A DNA stretch of 64,000 bases, taken from contig NZ_WEZF01000001.1 of NCBI RefSeq assembly GCF_009177065.1, forward strand, positions 62,001-126,000, in the 5' to 3' direction. Positions 1 to 64,000 of this stretch are shown piece after piece. Both the position numbers and the translations under genes were made by a program. The number at the start of each line of letters is the position of its first letter. Within the stretch, counting starts at the first letter, position 1. Source of the stretch: Tautonia marina (GTDB lineage: Bacteria > Planctomycetota > Planctomycetia > Isosphaerales > Isosphaeraceae). The notes below the pieces were generated by a model. It made no database searches. It was not told the origin of the DNA and saw only the letters and a program-made list of their open reading frames with translations.

Positions 1-47
1 TGAGCCACCATGTTGCCGGGCCAGAACCGACCCCAGGGGAGGGGACC

Positions 48-1463
48 ATGACGACCGACCCTGTCTTCGCCGTTCGCCATCGAGTCCGATCGTTCCTCGG
101 CCGATGGCGGCGCAGGACGGAAGGCTCGGGGATCGTCCTCGCCGTCTCGGGAGGGGGCGATAGCGTGGCGCTGTTACGGGCATCGTGCGAGGTGGCGCAG
201 GATCTCGGCCTGCGGCTGTCCGTTGCCCACTTGCACCACGGAGCCCGCGCCGAGGAGGCCGACCGCGATGCCCAGTTCGTAAGCGAACTGGCCGATCGCC
301 TCGGTCTGCCCATGGATCTGGGCCACTGGCGGCCGGAGCGTCTTGCCCATTTCGAGGCCGACGCGAGGCAGGCCCGCTACGGGTGGCTCCTCGACATCGC
401 CCGGCAACGCTCGGCCGAGGCCGTGGCCGTCGGCCACACGAGTGACGACCAGGCCGAAACAGTCCTCCACCGGATCATTCGGGGCACGGGCGTTCGAGGA
501 CTGGCGGGCATTCCTCCGCGCCGACGATTGGCCGAGGGGATCGAGCTGATCCGCCCCTTGCTGACGACCTCTCGCGACGAGGTCCGGGCGTATCTGAATG
601 CCCTGGGCCAGCCCTGGCGAGACGACTCAAGCAACGCCGATCCGAACCGAACGCGGACCTTGATCCGCCTCGAAATGCTCCCGAGGCTCGCCACGATCAA
701 CCCGAAGGTGACCGAGGCCCTGATCCGGCTCGCTCAGAGCAGCCGAGACGCCGCCCGAGAGGCCGAACGGCAGGCGGCAGGGCTGGCCCGAGCCGTGGTG
801 GTGACGGTTGAGCCGTTCGAGATCACCCTGCGACGCGATCGACTGGCCGGCCTCCCCCGGTCGGTTCGGACCGAGATTCTTCGAATCGTCTGGCGGCGGG
901 CCGGTTGGCCCGAACGGGCGATGTCGAGTGATCGCTGGCGGCGCATGGCGGCCCTGGTCACCCGCGATCACGGGCGGTACGCGATCGGGGCCGGGGTCGA
1001 TTTGCTGCTGAGTCCCGATCGAGTTCGGCTCGTTCCTCAGGCTCCGGTTGAAGCTCCCGTCATTCCCCCCGCGTCGGCCACCTTACCGATTCCTGGAACC
1101 GAGGTTTGGGCCGATTGGCGCATCGTGGCCGAGATCGACCCCGGCCCCGAGGTTCCCAGCGACGAACGCATCGATCTCGACGCGGTGGACCCGTTCCTCG
1201 ATGCCTCGGGGGCGCATCTGGTCATCAGCGCTCCGCTGCCGGGCGACCGCTTCGCGCCGCTCGGCATGGGGGGGCGATCGATGACCCTGACCGACTTTCT
1301 GCGGGGCCGACGCATTCCCCTGGCGGATCGCGGGCGGGTGCCCGTGGTCCGAGATCGTCGCGGGGTGATCTGGGTCGTCGGCCACCGGATCGCCGATCGG
1401 GTCCGTCGCACCCAGGGAACCACGCGGCTGCTTGGCCTGCGCTGCGAGGCGGCCCGACGGTGA
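48..1463 (+). CDS. tilS: tRNA(Ile)-lysidine synthase TilS
   Basis: This enzyme uses ATP to attach lysine to C34 of the tRNA-Ile CAU anticodon, so that it reads AUA; it acts in the cytoplasm. The ATP-pyrophosphatase PP-loop SGGGDS lies at residues 34-39, followed by the HLHHGAR segment near residue 62. The C-terminal end has the TilS tRNA-binding pattern (GDRFAPLGM, then TDFLRGRRIP and WVVGHRIADR). At 471 aa it has the full length of a three-domain TilS. The ATG is preceded by a purine-rich AGGGGAGGGG ribosome site. A hairpin overlaps its stop codon, which suggests a single-gene unit or the end of an operon whose start lies outside the window. Confidence 0.95.
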   Translation: MTTDPVFAVRHRVRSFLGRWRRRTEGSGIVLAVSGGGDSVALLRASCEVAQDLGLRLSVAHLHHGARAEEADRDAQFVSELADRLGLPMDLGHWRPERLAHFEADARQARYGWLLDIARQRSAEAVAVGHTSDDQAETVLHRIIRGTGVRGLAGIPPRRRLAEGIELIRPLLTTSRDEVRAYLNALGQPWRDDSSNADPNRTRTLIRLEMLPRLATINPKVTEALIRLAQSSRDAAREAERQAAGLARAVVVTVEPFEITLRRDRLAGLPRSVRTEILRIVWRRAGWPERAMSSDRWRRMAALVTRDHGRYAIGAGVDLLLSPDRVRLVPQAPVEAPVIPPASATLPIPGTEVWADWRIVAEIDPGPEVPSDERIDLDAVDPFLDASGAHLVISAPLPGDRFAPLGMGGRSMTLTDFLRGRRIPLADRGRVPVVRDRRGVIWVVGHRIADRVRRTQGTTRLLGLRCEAARR

Positions 1464-1497
1464 TCGGAAACGACACCTGGGCCGCTCGGTTCCGATC
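1462..1497 (+). terminator. Hairpin terminator after tilS
   Basis: Two 12-base arms at 1462-1473 and 1486-1497 pair at 11 of 12 positions around a 12-base loop and overlap the tilS stop codon. A run of seven T lies 27 bases further on (near 1524-1530), too far to be a classical U-tract, so the call rests on hairpin position. Confidence 0.5.
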
Positions 1498-1615
1498 GTT
1501 CCACAAATCCTCGCTCAAATCATTTTTTTGGAATCGGCGCTCCTGGATCGGTACGATGCAAAGAGGCATCGAGGCCGGTTCGGGGGAAGGGCTCCATCTG
1601 GGGAGGATCACGCGC

Positions 1616-1948
1616 GTGGGATGGTTTGGATTCGGAAAGAAGACGACCTACATCGTCGCCGTCTCGCACGAAGGGCCCAACCGCCTTCGGCTCAACGGAA
1701 ATCACTGCCGGGGCGCCCAGTTCAAGCGCAATGCCGCCGCTCACGGTCAGACGGTGCTGTGGATGGAACTGACCACCGGAGGCGGTCGGATCGATCAAGG
1801 GCTCGGCCCTTCCGCGTCTCGTCTCGATTCGAAGGAGCTGGAACGCCTTCAGCGCGACGTTCCCCTTTCGATGGCGTTCAAAGCGATCGTCGAGGAGCTT
1901 GACGCCGGCCAGGAGCAGGCGAGCAAGTGGTACAAGCGGGGCGATTGA
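1616..1948 (+). CDS. Conserved-looking small protein of unknown function
   Basis: I do not recognise this 110-aa protein. The start is taken as GTG because a GGGAGG ribosome site sits at 1601-1606, nine bases upstream, and no ATG occurs early in the frame. It opens with a glycine/aromatic stretch (GWFGFGKK) followed by alternating hydrophobic residues (YIVAVSHEG) that suggest a beta-rich N-terminal part. The C-terminal half is predicted helical and charged (LDSKELERLQRD). There is no signal peptide or membrane segment. It follows tilS by about 150 bases and converges on the sirtuin gene, with a palindromic terminator between them. Codon use matches its neighbours, so it is probably a real cytoplasmic protein. 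Confidence 0.65.
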   Translation: MGWFGFGKKTTYIVAVSHEGPNRLRLNGNHCRGAQFKRNAAAHGQTVLWMELTTGGGRIDQGLGPSASRLDSKELERLQRDVPLSMAFKAIVEELDAGQEQASKWYKRGD

Positions 1949-1951
1949 TCG

Positions 1952-1969
1952 GCCCCGACCGGTCGGGGC
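1952..1969. terminator. Bidirectional palindromic terminator
   Basis: A perfect 18-base palindrome, GCCCCGACC followed by GGTCGGGGC, lies in the 26-base gap between the stops of two convergent genes (1948 and 1975). Position and GC-rich stem suggest it ends transcripts from both sides. Confidence 0.65.
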
Positions 1970-1974
1970 GCCGA

Positions 1975-2829
1975 TTACCGGAGTCTCGCCAGCCGACGAT
2001 CGATGGCGTCGAGCCCCTCCGCGGCCCCCAGCGGCAGCCCGATGTGGCCGAGGGGGACCTCTGGCGCCCGGGGGTTCAAGCGGATGAGCGTACCTCCGAG
2101 CTGCTCGGCGGTGCGCTCGCAGAGGGATCGGATGGTCGAGATCGCCGTTCCAGCCCCGCATTCAACCACCACGATCGGCCCCGCGTCGATCACGGTCGAG
2201 AGCCACGCCCCGAACCGCCGCTCCTGGGCGTCGGTGAGCGAAGCATCCCAGTCAAAATCGCCAAACATTAAGATGTTTGGGCGCGCGATGCCGTGGCATC
2301 GCGGGCATTGGGGCAACGGCTCGGCGGCCCGAAGCTCCTCCATGTCGATCATCAGGGGAGTCGGGTCGGCGTCGAACAGATCGGCCCCGCACGAGGAGAC
2401 GCACTGGAAGACGTCGATCCGGCCGTGGCATTCGACCAGACGATCGGCCGGGAACCCGGCGCGCTGAAACTGCCCATCGACGTTCGACGTGACCACGAAG
2501 CCTCCCCCGGCCATCTGCTCCATCCACCGCCGCAAAATGGCGAAACCGGGGTGTGGAGTCGTCGCACGATAAAGGTTCAGCCGGTGTCCGTAGAAGCCCC
2601 AGGCGAAGGCCGGATCGTGGCGGAACCATCGGGGATTGGCCATCTCGGCGAAGCTCAGGCCGAGGCGCTCGGCCATCGGGTAGGCTCGCCAGAAACCTTC
2701 CCGGCCGCGGAAGTCGGGCAGGCCCGAATCGACTCCCATGCCTGCGCCGGCACCGATGACCAAGGCTCGGGCCGAGGCCACCGCCTCGGCCGCTCGCTGA
2801 ATCAGATCGTTTGCTTGGGGCGTCGTCAT
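1975..2829 (-). CDS. SIR2-family NAD-dependent protein deacylase
   Basis: Sirtuins remove acyl groups from lysine side chains using NAD, giving nicotinamide and O-acyl-ADP-ribose. The 284-aa protein has the NAD-binding GAGAGMGVDSGLPDFRG at about residues 26-42, an NVDGQFQRAGF segment in place of the usual NIDG-LHQ form near 116, the catalytic ECHG at 133-136 (His135), and two CxxC-type zinc pairs (Cys143/147 and Cys175/178). The frame stays open a further 98 codons upstream, but the ATG at 2829 is where sirtuin similarity begins. It is cytoplasmic, with no signal peptide. The altered NVDGQF motif suggests a divergent class, so the acyl preference cannot be stated. Confidence 0.92.
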   Translation of the reverse strand: MTTPQANDLIQRAAEAVASARALVIGAGAGMGVDSGLPDFRGREGFWRAYPMAERLGLSFAEMANPRWFRHDPAFAWGFYGHRLNLYRATTPHPGFAILRRWMEQMAGGGFVVTSNVDGQFQRAGFPADRLVECHGRIDVFQCVSSCGADLFDADPTPLMIDMEELRAAEPLPQCPRCHGIARPNILMFGDFDWDASLTDAQERRFGAWLSTVIDAGPIVVVECGAGTAISTIRSLCERTAEQLGGTLIRLNPRAPEVPLGHIGLPLGAAEGLDAIDRRLARLR

Positions 2830-3025
2830 TGAGGGGTTGCTCCTTCCCGGGGCATCTCCCACCCAGTCCAACGATGATCCTCGGATCGGGTGGGCTGATT
2901 GGGCTGGTCGTGGCGATTGGGGGCGAGTGTGTCGATCGGGTTTGAGTTTGAATTTGACGAGAAAGAGGCGGGGTCGGGTAAACTTGGGGGATTGTCGCAA
3001 ATCACTGCTCCTGGAGAAGATCGAA

Positions 3026-3529
3026 ATGGCGACGGCATCCCCCCGCAATGCCGCGGTGACCAAGACCAGTTTTGCCCGAGCGTACCTCGGCGACCATCCG
3101 AAGGCCGGATATCGGGCCGTCAATCAGGCCTGGAACGAGGCCGGGCATGACGGGTCGATCAGCGAAACCCTGGTCCACCGGATGCGGGCGAAGCTGGGTT
3201 TGACCGGTAACCTCCGGCCGACCCGACCTGCCAAGCCCTCGGCCTCCGCGTCCAGGCCCGAGGCCGCGACGCTCGCCACTCCCTCGAAATCGAAGGCGAA
3301 ACGGGGCCGCCCCCGGAACACCCCGGCCGCCGCCAGGCCAGCACCAACCCCCGCCCCCTCGCCGTCCGAGCCTCGATCGTCGTCGGCAACGCCGAAGGTC
3401 CTTTCCGCCGTGTCGCTGGAAGCCGAGTTCGACCGCCTGCTCTTTCAGATCATCGATCAAGGAATGCCCGAGGTCGAGGAGGCGATCCGAACCGCCCGAC
3501 GCCTGTTCGTACTCCATCACGGACGCTGA
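3026..3529 (+). CDS. AT-hook-like, Ala/Pro/Lys-rich putative DNA-binding protein
   Basis: This 167-aa protein has three visible parts. Residues 1-65 form a compact, predicted helical segment (SFARAYLGDHPKAGYRAV, then a NEAGHDGSISETLVHRMR stretch). A long low-complexity linker rich in Pro, Ala, Lys and Ser contains one AT-hook-like core, KRGRPRN, near residue 94. A C-terminal amphipathic helix (LEAEFDRLLFQIIDQGM) may mediate oligomerisation. The AT-hook core suggests minor-groove DNA binding; that role is inference. The start ATG has GGAG about nine bases upstream. It diverges from the sirtuin gene across about 200 bases, so the two may share a control region. Confidence 0.7.
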   Translation: MATASPRNAAVTKTSFARAYLGDHPKAGYRAVNQAWNEAGHDGSISETLVHRMRAKLGLTGNLRPTRPAKPSASASRPEAATLATPSKSKAKRGRPRNTPAAARPAPTPAPSPSEPRSSSATPKVLSAVSLEAEFDRLLFQIIDQGMPEVEEAIRTARRLFVLHHGR

Positions 3530-3672
3530 GGACTCCTGAACCACGCCCCGCAAAGGGCTCCGGTCGGTTCTGGGGTTTCGACGCCTCTGCCCTGATTGGC
3601 TACGATACTCGTATCGAACCGCTCCCCGACGGGGCGGCAAGGGATCGGGGATCAGAGGGGAGAGCGACCGCG

Positions 3673-4044
3673 ATGGCCAAGAACGTCCTGGGAAGCAATC
3701 TGGAGTCGTGCAGCCTGGACCCCGTGACCGGTTTCTTCCGGGACGGCTGCTGCCACACGGGTGCCGACGACATCGGCCTGCATCTGGTCTGCGCCGAGAT
3801 GACGGGCGAGTTCCTCGAATTCTCGAGACGCCGAGGGAACGACCTGAGCACCCCGATGCCCCAGTACGGCTTCCCCGGCCTGAAGCCGGGCGACCGCTGG
3901 TGCCTCTGCGTCGAGCGCTGGAAGGAGGCGCTCGAGGCCGGGATGGCTCCCTCCGTCGTGCTGGAAGCCACGCATATCTCGGCGCTGGAGTTCGTCTCGA
4001 TCGAGGAGCTGAAGGCCCACGCGATTGACGTGGACGTGGATTGA
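3673..4044 (+). CDS. DUF2237 family protein
   Basis: This 123-aa cytoplasmic protein matches the DUF2237 family in length and conserved blocks. It begins NVLGSNLESCSLDPVTGFFR, then has a cysteine-containing DGCCHTGADDIGLH, the segment ICAEMT-like VCAEMTGEFLEFS, and GLKPGDRWCLCVERW; the family-typical LEATH follows near residue 99. The cysteines (positions 13, 26-27, 38, 77 and 79) and histidines could bind metal, but the family has no established reaction. A GAGGGGAGAG ribosome site precedes the ATG. A strong hairpin follows about 50 bases after its stop, so it is probably transcribed alone. Confidence 0.88.
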   Translation: MAKNVLGSNLESCSLDPVTGFFRDGCCHTGADDIGLHLVCAEMTGEFLEFSRRRGNDLSTPMPQYGFPGLKPGDRWCLCVERWKEALEAGMAPSVVLEATHISALEFVSIEELKAHAIDVDVD

Positions 4045-4097
4045 CCTCGCCTGGCGAGGCGGAGCAAGGGGGCCCTCGCCCGGGGAAGTCGTGCGTC

Positions 4098-4135
4098 CGG
4101 ACTCGGAGATGCCACGGGATGTCGCTCCGAGTCCG
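4098..4135. terminator. Bidirectional hairpin terminator
   Basis: Eleven-base perfect arms (CGGACTCGGAG at 4098-4108 and CTCCGAGTCCG at 4125-4135) flank a 16-base loop between two convergent genes ending at 4044 and 4199. Confidence 0.65.
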
Positions 4136-4198
4136 CGGGTTTGATCGAACTGGTGGTCATGCGCAACGGCCGCCCCGCGGCGATTGGCGGCGAAGACC

Positions 4199-4762
4199 TT
4201 ACCGGACCACAACCTCCGGATAGGGGCGGGCGTGAAGGACCTGCCATTCCGTAATCCGGCCGCGGGTCCGTTCGATGCCCTCGAAGTAGCGTTCGACCCG
4301 GATCGCGATGCGGTATGTTCCTGGCGGGCAGGGGAGCGTCAACGGGGCCACTTCGTTGATGTGCAGCCGATCGCCCGGCGTGAACGGCGGCGAGGTCCAT
4401 GACCCGAGCGGTTCGGGAGGCGCGTCGCGTTCCTCGTCCTCGCCTCGGGACGATCGAGCCTCGAAGAAGCGGACGTTCAACCGGTGGGGGGCGTCGGCGA
4501 AGGTGTTCGTCGTCTTGATTTGGTAGCGAATCGGTATGCTGATCGAGCCTTGGACACGCGTCAATCGAGAGGGGCCGCGCTCGTTGAGGCTCGGAATGTC
4601 GACGGCGGCGCGACCGTACGACGGGGGCAGGTCGAACGGCGTCATCTTCCGGATCTCGCCTTCTGCCCGAGCGGCTCGGGCCGCCGGGTCGGCCATGATG
4701 AGCGATGTCACCACCGACACGCAACACAGGCCACAGAGGGTAAGTGCAACACGTTGTCTCAT
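4199..4762 (-). CDS. Secreted protein of unknown function
   Basis: I do not recognise this 187-aa protein. The ATG at 4762 is chosen over an earlier in-frame start because AGGAGG lies seven bases upstream and the protein then opens with a signal peptide (MRQRVALTLCGLCC, then a hydrophobic stretch ending near ADPAARA). The mature part is predicted to be mostly beta strand, with an Arg/Glu-rich acidic loop (RSSRGEDEERDAPPEP) and a C-terminal strand set (TYRIAIRVERYF). It may be a periplasmic or surface beta-sandwich. It diverges from the GT-C/AsmA gene across about 280 bases. Confidence 0.7.
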   Translation of the reverse strand: MRQRVALTLCGLCCVSVVTSLIMADPAARAARAEGEIRKMTPFDLPPSYGRAAVDIPSLNERGPSRLTRVQGSISIPIRYQIKTTNTFADAPHRLNVRFFEARSSRGEDEERDAPPEPLGSWTSPPFTPGDRLHINEVAPLTLPCPPGTYRIAIRVERYFEGIERTRGRITEWQVLHARPYPEVVVR

Positions 4763-5044
4763 GAGGGGCCTCCTGTTTTCTTGTGTGTCGATCGTCAGAA
4801 GTGAGTGGTCGCATAATCGCAAGCGTCACCGGGTCGCTCAACATCCTGCCGGATTGGAAGACCAGCGGCGACGCCTCGCCCGACCTGGGCCCGGCGTTGC
4901 GATTGACCGGCCGGGAGGTCGGGGCTAAGATGCCGGCCCGCCTGGGACGCGCCGGCCGTTGACGAGATCGGACTGGAACTCCACCCATCCTCTTGGACCC
5001 GATCCCGCCGCCCCGGCCTCCGAGGGGTGGCCTTCGAGCGTACC

Positions 5045-8000
5045 ATGCCCGAATCGACGAGACGATCGCGCTGGACCCGGTACGCGATCGTGCCGATGAT
5101 CGTGCTCGTGGGTCTGGCCTTGCGGCTGCTGGCGGCCGGAGCGGTGCAGCTTTACGCCCAGCAGAAGGGCGTGCTTTGCATCTTCGGCGACACGGGAATC
5201 TACTGGTATCTGGCCGAGGCGATCCGGACCGGTTCGCCGTACGTCGTGAATCAGTGGGACGTGCCGCACTACGCGCTGCGGACCCCCGGCTATCCGGCCT
5301 TTCTGGCCCTCTGTCAGATCCTGTTCGGCCCCGATGCGGCCTTGGGGGCTCGGGTTTCGCAGGCGGTGCTGGGGGCGGGCGGAGTGGCGGTCGTCTATGC
5401 CCTGGTGCTCGCCCTCTGGCGGCGGGGAGACGAGCACGACCGTCGCCGGGCACGGCGGGTGGCGATCCTGGCGGCCACGCTGGCGGCCGTCGAGCCGTAC
5501 TCGGTGGCCCTCTCGGGGCTCTTGCTGTCCGAGGGGGTGTTCGTCCCGTTGATGCTGCTGTCCCTCTGGGGCCTGGCGGTCCTCTGGCGGCCGGGTCCGA
5601 AGGTTCGGGAGCAGGACGCGGCCCATACGTCTCAGGATGAGGTTCCGCACTCGCTCGCCTGGCACGGGCCGACACCAGGGCCGGGGCCGTTTGGCTCGCT
5701 CGTCGTGGCCGTTCTCACCGGTCTGGCGATCGGCGCGGCCTTGCTCGTGAGGCCGTCGTGGGCGGTCTTCCTCCCCCTGGCCCTGCCGGCCTGGGTGCTG
5801 TTCGAGCGCTCGAAGCGGGCGGTCGGGCTGGCGGCGGTCGTCGTCCTGACGGTCGCCGCGGTGATGGCGCCGTGGTGGATGCGCAATGCCCAGGTTGTCG
5901 GCAAGTTCGTGCCGACGGCGCTCTGGGTCGGGGCCAGCCTGTACGACGGCCTCAGCCCCGAGGCGACCGGCTCCAGCGACATGAGCTTCCTGGACGACCC
6001 CGAGATCCGGGTGCTCGACGAGGTTTCGCAAGATACCGAGCTACGCCGCCGGGCGATCGCCTTCGCCCGAGAGAACCCGCAACGAGCGTGGGAACTGGCG
6101 GCGATCAAGCTCGGACGCTTCTGGAGCCCCTGGCCGAACGCCGATGAGTTGTCGGCCCCCGGCGTCGGAGTGCTCAGCGGGGTGGTGACGATCCCGGTCT
6201 TCCTTCTGCTGATCGTTGGGCTTTGGGACCGACGGAAGGACCCGAGAACCTTGGTCCTGCTCGGGGGAACGGTCCTCTGCTTCTGCCTGCTGCACATGGT
6301 CTTCGTCAGCTCGATCCGCTACCGCTTGCCAGGGATGGTGCCGGCGATGGGGCTGGCGGCGGCGGGCCTGATGCGGATGGTCGGCGGGCGGTTCGGGCAC
6401 GATACGAAGAAGATGATCGCCTGGTCGGTCATCTTGCCGGTTGCGGTGTTCATCGGAGGCGGCTGGTACGCCGCCGGGCACGCGACCGACGGCGCCGAGC
6501 TGGCCCGCCTGGTCGAGCGGGAGTCGTTGCGGCTCTTGCCCGACTCGAAGGTGAGCGTCGGCCGGGTCCGCCTCCGACCGTTTACCGGCTCAGCGACACT
6601 GGAGCAGGTGCGGGTTCACCAGGGAATCGAGACCTTGCCGGGACCGACGATCGAGGTTGGCTGGCTACGGCTGACCTTCGACGTGGCCGCCCTCTTGCAG
6701 CAGCGGTTCGAGGCCCGCGAGGTGATCGTCGCGCAGCCGACCCTGCGCCTCGGGCGCCGGGACGACGGCACCTGGAACCTGGAAGGGTTTCTGGCCGACC
6801 CCTGGCCGTTGCCCCCTCCCGAGGTCTTGCCGAAGGTCCTGATCCGCAACGGCAAGATCCTGTTGAGCGATTCGAAAGGGACAATGAGCCTGCTCCGGGA
6901 TGTCGTGCTGACGATGACCCCGCAAAGCTCGACCACCTATGCCATCGAAGGCACCGCCCGGGGAGACGGCTTCGAGCGGCTCGACCTGGCCGGAACCTTC
7001 AACGTCAGAACTCGCCGCGTGACCCTGGCCGGCAGCGAGCTGATTCGCCTGGAGCTGGGAGAGAGCCTCCGCAGCCGGTTGCCCGAGGAGTTGCATCCGA
7101 GCTACGACCAGCTCGGCCTCTCGGCCGGGGAGCTGGACGTCCGCGTCCATCGCCTGGAAATCGACCCCGACGATCAGGAACAACCGCTGAAGGAGCACGA
7201 GCTGGACCTGCTCGTCCGATCCGCCAGCGTGAATGTGCCCGAATTTCCGTTTCCGTTGAACGAGGTCGAGCTGCTGGCGACCCTGCAAGACGGCACCTTG
7301 CTCGTCGATCACGCCCGGGGGACCAACGGCCGGACCATCGCCCGAGCCGCAGGCCGACTCGACGTGATGGACCCGATGGCCGGGCCGTTCGATCTCTTGA
7401 TCGAAGTTACCGACCTGGAGTTCGACGACCGCTTGCGGAACAAGACCCCCGAGCATCTGCTTGGTCTCTGGGAAGAACTCCGCCCCGGAGGCCGAACGCA
7501 CGCCTACGTGCGGGCCGTGCGGCGGAAGCCCGGCAGTCCGGTCGGGCTCGGCCTGACGCTCGACCTTCAAGGCGCGTCGATGACCCACGCCGCCTGCCCG
7601 TACCCGATCCGGCAGCTTTACGGCCGGGTCGTCTGGGAAGGGGACCGCGTGACGATCGCCCCGCCGGGCCTGACCACGATCATCGGCAACCGCCCGGCCC
7701 GATGCTGGGGAACGATCGACGAGGTGAGCTCCGATCCCGTCGTCTCGCTCGACTTCGAGCTGGGGGCCTTGCCGATCGACGAAACCTTGCTGGCCGCGCT
7801 CAATCCCGACGTCCGAGCCGTCCTGCACCAGTTCCAGCCCAAAGGAACCGTGCGCGTCGCCCACGCCCATCTCGACCGCCGTCCGGCCCCTCCAGGGAGC
7901 GACAAGAAGGAGATTGTCGAGCTGACCGCCGCCCTCGACCTGGGGGAACCGGCCGAGGCCGGCGGCTTCGCCTTCACCTGGGAGGGGATGCCCTACGCTA

Positions 8001-9610
8001 TCACCAACGTCAAGGGGCGCCTGGTGATCATGCCCGACCACTGGGAGTTCCACGACCTGGTCGGCTACAACGGCCTGGCCCGGATCGAATGCCCCGATGG
8101 TTGGGTTCGCCAGGTCGGTCCGAACACGTTCGACGCCGAACTGGCCATGAGGGCCACGGACCTTCCCTTCGACGAACAGCTCCGGCTCGCCCTACCTCCA
8201 GAGTGGCAGGCGACCTGGAACCTTCTGAACCCGATGGGCAAGGCCACGCTCGACGCGGCCATCCAGGTCAAGGGAAACGAGAACCATACCAGGCTGGCGG
8301 TCCGGCCCGATCCCGGCACGTCGATCAGCCTGCGCTTCACCCCCGCCCCCGACGAGCCGGGCGGCCCCGACCCTCCTCCGCTGGAACTGCCGGCGATGGA
8401 GGCGATCGACGGCCTGTTCGTCTACGACGACGGCCTGGTGACGATGGACGACGTCTCGTTCCAGTTCCGAGGCTCTCCCGTCCGTTTTCGATCCGGGGCG
8501 GTGAACCTGGAGCCTGACGGCCGCTTCGGCCTCTCGGTCGATGACCTGCGCGTGGCCCGATTCCGGCTCGACGCCGAGCTGAGAAAGCTGATGCCCTCGG
8601 TCATGGCCGAGTTCGCCCGACGGCTCGACGAAAGCCCGGCCATCCCTTCGATGCGAGGCGATCTGCGGCTCGGCTGGTCGGGACAGCCGGGCGACCCCGC
8701 CTACGTCGAATGGGCCAACGGCCTGATCGTCCTCAACGGTCAGACGATCCGCACGAGCATCCCCCTGGAGGCGATTCACGGGCGGCTCGTCGATTTCGCC
8801 GGTCGCTTCGACGGCCGATCGCTCGGGCTGTCCGGCCTGATCGACCTCGATAGCCTGACGATCGCCGGTCAGCAGGTGACGCAGGTCCGCTCTCCGCTGG
8901 TGATCGACGGTCAGTCCGCTCGCCTCGAAGCGATCGAGGGAGACTTGCTCGGCGGTCGCCTGACCGGGCAGGTCGGCCTCGGCATGGACGAGCAGCCCGA
9001 GTACAACGCCACCCTGGCCGTTGCCAATGCCGACCTCGCCCGGTTCACCGCCTCGCTGCCCGGGAAGCAGAGCTTCCGGGGGTTGCTCTCAGGGATGATC
9101 ACCTTCAGCGGGATCGGCAACGAGATGCGATCGGTCAGCGGTTCCGGAGACTTTCGCGTTTCCGAAGGAGACCTGGGCGATCTGCCCGTTGCCCTGCGGT
9201 TCTTCAAGGTCCTCAACACCTTGGAGATCGGCGCCCCGTCCAGTGAAACGGCCTTCGACACGGCCGAGGTCTCGGTCCGGATCGAGAACGGCCTGGCCTA
9301 CCTCGATCCGATCCTCCTGACCGGCGACGCCATCAGCCTTCGAGGGGGCGGTACGATGGACCTGCGCGGTCAACTCGACCTGCGTTTGCGGATCATGTAC
9401 GGCCGAGGCGGCTTCCGCATCCCCTTGCTCAGCGATGCCTTCCGCGAGGCCGGCGGCCAGATTGCCGACATCCGGGTGACCGGCCCGGCCTCCTTCCCCT
9501 TGTTCCGCCCCGAGGTCCTGCCCGGCGGTCAGTGGGTCTTGCGGACCCTCGGCTCAGGGATGTTCAACGCCAGCACTCGGGACGATCGCCCCTCGGTCTT
9601 CCGCCGCTGA
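5045..9610 (+). CDS. GT-C glycosyltransferase fused to an AsmA-like domain
   Basis: This 1521-aa membrane protein joins two units in one frame. Residues 1 to about 480 are a multi-pass GT-C/PMT-type transferase: a first membrane helix at 14-34, an acidic luminal loop FGDTGIYWYLAEAI at 48-61, the RTPGYPAF motif near 80, and repeated hydrophobic helices. Residues about 485-1521 resemble AsmA/TamB-like proteins, long beta-rich chains that span the periplasm and are linked to lipid transport or outer-membrane assembly (VSVGRVRLRPFTGSATLEQV, repeated strand blocks, then IPLLSDAFREAGGQIADI near the end). The last GT-C helix (about 456-477) takes the place of the single N-terminal anchor of AsmA. 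An in-frame GTG 18 bases upstream is an alternative start. Substrate is unknown. Confidence 0.8.
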   Translation: MPESTRRSRWTRYAIVPMIVLVGLALRLLAAGAVQLYAQQKGVLCIFGDTGIYWYLAEAIRTGSPYVVNQWDVPHYALRTPGYPAFLALCQILFGPDAALGARVSQAVLGAGGVAVVYALVLALWRRGDEHDRRRARRVAILAATLAAVEPYSVALSGLLLSEGVFVPLMLLSLWGLAVLWRPGPKVREQDAAHTSQDEVPHSLAWHGPTPGPGPFGSLVVAVLTGLAIGAALLVRPSWAVFLPLALPAWVLFERSKRAVGLAAVVVLTVAAVMAPWWMRNAQVVGKFVPTALWVGASLYDGLSPEATGSSDMSFLDDPEIRVLDEVSQDTELRRRAIAFARENPQRAWELAAIKLGRFWSPWPNADELSAPGVGVLSGVVTIPVFLLLIVGLWDRRKDPRTLVLLGGTVLCFCLLHMVFVSSIRYRLPGMVPAMGLAAAGLMRMVGGRFGHDTKKMIAWSVILPVAVFIGGGWYAAGHATDGAELARLVERESLRLLPDSKVSVGRVRLRPFTGSATLEQVRVHQGIETLPGPTIEVGWLRLTFDVAALLQQRFEAREVIVAQPTLRLGRRDDGTWNLEGFLADPWPLPPPEVLPKVLIRNGKILLSDSKGTMSLLRDVVLTMTPQSSTTYAIEGTARGDGFERLDLAGTFNVRTRRVTLAGSELIRLELGESLRSRLPEELHPSYDQLGLSAGELDVRVHRLEIDPDDQEQPLKEHELDLLVRSASVNVPEFPFPLNEVELLATLQDGTLLVDHARGTNGRTIARAAGRLDVMDPMAGPFDLLIEVTDLEFDDRLRNKTPEHLLGLWEELRPGGRTHAYVRAVRRKPGSPVGLGLTLDLQGASMTHAACPYPIRQLYGRVVWEGDRVTIAPPGLTTIIGNRPARCWGTIDEVSSDPVVSLDFELGALPIDETLLAALNPDVRAVLHQFQPKGTVRVAHAHLDRRPAPPGSDKKEIVELTAALDLGEPAEAGGFAFTWEGMPYAITNVKGRLVIMPDHWEFHDLVGYNGLARIECPDGWVRQVGPNTFDAELAMRATDLPFDEQLRLALPPEWQATWNLLNPMGKATLDAAIQVKGNENHTRLAVRPDPGTSISLRFTPAPDEPGGPDPPPLELPAMEAIDGLFVYDDGLVTMDDVSFQFRGSPVRFRSGAVNLEPDGRFGLSVDDLRVARFRLDAELRKLMPSVMAEFARRLDESPAIPSMRGDLRLGWSGQPGDPAYVEWANGLIVLNGQTIRTSIPLEAIHGRLVDFAGRFDGRSLGLSGLIDLDSLTIAGQQVTQVRSPLVIDGQSARLEAIEGDLLGGRLTGQVGLGMDEQPEYNATLAVANADLARFTASLPGKQSFRGLLSGMITFSGIGNEMRSVSGSGDFRVSEGDLGDLPVALRFFKVLNTLEIGAPSSETAFDTAEVSVRIENGLAYLDPILLTGDAISLRGGGTMDLRGQLDLRLRIMYGRGGFRIPLLSDAFREAGGQIADIRVTGPASFPLFRPEVLPGGQWVLRTLGSGMFNASTRDDRPSVFRR

Positions 9611-9755
9611 CGGAAAACCGCCGCAACTGGTCCCATCTGGCAATTCAGGCCGAACCGCGCTACGATCATGGTGTGCTCATCTTGCGAAAGCGGGAGGCGA
9701 ACGTGCGCGGGTTTCGCCGGGATTTTTCGGGGTTCGCTGCGCATTTCTTTTAAAT

Positions 9756-9785
9756 TCGGGAAGAATTGCGGCGCGGAATTCCCGA
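9756..9785. repeat. Imperfect inverted repeat in a 305-base intergenic gap
   Basis: The gap 9611-9915 holds no gene. Its only structure is an AT-richer imperfect palindrome: TCGGGAA, one extra G, then AATT, answered by AATTCCCGA after ten bases. It lies about 130 bases upstream of the next start and could be an operator or a weak terminator for the gene ending at 9610. Confidence 0.3.
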
Positions 9786-9915
9786 TTCAGGGCGATCCGC
9801 ATGGCGGCCTTGAACGCTGAGTGATCGACACCCAGGTGGCAACGTGTCTCGGCCTCTCCCTTGGGTGGATCGGGTCGGCACGGACCGTTTGATTGGTCGA
9901 GCGAGTGACGCGACG

Positions 9916-12858
9916 ATGAATGTCGAGCCAACACGCCCGCGGCGGTGGGTGCTACGCGTCGCGGTCGGACTGGCGAGCGTGGCCGGGCTGATCGTCGTGA
10001 TCCGCTGGAGCCTGACCCCCTCGGATGAGCGCCGATGGGAGGCGATTGAGCAGGCCGTGCAGCGGCAGCAATGGGACGACGCCGAGCGTCGGCTCGGCTC
10101 GTGGGTCGCTCGGCATCCGAACGACGCGCGAGCCTGGCTCCTGCGAGGGCAAGCGCTGACGAGTCTCGGTCGAGACGACGAGGCCCAGGCGGCCCTCGAT
10201 CGGATTCCCGAGAACGACCCCGCCTGGCTTCAGGCCCAGATGGGCCTCGGCACGATCGCCATGCAGCGGCACGATCGCATTGAGGCCGAGCGCGCCTTCC
10301 GAGCCGTCATGGAGCGCGAACCAGAGGCGATCGAGCCGAAGGTCCGATTGCTCGGTCTGTTGCTCATCCAGCGCAGGCAGGAGGAGGCAAGGGCCTTGCT
10401 CTGGGATGTCTTCCGGCAGTCCGGCGACCCTCGCCAACTCGTCTCGCTCACCAACATTGCCCTGGAAGACCGCCATCAGGAAATCTTCCGCGACCTCGCC
10501 GGCGACGGCGACCGCCTGCGAAAGGAGCTGGAACCGTACCTTGATCGGTCGCCCAACGATCCCTGGCTGCGGCGAGGTCGGGGGCTTCTCCGCCTGGAGC
10601 AAGGGGACCCGGCCGGAGCGTTGGCCGATCTTGAATTGGCGAACCGGGTGATGGACGACGACCCCGCGGTCCGACTGGCCCTGGCCGAGTGCCGGATCGT
10701 GCTGGGAGCGTCGGATCAGGCGATCGAGGCCCTCGGCCCTCAGCCCGATCGGCCGATCGAGCAGGCCCGCTGGTGGATTCTCCGCGGCCTGGTTGAGCAG
10801 GATCGCCAGCGAGATGATGAGGCGATCGCCTGCTTTCGTGAAGCGGTCAAGGCCGATCCGGAGCACCTGGGCGCCCACTACCGGCTCGGCCGTGCCCTGG
10901 TCCGCGCCGGGCTCGACGCCGAGGCCGCTCCGATCCTCGATCAAGCCGAGGCGATCCGGGCTCGCATGATCGCCATGAAAACGCTTCTTGATGATCGGCT
11001 CGGCGATCTGAGGGACGCCGAGCCTTGCGTCGAACTCGCCCGCCTTTGCCTCGCATCGAGCATGCCCGTCGAGGCTCGGGCCTGGTTCGCGCACGCCAGC
11101 CGCGTCGATCCCTTCCATCGCGAGGCGCAGGAGGCGATTGCCCAGCTTGGCGAGGTGGTGCCCGAGGTTCCTAGAGTTCCTCGGCTGAAGCACGATCTCG
11201 TCGAGCAGCCGGAGCATGCCGAGACCGCCGATCAATCCTTGTCGATCTCCGGCGCTCGCTTCGTCGACGAGGCCACGAGCCGGGGGCTCATCTTCCCGTA
11301 CGACAGTGGGGCTCAGGGGGACCTGTTCATCGCCGACATGATGGGCGGCGGCGTCGGCCTGATCGATTTCGACAACGATGGCTGGCTCGATGTCTACCTC
11401 GTCAACGGCTGCCCCTTACCCGTCGATCGGGAGCATCCGCCCGCGCCGAATCGACTGTTTCACAACACGGGTGATGGAATGTTTGTCGATGTGACTGCCT
11501 CGGCCGGGGTCGGTGGTCGAGGCTACGGCATGGGATGCGCGGTGGGCGACATCGACACCGACGGCTTTGACGACCTGTTCGTCACCGGGTTCGGCTCGAC
11601 GGTCCTGTACCACAACAACGGCGACGGGACCTTCACCGACATCACCGAATCGGCCGGAGTTGGCTCCGATCGCTGGAGCACGGCCGCCGGGTTTGCCGAC
11701 CTGGACCGCGACAGTGATCTCGACCTGTTCGTCGTCACCTACGTCGAGGCCGACCCAAGCACCGCCCCGGAGTGCCGCGATGCCTCGGGCCGTCGCATCC
11801 ACTGTCCTCCCGGCCGGTTCCCTGCGCAGAAGGAGTTGCTCTTTCGCAACAACGGCGACCTGACCTTCACTGATGTCTCGGCCGAGGCCGGTGTGGAGCG
11901 TCCCGACGGTCAGGCGCTCGGCCTGGCGATTGCCGACTTCGACATCGATGGATGGCTCGATCTGTTCGTCGCCAACGACATCACCCCCGACTTTCTCTTG
12001 CTCAACCGGGGCGACCTGCGGTTTGAGGAGGTCGGCATTGCATCTGGAGCCGCCTTTGACGGTGCCGGTCGAGCGACGGCCAGCATGGGAGTGGTGGCCG
12101 ACGACCTCGACGGCGACGGCTTGATCGACCTGTTCCACACCAACTTTCGCAACGAGCCGAACACCTTTTTGCGCAATCTGGGCGGTGGTCAGTTCGCCGA
12201 CGCAACCTCCGGCTCGGGGCTCGACGGTCCAAGTTTGGCCGTCACCGGCTTCGGCGCCGTGGCCATCGACGCCGAGAACAACGGCACGCTCGATCTGTTT
12301 GTTGCCAACGGCCACGTGTTTGATCAACCCTGGATCAACCAGCCGATGGCCCAGCTTCCCCACTGGTACACAGGGAAGGGGAATGGCCGCTATCAGGTGG
12401 CAAGCCCTGAGTCAGTGGGCCCGTATTTTTCCCGAGCAGTTGTCGGCCGCGGTGTGGCCAGCGGCGACCTCGACAACGACGGCCGGGTGGACCTTGTGGT
12501 CGTGCATCGTGACGAGCCGGCGAGCCTTCTGCACAACGTCTCGCCCGATCCGGGCCACTGGCTCGGCGTGAAGTTGATCGGCTCGGCTTCAGGTCCCTTG
12601 CCGGTCGGGGCTCGGGTCGTTTGCCGGGCCGGTGATCGGACCCTCACTCGATGGCAAACCAGCGGCACGAGCTACCTGGCCTCGTCCGACCCCCGCCTCT
12701 GGTTTGGCCTCGGATCGGCCGAGGCGATCGAGGCGCTGGAGGTCCACTGGCCGTCGGGAACAATGCACCGCTTCGACGATCTTCCCGTCGATCGCATCGT
12801 CCAGATCCGCGAATCGGACGGGCGGATTGTCGAGGCGGTGCCAGGGCAAGCTCCCTGA
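9916..12858 (+). CDS. TPR and FG-GAP/VCBS repeat protein with C-terminal ASPIC/UnbV domain (CRTAC1-like)
   Basis: A 980-aa exported, membrane-anchored protein. After a single N-terminal helix (VLRVAVGLASVAGLIVVI), residues about 40-420 are TPR-like helical repeats (for example WLLRGQALTSLGRDDEAQAA). The second half has at least seven FG-GAP/VCBS calcium-binding loops with the D-x-D-x-D-G pattern (DFDNDGWLDVY, DIDTDGFDDLF, DLDRDSDLDLF, DFDIDGWLDLF, DLDGDGLIDLF, DLDNDGRVDLV), consistent with a beta-propeller. The last 100 residues match ASPIC/UnbV (GARVVCRAGDRTLTRWQ, then WFGLGSAEAIEALEVHWPSG). Such proteins are common in planctomycetes and are thought to bind surface ligands; function is not known. 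A GTG 72 bases upstream is an alternative start. It converges on the pcm-like gene with only 15 bases between stops. Confidence 0.88.
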   Translation: MNVEPTRPRRWVLRVAVGLASVAGLIVVIRWSLTPSDERRWEAIEQAVQRQQWDDAERRLGSWVARHPNDARAWLLRGQALTSLGRDDEAQAALDRIPENDPAWLQAQMGLGTIAMQRHDRIEAERAFRAVMEREPEAIEPKVRLLGLLLIQRRQEEARALLWDVFRQSGDPRQLVSLTNIALEDRHQEIFRDLAGDGDRLRKELEPYLDRSPNDPWLRRGRGLLRLEQGDPAGALADLELANRVMDDDPAVRLALAECRIVLGASDQAIEALGPQPDRPIEQARWWILRGLVEQDRQRDDEAIACFREAVKADPEHLGAHYRLGRALVRAGLDAEAAPILDQAEAIRARMIAMKTLLDDRLGDLRDAEPCVELARLCLASSMPVEARAWFAHASRVDPFHREAQEAIAQLGEVVPEVPRVPRLKHDLVEQPEHAETADQSLSISGARFVDEATSRGLIFPYDSGAQGDLFIADMMGGGVGLIDFDNDGWLDVYLVNGCPLPVDREHPPAPNRLFHNTGDGMFVDVTASAGVGGRGYGMGCAVGDIDTDGFDDLFVTGFGSTVLYHNNGDGTFTDITESAGVGSDRWSTAAGFADLDRDSDLDLFVVTYVEADPSTAPECRDASGRRIHCPPGRFPAQKELLFRNNGDLTFTDVSAEAGVERPDGQALGLAIADFDIDGWLDLFVANDITPDFLLLNRGDLRFEEVGIASGAAFDGAGRATASMGVVADDLDGDGLIDLFHTNFRNEPNTFLRNLGGGQFADATSGSGLDGPSLAVTGFGAVAIDAENNGTLDLFVANGHVFDQPWINQPMAQLPHWYTGKGNGRYQVASPESVGPYFSRAVVGRGVASGDLDNDGRVDLVVVHRDEPASLLHNVSPDPGHWLGVKLIGSASGPLPVGARVVCRAGDRTLTRWQTSGTSYLASSDPRLWFGLGSAEAIEALEVHWPSGTMHRFDDLPVDRIVQIRESDGRIVEAVPGQAP

Positions 12859-12873
12859 CGGTCGTCTTCGGAG

Positions 12874-13674
12874 TCAGCGGTCCTGATCGGTGTCGTGGCG
12901 GGCCTCGCCGGTCATGGGAACGAAGGAGACGGGGGCGATCGACTCGCGGGTGATCGTGCCGTCAAAGGCTTTCTCGATTCGAACCAGCTCCTGGCCGAAC
13001 CCTTCCCCGACCGGAAGAATCAGCCGACCGCCAGGGGCGAGCTGTGCGATCAGGGGCCTGGGAATTTCTGGTGGAGAGGCGGCGACGATGATCAGGTCGA
13101 ACGGGGCAGCCTCGGGCCAGCCTCGATACCCGTCGCCGTGCCGCACCTCGACATTGCGGTAGCCGAGTCGGGCGAGGCGTGCTCGGGCCGAATCGGCTAA
13201 TTCTTCGTGAATCTCGATGCTGTAGACCTCATCGACCAGCTCGGCAAGCACGGCGGCCTGGTAGCCCGAGCCCGTGCCGACATCCAGCGCTCGATCTCCG
13301 GGTTGCGGGCGGGCGAGCTGGGTCATCAGCGCCACGATGTACGGCTGCGAGATCGTCTGATCCTTTTCGATCGGCAACGGTCGATCGGCGTAGGCCAGGT
13401 CACGATAATCCTCCGGAACGAACTCGTGGCGGGGGACTCGGGCCATCACCTCCAGCACCTGAGGGTCGTCGATATCTCGGGCGTGGAGCTGGCGATCGAC
13501 CATGCTCGCGCGCTGCCGGGCGTACTCGTCGTCTCCTCCGGTGGGCGGGCCGTCACCCGAGGGGGGGCGGCCCGATTCCCCGGGGACGCAGGCCAGCACC
13601 GGTCCCAGGCTGATCAACCACCCGAGCAATCTCACAAACGACGGTTGGAAGGTCGCAAGGCTTGGAGCATTCAT
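12874..13674 (-). CDS. pcm: Protein-L-isoaspartate O-methyltransferase with lipoprotein signal
   Basis: The enzyme methylates isoaspartyl residues in aged proteins using S-adenosylmethionine. The core at about residues 50-260 shows the family's DQTISQPYIVALMTQL block, the SAM-binding LDVGTGSGYQAAVLAEL, the YSIEIHEELADSA acidic strand, and GGRLILPVGEGFGQELV. Unusually, the first 29 residues look like a lipoprotein signal (WLISLGPVLAC, lipobox ending at Cys29), followed by a Gly/Pro-rich linker. That would place the enzyme outside the cytoplasm, where SAM is not expected. Length is 266 aa, about 50 more than a plain Pcm. The reaction call is secure; the location is inferred from sequence alone. 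Confidence 0.9.
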   Translation of the reverse strand: MNAPSLATFQPSFVRLLGWLISLGPVLACVPGESGRPPSGDGPPTGGDDEYARQRASMVDRQLHARDIDDPQVLEVMARVPRHEFVPEDYRDLAYADRPLPIEKDQTISQPYIVALMTQLARPQPGDRALDVGTGSGYQAAVLAELVDEVYSIEIHEELADSARARLARLGYRNVEVRHGDGYRGWPEAAPFDLIIVAASPPEIPRPLIAQLAPGGRLILPVGEGFGQELVRIEKAFDGTITRESIAPVSFVPMTGEARHDTDQDR

Positions 13675-13773
13675 CGGAGGGCTCCTTACTCAACACAAAA
13701 GAACGCGACACTTCGGAATCGGAAGTCGATCGGTCAACATCTCGGCTCGTCTCGATGAGATTCGGTGGGGGAA

Positions 13774-15447
13774 TCACGGAGACGCCAGACGCTCAATTTC
13801 CTCCTCTGCCAGCGCCCGACGGTGCAGGCGAACCTCGGCGAGCCGCCCCCGAAACGGTGCGTTCGGACCCGAGCCGATCCGCAAGGGCACCTCGGTCGAG
13901 AGGTCAAAGGCGCCGGAGCCGTCAATCGTCTCCGATGCGACGGGCCTGCCGTCAACGAACAGGCGGAGCGTCTCTCCCGATCGCACCGCCGCGACATGGT
14001 GCCAGCCGTCGGGGAAGGTCTGATTCCAGGAGGTCATCGCCCCGGCTCGGTAGGCAAAGACCTGACCCGAAGGCAAGGTCGAAACGAACAGGCGGCCGGC
14101 GTGCTCGGCCATCGTCCAGGCGCGGCGATAGACGACGTCGGGCGTCGTGTCGAGCTGGGTCAAGAGCCGCCAGTCCTGCCCCCCCTCGTATCGGTACACC
14201 TGGGCCAGCGGAAGCGACCCGGCCATCAATCGGCCGTTGTGGGGGAGCATGCCCATCACCTCCAATTCCTCGCCGAGGCGGCCCACATCGACCCAATCCC
14301 CTCGCTCGCCGAGTCGGTAAACCCGACCGCTTCGCCAGGTGCCCACATGTAACGACCCTTGATACACGGCAAGCGAATACGTTTGCGTGTTGATCTCCGG
14401 ATCGCCGAGCGCTCCCAGGTCGGTCCAGGTCTGGCCGTCGAAGCGGTACACGTGACCCCGGTCGTAGCTGGTGGCGTACAGGAATCCGTCGAACGGAGCG
14501 ATCGCCTCGACCCGTTTCCCGTCGGGAGTTTCCAACGCCGTCCAGGTGGTGCCCCCGTCATACCGGAAGAATCCGGCCGGAGCGTAGAGCGACCCGGCGT
14601 AGAGCTTCCCCTGGAAGACCACCAACCCGCTCACGGCGATTGAGCCGGGCAACGGGCCGCAATCGGTCCAGGTCGTGCCCCCTTCGTAGCGAAAGACCCG
14701 GCCGCCGGGCGTGTCGTTCGGCGACTCGGGCAGGCTCGACCCGGCCACCCGGTAGCGCCCGGTTCCCGCGTAAAGGTTCCCCTCAAAGACGGCCAGGCTC
14801 GTGACCGAGTTGCTGCCATCGGGTGCTCCGCAATCCACCCACTCCGAGCCCCCTTCGTATCGGTAGACATGGCCCGAGTCGTCCGCTCCTGGCTCGCAGG
14901 TCCCGGCGTAGAGCGCCCCGTCGTGCGAGGCCAGCGCGAAGGCGAGGAGCGTCCCGTCTCCCCCCGGCACGCCGACGGGGCTCCAGTCCGACTCTCGATC
15001 GTCGTCGATTCCGAATTGCAGGTGCCGATGGTTGGCCTGGCTGAAGGTCACCCCCGCGTTGGTCTTGATTCCGAGCATCAGGCCGCGCCGGGCGGCACGA
15101 TCGTAGCGGCTGATCAGATCGCCGATCGGCGTATCGATATCACCTTCTGTGAACACCCAGGCCGAGAGGGTCACATCCTCATCGCCCAGATCCAGCGACG
15201 GATGCGAAGGGACGACCAGTCCGCCCCCATGCCCATCGAACTCCGCCGCGTGTCCGGGCTTACCGTCTCGGCCGGGAGCCTGGAGATCGACGTTCCCTTC
15301 GGCCTCGGCATGCAACCCGTTTCCCGAGTGATCTCGGAAATCCCCCGCGAGGGGCCAGTAGGCGACGAGGTCACGGTCGAGGGCGTCCGAATTCGGAGTC
15401 GAGAGCCCAAGGGCGGTCAACAGGCAGAAGATCCAGGCGGTCGTCAT
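13774..15447 (-). CDS. Secreted LamG-fold protein interrupted by a seven-bladed propeller
   Basis: A 557-aa exported protein with a signal peptide (MTTAWIFCLLTALGLS). Residues about 27-155 are the first half of a concanavalin-like LamG domain (LVAYWPLAGDFRDHSGNG, AAEFDGHGGGLVV, VTLSAWVF). The last 100 residues give its second half (FPDGWHHVAAVRSGETLRLF, VDGRPV, FRGRLAEVRLHRRAL). Between them, about 155-455, lie repeats of about 45 residues with the pattern Y-R-Y-E-G-G-x-x-W followed by a turn and L-Y-A-G-T; I count seven, which suggests a closed beta-propeller. LamG folds often bind sugars or cell-surface ligands. It sits just upstream of the pcm-like gene on the same strand, 99 bases apart. 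Confidence 0.8.
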   Translation of the reverse strand: MTTAWIFCLLTALGLSTPNSDALDRDLVAYWPLAGDFRDHSGNGLHAEAEGNVDLQAPGRDGKPGHAAEFDGHGGGLVVPSHPSLDLGDEDVTLSAWVFTEGDIDTPIGDLISRYDRAARRGLMLGIKTNAGVTFSQANHRHLQFGIDDDRESDWSPVGVPGGDGTLLAFALASHDGALYAGTCEPGADDSGHVYRYEGGSEWVDCGAPDGSNSVTSLAVFEGNLYAGTGRYRVAGSSLPESPNDTPGGRVFRYEGGTTWTDCGPLPGSIAVSGLVVFQGKLYAGSLYAPAGFFRYDGGTTWTALETPDGKRVEAIAPFDGFLYATSYDRGHVYRFDGQTWTDLGALGDPEINTQTYSLAVYQGSLHVGTWRSGRVYRLGERGDWVDVGRLGEELEVMGMLPHNGRLMAGSLPLAQVYRYEGGQDWRLLTQLDTTPDVVYRRAWTMAEHAGRLFVSTLPSGQVFAYRAGAMTSWNQTFPDGWHHVAAVRSGETLRLFVDGRPVASETIDGSGAFDLSTEVPLRIGSGPNAPFRGRLAEVRLHRRALAEEEIERLASP

Positions 15448-15850
15448 GGAACACGGTGCTCAATCAAAGGGGTGTCGGGGAAAGCCGTCCATTCCTTCCT
15501 GTATCGTCGTCGACGCGGGGCTCATTTGCAAAACTCTTGCGCGGGGCCGTATCGGTTCAATTTCCCTCGACGAACCAGGTTCCCCGCCGCGATGCCAGAG
15601 TGACGCAGCCCCCCAGGGTCGATTGACTGAGGGTTGAGTCTCGGCGATCGGACCGATACCATAAAGTGTGGCAATCTCGCCGTTGCCAGACGGCGAATCG
15701 AGCCGTGCCCCCCGCCTTTTTTCATTGAGACGTGCGCGCACCCCCGCCTTGGTCCGGAACGACGGCCAACGGGCTCCTGGCTGACCCGGAGTCCGCCGCA
15801 CCTGTCGAACCGACCGAATTTCGAACCACGACGCTCGCGAGGTGACATCG
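15448..15850. other. Intergenic region between divergent genes
   Basis: This 403-base gap separates the divergent LamG gene and the DUF1549/1553 gene and must hold both promoters. I see no convincing promoter boxes, RNA gene, long hairpin or open frame with coding character. A short T-rich run (cctttttt) occurs near 15714-15721. Confidence 0.5.
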
Positions 15851-18800
15851 ATGACGAGCCGGCCCCGAACCCGCTGCCTTGGGCTCCTGGCCGTGCTGAC
15901 AACGGCTCTCCCCGCCTCTGCCGTTGCCGACACGCCGATCGACTTCGCCCGGGACGTCCGGCCGATCCTCTCCGACACCTGCTTCCGCTGCCACGGGCCC
16001 GACGAGGCCGACCGCAAGGGTGGCTTGCGGCTCGACCTGCCCGGCGGCATGTTCGAGCCGACCCCCTCCGGTGGCGTCGCCGTCGTCCCCGGCAGCCTCG
16101 ACGAGAGCGAGCTGCACTGGCGGATTACCTCCGACGACGACCTCGACCGCATGCCTCCGCCCGACTCGGGCAAGAGCTTGACCCCCGAGCAAATCGCCAC
16201 CCTCAACGCCTGGATCGAGCAGGGGGCCCCGTTCGAACAGCACTGGGGCTTCATCCCCCCCGAGCAATCGGAATTGCCGAGCGTCTCCGACCCCGAGTGG
16301 TGCCGCAACCCGATCGACTTCTTCGTCCGCGCCCGGCTCGAAGCCGAAGGGCTCGAACCCTCTCCCGAGGCCGACCGTACCACCCTCATCCGCCGCCTCT
16401 CGCTCGACCTGATCGGCCTGCCGCCGACCCCCGAGGAGGTGGATGCCTTCGTCAACGACGAGTCACCCGATGCCTATGAGCATCTGGTGAATCGCTTGCT
16501 CGCCTCCCCCCATTACGGCGAGCGCTGGGGACGCCTCTGGCTCGACGCCGCCCGCTACGCCGATAGCGACGGCTACGAGAAGGACAAGGCCCGCTTCGTC
16601 TGGGCCTACCGCGACTGGGTCATCAACGCCCTGAACCGCGACCTGCCCTACGACCAGTTCGTCATCGAGCAGCTTGCCGGCGACCTCCTGCCCGACCCCA
16701 CCCAGGATCAACTCGTTGCCACCGGCTTCCTGCGGAACTCGATGATCAACGAGGAAGGGGGCATCGATCCCGAACAATTCCGCATGGAAGCGATGTTCGA
16801 TCGAATGGACGCCGTCGGCAAGGCCGTCCTTGGCCTGACGATCTCGTGCGCCCAGTGCCACACGCACAAGTACGACCCGATCTCGCACACTGAATATTAC
16901 CGCATGTTCGCCTTCTTGAACAATGCGCACGAGTCGAACGTCGCCGTCTACCTGCCCGAGGAGCAGCGCCGGCGGGCCGAGATCTTCCAGCAGATCACCG
17001 CGATCGAGGACGACCTGAAGCACCGGACCCCCGACTGGCTCGACCGGATGCTCGCCTGGGAAGAGACCGTCCGCGACGACCAGCCCGAGTGGACCGTCGT
17101 TCGCCCGGAACTCGACGCCAGCGGTGGCCAGAAGCACTACCTGCTCGACGATGGCTCGATCCTCGCTGCCGGATACGCCCCCACGAAGCACACCACCGAC
17201 TTCACCGTGAAGGTCGAATCGCCGGGCAAAATCTCCGCCGTTCGGCTCGAACTGCTCAACGATCCTGAACTCCCCAAGGGTGGCCCCGGCCGGTCGATCT
17301 TCGGCCTGTTCGCCCTCTCCGAGTTCAAGGTTGTCGCCTCCTCGATCGACGGCGAGCACGGCCCCCGCGAGGTCAAAATCGCCCGCGCCTCGGCCGACGT
17401 GAATCCTCCCGAGGCCGACCTCGACCCTGCCTTCGACGACCGCACCGACACCAAGCGCGTGACCGGACCGATTGCCTACGCCATCGACGGCAAGAACGAA
17501 ACCGCCTGGACCACCGACATCGGCCCCGGCCGCAGCAACGTCCCGCGCAAGGCCGTCTTCGTCTTCGACGAGCCGATCGACTTCCCCGGCGGCGCCTCTC
17601 TCACCTTCCGCCTCGTCCAGATGCACGGCGGCTGGAACAGCGACGACAACCAGAACAACAACCTCGGCCGCTTCCGCTTCTCCGTCACCGACGCCCCCGA
17701 CCCCTCGGCCGACCCGCTGCCCGCCCGCGTCCGGGAGATCCTGGCCATCGCCCCCGACGAACGCTCCCCCGCACAGGTCGCCGCCATCTTCTCGACCTGG
17801 CGCACCACCGTCCCAGAATGGGCCGAGGCGAACGAGGCGATCGAGGCCCTCTGGACAACCCACCCCGAAGGCGCCACCCAGCTTGTTCTCCAGTCCCGCG
17901 ACACCCCCCGGATGACCCGACGGCTTGACCGCGGCGACTTCCTCAAGCCCGCCGAACCCGTCACCCCCGGCGTCCCCGAGGTGCTCCACCCCTTGCCGGA
18001 TGAGGACGGATCACCCAACCGCCTCAGCTTCGCCCGCTGGCTCGTGGCTCGCGAGTCGCCGACGACCGCCCGATCGATCGTCAACCGCGTCTGGCAGACC
18101 TACTTCGGCACCGGCCTGGTCGCCACGTCCGAGGACCTCGGCTCGCAGGCCGCCCCGCCGAGTCATCCCGAATTGCTCGACTGGCTGGCCGTGTCCTTCA
18201 TGGACAACGGCTGGAGCCTGAAGCAACTGCACCGTCAGATCGTCACCAGCGCGACCTACCGGCAGACCTCCTCGGCCAGCCCCGAGCGCTATGCCCAGGA
18301 CCCCGACAACCGCCTGCTCGCCCGCGGCCCCCGGCACCGTGTTGATGCCGAGATCGTCCGCGACATCGCCCTGGCCGCCAGCGGCCTGCTCAATTCCGAG
18401 GTCGGTGGCCCGAGCGTCTTCCCGCCCGCCCCCGAGTTCCTCTTCCAGCCTCCGGCCAGCTACGGCCCGAAGGTCTGGAACACCGCCACTGGCCCCGACC
18501 GCTACCGGCGCGGTCTCTACACCTTCCGCTTCCGGTCGGTCCCGTATCCGGCCCTCGACGCCTTCGACGCCCCGCCGGGCGAATCGTCGTGCGTCCGGCG
18601 GACCCGGTCGAATACCCCGCTTCAGGCGCTCATCACCCTGAATGAGCCCGTCTTCCTCGAATCGGCCCGCGCCCTTGCCTGCCGCACGTTGCGCGAGGCC
18701 GGCGAGGCCGACGCCGATCGCCTCGCACACGCCTTCCGCCTCTGTGTCTCCCGAACCCCGACCGAGGCTGAGGCCGCCGTCCTGCTGGACCTGCTCGACC

Positions 18801-18955
18801 GCCAGACGGCCCGTTATGCCTCCGGTGACCTCGACCCCGCCGCCATGATCGCCGACGAGGCCCCGCCCGAAGGCATCTCCCCCGCGACCCTTGCCGGTTG
18901 GACCGCCGTGGCCCGCGTCTTGCTGAACCTCGACGAGACGATCACCAAGGAATAG
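15851..18955 (+). CDS. Planctomycete cytochrome / DUF1549 / DUF1553 protein
   Basis: A 1034-aa exported protein with the classic planctomycete domain order. A signal peptide (LGLLAVLTTALPASAVA) precedes the PSCyt1 c-type heme motif CFRCH at residues 44-48. DUF1549 follows (FVRARLEAEGLEP, RRLSLDLIGLPPTPEEV, HYGERWGRLWLDAARYADSD). A second CxxCH, CAQCH at 333-337, lies in ISCAQCHTHKYDP and is typical of the family. The DUF1553 block is near the C-terminus (FARWLVARESPTTARSIVNR, then WSLKQLHRQIVTSATYR). The reaction is unknown; these proteins are paired with DUF1501 proteins and are often linked to polysaccharide use. A GTG nine bases upstream is an alternative start. The DUF1501 gene follows after 153 bases. 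Confidence 0.95.
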   Translation: MTSRPRTRCLGLLAVLTTALPASAVADTPIDFARDVRPILSDTCFRCHGPDEADRKGGLRLDLPGGMFEPTPSGGVAVVPGSLDESELHWRITSDDDLDRMPPPDSGKSLTPEQIATLNAWIEQGAPFEQHWGFIPPEQSELPSVSDPEWCRNPIDFFVRARLEAEGLEPSPEADRTTLIRRLSLDLIGLPPTPEEVDAFVNDESPDAYEHLVNRLLASPHYGERWGRLWLDAARYADSDGYEKDKARFVWAYRDWVINALNRDLPYDQFVIEQLAGDLLPDPTQDQLVATGFLRNSMINEEGGIDPEQFRMEAMFDRMDAVGKAVLGLTISCAQCHTHKYDPISHTEYYRMFAFLNNAHESNVAVYLPEEQRRRAEIFQQITAIEDDLKHRTPDWLDRMLAWEETVRDDQPEWTVVRPELDASGGQKHYLLDDGSILAAGYAPTKHTTDFTVKVESPGKISAVRLELLNDPELPKGGPGRSIFGLFALSEFKVVASSIDGEHGPREVKIARASADVNPPEADLDPAFDDRTDTKRVTGPIAYAIDGKNETAWTTDIGPGRSNVPRKAVFVFDEPIDFPGGASLTFRLVQMHGGWNSDDNQNNNLGRFRFSVTDAPDPSADPLPARVREILAIAPDERSPAQVAAIFSTWRTTVPEWAEANEAIEALWTTHPEGATQLVLQSRDTPRMTRRLDRGDFLKPAEPVTPGVPEVLHPLPDEDGSPNRLSFARWLVARESPTTARSIVNRVWQTYFGTGLVATSEDLGSQAAPPSHPELLDWLAVSFMDNGWSLKQLHRQIVTSATYRQTSSASPERYAQDPDNRLLARGPRHRVDAEIVRDIALAASGLLNSEVGGPSVFPPAPEFLFQPPASYGPKVWNTATGPDRYRRGLYTFRFRSVPYPALDAFDAPPGESSCVRRTRSNTPLQALITLNEPVFLESARALACRTLREAGEADADRLAHAFRLCVSRTPTEAEAAVLLDLLDRQTARYASGDLDPAAMIADEAPPEGISPATLAGWTAVARVLLNLDETITKE

Positions 18956-19050
18956 GCCCTGGCATCGACAGATCGGAGGCGAAACAGGCCGAAGCCGGCC
19001 GAACGTCATCGCCCTTCATGCCTGGCCCGTCCGCCTCGCTCGTCCCAGTC

Positions 19051-19090
<40 letters not shown>

Positions 19091-19108
19091 GCCTCTGGAG
19101 ACCTTCCC

Positions 19109-20545
<1,437 letters not shown>

Positions 20546-20592
20546 GCAGGCTCGGGTATGGAGGAACGCTCCCACGGAGTCGGAAATCGAAA

Positions 20593-20703
20593 TGAGCCAC
20601 GGATGAAACACGGATAGAAATCAAAGAAAATCGAAGAGTTTGGGCGTTACTGCCTTCGCAATCAAAAACTCTTATTTCTCATCTGTGTTTCATCCGTGGC
20701 TCA
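20593..20703. repeat. Long inverted repeat with 23-base arms
   Basis: Arms at 20593-20615 and 20681-20703 are complementary at 22 of 23 positions (core GAGCCACGGATGAAACAC against GTGTTTCATCCGTGGCTC) and enclose a 65-base AT-rich centre. The composition differs from the GC-rich surroundings. The element lies between the DUF1501 and ManD-like genes and could act as a terminator or be a small palindromic mobile repeat. Confidence 0.85.
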
Positions 20704-20725
20704 ATATCTTCCCCGGAGCCTCCCC

Positions 20726-22099
20726 ATGCAACGACGTGACTGGCTCGGCTCGGTCCTCGCCGGCGCGGGTGCCGGCGTCTTCGCCTCAGCCCCCTCGGCA
20801 ATTGCCGACGATCACCACCGTGGCCGCCATCATGATCACGGTCACGCCCCCGGCTCGGAGCAACTCGCCGACCTGAAAATTCGAGACGTCCGCGCCATCC
20901 TCACCGCCCCGGCCGGCATCCGACTCGTCGTGGTCAAGGTCGAGACCGATCAGGACGGCTTGTATGGTCTCGGCTGCGCGACCTTCACCCAGCGAGCCCG
21001 GCTCGTCGCGGCGGCGGTTGATCAATTTCTCAAGCCCTTTCTCGTCGGCAAGAGTCCGCTGGACATTGACGACGTCTGGCAGTCGGCTCATCTCAGTTCC
21101 TACTGGCGACACGGCCCGGTCCTGAATAACGCGCTCAGCGGTGTTGATATGGCTCTCTGGGATATCCTCGGCAAGGTCGCCGGGATGCCCGTGCATCGCC
21201 TCTTCGGCGGCAAGTGCCGCCAGAAGGTGCCGACCTATCGCTCCGTCCGCGGCGAGACGCCCGAGGAGGTCGAGGACGCCGTCCGATCCCTCATGGAACA
21301 AGGCCAGCGCCACGTCCGCATCCAGTACGGCGGCCGATCCGGCGGCGCCAGCACCTACGGCGTCCGCACCGGAGCCATCGACGAGTCCCAGCCCGAGAAC
21401 CGCCGCACCGTTGCCTTCGACCCCGTCGCCTACGCCCGAGAGGTCCCCCGCCTGTTCGAGCACATCCGCTCCACCATCGGCGACGACATCGAACTCTTGC
21501 ACGACGTCCACGAGCGCATCCCGCCCATCCAGGCCATCCGCCTCGTCAAGGCGGTCGAGCCCTTCCGCCCCTTCTTCATCGAGGATCCGTTCAGCCCCGA
21601 AGATGCCGATTACTTCACGCATCTCCGCGCCCAGTCGGCCGTGCCGATCGCGATGGGGGAACTGTTCACGAACCCCCGCGAGTGGATGCCCCTCGTCACC
21701 GATCGCCTCATCGACTTCATGCGCATCCACATCTCCATGATCGGCGGCCTGACCCCCGCCCGCAAGGTCGCCTCCCTCTGCGAGTTCTTCGGCGTCCGAA
21801 CCGCCTGGCACGGCCCCGGCGACCTCTCCCCCGTCGGCCACGCGGCGAACGTTCACCTCGACCTCGCCGTGCCCAATTTCGGCATCCAGGAAGGCCGCGT
21901 CTTCTCCCAGGCCGAGCAGGACGTCTTCCCCGGCTGCCCCGAACTGATCGACGGCGCCTTCCAGCCGATCGACCGCCCCGGCCTCGGTGTCGACCTCGAC
22001 GAATCCCTCGCCGCCCGCTTCCCCATCGGCGACGATCCCCCCTTCGACATGCACTGGGGCAACCTCCGCCTCGACGACGGCACTGTCATCCGCCCCTGA
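20726..22099 (+). CDS. ManD/RspA-like enolase-superfamily dehydratase, exported
   Basis: A 457-aa member of the mandelate racemase/muconate lactonising branch, nearest in appearance to mannonate dehydratase and RspA. These remove water from acid sugars after abstracting an alpha proton. Family blocks are VLNNALSGVDMALWDILGK, the LLHDVHERIPPIQA strand, FFIEDPFSPED, PIAMGELFTNPREWMPL, RIHISMIGGLTPARK and the very characteristic RTAWHGPGDLSPVGHAANVH. The ATG at 20726 begins a twin-arginine leader (MQRRDWLGSVLAGAGAG), so it is probably exported. A His-rich patch (DDHHRGRHHDHGHAPG) follows the leader. ManD activity and the RspA-like low-activity class cannot be told apart by eye, so the substrate is uncertain. 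Confidence 0.85.
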   Translation: MQRRDWLGSVLAGAGAGVFASAPSAIADDHHRGRHHDHGHAPGSEQLADLKIRDVRAILTAPAGIRLVVVKVETDQDGLYGLGCATFTQRARLVAAAVDQFLKPFLVGKSPLDIDDVWQSAHLSSYWRHGPVLNNALSGVDMALWDILGKVAGMPVHRLFGGKCRQKVPTYRSVRGETPEEVEDAVRSLMEQGQRHVRIQYGGRSGGASTYGVRTGAIDESQPENRRTVAFDPVAYAREVPRLFEHIRSTIGDDIELLHDVHERIPPIQAIRLVKAVEPFRPFFIEDPFSPEDADYFTHLRAQSAVPIAMGELFTNPREWMPLVTDRLIDFMRIHISMIGGLTPARKVASLCEFFGVRTAWHGPGDLSPVGHAANVHLDLAVPNFGIQEGRVFSQAEQDVFPGCPELIDGAFQPIDRPGLGVDLDESLAARFPIGDDPPFDMHWGNLRLDDGTVIRP

Positions 22100-22189
22100 C
22101 CCCGCTTCCCCCCGCGCCGTCCGGCTCGACGATCCCGCCTCTCTCGCGGTATGATCGCGCCGGCGGCCGATCCGCCGGGAGATCCCCTC

Positions 22190-22828
22190 ATGAGCACCGC
22201 GACCCCCAGCCTTCCGACCTCTGCCCCGAACCCGGCCTCAGCCCGGGGCGGTCGACCCTACCTCATCACGGCCGAGACGTATTCAAAGATGCTCGCGGCC
22301 GGAGCCATTCCGGACGCCAATCGTGTCGAACTTTGGGAGGGGCAGATTGTCGAGAAGATGGGCAAGAATCCGCCTCACTCTGCCGCCTTGAAGACCCTCA
22401 ACCATTTGCTGGTGAGGCTGCTGCCCGACGGCTGGCATGTCGCCCCCGAGTGCCCGCTCCGGCTCTCGCCGTTGCACGTCCCTGAGCCGGACCTCACCAT
22501 CGTCCGGGGCGACCCTCACGACTACCTGGACCGCGATCCCACCCCCGCCGACGTCGGCCTTGTCGTCGAGGTCGCCGATTCCAGCGTCCCGAAGAACCTT
22601 GGCCGGATGCGAGCCGCCTATGCCGCCGGCGGCGTGTCGAACTACTGGGTCCTCAACCTCCGCACCCGCCGCGTCGAGACCCACGCCGAGCCGGTCAACG
22701 GCGACACCCCCGGCTATCTCCAGATCCGCTCCTACGCCCCCGACGAATCCGTCCCCCTCATCCTCGACGGCCAGTCCATCGCAGAGCTGCTCGTCTCATC
22801 GCTGCTGCCTGAAGAGCAAAAATTCTAG
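22190..22828 (+). CDS. Uma2-family putative endonuclease (DUF820)
   Basis: A 212-aa cytoplasmic protein of the Uma2/DUF820 family, a PD-(D/E)XK nuclease-like fold abundant in planctomycetes and cyanobacteria. The core residues can be seen: NRVELWEGQIVEKMG, EPDLTIVRGD, and LVVEVADSSVPKNLGR, followed by YAAGGVSNYWVLNL. The proposed nuclease activity and cellular role are not established. The ATG is supported by GGGAG about seven bases upstream; a longer frame starting 39 bases earlier is less likely. A small CCGGCGG/CCGCCGG hairpin lies just before the ribosome site. The gene follows the ManD-like gene in the same direction after 90 bases. Confidence 0.88.
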   Translation: MSTATPSLPTSAPNPASARGGRPYLITAETYSKMLAAGAIPDANRVELWEGQIVEKMGKNPPHSAALKTLNHLLVRLLPDGWHVAPECPLRLSPLHVPEPDLTIVRGDPHDYLDRDPTPADVGLVVEVADSSVPKNLGRMRAAYAAGGVSNYWVLNLRTRRVETHAEPVNGDTPGYLQIRSYAPDESVPLILDGQSIAELLVSSLLPEEQKF

Positions 22829-22829
22829 T

Positions 22830-22855
22830 ATTCTCTTTGGTGTAAATGTGAGAAT
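22830..22855 (+). terminator. Possible weak terminator after the Uma2 gene
   Basis: ATTCTC at 22830-22835 and GAGAAT at 22850-22855 can pair immediately after the stop codon, in an AT-rich stretch followed by a short T run (gattttg). The stem is only six pairs. Confidence 0.35.
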
Positions 22856-22967
22856 GCGATTTTGTATTGATGGTTAATCGGTCCTGGTGCCAGGCCCCTC
22901 ATCTTCGTGTTTCGCACGGCCGGCCGATCCGAGAGTCCTGGCGAGCGTTGGGCGAGGAGGCCGAGGG

Positions 22968-23501
22968 ATGAATCGGTCGAGCGCGCCGGCCTGGCTGGAT
23001 GATGCCCCCTGGTATTACTCCCTGATCGGAGAGGGAACGGCTCAACCCGTCAGCATCTTCGATGCGACGGGGCGCGACGAGGTGAGCGACGAATCGCCGG
23101 GGACGCTCTGCCTGCGATTGGAGCCACGCTTCCGGTACTCGCCAAGGGTTCGGGTCCTCGATGCCGACGGGCGAGAGGCGGGCGTGATTCGCCCCGTGGG
23201 GATCTTGCCCGGCCTTCGATACGAGATGGTTCGGGAGTGCGGGCCTGCCTGGGGGCTCTCCGTCCGTTCCCTCGTCCGGAAGCGGCATGTGTTGACGCTG
23301 GCGCATGGAGGTTCCTGGACCATCGACACCCCTTTCTTCGGAACCTTCTGGAGGGGCTCCGTGCGGGGCATCCCGAGGTTGGTCGGCATCGTCGGCCCGG
23401 GGTGGTGGGGGGCCTGGCAATTCTGGATCGAACCCGGTTGGGAGTCGGTCGAGCTGCTCGCGGCCGTCGCGTTCCTCCACCGGCAGTGGGCCCACATGTG
23501 A
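22968..23501 (+). CDS. Protein of unknown function
   Basis: I do not recognise this 177-aa protein. GAGGAGG about eight bases before the ATG supports the start. It is rich in Trp, Gly and aromatic residues (APAWLDDAPWYYSLIGEG, then SWTIDTPFFGTFWRGSVRG and GPGWWGAWQFWIEPGWESV), with alternating strand pattern and no clear signal peptide; a hydrophobic helix may lie near the end (ELLAAVAFLHRQW). The strand-turn pattern with a conserved-looking WTIDTP segment recalls LURP-one/scramblase-like barrels, but this is a weak impression. It converges on the GT39-like gene, 44 bases away. Confidence 0.65.
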   Translation: MNRSSAPAWLDDAPWYYSLIGEGTAQPVSIFDATGRDEVSDESPGTLCLRLEPRFRYSPRVRVLDADGREAGVIRPVGILPGLRYEMVRECGPAWGLSVRSLVRKRHVLTLAHGGSWTIDTPFFGTFWRGSVRGIPRLVGIVGPGWWGAWQFWIEPGWESVELLAAVAFLHRQWAHM

Positions 23502-23545
23502 GGGCGGCGGTCGGCCCGGAAGCCAGGGCGCTCTGAGCATGAGCA

Positions 23546-25159
23546 TCAGCGGTGGTCGGAAGGCGTTCGGTCCTCGACGGGGGCCTTCTCCGCCCGAGCG
23601 ATGTAGATCGTCAAGGGTGGCAACTCGGGGGAGACGTGCGTCTCGATCCGCTCGAACCGATCGCCGGCCAGGGCGCTGTCGAGCGTCTCATAGGCCCGAT
23701 TCAGGCCGGGGGCACCGACCAGCAACACGGGGGGCAAGGCGTTGCGGTCGAGGACGACCAGCGCGTCGAACCTTCCGATGCGACGCTCCAGTTCCTCCGG
23801 CGAGCATCGCGAGAGGTCGTGCATGACGAAGCAGCTTGCCGGATCAGCCCGGAGTTCATTGATGAATCCCGTCTTGCAGACGTTCCAGTCGGGGCCGTCG
23901 CCGATGTTGCCGATGTTCCGGACACCATAACGATCGACCAGGTCGTCGATGAGTTGGCCGGCGGCCCAGTAGGTCGTCGTGCCCGGCTCTCGGTGCAGCG
24001 AGGCGCAGGACGACACGACGCCGAAGACCAGGGCGGTGACGACCAGGCCCTTCCGGATCGCGGAAGACCCTGCGAGCGAAGCTCGGATCCATCCCGCTGC
24101 GCAAACCGCCACGGCCGGCCAGGCCGGTAGCAGGAAGCGGGCGTCGAAGTGCGAGGGGACCATCAGGATGACCGCCCCGCAGCCCAGGCCAAGCAGGGTG
24201 ATCCGTTCGAATGCGATCGCGTCCCTCGATCGGGCAGAGCGCTCCGTCCGGCGACTCGTGCTCGACATCAGGCCGACCACCCCCAGGGCGATCGCCACGC
24301 CCAGGACCGGCCACCCCGCCAGGTCCTCGCCCAGACTGATCAAACGTTGCCCAAGGGGAGTGGAGTCGGCCCGGCCCTCGGCGACGAGGTTATGTTGCGA
24401 CGCTCGCAGGGCGAATCGCACGGTGGATTCCCCATGCCGGACATACCAGGGGCCTGCGATGGCCAGCGCAGCCACGAGCATCCAGAACCAGACGCGGGCC
24501 TTGACCAGGCGGGGAACGTCGCGACGGGCGAGGGTGGCGGCGAACCAGAGCATGGGGGCCGTCAGCAAGAGCACGATGGTGAACTTGGTCATCGCCGCGG
24601 CCCCCACGGAGGCACCGAGAAGCAAGGCCCGGCGCCGGGTCGGTTGCTCCAGGGTCCGGGCGGCCCCATCGTAGGCCCAGAGGATCCAGAGGGCCATGAA
24701 CGTCTCGACCATCACCTTCGCCCCGTAGGACAGGGCCAGCGGGGACGCGGCCAGGACGAGCACGGCGACCGGGGCGGCCGTCCAACCGAAGCGACGCCGA
24801 GCGAGAACCGCGACACTTCCCGAGAGCAGGACGAAGGGGACCACCGCGGCAATCGTGATGATGGCCATCACATGCTGCCGACCCACAACCAGGGCGACGA
24901 CCTCGATCCATGCCGCCAGCATCGGCGGCTTCGGCCCCTCCCCGAGCACCTCGGTCAGGGCCAATGGCCCGTCTTCCTCGACCAGCCGCGCCAGCCGAAG
25001 CCCCTGTTCCAGATACGCTGCGTCATCCCACGCCAGGTTCCCCTGCCGCGCGACGACGAAGGCGGCAAGGAACGCGGCGAGCCCGACCACCAGCACGATA
25101 GACAATTCTGTTGATATGATGTTGTGTTGAGATTTGTGCGTGCGGTTTTGCGAGTCCAT
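23546..25159 (-). CDS. GT39/PMT-like membrane glycosyltransferase
   Basis: A 537-aa polytopic membrane protein of the GT-C/PMT_2 type (ArnT-like), which moves sugars from polyprenyl-phosphate donors to lipids or proteins outside the cytoplasm. The first helix (IVLVVGLAAFLAAFVVA) is followed by an acidic luminal loop with adjacent aspartates (WDDAAYLEQGLRLA), as in the family's catalytic region, then EGPKPPMLAAW and about ten more hydrophobic segments. A soluble C-terminal domain (about 400-537) carries TTTYWAAGQLIDDL. GGGAGG six bases upstream supports the ATG. Sequence near the start is AT-richer than its surroundings. Donor and acceptor are unknown. Confidence 0.82.
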   Translation of the reverse strand: MDSQNRTHKSQHNIISTELSIVLVVGLAAFLAAFVVARQGNLAWDDAAYLEQGLRLARLVEEDGPLALTEVLGEGPKPPMLAAWIEVVALVVGRQHVMAIITIAAVVPFVLLSGSVAVLARRRFGWTAAPVAVLVLAASPLALSYGAKVMVETFMALWILWAYDGAARTLEQPTRRRALLLGASVGAAAMTKFTIVLLLTAPMLWFAATLARRDVPRLVKARVWFWMLVAALAIAGPWYVRHGESTVRFALRASQHNLVAEGRADSTPLGQRLISLGEDLAGWPVLGVAIALGVVGLMSSTSRRTERSARSRDAIAFERITLLGLGCGAVILMVPSHFDARFLLPAWPAVAVCAAGWIRASLAGSSAIRKGLVVTALVFGVVSSCASLHREPGTTTYWAAGQLIDDLVDRYGVRNIGNIGDGPDWNVCKTGFINELRADPASCFVMHDLSRCSPEELERRIGRFDALVVLDRNALPPVLLVGAPGLNRAYETLDSALAGDRFERIETHVSPELPPLTIYIARAEKAPVEDRTPSDHR

Positions 25160-25327
25160 GGCGCGCCTCCCTGCGGCCGGAGTCCGTCACCCTGAGCCGA
25201 TTCGATGCCGGCCGGCCGCGCCATGACTGGATGCTGTGGGCTGGTGCTCTCCGATCGGCGTACGCGAGCCCTTATAAGAGCATCATGCGCCGCTCGCAAT
25301 GCCAATCCCTCGATCGATTCCGTATGC

Positions 25328-26290
25328 TCAACGCTCACCTCCGAGGATGGCCCGCTGGCCGAGGGGAACGGCGCGGGCCATCTCATCATCGGTGACGAAC
25401 CGGCAGCGGTCGTCGAGCCCGAGACAGGCGAGGGCCGATCGGTAGAACGATCGCAGGGGCTCGGGGGCGGCGACGACAATCGGGAGGTCCGCGACCGCGT
25501 CCGACGCCAGCCCGCCCAGCTCGGTGCCGATCAGGAGGCCGCTGAGCCGGGCGGCATTCTCCTCGGGAGGGGTGCCGTGGAGGACGGACCCGGCCCTCAG
25601 GGAGAACAACTCGCCGAGGAGATTGGCGGAGGCAGCGTCGCGGACGCCTCGCTCGAACGCCTCGCCGGGCGTCGGGCTGGGGGCGAGCGAGGGGCGAAGC
25701 ACGCTGTGATCGCGGACGATGGCAAACAGTTCGCCGGTCAAGTAGGTGTGGAACTGTTCGAGCGTGCCGTTTCGGACGACGGCGTGCTTGGAGTGGGTGC
25801 CGGGCAGAATCACGAGGGCGTCGGTCAGGCCGTCGGCGGCGAGGCCGAGGAGGATCGTCTCCTCGCCTCGCATGATGTCGTCGTCGGTGCGGACGCCGGT
25901 GACCAGCAGGGTGTCGCACGGGAGGATGCCCGGCGCGATCCGGGCGGTCGGGAGTCCGTCCCCCGAGAGCGGGAGCGGGGCAGGGGCGTAGGGAAGTTCC
26001 CGCATCCCGATCGTGGCCGAGGCCATGCCGGAGAGAACCAGGGTCAGGCTCGTCAGATCAACTTCCGAAGCCTCCCCGATCCGATCGACGAGCGGGGCAA
26101 GCTCGCGGAGGTAGAACCCCTCGCGGTCGTCGGGCGAGCCCGCCTCTTGCCAGGCGCGGAAGGTCGGGCCGATGCCGTCGTCGGATTCGGCCTCGGCGAG
26201 CGTGGCCAGGGTTGCCGATTCCACGAGTCGGAGGCGGAGGCGGGAGGTGCCCCAGTCACCGCTCAGGAATCGGGCCGGTTGGTTTGACAT
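25328..26290 (-). CDS. dgoK: 2-dehydro-3-deoxygalactonokinase
   Basis: DgoK phosphorylates 2-keto-3-deoxygalactonate with ATP, the second step of the De Ley-Doudoroff galactonate pathway, in the cytoplasm. The 320-aa protein has the family's opening GDWGTSRLRLRLV (residues 11-23), the VLSGMASATIGMREL block, MRGEETILLG near 145, and LPGTHSKHAVV near 164. AAGGGA six bases upstream supports the ATG. It lies 15 bases downstream of the galactonate dehydratase gene on the same strand and is almost certainly co-transcribed with it. No aldolase for the third step is found in the window. Confidence 0.93.
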   Translation of the reverse strand: MSNQPARFLSGDWGTSRLRLRLVESATLATLAEAESDDGIGPTFRAWQEAGSPDDREGFYLRELAPLVDRIGEASEVDLTSLTLVLSGMASATIGMRELPYAPAPLPLSGDGLPTARIAPGILPCDTLLVTGVRTDDDIMRGEETILLGLAADGLTDALVILPGTHSKHAVVRNGTLEQFHTYLTGELFAIVRDHSVLRPSLAPSPTPGEAFERGVRDAASANLLGELFSLRAGSVLHGTPPEENAARLSGLLIGTELGGLASDAVADLPIVVAAPEPLRSFYRSALACLGLDDRCRFVTDDEMARAVPLGQRAILGGER

Positions 26291-26305
26291 CGTCGTCCCT
26301 TCACA

Positions 26306-27601
26306 TCACCAATCGACGACGGAGCCGTCGAAGACGTCGTAGGATTCGGGGTTCGTCCACTCGTGGCCGATCTTGTCGGCCATCGCGTCATCGTCCAGCT
26401 CGATGCCGAGGCCGGGACCCTTGGGCAGGTCGATGTAGCCTTCGGAAACGCGGAACGGGTTTTTGATGTATCCGTCGCCCAGGCTCACCTGCTCCTGGCA
26501 GAGGAAGTTGGGGATTGAGGCGGCCAGCTGAAGCCCGGCGGCCAGCGAGATCGGCCCGAGCGGGTTGTGGGGGGCGATGGCGGCGTAGTACGCCTCGGCC
26601 ATCCCGGCGATCAGGCGGGTCTCGGTGATCCCGCCGGCGTGGCAGAGGTCGGGTTGAAGGATCGAGGCGGCCTGTTTCTCCAGGATTTCGCGGAAGCCCC
26701 ACTTGGTGAAGATGCGCTCGCCGGTGGCGATGGGCAGGTGGGTGCTGCGGGCGATGTCGGCCATCGCGTCGACGTTCTGGCAGGCGACCGGCTCCTCGAT
26801 GAACATGGGCTGATAAGGCTCAAGTGCCTTGATGAGCAGTTTCGCGGTCTGAGGAGGGACGGCGCCGTGGAAGTCGATGCCGATGTCGCATTCGTCCCCC
26901 ACGGCCTCGCGGAGCGAGGCGAACCCGTCGGCCACCTTGCGGACGAAGGCGGGGTTCTCGACGATCCGGGGGGGGCGGTTCTTGCTTGGGCCGGTCTTGA
27001 AGGCGGTGAACCCTTCCTCCCTGGCCTGCCGGATCGCCTCAGGGGATCGAGCGTGGGCGTAGACCCGGATTCGGGTCCGGGTCGGGCCGCCGAGCAGCTC
27101 GTACACGGGAACGCCGAGGGCCTTGCCTTTGATATCCCAGAGCGCCATGTCGATGCCGCTGATCGCACTGGTCAGCACTGGGCCGCCTCGGTAGAAGGCA
27201 TGCCGATACATGGCCTGCCAGTGGTGGGCGACGGGCCTCGGGTCCTTGCCGATCAGGTAGTCTTCCAGCTCCTTGACGGCGGCGATGCAGGTCTCGGCCC
27301 GGCCCTCAACGATCGGCTCGCCGAGGCCGACGATCCCGGCGTCGGTGTGGATTTTCAGGAACAGCCAGCGGGGTTTGACGAGAATCGTTTCCAATCGGGT
27401 GATCGTGAGTTTTTCACCTGAGCCGACGATCTGACTTGCCCGATCGCCGCCGACACGCTCGCCCCGGGGGTCGTACGAGTCGCTCGGGTCGCGGCCTTCC
27501 TGGGCGGCGAAGGCACCGAGGGCCGCGGCCCCTCCGGCGGCGCCGAGCATGGACGCGAGGAAGAGGCGGCGGCGCTGCGGTGACGGAGTGGGGGTCTTCA
27601 T
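26306..27601 (-). CDS. dgoD: D-galactonate dehydratase-like enzyme with Tat leader
   Basis: An enolase-superfamily enzyme that removes water from D-galactonate to give 2-keto-3-deoxygalactonate. Key positions are visible: FKTGP, the DFH motif in CDIGIDFHGAV, FIEEPVACQN, PIATGERIFTKWGF, and APHNPLGPISLA with the second catalytic histidine. At 431 aa it is about 50 residues longer than cytoplasmic DgoD because of a twin-arginine leader (QRRRLFLASMLGAAGGAAAL). Export of this step while the kinase is cytoplasmic would be unusual; the leader may also be uncleaved. GTG nine bases upstream is an alternative start. It is the first gene of the dgoD-dgoK pair. Confidence 0.88.
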   Translation of the reverse strand: MKTPTPSPQRRRLFLASMLGAAGGAAALGAFAAQEGRDPSDSYDPRGERVGGDRASQIVGSGEKLTITRLETILVKPRWLFLKIHTDAGIVGLGEPIVEGRAETCIAAVKELEDYLIGKDPRPVAHHWQAMYRHAFYRGGPVLTSAISGIDMALWDIKGKALGVPVYELLGGPTRTRIRVYAHARSPEAIRQAREEGFTAFKTGPSKNRPPRIVENPAFVRKVADGFASLREAVGDECDIGIDFHGAVPPQTAKLLIKALEPYQPMFIEEPVACQNVDAMADIARSTHLPIATGERIFTKWGFREILEKQAASILQPDLCHAGGITETRLIAGMAEAYYAAIAPHNPLGPISLAAGLQLAASIPNFLCQEQVSLGDGYIKNPFRVSEGYIDLPKGPGLGIELDDDAMADKIGHEWTNPESYDVFDGSVVDW

Positions 27602-27697
27602 GGCGATCACCAGGGGGTGAGGTGGGAGAGGTTGATTCGATCGTGGTTGGCAGAGGCTTATGTGGCGATTTGTGGTGTTCTCTGGTTGAGGGGTTCT

Positions 27698-27818
27698 GGC
27701 CCCCTCTCCCCGCGAGCGGGGTGAGGGGGGCTGGTTCGGTTTGCAAGGCGTGGCGTTCGTGCCCTGGCCCCCTCACCCGGCCTGCGGCCACCCTCTCCCC
27801 CGAGGCGGGGGAGAGGGG
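27698..27818. repeat. REP-like palindromic elements (locus 1)
   Basis: The 261-base gap between dgoD and the heme-protein gene contains two GC-rich hairpins. The first (27700-27729) pairs with one mismatch around a GCGAGC loop. The second has a perfect 11-pair stem, CCCTCTCCCCC at 27791-27801 with GGGGGAGAGGG at 27807-27817, preceded by CCCTCACCCGG and the mini-palindrome GGCCTGCGGCC. The same design recurs near 50.0 and 51.9 kb. Confidence 0.8.
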
Positions 27819-27862
27819 CGGAGTTGGGTCGGACTCGTGCGGGGCGTTTCCTTGATGAGTGT

Positions 27863-30800
27863 TTACTTGCTTGCTTTGAGGAATTTGACCAGGTCGGCGA
27901 GTTCCTGCGGGGTGAGCTGTTCGTCGAGGCCGGCGGGCATGATGGAGGTGGTGCCGGGCTGCATCTCCTCGATCGCGTCGCGGGCGATTTGAATGGATTC
28001 GTCGGCGTTGAGGACGAGAGTGACGTGGTCCGGCCCTTCGTCGCCGATCAGGCCGCTGAGCACCTGGCCGTCGACCGTGGCGACGACAAGGGTTTCGTAG
28101 CTGCGGACGAAGCTGGCGCTGGGGTAGGCGATGGCTTCGAGCAGGTCGCGCTCGGTGCGGATGCCACCGATTCGGCTCAGGTCGGGGCCGACCTTGCCGC
28201 CGACGTATCCCATGGCGTGACAGGTCCGGCAGGCGGCCTTCTCGCTGTTGAAGACGGCCTGGCCGCGGTAGACGTCCCCTTGCTCGACCAGGGGGAGCAG
28301 GGTCTCGATCCGGGCGAGCTTCTCGGCGGCGTCGGCGTCGAGGGCGGCCAGCAGGGCCGAGCCGCGCGCAGCCACGGTCGGGCCGAAGCGGTCGAGCAGG
28401 GTGCGGACGTCGCCCGGGGCGAGGCTCCCTCGGCTCGGCGAGGCGTCGATCGCGGCCACAAGTCGGAGGCCGAGCGTTTCGTCGTCCTGGCCGTCGAAGG
28501 CCGGAAGCAGGCGAGGGACGGAGAGCGGCCCGGCCTCGGCGATCTGATCGGCAAGCGTGAGCAAGCGATTCTCGCTCAAGGTCGAGGCCACCAGCAGATC
28601 GGCGGCTCGGGTCTGTTCGGTCGCGGGGGAGTCGGGGTCGAGGCGATCGAGGAGGAAAGCGAACAGGTCGTCGTCCAGGCGTCCGACCCCTCCCGGCAGG
28701 GCCGAGAGGGCGTCGAGCCGGGCGGTCGGTTCGGCGTCGCCGTCGTGGGCGATCCGGAGCAAGGGGGCGCGAAGCGTCTCGGCCTCGGCTCCCTTCACCC
28801 TGAGCGCCCGAGCTGCCGAGACGCCCAGCGGGCGGAGGGTGTCGGAGTCGATTGCCTCGGCCACGGCGGCGACCCAGGACGGGGGGGCCGGGTCGATGGT
28901 CGCTCGGGCCATCGCGGCCAGGGCGGCCTGCCGAGAGGCGGCGGGGGCCTTCGGATCGTCCAGGGTGTCGGCGATGACCTGCTGAATCTCGGGAGACGAG
29001 GCGAGGGCGGCCAACTGATCGACGAGGGCGTCCTGGTCGTCCTCCGTCGCGTCGCGGAGCTGCCGCTCGAAGTGCTGGGCGAGGTCGGCCCCCCACTCGG
29101 GCTTCCGGCTGGCGATCCAGGCGGCGGCCTCGCGCAGTTCGGGGTCGTCGGACGACAGCAGGGGGGCCACGTCGCCCGGCTTCAGGTGGTCGCCGGGCAT
29201 CTGGTCGAGGGCGATGAGAGCGGCCCGGATCACGGTGTCGTGCGGGGCGCTGAGGCCGAACCGGGTGACCTCGGGGGCGTTCAGTTCGATCAGAGCGGCG
29301 ATGAGCGAGTGCTGCACGGCCCAGTGCGGGGCGTCGGGCAGGTCGGCCATCGCCTGGAGCAGGAAGGGGACGATGGAGGCATCACCGATGCGTCCGGTGG
29401 CCTCGGCGGCGGCCCGGCGGTTCTGGGGAGAGCCGGTGTGCAGGAGGTTGACCACGCGGTCGAGGGCCTCGGTATCGCGGTGGACGCTGATGACGTGCAG
29501 GGCGGCCTGAACGACGGTTTCAGCCTCGTCCTTCAGGGCGATCCGGGCGACTTCGCGGGCATCGGGAGTGTCGATCCGGCTGCTGGCCCAGACGGCATTG
29601 AGGCGAGCTTCGGGAGCGTCGGACTGCTGGACGATCGCGGTGAGCGCGGTCACGGCCTCGGCTCCGAGCTGACCGAGGGCGGCCACGGCCCGTTCGCGGA
29701 CCATCGGGCGGGGGTCGGAAAGCAGGGGGGGGAGGGCCTCGGCGGTGGCGTTGTCCCAGGCGATTGACAGGCCGCGGGGGTCGTCAACCTTCGGGGCGTC
29801 GGCCTTCCGAATCCGATAGATCGCTCCCAGGACGTCGGGCTTGTGCAGTTGCGAGGTCGGGCAGCAGAGCTTGTACCAGCCGCCGGTATCGACCACGAGG
29901 ACCGAGCCATCGGCATCTTCGAGAACGTCGGTCGGGTGGAAGTCGGAGTTGTCGGACTGGATGAGGATGCCGTCGGTGGTGGTGAACGATCCGCCGTCGG
30001 GCTGAAGCTGGTGTCGGCTGACGGCGCGGAGGTTGAACTGGCAGGCGAGCAGGTTGTTCTGGAAGTCGTCGCCCAGGCCGGTGCCTCGGAGTCGTTCCAG
30101 GCCGGCCGGGGCGGCGGGGCCGAGGTGGGTGAGGACGGGCAAGACGCCGGGACGGGTGCGGGGGTGCCCCTCGATGACGTTGTGGACCTTGCCGTAGACG
30201 CCGCCGTAGAGGGCGTGGATCAGACCGTCGCGGTAGCCGCCGGCGGGGTACTGGAAGAAGGTGGTGGTGAAGATGCGCTCGCCGCCGGGGGTGAAGACGA
30301 CATCGACCGGGTTATCCATGCCGCCGGTCATGACCGGCTCGATCGGCCCCTGGCGATCGGCTCGCCAGCGGAAAATGTGAGAGGCCCGGGTGACGAACGG
30401 GGGGGCGTTGTCGCGTTCGTAGGTCTGCTCGGCGAAGGCTCCCTTGGCCCAGTAGACCCAGCCGTCGGGACCGAGGTAGGGACCGTGCAGGTCGTTGGCG
30501 CAGCCGGTCAGGGTCTTGGCGTCGAGCCAGACCTCGCGCTGGTCGGCGATGCCGTCGCCAGTGGTGTCGGTCATCTTCCAGATGTGCGGCGGGGCGGAGA
30601 CGTAGAGCGAGCCGTCGAGCCACATCGTGCCTTCGGGGAACATCATGCGGTCGGCGAAGACGGTGCGACGGTCGAAGGTGCCGTCGCCGTCGGTGTCTTC
30701 GAGGCGGAGGATGCGGTGCGGCTTCTGTTCGAGCTGGACCTGGACCGGGTCGTTCGAGCCGGACGACTCGGCCACGTACAGGCGGCCCTGCTCGTCGAAG

Positions 30801-30982
30801 GCGGCGGTGATCGGCCGATCGACCAGAGGAGGGCCAGCGGCGACCTCGACGGTGAAGCCGTCGGGAATCGTGAAGCGGTGGTCTCCCAACTCGATCACCT
30901 CGTCGGCCCGGAGGCTCGGAGAGACGATCAGGAGCGGAACGAGGAGGAGCAAGCTCGGGACGATCGTCGGAGCGGGTCGCAT
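27863..30982 (-). CDS. PVC-type heme-binding CxxCH protein with propeller and HEAT-like repeats
   Basis: A 1039-aa exported protein. The ATG at 30982 opens a signal peptide (PSLLLLVPLLIVSPSLRADE). Residues about 30-420 form a soluble-dehydrogenase-like propeller (ITAAFDEQGRLYVAES, LRLEDTDGDGTFDRRTVFAD, LHGPYLGPDGWVYW, GGMDNPVDVVFTPGGERIF, FHPTDVLEDADGSVLVVD). Residues about 450-880 are Ala/Leu-rich HEAT-like helical repeats. The C-terminal cytochrome c-like domain has CRTCH near residue 918 (KAACRTCHAMGYVGGKVGPD), followed by a PSASF and a SGLIGDEG block. This three-part layout is a hallmark of the PVC group; electron transfer linked to sugar oxidation is suspected, not proven. It diverges from the kinase gene across 1.2 kb of repeat-rich DNA. 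Confidence 0.93.
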   Translation of the reverse strand: MRPAPTIVPSLLLLVPLLIVSPSLRADEVIELGDHRFTIPDGFTVEVAAGPPLVDRPITAAFDEQGRLYVAESSGSNDPVQVQLEQKPHRILRLEDTDGDGTFDRRTVFADRMMFPEGTMWLDGSLYVSAPPHIWKMTDTTGDGIADQREVWLDAKTLTGCANDLHGPYLGPDGWVYWAKGAFAEQTYERDNAPPFVTRASHIFRWRADRQGPIEPVMTGGMDNPVDVVFTPGGERIFTTTFFQYPAGGYRDGLIHALYGGVYGKVHNVIEGHPRTRPGVLPVLTHLGPAAPAGLERLRGTGLGDDFQNNLLACQFNLRAVSRHQLQPDGGSFTTTDGILIQSDNSDFHPTDVLEDADGSVLVVDTGGWYKLCCPTSQLHKPDVLGAIYRIRKADAPKVDDPRGLSIAWDNATAEALPPLLSDPRPMVRERAVAALGQLGAEAVTALTAIVQQSDAPEARLNAVWASSRIDTPDAREVARIALKDEAETVVQAALHVISVHRDTEALDRVVNLLHTGSPQNRRAAAEATGRIGDASIVPFLLQAMADLPDAPHWAVQHSLIAALIELNAPEVTRFGLSAPHDTVIRAALIALDQMPGDHLKPGDVAPLLSSDDPELREAAAWIASRKPEWGADLAQHFERQLRDATEDDQDALVDQLAALASSPEIQQVIADTLDDPKAPAASRQAALAAMARATIDPAPPSWVAAVAEAIDSDTLRPLGVSAARALRVKGAEAETLRAPLLRIAHDGDAEPTARLDALSALPGGVGRLDDDLFAFLLDRLDPDSPATEQTRAADLLVASTLSENRLLTLADQIAEAGPLSVPRLLPAFDGQDDETLGLRLVAAIDASPSRGSLAPGDVRTLLDRFGPTVAARGSALLAALDADAAEKLARIETLLPLVEQGDVYRGQAVFNSEKAACRTCHAMGYVGGKVGPDLSRIGGIRTERDLLEAIAYPSASFVRSYETLVVATVDGQVLSGLIGDEGPDHVTLVLNADESIQIARDAIEEMQPGTTSIMPAGLDEQLTPQELADLVKFLKASK

Positions 30983-31146
30983 GGCGGGTGGTCCCTTGGT
31001 CGGTTCCGAAGGGCAATGGTCGGGTCGGTCGGTCGGTTCGGCGGGAAGCGGAGCCGGGGCACCTCGACACAAAGGCCCGGTTCGATCGCCCATTCTGCCC
31101 GGATCAACGGTGCCGGACAACCGCCAGGCCGCGCCAATCCCGGAGA

Positions 31147-31600
31147 CGGTGCGCCTTGTCATGTGGCCCTGATGCGCCTCGGTGCGCTTCGAGGGAATGA
31201 CGCAACTTGCCTGATCGAAGGCGGTTCAGTCTGTTTTTGCCATTCGTTTCGGGAAACGGTCCCGCGCACTCGGGACCGGCGAGGGCCGCACTCGGGCGGG
31301 AGAGCCGTTCGAGGCAGGTGCGCCGCCGTGTGAGGTGCCGGTGCGCTGCGGTGCGCCTTGTCGAAACAGGGTAACATTCTGTTTCGAGTGGGTTTACGTT
31401 CGAACGTCGTGGTTCGTTTCGGGAAACGGCCTGGCGCATCGGGGAGCAGGGAAGGATGCGCTCGCCCGGAACAGGGGGTGTCGTCCCTGGTGCGCTGCGG
31501 TGCGCGGGCTGGGATCGGGGCGGTGCGCTTGCAAGAGAATTCGGAAGTCATGGTTTGAGAGGGGTTTAAGGCGATTTTTTGTGTTCGTTTCGGGAAATTG
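31147..31600 (+). repeat. Cluster of about three 170-bp imperfect tandem repeats (cluster A)
   Basis: Each copy has box 1, CGGTGCGC(T/C)T, at 31180, 31349 and 31521, and box 2, TTCGTTTCGGGAAA, at 31243, 31413 and 31584. Box spacing is 63, 64 and 63 bases, and the period is 169-172 bases, while the sequence between the boxes varies. Box 2 holds the palindrome CGTTTC-GG-GAAACG in the first two copies. A further CGGTGCGCCT at 31147 and a half box at about 31745 suggest decayed copies at both ends. The same boxes recur in inverted orientation near 61.9 kb. No open frame stays consistent through the copies. Confidence 0.85.
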
Positions 31601-32161
31601 AGGGTTGCGTTTTGGGATCGACCAGGCGCGAGGCTCGCGTTGGGGCGTATCGGGGGGGCAACGAGTGATCGAGAGGGAAGGTGAGGGGATTGCCTGGAAA
31701 ACGGGGAGGCGCCGGCCGACGGAGCGAGCGGTCATCAAGAGCATCGGGAAATTGGGCAGGGGCAGTCACTTTCAGCGTTCGGAAATTAAAAGGAGCAGGG
31801 GGGAGCACTCGGTGGCGAGGCGTGGGAAGACTACCGGGGGGCGATCGCGGGAAGGTGGGGGAACGAAGGGGGAGAGGGCGTGTCCATTGTGACGGGGCCG
31901 GGGGCCTCGTAAGATGGGTGCCTCAGCTCGCGGTCTTTTGGATTGGAGGGGAACCCCTCCCTGACCCCGCCCTCATTCCCGAGTCTGCGGAAGAGGGAAA
32001 GGGGACGTGATGTCCGTTCGCCTTCTCCGCACCCTCTCCACGCAAGGGCGGGGGAGCGGGGGCAAGAATTGAGTCGCGCGAGCGAACAGGGTTCGAGCCG
32101 GTGGCGAGATCGAGGGGCGGTCTAGTTGGGGCCGGTCCGGGTGTCCGAGGAGTGCCCAAAG
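31598..32161. other. Non-coding stretch upstream of the kinase gene
   Basis: No credible gene is seen between the repeat cluster and the kinase start. The stretch is purine-rich on the plus strand and contains a perfect GGAGGGG-AA-CCCCTCC palindrome at 31946-31961 and a weaker REP-like palindrome (accctctcc and gggggag, about 32030-32056). It must include the kinase promoter, which I cannot place. Confidence 0.6.
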
Positions 32162-34519
32162 GTGATCGGCACGACGCTGAAGCGACGGTTCTCGATTGAT
32201 CGTGAACTGGGACGAGGGGGGATGGGGGCGGTCTTTCGCGCTCTGGACCTGACGCTTCAGCGGCCGGTGGCCATTAAGATCCTCCGTGAGCTGGGCGGGC
32301 CGGAGGTTCACGAGCGGCTCGGCCTCGAAGCCCGCATTCTCGCCCGGTTGCAGCACGACGGCATCGTTCGGCTCTACGACTTCGACCAGGAAGACGGCAT
32401 CACCTACTTCATCATGGAGGAGGTGGACGGGCCGAGCTATCACCTGCGCTGGAAGGACCTGCCGATCCCGAAGCGCCTGGGCATTCTGGCCTCGGTGGCC
32501 GAGGCGCTCGACTACGCCCACCACCAGGGGATCATCCACCGCGATCTGAAGCCCGGGAACATCCTGCTGACCCGAGACGACCGGCCGAAGCTCTCGGACT
32601 TCGGCCTCTCGGTCCTGATGGAGCAGGAGCAGGAAACCGGCGTCGCCCGCGGAACGCCACTCTATATGAGTCCGGAACAGGCCCGAGGACGGAAGCTCGA
32701 CCCGAGGTCCGACCTGTACTCGCTCGGTGTCTTGCTCTACGAGGCGGCGACGGGAGGGACTCCCTTTCGAGGGAACCCGATGGCGGTGATGGCGCAGCAC
32801 GTCAGCTCGGAGCCGGCGGAACCCCGGTCGATCAACCCCGAGATTTCCGAAGCGCTCAACGCCTTGATCCTCCGCCTGATGGCCAAGGCCCCGGCCGATC
32901 GCCCGGCCACCGGAGCCGAGGCCGCCGCGGCCATCCGCCACCTGATCGAAGGGGACCGCTGGCGAAGCGGAGCCGAACCCAAGCCCGAAGGCGCGGTCGA
33001 TGCCGTGGCGGAGACAGTCGCGGCCGCCGCACCGACGGTCGCGGCCGAGGCCGAGGCCGCCCCGGGCTCGAAGCGTCGCTCGATCAAGCGTCGGAAAGAC
33101 GCGGAGCAGATGATCGCCGAGGTGGAGCGCGTGCCGATCGTGCTTTCGGCCGAGGAGCGGTATCTGAGCGGGCATTATCTGGCCTACTTGCTTGGCGGCT
33201 CGCGGCGGCGCGGCATCTTCCTGATGCGGCCGCTCGACCCGAGAAACGCCGACCGGGCTCGCCTGATGCTGGCGATGACCTGGCTGATGACCCTGCGGAA
33301 GGTCACCGAGGAGGACATCGCTCGGGCCGCCCGTTTGCTCGATGAGCAGGTGGACATCCGGCCGATGCTGAGCCCGATCGTCGTCATCAAGTACCTGCGC
33401 GGTCGGGCCGACGCTGCCCGCCGGAAGCGCTTCCGCAAGATTCGCCAGGCGTTGCAACAGGCGAGCAAGCGTGCCCAGGCCCACCTGACCGACGAGAACG
33501 GCCTGCTCAACCCCGGCCTGATGCCCCAGAACCTCGACGACCTGAAGAAGATCGCCCCGCAACGGACCGAGGTGGATGACCATCTGGTCGATCGCTGGAA
33601 CCGCCTGACCGACGCCTGGCGATCGCGTCCCGAGTTCCGCCGCGCGATCCTGAAGTACGCCACCCTCCGCGCCGCCGACGATCCGGCCAGCGAGCGGCTT
33701 TGGCCCGAGGTGGTGCACCCGCTTATCGAACGCGCGTTGTGGCAGCGTCGCTTGCGATCGAAGGCCGAGGGGTTCTGGGACGCCGCCAGTCGGGTCGTGC
33801 CCGTTTCGGCTGCTCCGGGCCGGATGATGGATCGGGCAATCGAAACGTCGGTGCCCGTGGATGACGTGGACGACCTGGACGACTCGCTGGAGCATTTCGA
33901 GCCGGACCCCGAGTACCTGGACGCGGTGCTCGACGACGAGGAGCCGATCTCCGAACCCGAGCCGGTGTCGAGCCTGACCGTCAGCCGGGCCTCGCTTCGG
34001 GCGATCACGGGCGAAGAAAGCTCCTCGTCGCGCGAGTTCATTCCGCTGGTTGATCCCGACCCCGAATGTTTCTCACTGGGAGAACTGCGCGAGCTTCGTC
34101 TCGAAGCGCTGAACGCGTTGAAAAACCGCTCGGCCACGCAAGGGCACCGGATCGTGCCCGTCGGGCCGTATCGGCTGGCGGTTGTTCCTTCGGTTCGGGC
34201 CAACAAGGCCGGTACGGTGGCGATTCAGGGGATGCCGAACAAGCAAATCGAGATGCTTGTCCCTTCCTTCGCCGGGGGCGGGTCGAACGCGAAGCCGATC
34301 CTGGCCGTCTGGCATTATACGAACAAGAGCATGGTGATCGGTTACCTCGATCAGCGCAGCTCGCCGCGCTACATTCTTTGGAACGCCGCCGTCAACCAGC
34401 AATCGAACCACCCCGAACCCGCCGACTTGAACAGCGAGCTGTTGAAGCTCAACATGGAAGCGCCCGATCGGCCCGACAAGGCGCTCGTCAAGCGCTTCTG
34501 GTCGTCGGGGAGCAAGTGA
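32162..34519 (+). CDS. Soluble Ser/Thr protein kinase with a large unknown C-terminal region
   Basis: A 785-aa Hanks-type kinase. GAGGAG nine bases before the GTG at 32162 supports this start over upstream TTG and GTG codons. The N-terminal catalytic domain (residues about 8-270) is intact: glycine loop GRGGMG at 17-22, ATP lysine in VAIK (Lys39), Glu57, catalytic HRDLKPGN at 126-133, DFG at 146-148, and SPEQARG at the end of the activation segment. A Lys/Arg-rich linker (GSKRRSIKRRKD) follows an Ala-rich segment. The remaining 480 residues match nothing I know; they are helical, then acidic (VDDVDDLDDSLEHFEPD), then a compact C-terminal domain. No membrane helix is seen, unlike many PASTA or TPR kinases. 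It precedes fhcA by 42 bases. Confidence 0.9.
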   Translation: MIGTTLKRRFSIDRELGRGGMGAVFRALDLTLQRPVAIKILRELGGPEVHERLGLEARILARLQHDGIVRLYDFDQEDGITYFIMEEVDGPSYHLRWKDLPIPKRLGILASVAEALDYAHHQGIIHRDLKPGNILLTRDDRPKLSDFGLSVLMEQEQETGVARGTPLYMSPEQARGRKLDPRSDLYSLGVLLYEAATGGTPFRGNPMAVMAQHVSSEPAEPRSINPEISEALNALILRLMAKAPADRPATGAEAAAAIRHLIEGDRWRSGAEPKPEGAVDAVAETVAAAAPTVAAEAEAAPGSKRRSIKRRKDAEQMIAEVERVPIVLSAEERYLSGHYLAYLLGGSRRRGIFLMRPLDPRNADRARLMLAMTWLMTLRKVTEEDIARAARLLDEQVDIRPMLSPIVVIKYLRGRADAARRKRFRKIRQALQQASKRAQAHLTDENGLLNPGLMPQNLDDLKKIAPQRTEVDDHLVDRWNRLTDAWRSRPEFRRAILKYATLRAADDPASERLWPEVVHPLIERALWQRRLRSKAEGFWDAASRVVPVSAAPGRMMDRAIETSVPVDDVDDLDDSLEHFEPDPEYLDAVLDDEEPISEPEPVSSLTVSRASLRAITGEESSSSREFIPLVDPDPECFSLGELRELRLEALNALKNRSATQGHRIVPVGPYRLAVVPSVRANKAGTVAIQGMPNKQIEMLVPSFAGGGSNAKPILAVWHYTNKSMVIGYLDQRSSPRYILWNAAVNQQSNHPEPADLNSELLKLNMEAPDRPDKALVKRFWSSGSK

Positions 34520-34561
34520 TTTCGACCGATCGACCGACCGCCGAACCCGAGCTGCATTCCC

Positions 34562-36235
34562 GTGACGACTCCCACGCTCCGCATCGCCGGGGGAACGATT
34601 TACGACCCGATCCACGACGTTGACGGCGAGAGGGGGGACCTCTGGATCGCCGACGGCCGGATTGTGCCGCCGCCGGACGCCCCGGAGTCGTTCCGGGGGC
34701 GAACGATTGATGCGTCGGGCTATGTGGTGATGCCCGGCGGTATCGACATGCACTGCCACGTGGCCGGGCCGAAGGTCAACGCGGGGCGGTTGATGACGCC
34801 GGAGGCGTTCCGCGAGGGGCGCGCCCTGCCTCGGACGGAGCGCACGCGATCGGGCCTTGTCGGGCGAGTGCCGACGACCGCGGCGACCGGGCACCTGTTC
34901 GCCGGGATCGGCTACACGACGGCGATGGACGCGGCGATTCCCCCGTTGCACGCGAGGGCCGCGCACGACGAGCTACGCGATACGCCGATTCTCGATAACG
35001 GGTTTTACACGCTGCTCGGGAATGCTCATCGCGTGCTCGACTGCGCGGCGTCGGGGGATCTGGAGGCGCTCGACGCCTATTGCGCCTGGGCCCTGGATGC
35101 GAGCAAGGGGTATGCGATCAAGGTGGTCAACCCCGGCGACGTGGAAGATTACAAGCATGTCAGTCGGAAAGGGATGCGAGAACTGGACGAGGACGTGACC
35201 GGCTTCGGCGCGTCGCCGCGTCAGGTGGTGCAAGGGCTGGCCGGGGCGGCCGATCGCCTGGGATTGCCGCATCCGGTGCACATTCATTGCAACAATCTGG
35301 GCGTGCCCGGCAACTGGCGGACGACCCGGGCGACGATGGAGGCGATCGACGGGTTCCGGGGGCACTTCGCTCACATTCAGTTTCACAGTTATGACGGCGA
35401 CCCGAGCGACCCCCGCAGCTTTTCCTCGGCGGTGCCGAAGCTGCTCGAATACGTCCGCCGGCACAAGGAGATCACCGTCGATGTGGGGCACGTGAGCCCT
35501 GGCCCGGCGATGATCTTGACCGGCGACCCCCGCGCGGGCGATCGGCTGCATCGGCAACTCGGCGGCAAGTGGCTGAACGCCGACATCGAGCAGGAAAGCA
35601 GTTGCGGCGTGATTCCAATTGAGTACCTGCCGGAGAAAAACCTGATCACGGCGGTTCAGTGGGCGATCGCGCTGGAGTGGTATCTGTTGATGGAAGACCC
35701 CTGGCGGATCGCTCTGACGAGCGACCACCCCAACGGAGGGGCCTTCTATCGTTACCCGGAAATGATTTACCTGTTGATGGATCGGGCGTTCCGGACCGAG
35801 GCGCTTGCCTCGATGCCGAAGGGCCTGCGCGAGCGATCGGTGATTCACGAGCTCGACCGGGAATACTCGCTGTTCGAGATCGCCATTCTTACCCGAGCGG
35901 CCCCGGCTCGGATGCTGGGCCTGACCGCGCGCAAGGGGCACCTCGGCCCTGGGGCCGACGCCGACATTGCCATCTATTCCCCGAATTCCGACCGCCGCGC
36001 CATGTTTGAGCGGCCCCGCTGGGTGTTCAAAGGTGGGGAACTGGTCGTGGACGACGGCATCGTCGTGGCCGAGACGTACGGCCGCACCTTCGTCCTGTCT
36101 CCCGACTTCGACGCCGGCCGCTTGCCCGGGATTCGCGACTGGTTCGAGCGGTCCTACTCGGTTCAGTTCGCCAACTATGCCCTCGCTCCGGAGGAGCTTC
36201 CGAAAGCCGAGGTGGTGCCGAGCGGTGAGGGGTAA
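34562..36235 (+). CDS. fhcA: Formylmethanofuran dehydrogenase subunit A (FhcA/FmdA type)
   Basis: A 557-aa amidohydrolase-fold subunit. In methylotrophs FhcA belongs to the formyltransferase/hydrolase complex of the tetrahydromethanopterin C1 pathway, and in archaea to formylmethanofuran dehydrogenase. Metal-site motifs are present: PGGIDMHCHVAGPKVNAGR (HxH), the lysine in GYAIKVVNPG, HIHCNNLGVPGNW, HIQFHSYDGD and LTSDHPNGGAFYRYP. No fhcB, fhcC, fhcD, mch or mtd gene is in the window, so its partners are elsewhere or absent. The start is GTG, giving MTTPTLRIAGG. It follows the kinase by 42 bases in the same direction and converges on the doc toxin gene with six bases between stops. Confidence 0.92.
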   Translation: MTTPTLRIAGGTIYDPIHDVDGERGDLWIADGRIVPPPDAPESFRGRTIDASGYVVMPGGIDMHCHVAGPKVNAGRLMTPEAFREGRALPRTERTRSGLVGRVPTTAATGHLFAGIGYTTAMDAAIPPLHARAAHDELRDTPILDNGFYTLLGNAHRVLDCAASGDLEALDAYCAWALDASKGYAIKVVNPGDVEDYKHVSRKGMRELDEDVTGFGASPRQVVQGLAGAADRLGLPHPVHIHCNNLGVPGNWRTTRATMEAIDGFRGHFAHIQFHSYDGDPSDPRSFSSAVPKLLEYVRRHKEITVDVGHVSPGPAMILTGDPRAGDRLHRQLGGKWLNADIEQESSCGVIPIEYLPEKNLITAVQWAIALEWYLLMEDPWRIALTSDHPNGGAFYRYPEMIYLLMDRAFRTEALASMPKGLRERSVIHELDREYSLFEIAILTRAAPARMLGLTARKGHLGPGADADIAIYSPNSDRRAMFERPRWVFKGGELVVDDGIVVAETYGRTFVLSPDFDAGRLPGIRDWFERSYSVQFANYALAPEELPKAEVVPSGEG

Positions 36236-36241
36236 TGGGGA

Positions 36242-36643
36242 TCACATGTCGCTAAGTCTTCCTCGTGCGACGACGTGCGTGCGGAGCCATTCGATAAACG
36301 CATCGCGTTTGAGAAGCCCCGCCGCGAGGTCGAGAATCACCCGCTCCTGCTCATCGACCGATGCCGAAATTTCGAAGCCATTGAGCGCGAGGAAAACTTC
36401 CATGGCTGCGTGGCCGATCCGCTTGTTTCCGTCGATGAACGCGTGATTCATGACGAGTGAGAAGCCAAGGGCGGCGGCCTTCTCAATGAGCGTCGGATAG
36501 AGATCCTCGCCGCCAAAGGTCATCCGGGGCTGGGCGACCGCCGAATCGAGGGTTTTAGGATCACGAAGGCCGTCGGACCCACCTGACTGGGCGATGAGCA
36601 TTCGGTGCAGCGCGATGACCTCTTCCAAACTCAGGTATCGCAT
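36242..36643 (-). CDS. doc: Doc-type Fic toxin
   Basis: A 133-aa member of the Fic/Doc family. Doc toxins phosphorylate elongation factor Tu and stop translation. The signature HAFIDGNKRIGH lies at about residues 66-77, giving the HxFxDGNKR catalytic loop, with RYLSLEEVIALHRMLI at the N-terminus and GSDGLRDPKTLDSAVAQP, both typical of Doc proteins. It is encoded three bases after the antitoxin-like gene on the same strand, the standard order for such pairs. Confidence 0.9.
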   Translation of the reverse strand: MRYLSLEEVIALHRMLIAQSGGSDGLRDPKTLDSAVAQPRMTFGGEDLYPTLIEKAAALGFSLVMNHAFIDGNKRIGHAAMEVFLALNGFEISASVDEQERVILDLAAGLLKRDAFIEWLRTHVVARGRLSDM

Positions 36644-36646
36644 CGG

Positions 36647-36847
36647 TTATTGCGCCAGTCGTCGGTAGAGTTCGGCGTTCTTCTTCAGGATGAATTCGGC
36701 CACTTCAGCGAAATCGCCGCGAGGCCGAGAAAGCCATTCCTCGATCCCCGCCTGGAGCAACTCTTCCGGGGTTGTCCCCGCATCTCTGGCTCGATCGTTC
36801 AGCCGACGCGCGGATTCCTCAGGAAGTGTGATGGTAATGGACGACAT
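36647..36847 (-). CDS. Putative ribbon-helix-helix antitoxin of the Doc module
   Basis: A 66-aa protein encoded immediately before the doc toxin. It starts SSITITLPEESARRL, a strand followed by helix as in CopG/Arc-like ribbon-helix-helix repressors, then DAGTTPEELLQAGIEEWL. The C-terminal tail (GDFAEVAEFILKKNAELYRRL) is helical and could wrap the toxin. GAGGAGG seven bases upstream sets the ATG at 36847, shortening a longer open frame. It is expected to neutralise Doc and repress its own promoter. Proteins of this class are short and variable, so the assignment rests on fold pattern and position. Confidence 0.8.
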   Translation of the reverse strand: MSSITITLPEESARRLNDRARDAGTTPEELLQAGIEEWLSRPRGDFAEVAEFILKKNAELYRRLAQ

Positions 36848-36900
36848 CTGCTCCTCCTCACAGTCAACTGTCATGGGATGGGTTGCTCGAACCGGCATCG

Positions 36901-36923
36901 TAGCGTTCTATTCTAGAAACGTT
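36901..36923. promoter_or_regulatory. Candidate operator upstream of the antitoxin
   Basis: An AT-rich imperfect palindrome, AGCGTTCTATT followed by CTAGAAACGTT, lies about 55 bases before the antitoxin start. It is in the right place for autoregulation by a ribbon-helix-helix antitoxin, but no second copy is seen. Confidence 0.35.
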
Positions 36924-37132
36924 GTCCAGTGAAGCGAGCCTCTGTCGCTCAGCCCGTGCCGGTCTGTTCCCTGGACATGGCCGGGCGATCGGGGGAGAAT
37001 GGGCCGCAAGAGTGGCGACCTGCCGCTCGTCCACGGGGTCCATCGAGCCTGACGCCGACCCGAGTCAAACCGCCCGTTCCGTTCCGGGTCGGCGTGAGCC
37101 GAAGACGAGACGAACATCGCCAGGAGTCGCTG

Positions 37133-40100
37133 ATGTCGCACGAGCGCCTTGGATCGTACCGCCTCGGGATGGCCGCCGCGGCGGCCGTGATCGCGGGGGG
37201 ACTCGCCCTGCCGGTCGCGCCGAAGGCAAAGGCCCAGGTCGGGCCGGAGGAATCTGCCGCCCAGGTGAAGCTGGGCGACGGCCTGGAAGCGACCCTCTGG
37301 GCCGCCGAGCCGATGGTGGTCAATCCGACGACGATTGATGTCGATTCCCGAGGGCGCGTCTGGGTGACCGAGGGACTCAACTACCGCCCGACCCGCAACC
37401 CGAAGTTCGAGCGGATCGACGGCGCAGACGCCATCAAGATTCTTGAAGACACCGATGGCGACGGCAAGGCCGATCAGGTAACGGTCTTTGCCGATTCGAT
37501 CTTCCCGGTGCCGATGGGCATTGCCATTGAAGAACGCTACGACGAGTCGGGCAACTACACCGGATGTCGTGTGTATGTCGGCAACAGTCCGAATCTTTTG
37601 GTGCTGGAAGATACCGACGGCGACGACAAGGCCGACGTGCGCTATCCGCTGCTGACCGGGTTCGGTGGTATCGACAGTGACCACGGTGTGCATGGGATGG
37701 TGCTTGGGCTCGACGGCAAGCTCTACTTCACGCATGGCGATGGCTGTTGCTCGGTTCAGCCGGACGGTCAGGCGAAGACCGAGAATTTCGACGTGACCGA
37801 TGAATCCGGTCGGCGCGTCTCGACCGATCAACTGGCGACCACGCTTCGTGTGAATCGAGACGGCACCCAGTTCGAGGTCATCGCCGATCGGCAGCGGAAC
37901 AACTACGAGGCAAGCCTGAACTCGTTCGGCAACATCTTCGTCTCTGACAACGATGACGACGGTCAGCGCGGCTCACGCGTCCTCTGGATCATGGACGGCG
38001 GCACCTACGGCTACCGGACCCCCGGCTCTCCTCGTCACTGGGGCGAAGAAGTGCCTGGCAACGTGCCGAAGCTCGTCGGCACCGGCAACGGGAGCCCGTG
38101 CGGGATCACTGTTTATGAGGGCCGCCTGCTTGGCGACCCGTACTTCGGCGCGATTTTCGAGGCCGACGCCGGGACCCGACAAATCAATCACTTCCCCCTA
38201 ACCCGAGAGGGGGCCGCCTTCCGCACGGAGTATGAAGTGCTCATGTCGTCGGATGACCCCTGGTTCCGTCCGGTGGACATGACCGCCGCGCCTGATGGCG
38301 CGCTGTTCGTGGCCGACTGGTACGATGCCGGGGTCGGCGGGCACGCCTTCAGCGATCAGACGACCGGGCGCATCTATCGGGTCGTGCCGAAAGGGGCGAA
38401 TCCCGAGCGGCCGTCGTATGACTTCGGCTCGGTGGAAGGGCTGATCGAAGCCCTCAAATCCCCCGTGGTCGCCACGCAGGATGCCGCCCGACGGGCGTTG
38501 ATTGCTCGGGGGGATGAGGCGGTCGAGGCGCTGAACGCCCTGTTCCAGTCGGACGAGCCGATCCACCGCGCCCGGGCCCTCTGGACCTTGCACGCGATCA
38601 AGGGAGACGAGGCCGCCCTGCTCGCGCTCAAGGACGCGGAGCCGCGCATTCGGGAACAAGCCGTCCGCATCCTCGGTCGAGATGTGAGTCGAGAAGGCAC
38701 GATTGAATATGTGGGTGACGCCGAGCGATCGACTCCGGCGGCGATGGCTCATCTCGACGCTCTCTTGCCGATGGCGATCGACCCCGATGCAGGAGTGCGC
38801 CGCGAGCTGATCCTCGCCCTGCGGTCTTTGCCGACCGATCAGGTGGGGGAGGCGCTCCGTGAGCTGGCCAGCTCGTGGGATGGCCGCGACCGGTGGTATC
38901 TGGAGGCGCTGGGGCTGGCCCTGTGGGATCGGGAGTCGGACTACCTGGCGTCACTCTTTGACGGATCGCTTTATGGAGATCTGAACCTCGATCAGACCGG
39001 CGCGACCACGGCCGCGGCCTTGCCGCCGTATTTCCCGGTCGATCGCAACGAGGCGTTTCTCGCCGCCAGCGAGACCTTGCCGCCGGCCAATGCCCTGAGC
39101 AAGACGCTCGGCCTGATGTGGCAGGTCCACTCGCCCGAGGTCCTGCCGTTGCTGGCCCGGCTGATGCCCCGGCTCGCCTCGCCCGACTTGCAGCAAGCGG
39201 CCGACGATGTGCTGGCCCAGGTGAAGGACCCGAGCGGCGCGGTGGCGCTGGCGAATCTGGTCTTTGATCTCGATGATCCGGTGCGCGAGCGCCAGATCCT
39301 CGCCACGCTGGCCCGACGCCTCGCCGGCGACTGGCGGCCGGCGGCCAATGAGCCTCGGGTCCGCGAGGTGATTCGCGCCGCCATCGAACTGCCCGAGTCG
39401 CGCGCCGAGGGAATCGTGGCCGCGGCTTCGACCGGCGATTCCTCGTATGCGGAAACGATCATGGCCTTCGTGAAGGAAGACGACGCCTCGCCGCTCGTGC
39501 GGATCGCCGCGGTCGAGGCGCTCGGGCGGCTCAAGGCGTCGGGGGCCCGGCCGATGCTGGAGGCGATGATCGAGCGATCGCGGCAATCGGGCTCGTCTGA
39601 CCCGGTGGCCGAGGCGGCGCTGCGGACCCTGCCCGAGCTGGGCATGGACCGGGGCCAGTTGGTTGTGATCGTGGCCAACAAGGACTACCCGCTTGGCCTG
39701 CGTCGTGAAGCCTTGCGGGCCGCCACCATGCAGTCGGAGACGGCCCGAAACCTGCTTGCCCTTGCCGAGCAAGGGGAATTGCCCGACGACCTGAAGTCGG
39801 AGGCGACGATGTTGCTCAACGCCCACCCCGACTACTACGGCGTCCGTCGCCGAGCGGCCGAGGTGCTGCCGCTGGCCGGGATCGGCGGGGGGCGGGAACT
39901 GCCCCCGCTGGAGCAACTGCTGTCCCAGGCCGGCGACCCCGAGCGCGGTCGAGAGGTGTTCGCCTCGGCCGGTCAGACCCAGTGCTCCAGTTGCCACCGC
40001 GTGCAGGGGCGCGGGCAGTGGGTCGGGCCTGATCTGTCGACGATCGGCACCAAGTACGGCAAGGATGCGTTGTTGACCTCGATCCTCAGCCCGAGCGCCG

Positions 40101-40849
40101 CCATCGGCTACAATTATCGCAGTTATGTGCTCGCGCTGACCGATGGTCGGATCGTCACCGGCTTGCCCGTGGAAGAAACCGCCGATCGGATCGTGTTGAA
40201 GACGGCCGAAGGCCAGCGGCTGGAAATCGACCCGGCCGACATCGACGAGAAACTGATTAGCGATGTGTCGCTCATGCCCGAGGGGCTGGCGCAGCAGATG
40301 ACCGACGAGCAAATTGTGGACCTGCTCGCTTTCCTTGAAACGCTGCGGCAGCCGGTCAGCATCGTCGGCGAGTTCCAGGCGGTGGGTCCTCTGGCCGAGG
40401 TCGATGCCGAACCGGCGGTTGATCCGAAGCAAGCGATCGACACCTCCTTGCCCGTTCGGGGGGCCGATGGCCGCTCGCAATCGTGGCGGCGGATTCGGGC
40501 CGATGCGGAGGGGCGGATCGATCTGTCGGCTCTGGCCACCCTCGACCCGAACCAGGCGATCTATCTGCATGTCCCGGTCGCATCTCCGGCCGATCTGTCG
40601 GCCTCGCTCGTCATCGAGTCGCCTGCGGCCGGACTCCGGGCCTGGCTCAACGGCCAGCCGCTCGACCTGCCCGACCCCTCCGGCGACGACCCGACCCGCT
40701 CTGTCTCGGTGGAACTGAGCCGAGGCTCGCACGACCTGATCCTTCGCCTCCCCGGCGGCTCGGCCGACCCGGGCATCATCGCCACCTTTGTGGCCGATGC
40801 CGCCCTGGAGTTCCGCGCGGTCGAGGGGCGGAAGGTGTCGAGCCGATAG
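37133..40849 (+). CDS. PVC-type heme-binding CxxCH protein, second copy
   Basis: A 1238-aa exported protein of the same broad class as the one at 27.9-31.0 kb. CAGGAG six bases upstream fixes the ATG at 37133, after which a signal peptide follows (LGMAAAAAVIAGGLALPVAP). The propeller domain has TTIDVDSRGRVWVTEGLNY, ILEDTDGDGKADQVTVFADS, LVLEDTDGDDKADV, GVHGMVLGLDGKLYFTHGDG and FVSDNDDDGQRGSRVLW. Long HEAT-like repeats follow from about residue 450. The heme motif CSSCH is at 951-955 (CSSCHRVQGRGQWVGPDLST). A C-terminal beta domain of about 150 residues ends the protein; the copy at 28 kb lacks it. The reaction is unknown. A strong hairpin lies 14 bases after the stop. Confidence 0.92.
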   Translation: MSHERLGSYRLGMAAAAAVIAGGLALPVAPKAKAQVGPEESAAQVKLGDGLEATLWAAEPMVVNPTTIDVDSRGRVWVTEGLNYRPTRNPKFERIDGADAIKILEDTDGDGKADQVTVFADSIFPVPMGIAIEERYDESGNYTGCRVYVGNSPNLLVLEDTDGDDKADVRYPLLTGFGGIDSDHGVHGMVLGLDGKLYFTHGDGCCSVQPDGQAKTENFDVTDESGRRVSTDQLATTLRVNRDGTQFEVIADRQRNNYEASLNSFGNIFVSDNDDDGQRGSRVLWIMDGGTYGYRTPGSPRHWGEEVPGNVPKLVGTGNGSPCGITVYEGRLLGDPYFGAIFEADAGTRQINHFPLTREGAAFRTEYEVLMSSDDPWFRPVDMTAAPDGALFVADWYDAGVGGHAFSDQTTGRIYRVVPKGANPERPSYDFGSVEGLIEALKSPVVATQDAARRALIARGDEAVEALNALFQSDEPIHRARALWTLHAIKGDEAALLALKDAEPRIREQAVRILGRDVSREGTIEYVGDAERSTPAAMAHLDALLPMAIDPDAGVRRELILALRSLPTDQVGEALRELASSWDGRDRWYLEALGLALWDRESDYLASLFDGSLYGDLNLDQTGATTAAALPPYFPVDRNEAFLAASETLPPANALSKTLGLMWQVHSPEVLPLLARLMPRLASPDLQQAADDVLAQVKDPSGAVALANLVFDLDDPVRERQILATLARRLAGDWRPAANEPRVREVIRAAIELPESRAEGIVAAASTGDSSYAETIMAFVKEDDASPLVRIAAVEALGRLKASGARPMLEAMIERSRQSGSSDPVAEAALRTLPELGMDRGQLVVIVANKDYPLGLRREALRAATMQSETARNLLALAEQGELPDDLKSEATMLLNAHPDYYGVRRRAAEVLPLAGIGGGRELPPLEQLLSQAGDPERGREVFASAGQTQCSSCHRVQGRGQWVGPDLSTIGTKYGKDALLTSILSPSAAIGYNYRSYVLALTDGRIVTGLPVEETADRIVLKTAEGQRLEIDPADIDEKLISDVSLMPEGLAQQMTDEQIVDLLAFLETLRQPVSIVGEFQAVGPLAEVDAEPAVDPKQAIDTSLPVRGADGRSQSWRRIRADAEGRIDLSALATLDPNQAIYLHVPVASPADLSASLVIESPAAGLRAWLNGQPLDLPDPSGDDPTRSVSVELSRGSHDLILRLPGGSADPGIIATFVADAALEFRAVEGRKVSSR

Positions 40850-40863
40850 TCCAGGTTCACCAG

Positions 40864-40941
40864 GAAGCGGTCGAGGCGTTCGCAAGCGATGGTGCCGAGC
40901 AGCAAGCCCGGTTGCCAACGTTGCGACGCCTCGACCGCTTC
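40864..40941. terminator. Large hairpin between convergent genes
   Basis: Arms of 21-22 bases (40864-40885 and 40921-40941) pair perfectly for 16 bases from GAAGCGGTCGAGGCGT, then for five more after a single bulged T. The loop is 35 bases. It lies between convergent stops at 40849 and 40973 and is the longest inverted repeat seen between genes here apart from the element at 20.6 kb. Confidence 0.75.
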
Positions 40942-40972
40942 TTCCATTCGCCAGGCAGCATTGGGGACGGGC

Positions 40973-43483
40973 TCAGTCGTCTGAGCATTCCCGCAGGATG
41001 TCCTGATACGTTTGTCGAGCGAGATTGTAGGCGGCGCGAGCCTCATCGCGCTCAGCCGGGGCAATCCATTCTCCGCGCCGTCGCCAGAGTTGTTCGAGCG
41101 CCTCGAGGCACCACTGGGCACTCTGCCGAGAGGCCCGGATCGGCTGCCCGCTGACGATCACCTCGACGGGATTGGTGTGCATCTGGGGGAATTGCCTGAG
41201 GGCGACCCAGCTGCTGCGGTCGATCGGGACGTCGAACTCGAGCGCGTGGATCTCACCATCGGCCGGGACCTCTCGGGACGCGACGGCCTGGCCGTTGACC
41301 ACCAATTCGACGATCCGGGGCTCGCCCGGCTCGGTGAACTGGTCGTCGAGGCGGGGGCCATGAAGGTCAACCGTGTCTCCCACGAGCCGGGGGCCGCCGG
41401 CGGGGACCAGGCTCCCGTACGCCACCGCCCGGGGGATCTCGGGGGCGAAGGCGACCCTGGCGTGGACGGCCAGGGTCGAGGCCCCGTCCCGCTCGACTCG
41501 AGAACCCGGCGAGGCTCCCCCCACGGTGAACTCCAGGGCGTGGGCGTATCCGTCGGAGACGTAGGAACGTCCGGCGGCCAGCCCCTCGCACCAGGCGTCG
41601 AAGTCGATTGCCTCGACGGCGCCGAGCTGCACGTAGACCCTCCCCTGGCCGACTCGCATGCCGCTCATGCAGGGGAAGTCGGTCTCGCCGCTGACCTTCA
41701 TCGGGAACCCGCAGTTGAGCAGGTGGTACCACATGTTCCATTCGGCGATCCGGGGGGTGTCCATCGCGCTGATGAAATCGCAGAGATCCAGCGGCGCCGC
41801 GACCACGATTTCCATCGCGCCCACGCCGTCCATCTCGGGGACTGCGAGGTTGGGCAGCGTGTCGGCGACCCGGTCGTGGCTGGCCCGCAGCTCGGCGGGG
41901 ACGATCACCCCGTCACGGTCGGCGTCGACCGTCTCGAAGTCCTCCGTCAAGAGGCCCGCCCGGGCCTCCAGGGGAGACAGCACCCCGTCGGCGTTGGCGT
42001 CGAGGGTTTCCATCAGGTGGCCGGAGGCACGCTCGGGGTCGATCTGGAGGCCGGAGGCGGAGTGGGCGTAGCCGGTGATCGCCCCTTGCTGCTTCGCCCA
42101 GCGGAGCACGGGGATCGTCCAGCTTGGCCATCCGGTCGTCGCGGTGTTTTCGGAGCCGGGGTAGGTCTGGTCGCGGAGATTCAGGAGGCAGACGTGCCCC
42201 AGGGCCTGCGAGCCGAACCCGCTGACCTCGACGTCGTACTTGAGCAGGGTGAACGGCTCGCTCAGCCCGTGGACGGTTGGCTCGAAGAACCCGCGCTGAT
42301 AGTCGTAACAGGGCCCCCAGGTGAGGACGCATCCCACGTTCAAGCCCTCGCCCTGGACCTGGAGGAAGACGTCCTCCGGCACGATCCCCTGGGTCGGGTC
42401 GGTGTAATGGGCACAGCCGGCGGCGTGGATGTGGTGATCGCCGCTGTAGAAGCCGAACCGGGAGGGCTCGATCCAGCGTTCGAGGGGCACCTCAAGGGTC
42501 ACCTCGCCTTGTTCGGGAAGGGTCACCTCCCGAGACAGCTCGCGGTATTCCGGGCCCCGGGTGGAAATCATCGTCAGGCGTCCCGGAGGGAGCAGGACCA
42601 CGTCGCCGTCCTTGCGATAAATCTGGCGCTGGAAGAACAGGTCGGGGGCCACGCGCTTGGCCTGGGGCGGGTAGACCTGGCCCGAGCGATCGAGGAAGGT
42701 CAGCCGGGCGGTGGTGGGGGAGCCGTCGAGGTCTCGGATGTGCAAGGTGACCGGGATGGCCGGTCGGACCTCGAAAAGGATGGGGACCTCGCCCCGGAAC
42801 CCCAGGTCCTGGGTGCCCGGGCCGATCTCGAAGCCGAGGGTCGCCTCGCGGATGCCGGCCTCGGCGCTGTAGATCAAGGCCACGGCGTATTCCACCCCCA
42901 GGCCGCTGAGGTTCGGTGTCATAGGAGGGTCGTCGAACAGCTCGACCTGGAGGAATCGGCCGGGGGCTCCGCCGGGGACTTCCCCCTCTTTCAGGTGGAG
43001 TTGGTCTTGCCGGGTCATGCTGAGCATGGCCGCCCCGGCCGTCACCGGACCCGATTGCGGGCTCGAAATCGTCATCCTGCGGCTGGCCGTGCTCTCGTTG
43101 ACGACCTTGACGAGCACCGGCGTGAAACCGCCCTGCTGCAGGGTCGCCGGGGCCGGTCCGCGAGCAACCTTGACCCGCTCCTCCGGGTTGATGGAGACCA
43201 CCGCCAGGACGTGAGCATCAAGCAATTTCTGGATCGATAGCGCGTCGCGGGTCTCAAGGGCGAGCCCCAAAGGCTCGGCGGTCGACGCAGGGAGCGGAGC
43301 GCCGAGCAGCTCCAGGGCCTGGAGCACCCGGCCGACGTTCGCCGCCAGGGGCTGGCCCTCCACCGCAATCGGCCTCAAATCCTGGGCGTTCGCCGGAGAG
43401 GCGACCGCGATGGTCGCGAGCAAGATGAGCCAGGAGATCCCTCGGCGAAGGATCTTGCAATCAGGGTGCCTCGGAACGATCAT
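40973..43483 (-). CDS. CehA/McbA-like metallohydrolase with inserted EF-hand pair
   Basis: An 836-aa exported protein with a signal peptide (ISWLILLATIAVASPANAQ). Residues about 120-340 are beta-rich domains. The PHP-type hydrolase begins with FGFYSGDHHIHAAG (H350, H351, H353) and continues with TWGPCYDYQRGFF, GAITGYAHSASG and the SGETDFPCM block. CehA and McbA hydrolyse carbamate or ester bonds, but related planctomycete proteins have no known substrate. Two canonical EF-hand calcium loops, DANADGVLSPLE at 495-506 and DADRDGVIVPAE at 520-531, are inserted inside the hydrolase domain. It is divergent from a shorter homologue at 43649, with 165 bases between starts. Confidence 0.85.
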   Translation of the reverse strand: MIVPRHPDCKILRRGISWLILLATIAVASPANAQDLRPIAVEGQPLAANVGRVLQALELLGAPLPASTAEPLGLALETRDALSIQKLLDAHVLAVVSINPEERVKVARGPAPATLQQGGFTPVLVKVVNESTASRRMTISSPQSGPVTAGAAMLSMTRQDQLHLKEGEVPGGAPGRFLQVELFDDPPMTPNLSGLGVEYAVALIYSAEAGIREATLGFEIGPGTQDLGFRGEVPILFEVRPAIPVTLHIRDLDGSPTTARLTFLDRSGQVYPPQAKRVAPDLFFQRQIYRKDGDVVLLPPGRLTMISTRGPEYRELSREVTLPEQGEVTLEVPLERWIEPSRFGFYSGDHHIHAAGCAHYTDPTQGIVPEDVFLQVQGEGLNVGCVLTWGPCYDYQRGFFEPTVHGLSEPFTLLKYDVEVSGFGSQALGHVCLLNLRDQTYPGSENTATTGWPSWTIPVLRWAKQQGAITGYAHSASGLQIDPERASGHLMETLDANADGVLSPLEARAGLLTEDFETVDADRDGVIVPAELRASHDRVADTLPNLAVPEMDGVGAMEIVVAAPLDLCDFISAMDTPRIAEWNMWYHLLNCGFPMKVSGETDFPCMSGMRVGQGRVYVQLGAVEAIDFDAWCEGLAAGRSYVSDGYAHALEFTVGGASPGSRVERDGASTLAVHARVAFAPEIPRAVAYGSLVPAGGPRLVGDTVDLHGPRLDDQFTEPGEPRIVELVVNGQAVASREVPADGEIHALEFDVPIDRSSWVALRQFPQMHTNPVEVIVSGQPIRASRQSAQWCLEALEQLWRRRGEWIAPAERDEARAAYNLARQTYQDILRECSDD

Positions 43484-43648
43484 CGGGACTCACTCCTTCG
43501 GGACGCGGCGTGACGACGACCCATCCTCGGGAGCACGCTCCGGGGCGAGCCATTTCCTTTACTATCCCGGCCGACGGCCTGCGCCGCAACGCCCGGCACG
43601 TTCGGGTCTTCGATCGACCTCCACGCTATTCACACCAGGGAGCAACTC

Positions 43649-45223
43649 ATGTCGGGCACCCTGCACCTGTTTGTGTCGCGCGTCTTGCTGGGCCTGACCC
43701 TGCTTGGCGTGGCGGTTCTGACTCGGGCCGAGGCACTCGGGGCCGAGGTCGGGACGGTGCGGCTCCAGATCGTCGGGCCGGGCGAGTCGGGAGCGGCCGA
43801 ACTCATGCCCGCCAGGGTGTCGCTCAGCGGCCCCGACGGCGAGCCGGTGCTCCCTCCCGGCCTGCCGAACTGGCGCGACCACTTCAACTGCGACGGCTCG
43901 GTCGAGCTCGACCTGGACCCCGGCTCGTATGCGTACGTCGTCGAGCGGGGGCCGGAATTCACCCGATCGGCGGGACAATTCGCGCTTGAGGGCGGGAAAC
44001 GCCTGGACCTGACCGTCCCGCTGGAACGGCTGGTGGACCTTCCGGCCCTCGGCTGGTACTCGGGCGAAACCCACGTCCATCGACCGCCGAGCGACCTGCC
44101 GCTGTTGCTCCGGTCGGAGGATCTGCACCTGGCCCCGGTCCTCACCGTCTGGAATCGAACGAGTTCCTGGCGCGATCGCCCTTTGCCCGATCAACGGCTC
44201 CTTGAGCCCGAACCGGGGCGGGCGTACCACCTGATGGCCTGCGAGGACGAACGCCGTGGCGGGGCGTTGCTGTACTTCAACCTGGATCGGCCCCTCGACC
44301 TGGATGCGGACGGCCCCGAGGCCCCCTCTCCGGTCGTCCACCTCCGCGAGGCCGTCGCAGGGCAGGGGGCTTGGGTCGATGTCGAGAAGCCGTTCTGGTG
44401 GGACATGCCGACCTGGGTGGCGACCGGTCACGTCCGCTCGATCGGGATTGCTCATAATCACATGTGGCGTCTCGGCGTCCTGGACAACGAGGCCTGGGGG
44501 CGGCCGAGGGACCGCGACCAGTATCCCGCGCCCCGGGGTAACGGCCTCTATACTCAGGACATCTACTACCGGCTGCTCAACTGCGGCCTCCGGATTCCCC
44601 CGTCGGCAGGCTCGGCCTCGGGCGTGCTGCCCAACCCGGTCGGATACAACCGGGTTTACGTCCACCTCGATGCTCCCTTCTCGTACGAAGCCTGGTGGCA
44701 GGGGCTTGCCGAGGGCCGGTCGTTCGTGACCAATGGCCCGCTGTTGCTCGTCCGGGCCAACGGCGAGCGCCCTGGAGCCGTCTTGCGATCGCCCGACGGT
44801 GAGCCGGTCCGGATCGATCTCGACGTGCGGATCTGGTCGAATGACCCGATCGAGGCCATCGAGGTCGTCCGAGACGGCCAGGTCGTTCATCGGATTGACG
44901 ATCCGGACCTCGGCGAGCCGATCCGACTGGAGGCGCTGGACTTCGACCAGGGCGGCTGGTGCCTCGTCCGGGCGATCGCCGACGTGCCGGAGACGTTTCG
45001 ATTTGCCAGCACGGCCCCGTTCTATGTCGAGGTCGGGGAGCCCCGTCGGCCGGTCCGTCGGGCGGACGTGGAGTTTTTCCTCCGCTGGATCGACGCGAGG
45101 GTCGAGGCGATCGAGGCCGACCCCGAAGGCCACCTGGCCGATCCGTCGGCCAAGCAAGGCGTCCTGGAACCGCATCGGGAGGCTCGGCGGTTCTTCGAGC
45201 GGCTCCTGGGCCAGGCGGAGTGA
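43649..45223 (+). CDS. CehA/McbA-like metallohydrolase, shorter homologue
   Basis: A 524-aa exported protein with an N-terminal hydrophobic signal (LLGLTLLGVAVLTRAEALGAE). It aligns with the C-terminal two thirds of the divergent neighbour: VPLERLVDLPALGWYSGETH against VPLERWIEPSRFGFYSGDHH, then YYRLLNCGLRIPPSAGSASG against WYHLLNCGFPMKVSGETDFP, and a shared WWQGLAEGRSFVTNGP-type segment. The HxH of the PHP site is kept as THVHRPPSD. The EF-hand insertion is absent. GGGAGC about ten bases upstream supports the ATG. The pair probably arose by duplication. A perfect 14-pair hairpin ends the unit. Substrate is unknown. Confidence 0.83.
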   Translation: MSGTLHLFVSRVLLGLTLLGVAVLTRAEALGAEVGTVRLQIVGPGESGAAELMPARVSLSGPDGEPVLPPGLPNWRDHFNCDGSVELDLDPGSYAYVVERGPEFTRSAGQFALEGGKRLDLTVPLERLVDLPALGWYSGETHVHRPPSDLPLLLRSEDLHLAPVLTVWNRTSSWRDRPLPDQRLLEPEPGRAYHLMACEDERRGGALLYFNLDRPLDLDADGPEAPSPVVHLREAVAGQGAWVDVEKPFWWDMPTWVATGHVRSIGIAHNHMWRLGVLDNEAWGRPRDRDQYPAPRGNGLYTQDIYYRLLNCGLRIPPSAGSASGVLPNPVGYNRVYVHLDAPFSYEAWWQGLAEGRSFVTNGPLLLVRANGERPGAVLRSPDGEPVRIDLDVRIWSNDPIEAIEVVRDGQVVHRIDDPDLGEPIRLEALDFDQGGWCLVRAIADVPETFRFASTAPFYVEVGEPRRPVRRADVEFFLRWIDARVEAIEADPEGHLADPSAKQGVLEPHREARRFFERLLGQAE

Positions 45224-45273
45224 CGGCCGGGCGATCCCGCGGGCCTTGCTTGCACACCGCCGAGGACAAAGAA

Positions 45274-45309
45274 CCCCGCCCGGCTCGTCGATGGGCGAGC
45301 CGGGCGGGG
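45274..45309. terminator. Bidirectional hairpin terminator
   Basis: A perfect 14-pair stem, CCCCGCCCGGCTCG and CGAGCCGGGCGGGG, encloses eight bases and is followed by ATTTGCGTTT. It lies between convergent genes ending at 45223 and 45388. Confidence 0.85.
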
Positions 45310-45387
45310 ATTTGCGTTTGCTTCCCCGCCAATCCGTGGCCGAGTTGCAATGCGGGGAGGTTCCGTCCCTCCCGACCGATGGCCGCC

Positions 45388-45933
45388 TTACTCTGCGGCC
45401 CAGTTTCCGAGCTTCGTGGTGGCGACGGGAAGCACTTCAAAGGTCCCGTCGCTGGGAACAATCGGAACCTCGGCGGTGAACCAGCCCGCGGGCAGGTCGG
45501 CCTCGGTCCAATCGCCAGGAATCAGGCGGATGGTCGGGGGCATGCCCCAGGTCAGGCGGATCAGGCCCATCGGCTCGACCCCCTCGGCCACGGTAAAGGA
45601 ATCGTCCCGGAAAACAGGCTTGGGATTGGTGCCCATCGCCCCGGGAGGAACGAGAACCGCGCCGGTGGCGATCTCCTGCACCAGCAAGCCGATGACCGGC
45701 TGCGAGCAGGCCGACACCATCACCGAGGCCCTCGGTGCCACGATTTGCCATCCACAGCCGTCGATGCGGCCCATCATTTCGGGTTCAAACACCGCCACGC
45801 GCAAGGTGCTGTCGGTCTGGTTGACGATTCGATAATCGGCCCGAGCGGTTCCGGCGAACAGGACGACCATGCCCAGCGCCAGCAGCACGGAAATCAGGTA
45901 TTCGTCCAGGCGTCGTGTGGTAAAAAGAAACAT
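45388..45933 (-). CDS. Secreted protein of unknown function
   Basis: I do not recognise this 181-aa protein. GGGAGGAGG upstream supports the ATG, and the protein begins with a signal peptide (EYLISVLLALGMVVLFAGTARA). The mature part looks like a single beta-rich domain with two cysteines that could pair (DGCGWQIV and VSACSQPV). It opens YRIVNQTDSTLRVAVFEPE, a pattern seen in small secreted beta-sandwich proteins. It is likely periplasmic or surface located. It stands alone between a terminator and about 190 bases of featureless DNA. Confidence 0.7.
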   Translation of the reverse strand: MFLFTTRRLDEYLISVLLALGMVVLFAGTARADYRIVNQTDSTLRVAVFEPEMMGRIDGCGWQIVAPRASVMVSACSQPVIGLLVQEIATGAVLVPPGAMGTNPKPVFRDDSFTVAEGVEPMGLIRLTWGMPPTIRLIPGDWTEADLPAGWFTAEVPIVPSDGTFEVLPVATTKLGNWAAE

Positions 45934-46125
45934 GGCAGCCTCCTCCCCGCTCGGATGCGGGAAACGGGGTCATCCGACCCGGAGGCAGCCGATCCTCGGC
46001 TGTCTTCGGCCATCACTGAATCCTACGTCAAACGGCCGAGCTCTTGCAACGAAAATCCCGGAGATTTTGATTCATCGATGTTGCCGATCCTTTGGCACGT
46101 CAGAATCGATTTGGTCGATACCGAT

Positions 46126-47376
46126 TCATGAGCCGCCGACCCGAGGCCCGTCGGGGTCGATCCGGGGCAGGGGGAGGAACGGAACAGACGCGCCGGCGTC
46201 GTAGGCGCGGTCGCCAGCCTCGAAGGCGGCGAAGCCGTCGGCCATTGCCACGGTGCGCAGGTCGGCCGAGCCAGCCCAGTTCAAGGGCTCGATGATGGAG
46301 CCCTCGCCCAGTCGGGCGGGGAAGAAGGTCGGCCGATCGCCTCGGTGGGCGAACGGTTTCGCCAGGCGGGCGGTGATTGTCGCGGCCGGTGCTCCTTGAA
46401 GCCCGCGCAAGACGCGAAGGGCCGGGGCGACGAAGAGCAGGAAGCCCACGACGCCGCTGACCGGGTTGCCCGGCAAGCCGAAGACGAGCGTTCCGGGCAA
46501 TCCGCCGGGGCGATCCGGCCCGATCCCGAACAGCAAGGGCTTGCCCGGCTTCAGTCGGATCTTGTGGAAGACGGCCCTCATGCCGAGCCCTTCCAGCGTG
46601 CCCGGGACCAGGTCGAGCTTTCCGGCCGAAACGCCTCCGGTGATGAGCATGACATCGCGCGTGAGCCCTTCGGCCAGGATTTCCCGCAACCGCACCGGCT
46701 CATCCGGGGCGATGGGAGCCACGGCGCTCTCGGTGTTCGAGGCTCGCACCAGGGCATCGAGCATGGTGGCGTTGCTGTTGCGGATCTGGCCCGGTCCCGG
46801 GGTTTGGTCGGGCGGCACGATCTCATCGCCGGTCGAGACGATGGAGACGACCGGCCTCGGCACGACCTGCGGCGAGGCCCAGCCGACCGACGCGAGCAAG
46901 CCCAGCCTGACCGGGTCGAGCCGATCGCCGGGGCCAAGCAGGGTTTCCCCTTGCCGCATCTCCCGGCCTTTCGTCAGGCGGCCCGCGTCGGGGGAAACCG
47001 GTTTGCGGGGGGAGAGGGTGACGCGGTCGCCGGTTCGAGCGCTGTCCTCGACCATTACGACGGCGTCGGCTCCATCGGGCAGCGGGGCGCCGGTCATGAT
47101 CGCCGAGCACTGGCCGGGTCCGATCGGCTTCGTCGGTACCCGGCCGGCGGTGATTTCCTCGATCACGTCCAGGTCGAACGGCCCTTCCCCTTGCAGGTCG
47201 GCCGATCGCACGGCGAAGCCGTCGAGGAGGGCCTTATCAAACGGCGGCAGGTCGCGGTCGGCCGTCACCGACTCGGCCAGGACGGCTCCCAGGGCGTCGG
47301 CCAGCGGCACCCGACGCGGGGGGAGGGACTGGGCATGATCGAGCACGGCGCGGAGGGCTTCGGCGACGGAGAGCAT
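46126..47376 (-). CDS. moeA: Molybdopterin molybdenumtransferase MoeA
   Basis: MoeA inserts molybdate into adenylated molybdopterin, the last common step of molybdenum cofactor synthesis. The 416-aa protein matches the family along its length: SVAEALRAVLDHA, LPPFDKALLDGFAVRSADL, the IMTGAPLPDGADAVVMVED block, VSIVSTGDEIVPP, GQIRNSNATMLDALV, MLITGGVSAGKLDLVP, FHKIRLKPGKPLLFGI and FGLPGNPVSGVVGF. No other cofactor genes are in the window. It lies 48 bases downstream of the trpG/pabA-type gene on the same strand, and the two are probably co-transcribed although their pathways are unrelated. Confidence 0.95.
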   Translation of the reverse strand: MLSVAEALRAVLDHAQSLPPRRVPLADALGAVLAESVTADRDLPPFDKALLDGFAVRSADLQGEGPFDLDVIEEITAGRVPTKPIGPGQCSAIMTGAPLPDGADAVVMVEDSARTGDRVTLSPRKPVSPDAGRLTKGREMRQGETLLGPGDRLDPVRLGLLASVGWASPQVVPRPVVSIVSTGDEIVPPDQTPGPGQIRNSNATMLDALVRASNTESAVAPIAPDEPVRLREILAEGLTRDVMLITGGVSAGKLDLVPGTLEGLGMRAVFHKIRLKPGKPLLFGIGPDRPGGLPGTLVFGLPGNPVSGVVGFLLFVAPALRVLRGLQGAPAATITARLAKPFAHRGDRPTFFPARLGEGSIIEPLNWAGSADLRTVAMADGFAAFEAGDRAYDAGASVPFLPLPRIDPDGPRVGGS

Positions 47377-47424
47377 CGGCGCAGGATCTCGCTTCGAGTC
47401 GGAGGGATGGATCGGCCTTGCCGG

Positions 47425-47994
<570 letters not shown>

Positions 47995-48220
47995 GCCGGT
48001 TCTGCCGGAGGACTGTCGGTCGGAGGCCAGGGGGTTCCCTTGCATCATATCCGGCAACCGTCACAACCGGAAGCGATTGCGGGACAGTCGTGGGGATCGG
48101 GAGGGTCGAACCGGGTCGCGGCGTCGATGGTTTAACGATGAACGGGAACGGGGCGTTGTCGGAGTCCGGAGGACTGCCAGCCGACCGCCCGAGCACCATC
48201 TCAAAGAGGAGGGAGTCCCG

Positions 48221-48832
48221 ATGCTCGCCGGCCTGACGATTGCTCTGGGTCTGACCGTGTTTGGTGGTCAACCCCTTGGGGGGCAGATCCTCTCCCCACC
48301 GCCGATCCCCGCTCATCCGGTCCACGGCATGCGCGTGCCGGCTCATGGTCCGGGAGCGCTCGCGGTCGCGCACGGTGGAGTTGGACACGGACACGAATAC
48401 GGACATCATCACGCGCACGGCGGCTCGGGGGGCTTCATCCTGCCGAACCCCGGACCCGGCGACGGCTGGGGCTTCCCAAACGATTCGCCCGACGGCTACG
48501 GCTGGTACGATCCGGGCATTACCTTGCCGATCCGAGAAGACCGCACCACCGCCTACTACTTCCGCCGCTACATGGCCGTCCCGCCCGAAACCATGTTCCT
48601 GCCGAACTACTACAACCCGTTCGTCACCCGAGGTCAGCGGTACTTGCCCTATTCCGGGATGGGCGGCATGCACGCCGCCGGCGGTGCCCCGAGCGGATCG
48701 GCCGCCACTCCCGTCAGCCCCTACAGCGATCTGACCCGCGAAGTCCCCTCGGCCGAGGTGCCCAGCTTCTCCGGAGAGGTCCAGGCGCCTCCGTCGAACT
48801 CCAGCCGGATTGACAGCATGATCCGCAATTGA
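48221..48832 (+). CDS. Secreted Gly/Pro/His-rich protein of unknown function
   Basis: I do not recognise this 203-aa protein. AGGAGG eight bases upstream sets the ATG at 48221, well inside a longer open frame. A short hydrophobic leader (LAGLTIALGLTVFGG) is followed by a His/Gly-rich stretch (VGHGHEYGHHHAHGGSGG) that could bind metal, then a Tyr/Pro-rich region (YYFRRYMAVPPETMFLPNYY) and a Ser/Pro-rich tail. It is probably secreted or attached to the envelope and partly disordered. Its start is about 230 bases from the divergent amidotransferase gene. Confidence 0.68.
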   Translation: MLAGLTIALGLTVFGGQPLGGQILSPPPIPAHPVHGMRVPAHGPGALAVAHGGVGHGHEYGHHHAHGGSGGFILPNPGPGDGWGFPNDSPDGYGWYDPGITLPIREDRTTAYYFRRYMAVPPETMFLPNYYNPFVTRGQRYLPYSGMGGMHAAGGAPSGSAATPVSPYSDLTREVPSAEVPSFSGEVQAPPSNSSRIDSMIRN

Positions 48833-49088
48833 TTGACGCGGCGTTCGATGGCTCGTCTCCTGGCTTCCACTCCTCCGAAACTGCGGGCCCTCTCGCTCGG
48901 GTTGAACCGTTCTTCCTTTCGATCCGCAATCATTCCTGAGCGAAGGGGGCCCGGCTCGTTGAGCCTCGATCGGCCCCAGGCGGTTTGTGGAGCCGAACAA
49001 CTGCCCTCCGCAGCGGCGCATCGCTACACTGGCGGCGCGATCGTTTCGAAGCGGTCGCTTGTTTGACCCCCTTTTGATCGAGGCCGCC

Positions 49089-49931
49089 ATGCTTCCCGAG
49101 CCATCACTGCTGACGTTCCTCGCCCTGCGAATTCGATCCCTTCCGGCCTGGCTGGTCGCCATCACGTTGTTCGCGTGGTTGGCTCCGCTCGCCGGGGCCG
49201 ACGAGCCGATTCGGCTCCGCGTCTTGAGCTACAACATTCACCACGCCCGAGGGCTCGATGACAGGGTAGACCTGGAACGGATCGCCGGGGTGATCAACGC
49301 GGTTGAGCCGGATGTCGTCGCCTTGCAGGAAGTGGATCGCAACGTTAACCGCTCCGGTTCCGTCGATCAGCCCGCCGAGCTGGCCCGCCTGACCGGCACC
49401 GAGGCCGTCTTCGAGCGGAACATTCCCCTGCAAGGAGGCGAGTACGGCAACGCCTTGCTCTCACGCTTGCCGATCCTCGATCGCCGCAACGTCCCTCTGC
49501 CCAGCTTTTATGAAGGGGAGCAGCGCGGTTGCCTGGTCGTCGATGTGCAGGGCCCCGGTGATTCCGGCCCGATCCGGGTGCTCGCCACCCACCTCGACTA
49601 CCGAGGCCCGAACGACGAACGCCTGGCCTCGGCCGACCTGATCGCCAAGATCGCCGCCGAGCTTCCCGACCGCCCGACCATCCTGATGGGCGACCTCAAC
49701 GCGCTGCCTGACAGCCCGACCCTCGAGCGCTTCGATACCACCTGGACCCGGACCAACACCGACCCCCTTCCGACCTACCCCTCCGAACGGCCGACCCGGC
49801 AAATCGACTACATCCTTGTCCGCCCCGCAGGCCACTGGCGCGTGGTGGAGATCCGCGTGCTTAAGGAACCGGTTGCCTCGGACCACAGCCCGATCTTCGC
49901 CGTCCTCGAATGGGTTGGAAGCGCCGACTGA
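49089..49931 (+). CDS. Endonuclease/exonuclease/phosphatase (EEP) family protein, exported
   Basis: A 280-aa EEP-fold hydrolase; members cut phosphodiester or phosphomonoester bonds in nucleic acids, sphingolipids or inositol phosphates. Metal and catalytic motifs are all present: LSYNIHHARGLDD, VVALQEVDRN, ATHLDYRGPNDE, ILMGDLNALPDSPT and ASDHSPIFA. An N-terminal hydrophobic segment (WLVAITLFAWLAPLAGADE) indicates export, so a lipid or extracellular nucleic acid substrate is plausible. The ATG at 49089 is chosen because the frame before it lacks coding character. REP-like palindromes follow the stop codon. Confidence 0.88.
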   Translation: MLPEPSLLTFLALRIRSLPAWLVAITLFAWLAPLAGADEPIRLRVLSYNIHHARGLDDRVDLERIAGVINAVEPDVVALQEVDRNVNRSGSVDQPAELARLTGTEAVFERNIPLQGGEYGNALLSRLPILDRRNVPLPSFYEGEQRGCLVVDVQGPGDSGPIRVLATHLDYRGPNDERLASADLIAKIAAELPDRPTILMGDLNALPDSPTLERFDTTWTRTNTDPLPTYPSERPTRQIDYILVRPAGHWRVVEIRVLKEPVASDHSPIFAVLEWVGSAD

Positions 49932-50400
49932 CCTCTCCTTCGGGAGCGAGCGTTGAGCTTGGGAGATTGCGGAGAACGGCCGTTCCCTCACCCTCTCCCC
50001 GACCGCGGGGAGAGGGTCGGGCTGAGGGGTCCTGGGCCATGTCGTGAAGCTCTGCGATCGTGCCTTCTCCCCCTCACCGGGCCTCCGGCATCTCTCCCCC
50101 CTCAGGTAAGGCCGTGGCGAGGGTTGGGAATCGAGCGATGGGGCTCGACTGCGCGGAATTTCGGCTCAATGCCCCCGAGGACGGCTTGTCTGGGAGCCGT
50201 CTGAGGGATCGCCTGGCACGCGGCGTGCCTGTTGAGGATGCTCTCCCTCGGGGCCTCCCCCGGACATCGGGCTGGAACGGGTCGAGTTCGATCGTGATAA
50301 CCTTTGGTTTGACAGCAGGTTATCGCGGTTCTCTGGCCGTCTCTGACAGTTTTCTTCGCCCGATGCTTCCCCCCCATCCTTGCCTCTTTCGACCCCAGAA
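49932..50400. other. 469-base intergenic region with REP-like elements (locus 2)
   Basis: No gene is seen. At 49985-50030 CCCTCA, a perfect 11-pair hairpin (ACCCTCTCCCC at 49990-50000 with GGGGAGAGGGT at 50007-50017) and TGAGGG form a nested palindrome. A second partial copy (CCCTCACCGGGCC, then CATCTCTCCCCC) lies at 50071-50101. The remaining 300 bases hold the ammonium transporter promoter; I cannot place its boxes. Confidence 0.75.
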
Positions 50401-51837
50401 ATGCCCATGATTCGCGCACGATCGCTTCCGTTTTTGGCACTGACAGCTCTGGCACTGGTTGCGCTTTTTGCGACGGGATGGTCGTCGGGCGTACCCGTCG
50501 GCGAGGAGATCAGCCCCGGAGACACGGCCTGGATGCTCACGGCGGCGGCCCTGGTGTTGTTGATGACGCCGGGCCTGTCGTTCTTCTATGGCGGCATGGT
50601 CGGCTTCAAGAATGTCGTTTCGACGATGCTGCAAAGCGTGATTGCGCTGGGCGTGATCAGCCTGCTCTGGGTGGCCGTCGGCTTTAGCCTGGCGTTCGGT
50701 GATAGCATTGGCGGAATCATCGGCAACCCGTTGACGTTTTTGATGTTCGACGGCGTCGGCGGGGAAACGAGCGAGGCCCTCTCGCCCACGATTCCGCTCG
50801 TGCTGTTTGCCATGTTCCAGCTCAAGTTTGCGATCATCGCCCCGGCCTTGATTACCGGGTCGTTCGCCGAGCGGGTCAAGTTCTCGGCCTACTTGCTGTT
50901 CATGGTGTTGTTCAGCATCGTGATTTACTCGCCACTGGCGCACATGACCTGGCACCCAGACGGCCTCTTGCGCAACTGGGGTGTGCTCGACTTCGCCGGC
51001 GGCACGGTGGTGCACATGTCGGCCGGGTTCGCGGCCCTGGCGGGAGCCTTGCTGCTCGGCCAGCGGCACAGCCACAAGAACCGAGAGAACCACGTGCCGG
51101 CCAACATCCCGTTTGTGTTGCTCGGCACAGGGATGCTCTGGTTCGGCTGGTTCGGCTTCAACGCCGGATCGGCCCTGGGGGCCAATTCCGACGCGGCGCT
51201 GGCCTTTGCGACCACCAACACGGCGTCGGCCGCGGCCATGCTGGCCTGGATCTTCTGGGACTGGATGCTCGGCAAGAAGCCGTCGGCCCTGGGGGCCTGC
51301 ATCGGGGCGGTCGTCGGCCTGGTGGCGATCACCCCGGCGGCCGGGTTCGTCACGATCCGGGAGAGCATCATCATCGGCCTGGTGGCCAGTGTCGTGAGCA
51401 ACATCGCTGTCCACCTGAAGACGAAGTCGACGCTCGACGACACGCTCGACGTCTTCCCCTGCCACGGCATCGGCGGCATCGTGGGGATGATTCTCACGGC
51501 TGTCTTCGCCGACGGTGGCCTGGCCGAAGGGGAGTTCACCCTGTTCGGCTATCATATGCTCGCCCTGGTGATCGTCTCGGCGTTTACCTTCTTCGGAGCA
51601 TTGGCCCTTTACAAGGTGGTTGATTTCATCATTCCGCTCCGCGTCACCGAGGAGCAGGAACTGATCGGGCTGGACCTCAGCCAGCACGGCGAGTCGGCCC
51701 TCGGCGGCTACTTGCTCGCGGCCACCGTCTCCAGCAATGGCAACGGGCACGGAAATGGCAACGGCAACGGGCACAGCAACGGCCACGCCGAGGCGCCGAA
51801 GCCCGAGTCTCAGCTCGCCGCCGGTGGCCCCGCCTGA
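50401..51837 (+). CDS. amt: Ammonium transporter
   Basis: A 478-aa Amt/Mep/Rh-family membrane channel that brings ammonium into the cell. A signal-like first helix is followed by about eleven membrane segments. The paired pore histidines are in AHMTWHPDGLL and DVFPCHGIGGIVG; DTAWMLTAAALVLLMTPGLS, FYGGMVGFKNV and GTGMLWFGWFGFNAGSA are family signatures. The cytoplasmic C-terminal region includes VTEEQELIGLDLSQHGE, expected to contact a PII protein, but no glnK gene is adjacent. It ends in an unusual Asn/Gly/His-rich tail (NGNGHGNGNGNGHSNGH). The first in-frame ATG is taken; a second lies two codons later and no clear ribosome site decides between them. Confidence 0.95.
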   Translation: MPMIRARSLPFLALTALALVALFATGWSSGVPVGEEISPGDTAWMLTAAALVLLMTPGLSFFYGGMVGFKNVVSTMLQSVIALGVISLLWVAVGFSLAFGDSIGGIIGNPLTFLMFDGVGGETSEALSPTIPLVLFAMFQLKFAIIAPALITGSFAERVKFSAYLLFMVLFSIVIYSPLAHMTWHPDGLLRNWGVLDFAGGTVVHMSAGFAALAGALLLGQRHSHKNRENHVPANIPFVLLGTGMLWFGWFGFNAGSALGANSDAALAFATTNTASAAAMLAWIFWDWMLGKKPSALGACIGAVVGLVAITPAAGFVTIRESIIIGLVASVVSNIAVHLKTKSTLDDTLDVFPCHGIGGIVGMILTAVFADGGLAEGEFTLFGYHMLALVIVSAFTFFGALALYKVVDFIIPLRVTEEQELIGLDLSQHGESALGGYLLAATVSSNGNGHGNGNGNGHSNGHAEAPKPESQLAAGGPA

Positions 51838-51879
51838 GCGGTTCCCGCATTCCGGCGCGATTCGAGACCGGCTCGCAGA

Positions 51880-52107
51880 CCCCCTCACCCGGCCTTCGGC
51901 CACCTTCTCCCCCGCGAGCGGGGGAGAGGGTTGTGAATATTCTCAGGTGCCGGCTTGTACGGTGTTTCCGTCTCCCTCTCCCTGCTCGGGGGAGAGGGCC
52001 GGGGTGAGGGGTCCTGGCGTTCGGAGCCGAGTCTGGCGCATCGTCCGAGCCCCCCGTCATCCGGTCTTCGGCCACCCTCTCCCCCGAGAGCGAGCGGGGG
52101 CGAGGGA
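51880..52107. repeat. REP-like palindromic elements (locus 3)
   Basis: The 301 bases between the convergent amt and GT4 genes contain three elements. The first (51880-51930) has CCCTCACCCGG, GGCCTTCGGCC and a CTCCCCC/GGGGGAG stem. The second (51974-51998) has a perfect nine-pair stem, CCCTCTCCC and GGGAGAGGG. The third (52054-52106) repeats the GGTCTTCGGCC block and an 11-pair stem with one mismatch. They may end transcription from both sides. Confidence 0.82.
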
Positions 52108-52138
52108 GCGAACGAGAGGAGCCTCGCGGGCCTCGGGA

Positions 52139-53449
52139 TCAACCGTCGGCGCGGGCGGCACTCGGGGTTTCGGCAGAGGCGTCTGCGAGCGAGCGGCCCT
52201 GGCCGACGCCCGGCAGGTGCGGCCCCTTTCCGGCCCGACCGGCGCGGATGGTGGCGATCAGCTCGAAGTAGCGGTCGAGGTGGGCGGCCTCCGACCATTC
52301 GTTGATCCGCCTCGAAAAGCCGGTGTGCGAGAGCTCCTCGCGCAGATCGTCATCGTGGACGAGTCGGCGGATCGACCAGAGCAGCTCGGCATCGGTCCGG
52401 TAGCCGAGCCCGCCGCCACTGCCGACGGCGTTCTCATAGAGGGCGCCGCCCTCGACATCGACGATCACCGGTGTTCGCACCGAGAAGGCTTCCAGCACCA
52501 CATAGCCGAACGTCTCGGGAAAGAGAGACGGCACGACTACCGCCCTCGCCCCGTGAAAGAGCCGAGCCAGGCCATCGCGACCGAGCAGGCCCTCAAACTT
52601 GACGTTCGGGAGGTCCCTGGCCAGGCTTCGCAGACGCGATTCGTACGGCCCGGTTCCCGCGATCCGCAGATCGACCTCGGGCAGATATCGCATCAACGGA
52701 ATCAGGCGCTGAAATCCTTTCATGCGGACCAGTCGCCCCGCCGCCGCGACGTAGGGTCGCTCGGTCTGGGTTGGCTCCTCGTCCTCGATCCCGCCCGACC
52801 AATCATCGGGCAGGAAGTAGGGGAGGTGGACGAGCGGAGCGCCGATCCCCCTGGCTCGGTGTTCCTCCAGGGCGTGCCGACTGGGGAAGACCAGGGCATC
52901 GAGCTGCCGAAGCGATCGGTCGATCAGGCCGGTCGAGCGCCACGCCTGCGGAGGTCGTTTGCCGGCGAGGCTACATTTGATGCATTCCTGCTTATCGCAA
53001 CGCCTGCGGTCGTATTTCCAGAGCAGGTGCATCGGGCAGATGAGCCAGTGCTCATGAGCCGTCATGATGCGAACCGCATGCGATCCCATCTCCAGGACCG
53101 CGGGCCCGCCGACGAGCGAGATGTTGTGGAAGTGGACGACATCGGTCTTCACGTCGTCCAGCAAGGTCTTGAGCGGCTCGGCCTTGAAGTAGGGGCGGCC
53201 GGTCACCTGGGTGGCGATCGGGGAGAGAATGCCCGCCTTGCTCTTGAGCGGGTGGACCGTGACCCCCGGCGGTGGCTCGAACGGGCGGAGCGGGTGCTTG
53301 CCCCGAACCGACTCGAACGCATCGACGCAGTGCGCGACGTGGACCTCGTGCCCCCTCCTCGCCAGCGCTCCGGCCAGACGCTCGACGTATGCCGCGTCGC
53401 CGCCGAAGCTGTGGGCGCCGAAGAAGGTGGTGACCATGCAGATCCTCAT
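52139..53449 (-). CDS. GT4-family glycosyltransferase
   Basis: A 436-aa GT-B-fold retaining glycosyltransferase. The N-terminal acceptor domain begins MRICMVTTFFGAHSFGGDAA and has a glycine-rich loop. The C-terminal nucleotide-sugar domain has AAAGRLVRMKGFQRLI, LRIAGTGPYESRL and the E-x7-E motif in PSLFPETFGYVVLEAF. A Cys-rich insert with four cysteines (ICPMHLLWKYDRRRC, then KQECIKCSL) is typical of a GT4 subgroup that builds surface polysaccharide. GGGAGGA six bases upstream supports the ATG at 53449. It is the last gene of a minus-strand run with the homocysteine methyltransferase and M50 genes, 84 bases after the former. Donor and acceptor are unknown. Confidence 0.9.
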   Translation of the reverse strand: MRICMVTTFFGAHSFGGDAAYVERLAGALARRGHEVHVAHCVDAFESVRGKHPLRPFEPPPGVTVHPLKSKAGILSPIATQVTGRPYFKAEPLKTLLDDVKTDVVHFHNISLVGGPAVLEMGSHAVRIMTAHEHWLICPMHLLWKYDRRRCDKQECIKCSLAGKRPPQAWRSTGLIDRSLRQLDALVFPSRHALEEHRARGIGAPLVHLPYFLPDDWSGGIEDEEPTQTERPYVAAAGRLVRMKGFQRLIPLMRYLPEVDLRIAGTGPYESRLRSLARDLPNVKFEGLLGRDGLARLFHGARAVVVPSLFPETFGYVVLEAFSVRTPVIVDVEGGALYENAVGSGGGLGYRTDAELLWSIRRLVHDDDLREELSHTGFSRRINEWSEAAHLDRYFELIATIRAGRAGKGPHLPGVGQGRSLADASAETPSAARADG

Positions 53450-53533
53450 CGGCGTCCTCCCTGTCACCGGTGCGTGCCCAGGCCCTCCTGGCCCGGATCG
53501 AACCGTCGGTTTACCACGGATCGGCCGATCGGG

Positions 53534-54301
53534 CTACCCCGATTGCTCCGTCGATCGACGCGGGCCGAGGGCCCGTCGTAAGTCGGCCACGTCGGCCTCG
53601 GTCGTGCCGCAGCAGCCGCCGAAGTACCGGACGCCGTGATCGAGCAGGCGGGGGATTTCGTCCATCCAGCCGCCCCCTGAAGGACGGAAGATCAGAGGGA
53701 GCTTGACGGGGCGTCGAAGCCGATCGGGCAACGTGACGGCCCGCTCGGGCGGGATGCAGTTCCAGCCGATCGCCTGGAGCCCGACCTCGTTCGGATCGAC
53801 GTCGAGTTCCGGCAACGGATCGTCGTCGGCCACCAGGGCGTAGGTGACGATCATCGGCAGGCCGACGACCGCGTGCAACGCTCGCAGGCGATCGCCGATG
53901 GGTTCGGCCGTGGCGTTCGTTTCCAGCAGGAGCGCATCGACCCCCGCGTCGGCGAGCAGCCGGGCCTGTTCGGCCTCGTCCTCGGTGCCGGGGGCGGTCG
54001 GGCCGATGCAGCCGAGCACGAGCCGATCGGGGCCGGCGGCCTCGCGGGCGAGGGTCGCGGCCTGGCGGTTGATCGCCGCCACGTCGGCGGCCCGGCCGTA
54101 GCGGCTCAGCCATGCTCGGTTTGCGCCGAAGGAGTTGGTTGTCAAGGCATCGGCCCCGGCCTCGACATCGAGCCGGTGGATCGCGGCCACGGCCTCCGGG
54201 TGATCGAGGTTCCAGAGGCTCGGGTCGTCTCGGGTCAGGTCGAGCCCCCGGGCGATCAGGCGGGTCCCCATCGCGGCGTCGAGCAAGAGCGGGCCGATCA
54301 T
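53534..54301 (-). CDS. Homocysteine S-methyltransferase family protein
   Basis: A 255-aa member of the zinc-dependent homocysteine S-methyltransferase family (MmuM/BhmT and the N-terminal part of MetH), which transfers a methyl group to homocysteine to make methionine. It has LLLDAAMGTRLIARGL at the start, ALTTNSFGANRAWL, VLGCIGPTAP, DALLLETNATAE, and zinc ligands in GWNCIPPE and YFGGCCGTTEADV. It is shorter than MmuM (about 310 aa), so the true methyl donor is unclear. The ATG lies six bases after the M50 stop codon; a GTG one codon earlier is possible. This tight spacing indicates co-transcription. Confidence 0.88.
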   Translation of the reverse strand: MIGPLLLDAAMGTRLIARGLDLTRDDPSLWNLDHPEAVAAIHRLDVEAGADALTTNSFGANRAWLSRYGRAADVAAINRQAATLAREAAGPDRLVLGCIGPTAPGTEDEAEQARLLADAGVDALLLETNATAEPIGDRLRALHAVVGLPMIVTYALVADDDPLPELDVDPNEVGLQAIGWNCIPPERAVTLPDRLRRPVKLPLIFRPSGGGWMDEIPRLLDHGVRYFGGCCGTTEADVADLRRALGPRRSTEQSG

Positions 54302-54307
54302 CACCGA

Positions 54308-55387
54308 TCAGCCCTTCGACCGTGGCCGCTTGCGATACTTCGTGCTGACGCGGGTGAGGAAGCGCTGTTCCTCCGGTGTCAGGGCATCGCGGCCGTGGTC
54401 GTGGATCTTGGCCAGGATCTCGTCCATCCGGCGCTCCTCGGCGGCCTCCTTGATCGACTGCCGATGCCGCCGCGCTTCCGAGCGTCGCCGACGCCAGCGG
54501 GCCAGGGCGTTCTCGCGGTACGGGCGGACCTTCGGGCCGCTGCCTTCGAGGCTCGTGTAGCCTTCCGAGAAGTCGTAGCCGAACAGGTTGTCCTCGTAGA
54601 AGCCCCCGTCTTCGAGCATCCGCATTTCGAAGCGGACCATCAGCTCGATGAGGATCGCCAGGCCGATCAGCTCGACCCCTCCGGCGTTTTCGGAGAAGAA
54701 CAGCAGGCGGATCACCCCGATGATCGCCAGCAAGACGGCGAACGACCGGGCCATCCACGGCGCGATCAGGCCGTCTCGCGTGGTCGTCAGCGACGGCCCG
54801 GCCAGATACGCCCGCAAGACCCGTCCGCCATCGAGCGGCAGGGCCGGAATCAGGTTCGCCAGGAACAAAACCCAGTTGAGGTAGGCGAACCAGCCGACCA
54901 GCCAGATCGCGCCGAGCGCCTCGGCCGGCTCTCCGGCGATGGTCGGCGCCCCGCTGCCCGATCCGCCCGATCCGAAGGGGTTGAGGGTCATCCGGGCATC
55001 GGCAAAGAGCAGGCCGACGCCGAGGATCGCGGCCACACTGAGACTTGTGAGCGGGCCGGCCAGGGCCACGGCCATCGACTCTCGGGCGCGGGCGATCGAC
55101 ACCGGCTGCGGTCCCTGGAAGTTCCCGAGGGGCCAGAGCCGCACGTCGTCCGGCTCCAGTTCGAGCCGATAGCTGGCCGCCGCGTGCCCCAGTTCATGCA
55201 CGCCGAGCGCCAGGGCCAGCAAGCCCAGCCAGGCGAGCGTTTCCAGGAGATCGACCTCCCCCTCGCCGTCGAGCAGGGTCGCCCCCAGCAGCTTCACGAC
55301 CACAAAGACAATCAGCAGGAAATGCAACCGGACCGGGATACCCACCCAACGGCCCAGGCTGATCGACCAGGAGAACGGATCGGACAT
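54308..55387 (-). CDS. Membrane-embedded M50 (site-2 type) metalloprotease
   Basis: A 359-aa intramembrane zinc protease of the S2P/M50 family. The zinc motif HELGH is at 64-68 inside a membrane helix (LALALGVHELGHAAAS), and the third ligand segment NLIPALPLDGGRVLRA is intact. Several other hydrophobic helices are present. A C-terminal soluble part is charged and helical (RWRRRRSEARRHRQS) and ends MDEILAKIHDHGRDALTPEE, a short tail also seen on planctomycete rhomboid-like proteins. It is the first gene of a three-gene minus-strand run. Its physiological substrate is not evident. Confidence 0.92.
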   Translation of the reverse strand: MSDPFSWSISLGRWVGIPVRLHFLLIVFVVVKLLGATLLDGEGEVDLLETLAWLGLLALALGVHELGHAAASYRLELEPDDVRLWPLGNFQGPQPVSIARARESMAVALAGPLTSLSVAAILGVGLLFADARMTLNPFGSGGSGSGAPTIAGEPAEALGAIWLVGWFAYLNWVLFLANLIPALPLDGGRVLRAYLAGPSLTTTRDGLIAPWMARSFAVLLAIIGVIRLLFFSENAGGVELIGLAILIELMVRFEMRMLEDGGFYEDNLFGYDFSEGYTSLEGSGPKVRPYRENALARWRRRRSEARRHRQSIKEAAEERRMDEILAKIHDHGRDALTPEEQRFLTRVSTKYRKRPRSKG

Positions 55388-55625
55388 GGCGGTCCACTCG
55401 CGGGGGGAACCGGGCGGGATTCGGTCGATATGATCGCCACTGTCGCTTCTTGCGCACGATTCAGTCTAGCAAGTCATCCCCCGGCCTCGCAACGCAGCCC
55501 CCAACCGCCGGGCCCTGAATCGGAAACGTCCCTCACTCTGGTCGTCTCTGGTGGGACCTGGGCCCTCGGGCTCGCTAGAATGAGGATCACGACCGGCCTT
55601 CCATCCTCCGGGCAAGAGGGGGAGC
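55388..55625. other. Divergent promoter region, M50 protease and PI-PLC-like genes
   Basis: The gap 55388-55696 separates divergent genes. I see no open frame or clear promoter boxes in its first 240 bases; the last part carries a hairpin and T tract listed separately. Confidence 0.4.
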
Positions 55626-55674
55626 GGCCTGCCCGATCCTGACCACCGCATCAGGCCCGACCCCCCTTTTTTTT
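55626..55674 (+). terminator. Terminator-like hairpin with T8 in the PI-PLC leader
   Basis: GGCCTG at 55626-55631 pairs with CAGGCC at 55652-55657, and an alternative CCTGA/TCAGG stem lies inside it. Nine bases later comes CTTTTTTTT (eight T, 55667-55674), only 22 bases before the start codon at 55697. It could be an attenuator or end a short upstream RNA. Confidence 0.4.
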
Positions 55675-55696
55675 GGATCTCTGGAGACGGCCCCGA

Positions 55697-56812
55697 ATGA
55701 TCGTCCCGTGGCTTCTCGTTTCGCTCGTGCTGCCGACCGTCGGCGATGGTGCGTCCGATCCGATCACCGACGACCTCCGCCTGAATCAGGTCCAGGTCAT
55801 CGGCACTCACAACTCGTACCACCTCGCTCCCAGTCCCGGCGTGATGGCCTCGATCGCCACGCTCAGCCCCCGGCAAGCCGAGGCGCTCGACTACTCGCAT
55901 CGTCCCCTGGCCGAGCAGTTCGGCAGGCTCCGGATCCGTCAGATCGAGCTGGACGTCTTCGCCGACCCCAATGGCGGCCTCTATGCCCGTCCGATGGCCC
56001 GCGCGGCCCTCATCGAACGCGGCGAAGACCCCGGCCCCGACCCGAACCGAAACGGAGTCCTCGACCAACCCGGCCCGAAGGTCCTCCACGTGCAGGACAT
56101 CGACTACCTGACCACCGCCTCGACCCTGGCCGATGCCCTCGCTCAGGTCCGCGACTGGTCGAAGGCCAATCCCGATCACCTGCCCATCCTCATTCTCATC
56201 GAGCTGAAAGACCGCGCCGTGCCGGGTCTTTCCCCGCCGGCCCCGATCGACGCCGAGGCCCTCGACACGATCGAGCAAACCCTCCGATCGGCCTTCGAGC
56301 CCGAGCATCTGCTCACCCCCGACAACGTTCGAGGCGAGTTCGACACCCTTCCCGACGCCCTCCAGACCCGAGGCTGGCCCCGGCTGGCCGAGGTCCGCGG
56401 CCGGGTGGTCTTCGCGCTCGACAACACCGACGCGATCCGGGACCTCTATCTCGACGAGCACCCGAACCTCGCCGGGCGCGTGATGTTCGCCGACGCCGGA
56501 AGCACCGATCACCCCGCCGCCTCCTGGTTCAAGCGGAACGACCCGATCGCGCAGTTCGACGACATCCAGGCACTCGTCCGGGCCGGTTTCCTCGTCCGGA
56601 CCCGAGCCGATGCCAACACCCGTCAGGCCCGATCGGGCGACACGACCCAGCGTGACCGGGCCTTCGCCAGTGGCGCTCAGTTCGTCAGCACCGATTACCC
56701 CGAGCCCGACCCCCGGTTCTCCCCTTACCGCGTCACGCTTCCCGACCAGGCCGAGGCAATTGCGAACCCGGTCGCCCTGGGACGCGGTGCCCGAGATCCA
56801 GCCGATCCCTGA
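55697..56812 (+). CDS. Calcium-dependent PI-PLC-like phosphodiesterase, secreted
   Basis: A 371-aa exported protein of the PI-PLC-C1 (calcium-dependent phosphoinositide phospholipase C-like) family with a TIM-barrel fold. A short signal (IVPWLLVSLVLPTVGDG) precedes the catalytic VIGTHNSYHLAPSP, the metal-binding IRQIELDVFADPNGG, LHVQDIDYLTT, ILILIELKDRA and FVSTDYPEPD. Residues for calcium and phosphodiester cleavage seem intact. The natural substrate in bacteria is unknown. GGAGA nine bases upstream supports the ATG at 55697. The NAD kinase gene follows after 64 bases. Confidence 0.87.
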   Translation: MIVPWLLVSLVLPTVGDGASDPITDDLRLNQVQVIGTHNSYHLAPSPGVMASIATLSPRQAEALDYSHRPLAEQFGRLRIRQIELDVFADPNGGLYARPMARAALIERGEDPGPDPNRNGVLDQPGPKVLHVQDIDYLTTASTLADALAQVRDWSKANPDHLPILILIELKDRAVPGLSPPAPIDAEALDTIEQTLRSAFEPEHLLTPDNVRGEFDTLPDALQTRGWPRLAEVRGRVVFALDNTDAIRDLYLDEHPNLAGRVMFADAGSTDHPAASWFKRNDPIAQFDDIQALVRAGFLVRTRADANTRQARSGDTTQRDRAFASGAQFVSTDYPEPDPRFSPYRVTLPDQAEAIANPVALGRGARDPADP

Positions 56813-56876
56813 GCCTGGCCGATCGATCGCAACCCCTCGCGCCTCCTCTCCCTTGTGCCTCGATTCGGAGCCCTTC

Positions 56877-57776
56877 ATGTCCGAGCCCAGCAGCACGCCT
56901 GCCGAACCGTTGCGGATTGCCGTGCTCGGCAACGCCACCAAGCCCGATGTGATCGCGGTGTCGAAAGGACTGGTCGCGGAGGTCGAGGGGCAGCCGGGGC
57001 TGACGCTGGCCGTTTTCGATCTGGGAAGCGAGTCCGACCTCTCGGGGCTGGAGGCCGATATTGCCCTGGTTCTCGGCGGAGACGGCACCGTCTTGCACAC
57101 GGCTCGACGCATGGGGGACCACCCGATCCCGGTGCTCGGCGTCAATCTCGGGCGGCTCGGCTTCCTGGCCGACCTGACCCCGACCGGTCTCCGCGATCGT
57201 CTGGGCGACCTCGCCGCGCGGCGCTTCACGGTCGAGAACCTCATGACGCTCGATTGCACCATCCGTCGGCCCGATGGCCAGACCCTCATGTTTCGCGGGC
57301 TCAACGATGTCGTCCTGCGGGCCGCGCCTCCCTTTCACCTGATCGAGCTGGGCCTGCGGATCGACGGCGAGAGCGTCATCAGCTACCGAGGGGACGGCCT
57401 GATCCTGGCCACGCCGGTCGGCTCGACCGGCCACAGCCTCTCGGCCGGCGGCCCCATCCTGCCGCCGAACGCCCAGATGTTCGTCATCACGCCGATCTGT
57501 GCTCACACGCTCACCCAGCGTCCCCTGGTCGATGCCTCGCACAAGTGGTACGAGGTCATCCCGAGGCTGACCGAGGGGCAGGCCGTCACCGCTGTCATCG
57601 ACGGCCAGGTGCAGCAACCGCTCGCTCCCGGCGATCGCCTCGCCGTCCGTCGCGGCGAAACCCCGTTCCCGATGGTCCGCCTCTCCGGCCATTTGTTCTA
57701 TCGGACCCTCCGCGACAAACTCGGCTGGGGGACCGACCCCGCCCTCGATCGCCGATCCGGCACCGGGGGCCTCTGA
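56877..57776 (+). CDS. nadK: NAD kinase
   Basis: NadK phosphorylates NAD at the 2'-hydroxyl of the adenosine ribose to make NADP, in the cytoplasm. The 299-aa protein has LVLGGDGTVLHTARRMG (GGDG motif), GVNLGRLGFLADLTP, FRGLNDVVL, and the TPVGSTGHSLSAGGPI block, followed by TPICAHTLTQRPLV. All catalytic segments are present and the length is normal. The ATG has only a weak CGGAG site about ten bases upstream. A longer open frame begins inside the previous gene but lacks coding character there. It could be co-transcribed with the PI-PLC-like gene. Confidence 0.95.
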   Translation: MSEPSSTPAEPLRIAVLGNATKPDVIAVSKGLVAEVEGQPGLTLAVFDLGSESDLSGLEADIALVLGGDGTVLHTARRMGDHPIPVLGVNLGRLGFLADLTPTGLRDRLGDLAARRFTVENLMTLDCTIRRPDGQTLMFRGLNDVVLRAAPPFHLIELGLRIDGESVISYRGDGLILATPVGSTGHSLSAGGPILPPNAQMFVITPICAHTLTQRPLVDASHKWYEVIPRLTEGQAVTAVIDGQVQQPLAPGDRLAVRRGETPFPMVRLSGHLFYRTLRDKLGWGTDPALDRRSGTGGL

Positions 57777-57884
57777 GGGTGGCCCCGTCGGGTGCCGTCG
57801 CGTCCTCGAAGACGCACCTCCCCCTCACCTGGCGTTCCCGGCGTGGCCGACGATCCAAAGTGGTTTTGATGTGTGGCTTTCGTC

Positions 57885-58859
57885 ATGCGATCTCTCCTGC
57901 TGCTGCTCTCGCTGGTGATCCTCTCGTCCCTGGCCTATGCCTGGCCGGGGCTCTTCGGCGCTGAGGCGTTTGACCCCTTCCTCGCCAGCCGGGGGGCCTT
58001 GTGGGCCTTGATCGCGCTGGCGATGTTCGCCATCGGCTGGCGATTGCCGGGGGACGAGGTGGCTCAGGTCGCCTTGCGATGGCCAAGCGTCCTTGGCGGC
58101 ACGGCGATTCAGTATGTCAGCATGCCGTTATTGGCCGTGGCCACGGCCAGCGTCGCCCGGCTCGATGCCGACGCCACGGTCGGCCTGATGCTCGTCGGCT
58201 GCGTGCCGGGGGCGATGGCCTCGAACGTCCTGACCCTGATGGCCCGAGGCAACGTCAGTTACTCCGTCGGCCTGACCACGGCGGCGACCCTCGCCTCGCC
58301 GCTGGTTGTTCCCTTGGTGCTCCGCTGGACGCTCGGCGCCGTCTCGGTCGACTTCCCGACGGTCGAGGCCATGCGGCAACTGGCCGTGTTCGTGGTTTTG
58401 CCGGTCGGCCTCGGCCACGCGATCGGCCGATCGCTGCCGCGTCGGCATCGGCTCGACGGGCCGATCGCCTCGCTGGTGGCGAACCTGGTGATCTTGTGGA
58501 TCATCGCCGTCGTCGTGGCCGGTAACCGCGACCGAATTGCCGGGCCGAGTCCCCGGCTGCTGGCCGCCTTGCTCACGGTGAACCTGCTCGGCTATCTGGC
58601 CGGGAACCTGGGCGGTCGGTTGCTCCGGATCGACCCGCCGATGCGGCGTGCCCTGACCCTCGAAGTCGGCATGCAGAACGCCGGCCTGGGCACGACGATG
58701 GCCCTGACCCTCTTTCCTGACCGCCCCGCCGCGGCTATTCCGTGCGCCCTGTACACCTTCGGCTGCATGTTCACCGGCACGGCCCTGGCCTCGTGGTGGT
58801 CGCTCCGCGCCGACCGATTCCCGGCCGACCCGCGCCCGAAGCCCCCCGAGCGGGTATGA
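57885..58859 (+). CDS. Bile acid:sodium symporter (BASS) family transporter
   Basis: A 324-aa membrane protein with about nine or ten hydrophobic helices, matching the BASS/SBF family of sodium-coupled organic anion carriers. Recognisable segments are ALIALAMFAIGWRLPGDEV, QYVSMPLLAVA, VGCVPGAMASNVLTLMARGN (the crossover region), SYSVGLTTAATLASPLVVP and TLEVGMQNAGLGTTMAL. Bacterial members carry pantoate, pyruvate or other acids, so the substrate cannot be told. The ATG at 57885 is used; a GTG twelve bases upstream is possible and neither has a clear ribosome site. Confidence 0.92.
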   Translation: MRSLLLLLSLVILSSLAYAWPGLFGAEAFDPFLASRGALWALIALAMFAIGWRLPGDEVAQVALRWPSVLGGTAIQYVSMPLLAVATASVARLDADATVGLMLVGCVPGAMASNVLTLMARGNVSYSVGLTTAATLASPLVVPLVLRWTLGAVSVDFPTVEAMRQLAVFVVLPVGLGHAIGRSLPRRHRLDGPIASLVANLVILWIIAVVVAGNRDRIAGPSPRLLAALLTVNLLGYLAGNLGGRLLRIDPPMRRALTLEVGMQNAGLGTTMALTLFPDRPAAAIPCALYTFGCMFTGTALASWWSLRADRFPADPRPKPPERV

Positions 58860-58943
58860 TCGGATCGCCGAGGAGGTCGCGCTCCGCTCGGTCGCCGACC
58901 TGCCTTGCTAGAGCTGTCTCCCTCATCGAAAAGGAACCTTCAC

Positions 58944-59393
58944 ATGATCGCTCGGCTGCTGATTCCCGGCCTGGTGGCCATGCTCCTCGCTCCGGGGCTT
59001 GCCGGTGCGCAAGATCCGTTCGGAACCTACTCCTACGTCAAGGGCCAACGCGGCGACCAGAAAATCTCCGCCGATGAGCTGAAGGACAACACCGTCAAGA
59101 TCGAGGACGGGAAGCTCTCCCTGATCGGCGCCGACGGGACCGTTCAGTTCGAGATCCGCTACGTCATCGACGACGAACCCGAAGATGGCACCTACAAGGC
59201 CACGATGGAAATCGTCAAGTCCTCGCTGATGGAAGACGCCGTCGGCGCCAAGGCCAAGGCCCTGGCCAAGTCCGACGGCACCGAGGTCACCCTCATCTAC
59301 GAGTTCGGCGGCACCGACTACCCCGAATCGTTCGAGCCCAAAACCCCATCGCAGCACCTCTTTGTCCTGAAGAAAGCCCCTGTCGGCAACTGA
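58944..59393 (+). CDS. Small secreted protein of unknown function
   Basis: A 149-aa protein with a clear signal peptide (MIARLLIPGLVAMLLAPGLAGAQ). AAGGAA about eight bases upstream supports the ATG. The mature part is charged and beta-rich (DNTVKIEDGKLSLIGADG, FEIRYVIDDEPEDGTYKA, LIYEFGGTDYPESFEPK), a pattern like the small lipocalin-like or TIGR03067-type planctomycete proteins, though I cannot confirm the family. It is 84 bases downstream of the BASS gene and followed by several hairpins. Confidence 0.72.
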   Translation: MIARLLIPGLVAMLLAPGLAGAQDPFGTYSYVKGQRGDQKISADELKDNTVKIEDGKLSLIGADGTVQFEIRYVIDDEPEDGTYKATMEIVKSSLMEDAVGAKAKALAKSDGTEVTLIYEFGGTDYPESFEPKTPSQHLFVLKKAPVGN

Positions 59394-59751
59394 TCGACGC
59401 GACCCGCTCGCACTCGTGTGACGGTCTGATCCGACCGTGCCGACGGGGCATCTCGCCCCATCGGTACGGATCGATTCTTCCCACCGGTTCAGGGGGCATC
59501 CGTCTGCCCCGTCGCTGGGTTCAGCCTGACGGATCGCCCCGTCGTTCCTTCCTCGTTGGCGGTGATCCACGAGCCCTTTCTCGGCAAACGCATCGACAGT
59601 TTTCCGGATTTTGAGTGTACGTCTGTTGACAGATTGCCGATGGTGTGGGAGAACGTCACGAATCCGGTCGGCATCTGTTCGTGTGGACAGGTCGGGCCGG
59701 GCCCGCGTGTCCGGGAATCGCTTCGTGACGCGCTGAGCGAAGGAGGGATCG
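59394..59751. other. Intergenic region with a row of hairpins
   Basis: No gene is seen in this 358-base gap. Three hairpins follow one another: ACGGTC/GACCGT (59421-59438), GGGGC/GCCCC with flanking CGA/TCG (59441-59463), and GGGGCA/TGCCCC (59493-59510). The first two probably terminate the gene ending at 59393. A TTGACA hexamer lies near 59626 without a convincing -10 partner. Confidence 0.55.
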
Positions 59752-60267
59752 ATGCAATCGGAACCCAGCCGCGAGCACCGCTGGCTCGATGCGCTCGTTG
59801 GGGAATGGTCGTATGAGATGGAGTGTCTCATGGGTCCGGACCAGCCGCCGATGACCACAAGCGGGACCGAGGTGGTCCGGTCGCTCGGGGGCCTCTGGAC
59901 GGTGGCCGAGATCCAGGGCACGACGCCCGACGGTCAGCCGACGACTTCCATGATGACCCTCGGCTTCGACCCGGCGGCCGGCCGCTTCACTGGCACCTTC
60001 GTCGCCTCGGTGATGACGTACCTCTGGTCCTACCAGGGCTCCCTCGACGCCGATTCTCGTATCCTCACGCTCGATGCCGAAGGCCCGAGCTTCTCCGGCG
60101 CCGGGCTTTCGAAGTATCAGGACATCATCGAACTCGTCGACGACGATCACCGGATCATGCGATCGCAGCTCCTCTCTGACGATGGCACCTGGATCTCGTT
60201 TATGACCATGCGTTACCAGCGCCTTTCCGCCGCTCCGGGGGCCGCGCGCAGCCTGCTCTCCGCCTGA
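59752..60267 (+). CDS. DUF1579 family protein
   Basis: A 171-aa cytoplasmic protein of the DUF1579 family, a lipocalin-like beta-barrel group of unknown function. Typical blocks are HRWLDALVGEWSYEMECL, then TEVVRSLGGLWTVAEIQG, MMTLGFDPAAGRFTGTFVAS, and the C-terminal DGTWISFMTMRYQR. AAGGAGG six bases upstream gives a strong start. No signal peptide is seen. It is likely transcribed alone, with hairpins on both sides. Confidence 0.88.
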   Translation: MQSEPSREHRWLDALVGEWSYEMECLMGPDQPPMTTSGTEVVRSLGGLWTVAEIQGTTPDGQPTTSMMTLGFDPAAGRFTGTFVASVMTYLWSYQGSLDADSRILTLDAEGPSFSGAGLSKYQDIIELVDDDHRIMRSQLLSDDGTWISFMTMRYQRLSAAPGAARSLLSA

Positions 60268-60274
60268 ACAAAAG

Positions 60275-60317
60275 GGGCCGGGCCTGGAGGGATCGCATGT
60301 CCCACCCGGCCCGGCCC
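60275..60317. terminator. Bidirectional hairpin terminator
   Basis: GGGCCGGGCC at 60275-60284 and GGCCCGGCCC at 60308-60317 form a perfect ten-pair stem with a 23-base loop, flanked by AAA and TT. It follows the DUF1579 stop by seven bases and faces the convergent PEP-CTERM gene ending at 60525. Confidence 0.75.
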
Positions 60318-60410
60318 TTCCGATCGCATCTTAGAGTCGCTTCCACCCAGAACTCACAACACGTCCCAACGCAACAGAATTCCTTTAATACAACGGCCCT
60401 GCCGCCGGCA

Positions 60411-60488
60411 TACGCTAAGACCTTTGCCCTCGCCGCGGCAGGAACCGTGGAGACACCGGCGATCGTCAAGCCCGCTACGCTAAGACCT
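60411..60488 (+). repeat. Short direct repeat in the DUF1579/PEP-CTERM gap
   Basis: The 13-base sequence TACGCTAAGACCT occurs at 60411-60423 and again at 60476-60488, 65 bases apart. No other structure or function is evident. Confidence 0.6.
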
Positions 60489-60524
60489 CCTACACCGGCG
60501 TCTCAGTACGGGGGGGTGAGCGGG

Positions 60525-61334
60525 TCAGCTCGGGTTGGCCTGCCGCTGTCGTCGTCGGCGGTGCAGACCGATTCCGGCCAGCGCCACCGAGCCGATTCCG
60601 GCCATCGCCAGTGTTGACGGTTCGGGCACGACCGTTGCCGTCACCTGCTGGAACCCGACATTGAACCGCACCGTCTCGTCGCCGCCGGTCAGCAGCTTGG
60701 TGCCCGAAATCCTCCCGGTCAGGGTCCAGTCGACATTGGCCAGGTTTACGCTGGAATACAGCCGTTGATTGACAAAGCCCAGCGGATCGCCGCTGCTGGG
60801 CGTGACCGTGCCCGACAGGAAGCCGCCATCGACGAGCGACAGACCGGCGCCGGAGAAGCTCAGGTCGTCGAATGCGAACGACGAGCCCGCCTGCGTCGCC
60901 CGAGCGCTCAGCACCAGCGAGTTGAAGGCCAACGGGGGCAGCTTGCCATTCAGCGTGGCCTTGTTCGAGCCTCCCGGACTGCTGGTGAACGTGCCCCACG
61001 AGACCGTCCGATCGAGCGATCCCGGCCCGTCGAGACTGAAGACGATTCCCTCGCCGGCGCGGTGTTCCAGCAGGAAGTCGAACACCTGGCCGCTGGTCGT
61101 GGCCACGTTGCCCAGCGTGGCCGTCACCTGGTCGGCCGCGGTAACAAGGCTGGGAGCATTGTCGATGCTCACATCAAAGCCCGTGTTCGACAGGCGATAC
61201 TTGGCATTGGCCACGGTGCCGCCGACCGAGTCGATCGTCACCAAGGGAGAGTTGACGTAGATTTGCCCCGCCTGAGCCTGAACGCCCAGCCCTAGCAAGG
61301 CCGCCATTCCGAGAACGATGGATCGACGAACCAT
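60525..61334 (-). CDS. PEP-CTERM sorting-domain protein
   Basis: A 269-aa exported protein with a signal peptide (IVLGMAALLGLGVQAQA) and a C-terminal PEP-CTERM anchor (VVPEPSTLAMAG, a hydrophobic segment, then HRRRRQRQ). Exosortase is expected to process this tail and attach the protein to the surface or release it. The middle is a beta-rich domain with many Thr, Ser and Gly residues (YRLSNTGFDVSID, LLEHRAGEGIVFSLDG) and no known catalytic motif. No exosortase gene is in the window. AAGGAG eleven bases upstream supports the start. Its upstream region contains the inverted 170-bp repeat cluster. Confidence 0.9.
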   Translation of the reverse strand: MVRRSIVLGMAALLGLGVQAQAGQIYVNSPLVTIDSVGGTVANAKYRLSNTGFDVSIDNAPSLVTAADQVTATLGNVATTSGQVFDFLLEHRAGEGIVFSLDGPGSLDRTVSWGTFTSSPGGSNKATLNGKLPPLAFNSLVLSARATQAGSSFAFDDLSFSGAGLSLVDGGFLSGTVTPSSGDPLGFVNQRLYSSVNLANVDWTLTGRISGTKLLTGGDETVRFNVGFQQVTATVVPEPSTLAMAGIGSVALAGIGLHRRRRQRQANPS

Positions 61335-62150
61335 GAACGTTGGTCACTCCTTCAAGGATCGAGTACCCAGGGGAGGGGCGAAGTCCCCGCAGTTGCCCGA
61401 TGGGCTCCCGAGAACGCTGCTCGGACGGCGAGTTTCCCCCCGTCGTGGCTTGCGTCGAACCGAACGCCGTGGCGTCGACTCACCGAGAGTCCATCCGGCC
61501 CTCGACCTTCTCTACCCCGACCGTGTCGGCGTCGTGTCCTTCCATGCATGAAAACAACGCTGCTCGGTGAATCGAGGCAACACCCCTTGCCGATCCGCTC
61601 CCGCCCGGCCTTGCCTTGCGTCTTCGATTCCTCGAAACAAAAAGTGACTGCCGCTCCTCCCAATCACGAGATTCATAGAGAGTGACGAGGGCGCGCTTGA
61701 ACCTCTCGCTCGATCCTCCGCGGCCTTCCTTTGCCGTCCGTGTTTCCTCCCGAGCCGCGAATCGCGCTCCCCTGTTTCATGCTCCTTGACAATTCGGCAC
61801 ACGTCCCCGATCGCCCACCCCGGCTCGTTCGAAACAAAAGCCAAGCCTCCAACCCTCGTTTCCCGAAACGAACAGCCTGGATCGCGATAACCTCTGTTTT
61901 TCAAATGGCTTGCGGCTTTGGTTCCTGGCGCACCGCCAGTGCGTCGTCGGGCGCACCTCGCCCGGCCGTCGCGTTCGAGGCGACTCGTCCGCGAGCCGGG
62001 CGCAATTCGGGCGAAGGCTGTCTCCGAATTCCCGAAACAAACGGGCGGAGGAGATGGGAAACGTCTTTCAGGGTATGGAGTTACGCGTGGTTTCGTCTGC
62101 CGATTTACGGCGCACCGAGCCGCGCATCCGAGGCGCACCGACGGTCGCCC
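61335..62150. other. 816-base intergenic region upstream of the PEP-CTERM gene
   Basis: No credible gene is seen. The first 290 bases should hold the PEP-CTERM promoter. From about 61620 the DNA takes on the composition of the repeat cluster near 31.3 kb, in reverse orientation, with several CGAAACAAA motifs (61632 and 61830) that resemble decayed box 2 copies. Confidence 0.6.
61859..62117 (-). repeat. Inverted cluster of the 170-bp repeat (cluster B)
   Basis: Two copies lie on the minus strand. Box 2 (TTCGTTTCGGGAAA read on the minus strand) is at 61859-61872 and, with three changes, at 62028-62041, a period of 169 bases. Box 1 (CGGTGCGCC) ends at 61935 and 62117. The box spacing is 63 bases in the first copy, exactly as in cluster A, and 76 in the second. 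Confidence 0.78.
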
Positions 62151-63353
62151 TTACTGGCCCGAGGCGGTCGGGTCGCTCAGGATCGGCAGGACGCGGGTTT
62201 GCAAGCCGCCGGTGACGTGGACCTCACCGCCGGCGTCGATGAAAACATCGACCTCGGAGCGAACCCCGAACTCGGGCAGATAGATCCCCGGCTCGATCGA
62301 GAAACAGGTTCGAGGGAGGACCAGGCGCGTTTCGTGGGTTTCGAGGTTGTCCATGTTCGCACCGTTGCCGTGCGTTTCCTCGCCGATGCTGTGGCCGGTC
62401 CGGTGGATGAACGCCTCGCCGTAGCCGGCGGCCTCGATCTCGTGGCGAGCGGCGTCATCGACCTCGAAGCCGCGCAAGGGTGTCCTGGTCTGGAAGGCGT
62501 TCCGGACGCGGGCAATCGCGGCGTCTCGGGCCCGGGCGACGATCTGGAAAATGGTTTCGAACTGCTCGGGCACCTCGGTCCCGACGAAGCCGACGCGGGT
62601 CAGGTCGCTGTAGACGCCCCCCGGCCGGTCGCACTTGCCCCAGAGGTCGATCAGGACGAAATCCCCCTCGCGGATCTCGGCGTCCTGACCGGCCTTCGGC
62701 TCATAGTGCGGGTCGCCGCTGTGGGGCCCGACCCCGACGATCGGCGGCGAGTAGGTCGTCAGGTCGTGGCGCTCAAAGTGGTCGAGGATCAGGCGCTGGA
62801 CCTCGGTCTCCCGGATCGAGCCGCCCCCGGCGGTTCGCTCGGCGATCAGGCCGAAGGCGATGTTGAAGGCCTCGGTCGTGACGCGGGTCGCCTCCTGGTG
62901 CATCGCCCATTGCTCGTCGGTCCAAGACGCCTCGAACTGCTGGATCAGGTCGCCCGAGGGCTCGACCTCGACCCCGAACGAGCGGACCAGCTCGATGACC
63001 CCGGCGTCGATCCGGGCGATGTACGGGTTTGAGACCCGAGGGGCGTATTCCATCGCCACCCGCTTCGATCCGCCGAGCATCGCCTGGACCCCGGCCTCCA
63101 GCTCCTGCCAGCGCAGGTAGACGGTCGCCTCGCCCGGCAGGTGGTCGAGGGCCCCCGGCTCGATCCGATGGACGAGCTTTTTCGGCTCCCCTTGCTTGGG
63201 GATGAAGTAGAAGAAGCGCCGCGACCCGGTCGGCCGGTGGGCCAGATCGAGGACCCGCCGGGACAGCACGTTGTTCCCCCGGAAGTCGTACAGGAGCCAG
63301 CCGTCGAAGCCGAACTGGCAGAGGGAGTCCTGAATGGCGGGCAGGTCAAACAT
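62151..63353 (-). CDS. M24-family metallopeptidase (Xaa-Pro aminopeptidase-like)
   Basis: A 400-aa pita-bread-fold peptidase. The N-terminal creatinase-like domain (about 1-150) begins FDLPAIQDSLCQFGFDGWLL. The C-terminal domain holds the five metal ligands: Asp in FVLIDLWGK, Asp in YSDLTRVGF, His in the HRTGHSIGEETHGNG block, Glu in FSIEPGIYLPEFG and Glu in VRSEVDVFI. It probably removes N-terminal residues before proline or acts on a related dipeptide. It has no signal peptide. It is 74 bases downstream of the amidase gene on the same strand and may share its transcript. Confidence 0.92.
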   Translation of the reverse strand: MFDLPAIQDSLCQFGFDGWLLYDFRGNNVLSRRVLDLAHRPTGSRRFFYFIPKQGEPKKLVHRIEPGALDHLPGEATVYLRWQELEAGVQAMLGGSKRVAMEYAPRVSNPYIARIDAGVIELVRSFGVEVEPSGDLIQQFEASWTDEQWAMHQEATRVTTEAFNIAFGLIAERTAGGGSIRETEVQRLILDHFERHDLTTYSPPIVGVGPHSGDPHYEPKAGQDAEIREGDFVLIDLWGKCDRPGGVYSDLTRVGFVGTEVPEQFETIFQIVARARDAAIARVRNAFQTRTPLRGFEVDDAARHEIEAAGYGEAFIHRTGHSIGEETHGNGANMDNLETHETRLVLPRTCFSIEPGIYLPEFGVRSEVDVFIDAGGEVHVTGGLQTRVLPILSDPTASGQ

Positions 63354-63427
63354 CGGTCCGGCTCCTTCGGGAGATGACGCACAGTCGAAGAGGATCAGAT
63401 GATCGTGTCGGGCTCATGGCGCCTGGC

Positions 63428-64000
63428 TCAGAGGCCCGGCGGCACCCGATCGGTCCAGTGGGTGGCCCCTTGGTATGCAGCCCCGACCCGCAGCAAGGTC
63501 GCCTCGTCCCACGGTCGGCCAACGAGTTGCAGGCCGATCGGCAATCCCGAGCGTGAGAACCCGCACGGGACCGACAGGGCCGGCTGGCCGGTCAGGTTAA
63601 AGGGCAACGTATGATCAAGGTAAAGTTGAACCAGGGGTGTCATTTGTCCCCCGGCCTCGACCTCTTGCACCCCGATCGGTGTGGCGACGATCGGGCTGGT
63701 CGGCGTGGCGAGCACGTCGAACGATCGCCAGAGAGTTCGGTACTCGTCGATGACCACCCGGCGCACCCGCTGACCGTCGAGGTACTGGTTGCCGGTGAAA
63801 AAGAGGCCGGCAAGCAGGAGGTTGCGGACCTCATCGCTCAGGCCATTGTTCATGTGCCTTGCGGTCGATTCGTGGGCCGCGGCGGCCTCGGTGAAGATGA
63901 TCGCCCGGTGGGCCGCTCGGGCGAATTCGGGGGCGGGGAAGGGGACCTCGACGATCGCAGCCCCGAGCCCTCGTAGGACCTCGACCGCATCGCGGACCGA
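63428..64000 (-). CDS. Amidase signature family protein, C-terminal part
   Basis: The reading frame runs to the window edge, so the N-terminus and the Ser-cisSer-Lys catalytic core lie outside. The visible 190 residues match the C-terminal third of amidase-signature enzymes such as GatA and other amidases: EVLRGLGAAIVEVPFPAPEF, then YRTLWRSFDVLATPTSPIVA, LPFNLTGQPALSVPCGFSRS, and GLPIGLQLVGRPWDEATLLR. These hydrolyse or transfer amide nitrogen; the exact substrate cannot be told from this part. The internal ATG at 63853 is not the start, because similarity continues upstream of it. Confidence 0.88.
   Translation of the reverse strand, partial: SVRDAVEVLRGLGAAIVEVPFPAPEFARAAHRAIIFTEAAAAHESTARHMNNGLSDEVRNLLLAGLFFTGNQYLDGQRVRRVVIDEYRTLWRSFDVLATPTSPIVATPIGVQEVEAGGQMTPLVQLYLDHTLPFNLTGQPALSVPCGFSRSGLPIGLQLVGRPWDEATLLRVGAAYQGATHWTDRVPPGL

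Follow-up and report, generated by a model that had tools for sequence, protein, structure and literature searches.

In the stretch of Tautonia marina DNA analysed here (64,000 nucleotides, referred to as the window), the interval between a gene for a DUF7133/HEAT/cytochrome c protein (27863-30952, minus strand) and a protein kinase gene (32162-34519, plus strand) holds a tandem array of three modules, referred to as array A. An earlier note on this DNA had described three copies of a two-box repeat at 31147-31600, and these are present as described, with box 1 (CGGTGCGCYT) at 31180, 31349 and 31521 and mismatch-free box 2 at 31243, 31413 and 31584, giving box spacings of 63, 64 and 63 bases; the box 1 copy at 31147 is an extra iteron and not a spaced box 1. 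On the plus strand, GGTGCGC iterons occupy 31148-31187 in module 1 (at 31148 and 31181, with a degenerate ATGCGC near 31171), 31317-31356 in module 2 (at 31317, 31340 and 31350) and 31489-31528 in module 3 (at 31489, 31499 and 31522). They are followed by a dyad, which in module 1 (31199-31231) reads GACGCAAC...GTTCAGTC and follows the dyad of the family, where RNA covariation is absent, and which is weak in modules 2 (31369-31401) and 3 (31540-31572). Each module closes with box 2, found by the box-2 pattern search as TTCGTTTCGGGAAA at 31243-31256 in module 1 and located at 31413-31426 and 31584-31597 in the other two. Array A is only part of a larger object that comprises a third element and, genome-wide, further modules. 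The locus extends to ~31770 and takes in this third conserved element, a promoter-like site on the minus strand (GTGACTG...CGATGCT, 31740-31769; ATCGGG...CAGTCAC at 31743-31769 on the plus strand) that points leftward into the array and is co-directional with the DUF7133 gene, which is ~195 bp from the array.

The same window contains a second cluster of two modules on the opposite strand (array B, 61644-62140). Its promoter-like element (61644-61673, plus strand) carries one mismatch, CTCG for ATCG, and points rightward into the array. Module 1 has box 2 at 61859-61872 (minus strand), a dyad at ~61884-61916 and GGTGCGC at ~61927-61934, while module 2 has a box 2 variant, TTTGTTTCGGGAAT, at 62028-62041 (minus strand) and GGTGCGC within 62108-62140; the stop codon of an M24 peptidase gene (62151-63353, minus strand) lies ~11 bp from the array. 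Elsewhere in the window, a short tandem repeat of CTGCCTA runs for 5.7 perfect copies at 19051-19090.

Box 2 matches the window 13 times at up to 3 mismatches, a count reached by none of 100 shuffles (mean 4.5), whereas box 1 alone is not above chance there (16 matches against 17 expected). Across the 7.07-Mb genome, 58 sites match box 2 with at most one mismatch against none for the reversed control pattern, often in same-strand clusters with a spacing of roughly 170-380 bases, in agreement with the previous view that chance duplication does not account for the repeats. A search of the genome and its relatives showed further occurrences of both boxes, at the same spacing, throughout the genome and in sister species, and each locus carries 1-4 tandem modules. 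A module profile, R1, gave 88, 69, 86 and 37 matches in the four Tautonia genomes (G000, G238, G239 and G240, respectively) and 0-9 weak matches per genome outside Tautonia, with 45 family genomes scanned in all; the 37 matches of G240, which is T. sociabilis, are accompanied by only one exact third element. A broad distribution of the two-box pattern was considered and rejected: 18 single matches were found in 257 Gb, with ~14 expected by chance as an estimate, and the only credible one is in Tautonia sociabilis. Viral contigs gave four single matches, and a search of the open-access literature returned no published description of these arrays.

Alignment of 43 modules on box 2 revealed a constant order of parts, in which GGTGCGC sites at ~11.5-bp steps precede a 33-bp interrupted palindrome and then TTCGTTTCGGGAAW. 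The GGTGCGC peaks fall at -62, -74, -85, -97, -108, -120 and -132 from box 2, with modules usually carrying two to four of them at about -62, -74, -85, -97 and -108, and are followed by isolated conserved bases at A-39, T-33 and T-18 and then by G-TTCGTTTCGGGAAW. The dyad consensus from 44 aligned sequences is GACGnAAn4TTn7AAn4TTnCGnC; R1 also matches the dyad segment on the reverse strand with a common centre, and some modules have a weak dyad. When copies are compared in the module alignments, conservation outside the boxes stays close to background, and the ends of the element are not sharp. The palindrome CGTTTC-GG-GAAACG, to which attention had been drawn within box 2, is not a feature of the family, since 26 of the 43 aligned copies read GGGAAT and lack the palindrome's A.

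Most of the G239 clusters that were compared have an alignable counterpart in G000, set in matching gene context. Box 2 is 97% identical across 30 pairs of orthologous modules, a figure somewhat inflated because box 2 (up to 2 mismatches) served to find the modules, compared with 69% for dyad positions and 49-58% for linkers; the exact spacing and the zero control counts are independent of that choice. Module number is equal at 13 of 18 orthologous loci of the two species, including array A (three modules in both) and array B (two in both). The G238 loci orthologous to array B and L056 have modules with the right-hand box AAATGGSTTCGYTCCG instead, and neither G238 nor G240 has an array beside the orthologue of the gene adjoining array A; any one locus can thus do without the element.

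A third conserved site, ATCGnG-n14-CAGTCAC, lies beyond the last module on the module strand in the two window clusters and in almost every array inspected. CAGTCAC occurs within 50-700 bp past the last module 54 times on the same strand and twice antisense, and the corresponding interval upstream has none on either strand. Some loci enter these figures twice through overlapping sequence segments; once duplicates are removed, 46 distinct sequences remain. The exact pattern is found 35, 67 and 30 times in G000, G238 and G239, once in G240, and no more than twice in any of 41 other genomes of the family (control 0-1). Read on the opposite strand, the site becomes GTGACTG-n17-GATSnT, directed into the array, and by its consensus resembles a sigma-70-like promoter (putative -35 GTGACT, 18 bp, -10 GATSAT). 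The -35/-10 spacing falls within the 16-18 bp of such promoters, and both A2 and T6 of the -10 are kept; T6 is invariant (54/54) and was not imposed by the search pattern, but A2 was. The stretch between this site and the modules is ~60-580 bp long and unconserved. A motif TTGCCAARGA was also seen ~40-80 bp from the third element on the array side (e.g. L169, L176 and L066), with TTGCCAA at 17 loci versus 0 antisense.

Some third elements lack a GGTGCGC array and lie ahead of paralogous genes (L320, L321 and L331). Five such genes, termed KHGLTA genes, have the third element 128-168 nt before the start codon, and three of the five carry a module in the 3′ coding end, with the box at +1184, +1187 and +1176. 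Nine gene-type copies have a box, and in every one GCGCACC lies exactly 114 nt past the box start; the module within the coding end encodes the short conserved blocks SRNE, DRLNP and RTEP in an otherwise variable tail. No match to the KHGLTA proteins was found in Pfam, NCBIfam or PHROG, and the arrays are tied to a multicopy protein family outside these collections. Some copies of the gene are 94-96% alike and located at contig ends; at L322, a different gene, encoding a DUF433 protein, follows the third element. Multicopy 'SGPRTEAGRRRSRLNAKKHGLTA'-type proteins, which belong to no known family, were recorded at L044:503-1898, L051:781-2197, L331:1286-2691, L320, L321, L040, L047 and L053, several of them at contig ends, and they therefore probably break the assembly. 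An initial reading of the third element as the array-distal end or a terminator was dropped after the same site was found before KHGLTA starts.

The object is thus polar, running from promoter-like site through spacer or gene to modules on the strand opposite to that on which the boxes had been described; on the promoter strand a module reads TTCCCGAAACGAA, a linker, the 33-bp dyad, and GCGCACC every ~11.5 bp. Promoter and module frame some KHGLTA genes, and the non-coding arrays and these genes therefore form one family. Of the layout given in the earlier note, the conserved spaced boxes stand, while the dyad between them, the promoter-like element, the opposite-strand polarity and the link to paralogous genes had been missed.

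The arrays are intergenic and on average nearer to the gene on their GGTGCGC side. Their neighbours, among them housekeeping, kinase, sulfatase and transport genes, are not related to one another and are of mixed orientation, so that no target is evident, and a regulon of functionally related genes was rejected on the ground that the neighbours share no function. One array lies on a parA/repA contig. At L119:6200-7900 (G000 contig C34), the DNA between genes for a ParA-type ATPase and a replication initiator holds an array and a third element, together with several copies of a palindrome, CTTACACGGTGTAAG; the palindrome is likely a partition site there, and the contig is apparently a plasmid with a G239 counterpart in L113.

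Taken together, these features are interpreted as a dispersed modular intergenic element of Tautonia that combines DNA-level protein sites with a promoter-like site of its own, a reading to which we give about an even chance. Most likely, the modules would be bound at the DNA level by an assembly of sequence-specific proteins, and the bound protein complex proposed previously fits the data. A dimer or tetramer might sit on the dyad, while the 7-mers would hold a protein arrayed along the helix and box 2 would form a further site. Transcription begun at the promoter-like site would then meet the protein assembly on the modules, which may regulate it or mark its boundary.

Structured RNA, the other proposal made for these boxes, would have the dyad as the hairpin of a non-coding RNA family. 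The promoter-like element does point into the array and the dyad consensus is symmetric, but covariation is absent: dyad pairing counts equal those of shuffles (62.9 vs 63.0%), although the symmetric register pairs at 63% versus 36-47% when slid. RNAalifold predicted no consensus structure and no pairs in the module alignment, and Rfam gave no gathering-level match in the window and none in arrays of related loci. A palindrome without RNA covariation is read here as a DNA dyad, its pairing pattern being that of a site for a presumed symmetric protein and not of an RNA stem, and an RNA family is accordingly improbable on these counts. The main rival to DNA-level binding sites, itself unlikely, is that of non-autonomous mobile elements (MITE/SINE-like), with the KHGLTA gene as the autonomous member and the arrays as gene-less derivatives that it spread. 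Dozens of dispersed copies with a common promoter-like end and 3′ modules, the near-identical KHGLTA copies at contig ends, and the presence of array A in G000 and G239 but not next to the orthologue of its neighbour gene in either G238 or G240 would all suit mobility. However, there is no conservation between the boxes even among tandem copies, lengths vary, arrays hold position and module number across species, and the KHGLTA proteins match no transposase in Pfam, NCBIfam or PHROG. A full-length MITE was rejected: the body is not similar along its length, module place and number are too stable, and the bodies are too diverged for a typical MITE.

Chromosome-organising sites of the parS/matS kind, bound by a nucleoid or partition protein, would agree with the lack of a gene-orientation rule, the unrelated neighbours, and the combination of helical iterons and dyad. 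All 69 R1 matches in G238 are chromosomal, and on its chromosome (C1, which starts with dnaA as identified by eye from the sequence) the density of third elements is higher around dnaA and halfway round from it (positions 0 and 0.5 as fractions of the chromosome; second harmonic p ~0.001, post hoc). Against such a role, the spacing of these third elements is random (CV 0.95) and their strand is independent of the replichore, a promoter-like site at each locus is unexpected, and besides the array on the parA/repA contig two third elements lie on other G238 contigs; the conserved box-2 palindrome expected of a parS-type site is lost in the 26 copies without its A. We regard this explanation as quite unlikely. 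Spread of REP/BIME elements by a RAYT (Y1 transposase) is highly improbable: the intergenic position would suit it, as would the related boxes of G230, often just past stop codons (at about half of 18 loci examined, the arrays start 8-30 nt after the stop codon of a gene that runs in the same direction), yet the 136 related boxes of G230 come with no Y1_Tnp match, G231 has five Y1_Tnp matches and no boxes, and the REP hairpin is absent.

Beyond Tautonia, weak dyad matches are found in other genera with different flanking boxes, e.g., ATTGGSTTCGTTCG inverted around the dyad, or CAGTGTCAGC iterons. Taken by lineage, two Tautonia species have GGTGCGC and TTCGTTTCGGGAAW, the orthologous G238 loci have AAATGGSTTCGYTCCG, another genus has ATTGGSTTCGTTCG and a third has CAGTGTCAGC. 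RATTGGSTTCGTT alone occurs 126-221 times in four other-genus genomes (control 0-1). At L220 (G213:C224), CAGTGTCAGC iterons are inverted around a dyad of the same type, and tandem arrays of a ATTGGGTTCGTT-like box with periods of 24, 35-36 or ~23 bp were seen at G209:C1:3705939-3706071, in G205 contigs C105, C96 and C156, and at L325. A cross-genus link via the dyad is suggestive, not proven. As a tentative possibility, doubtful at present, this could be an Isosphaeraceae-wide system with a conserved dyad and lineage-specific flanking boxes that change across loci together with a DNA-binding protein, to which Tautonia would add a promoter per array: a hitherto undescribed kind of chromosomal nucleoprotein locus whose site code turns over from lineage to lineage. 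If the flanking boxes truly switch together, the system would offer a natural case of co-evolution between a DNA-binding protein and its sites across a chromosome. The Tautonia arrays provide a defined site grammar of iterons, dyad, box and promoter-like site. Each genome has dozens of these clearly constrained non-coding loci, in a group, the Planctomycetes, where little is known of intergenic biology.

Among known repeats, the BOX elements of Streptococcus pneumoniae follow the layout boxA-boxB(n)-boxC, with bodies that resemble one another from end to end and form an RNA fold, and their function is unsettled. The Tautonia arrays resemble them in layout, with no homology claimed, in being dispersed and intergenic with a unique end and a variable number of internal modules; unlike BOX, they keep only short boxes and a DNA dyad, have a promoter-like end, and share parts with related protein genes. 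With REP/BIME elements and their RAYTs (PMC2817692, PMC3733652) they have in common high-copy intergenic repeats, mosaic clusters and protein-binding sites (putative here), but they lack the REP hairpin, their number is unrelated to Y1_Tnp, and they show strict box spacing and a dedicated promoter-like element. Bacterial MITEs (PMC10969869) likewise form dozens of small, non-coding, dispersed elements, whereas the Tautonia arrays have no conserved body and their boxes are under purifying selection at orthologous loci. Finally, the helically spaced direct 7-mers beside a dyad are reminiscent of iteron origins and plasmid partition sites, from which the Tautonia arrays differ in their dozens of chromosomal copies, the absence of an attached initiator or ParB gene, and an unconserved box-2 palindrome.
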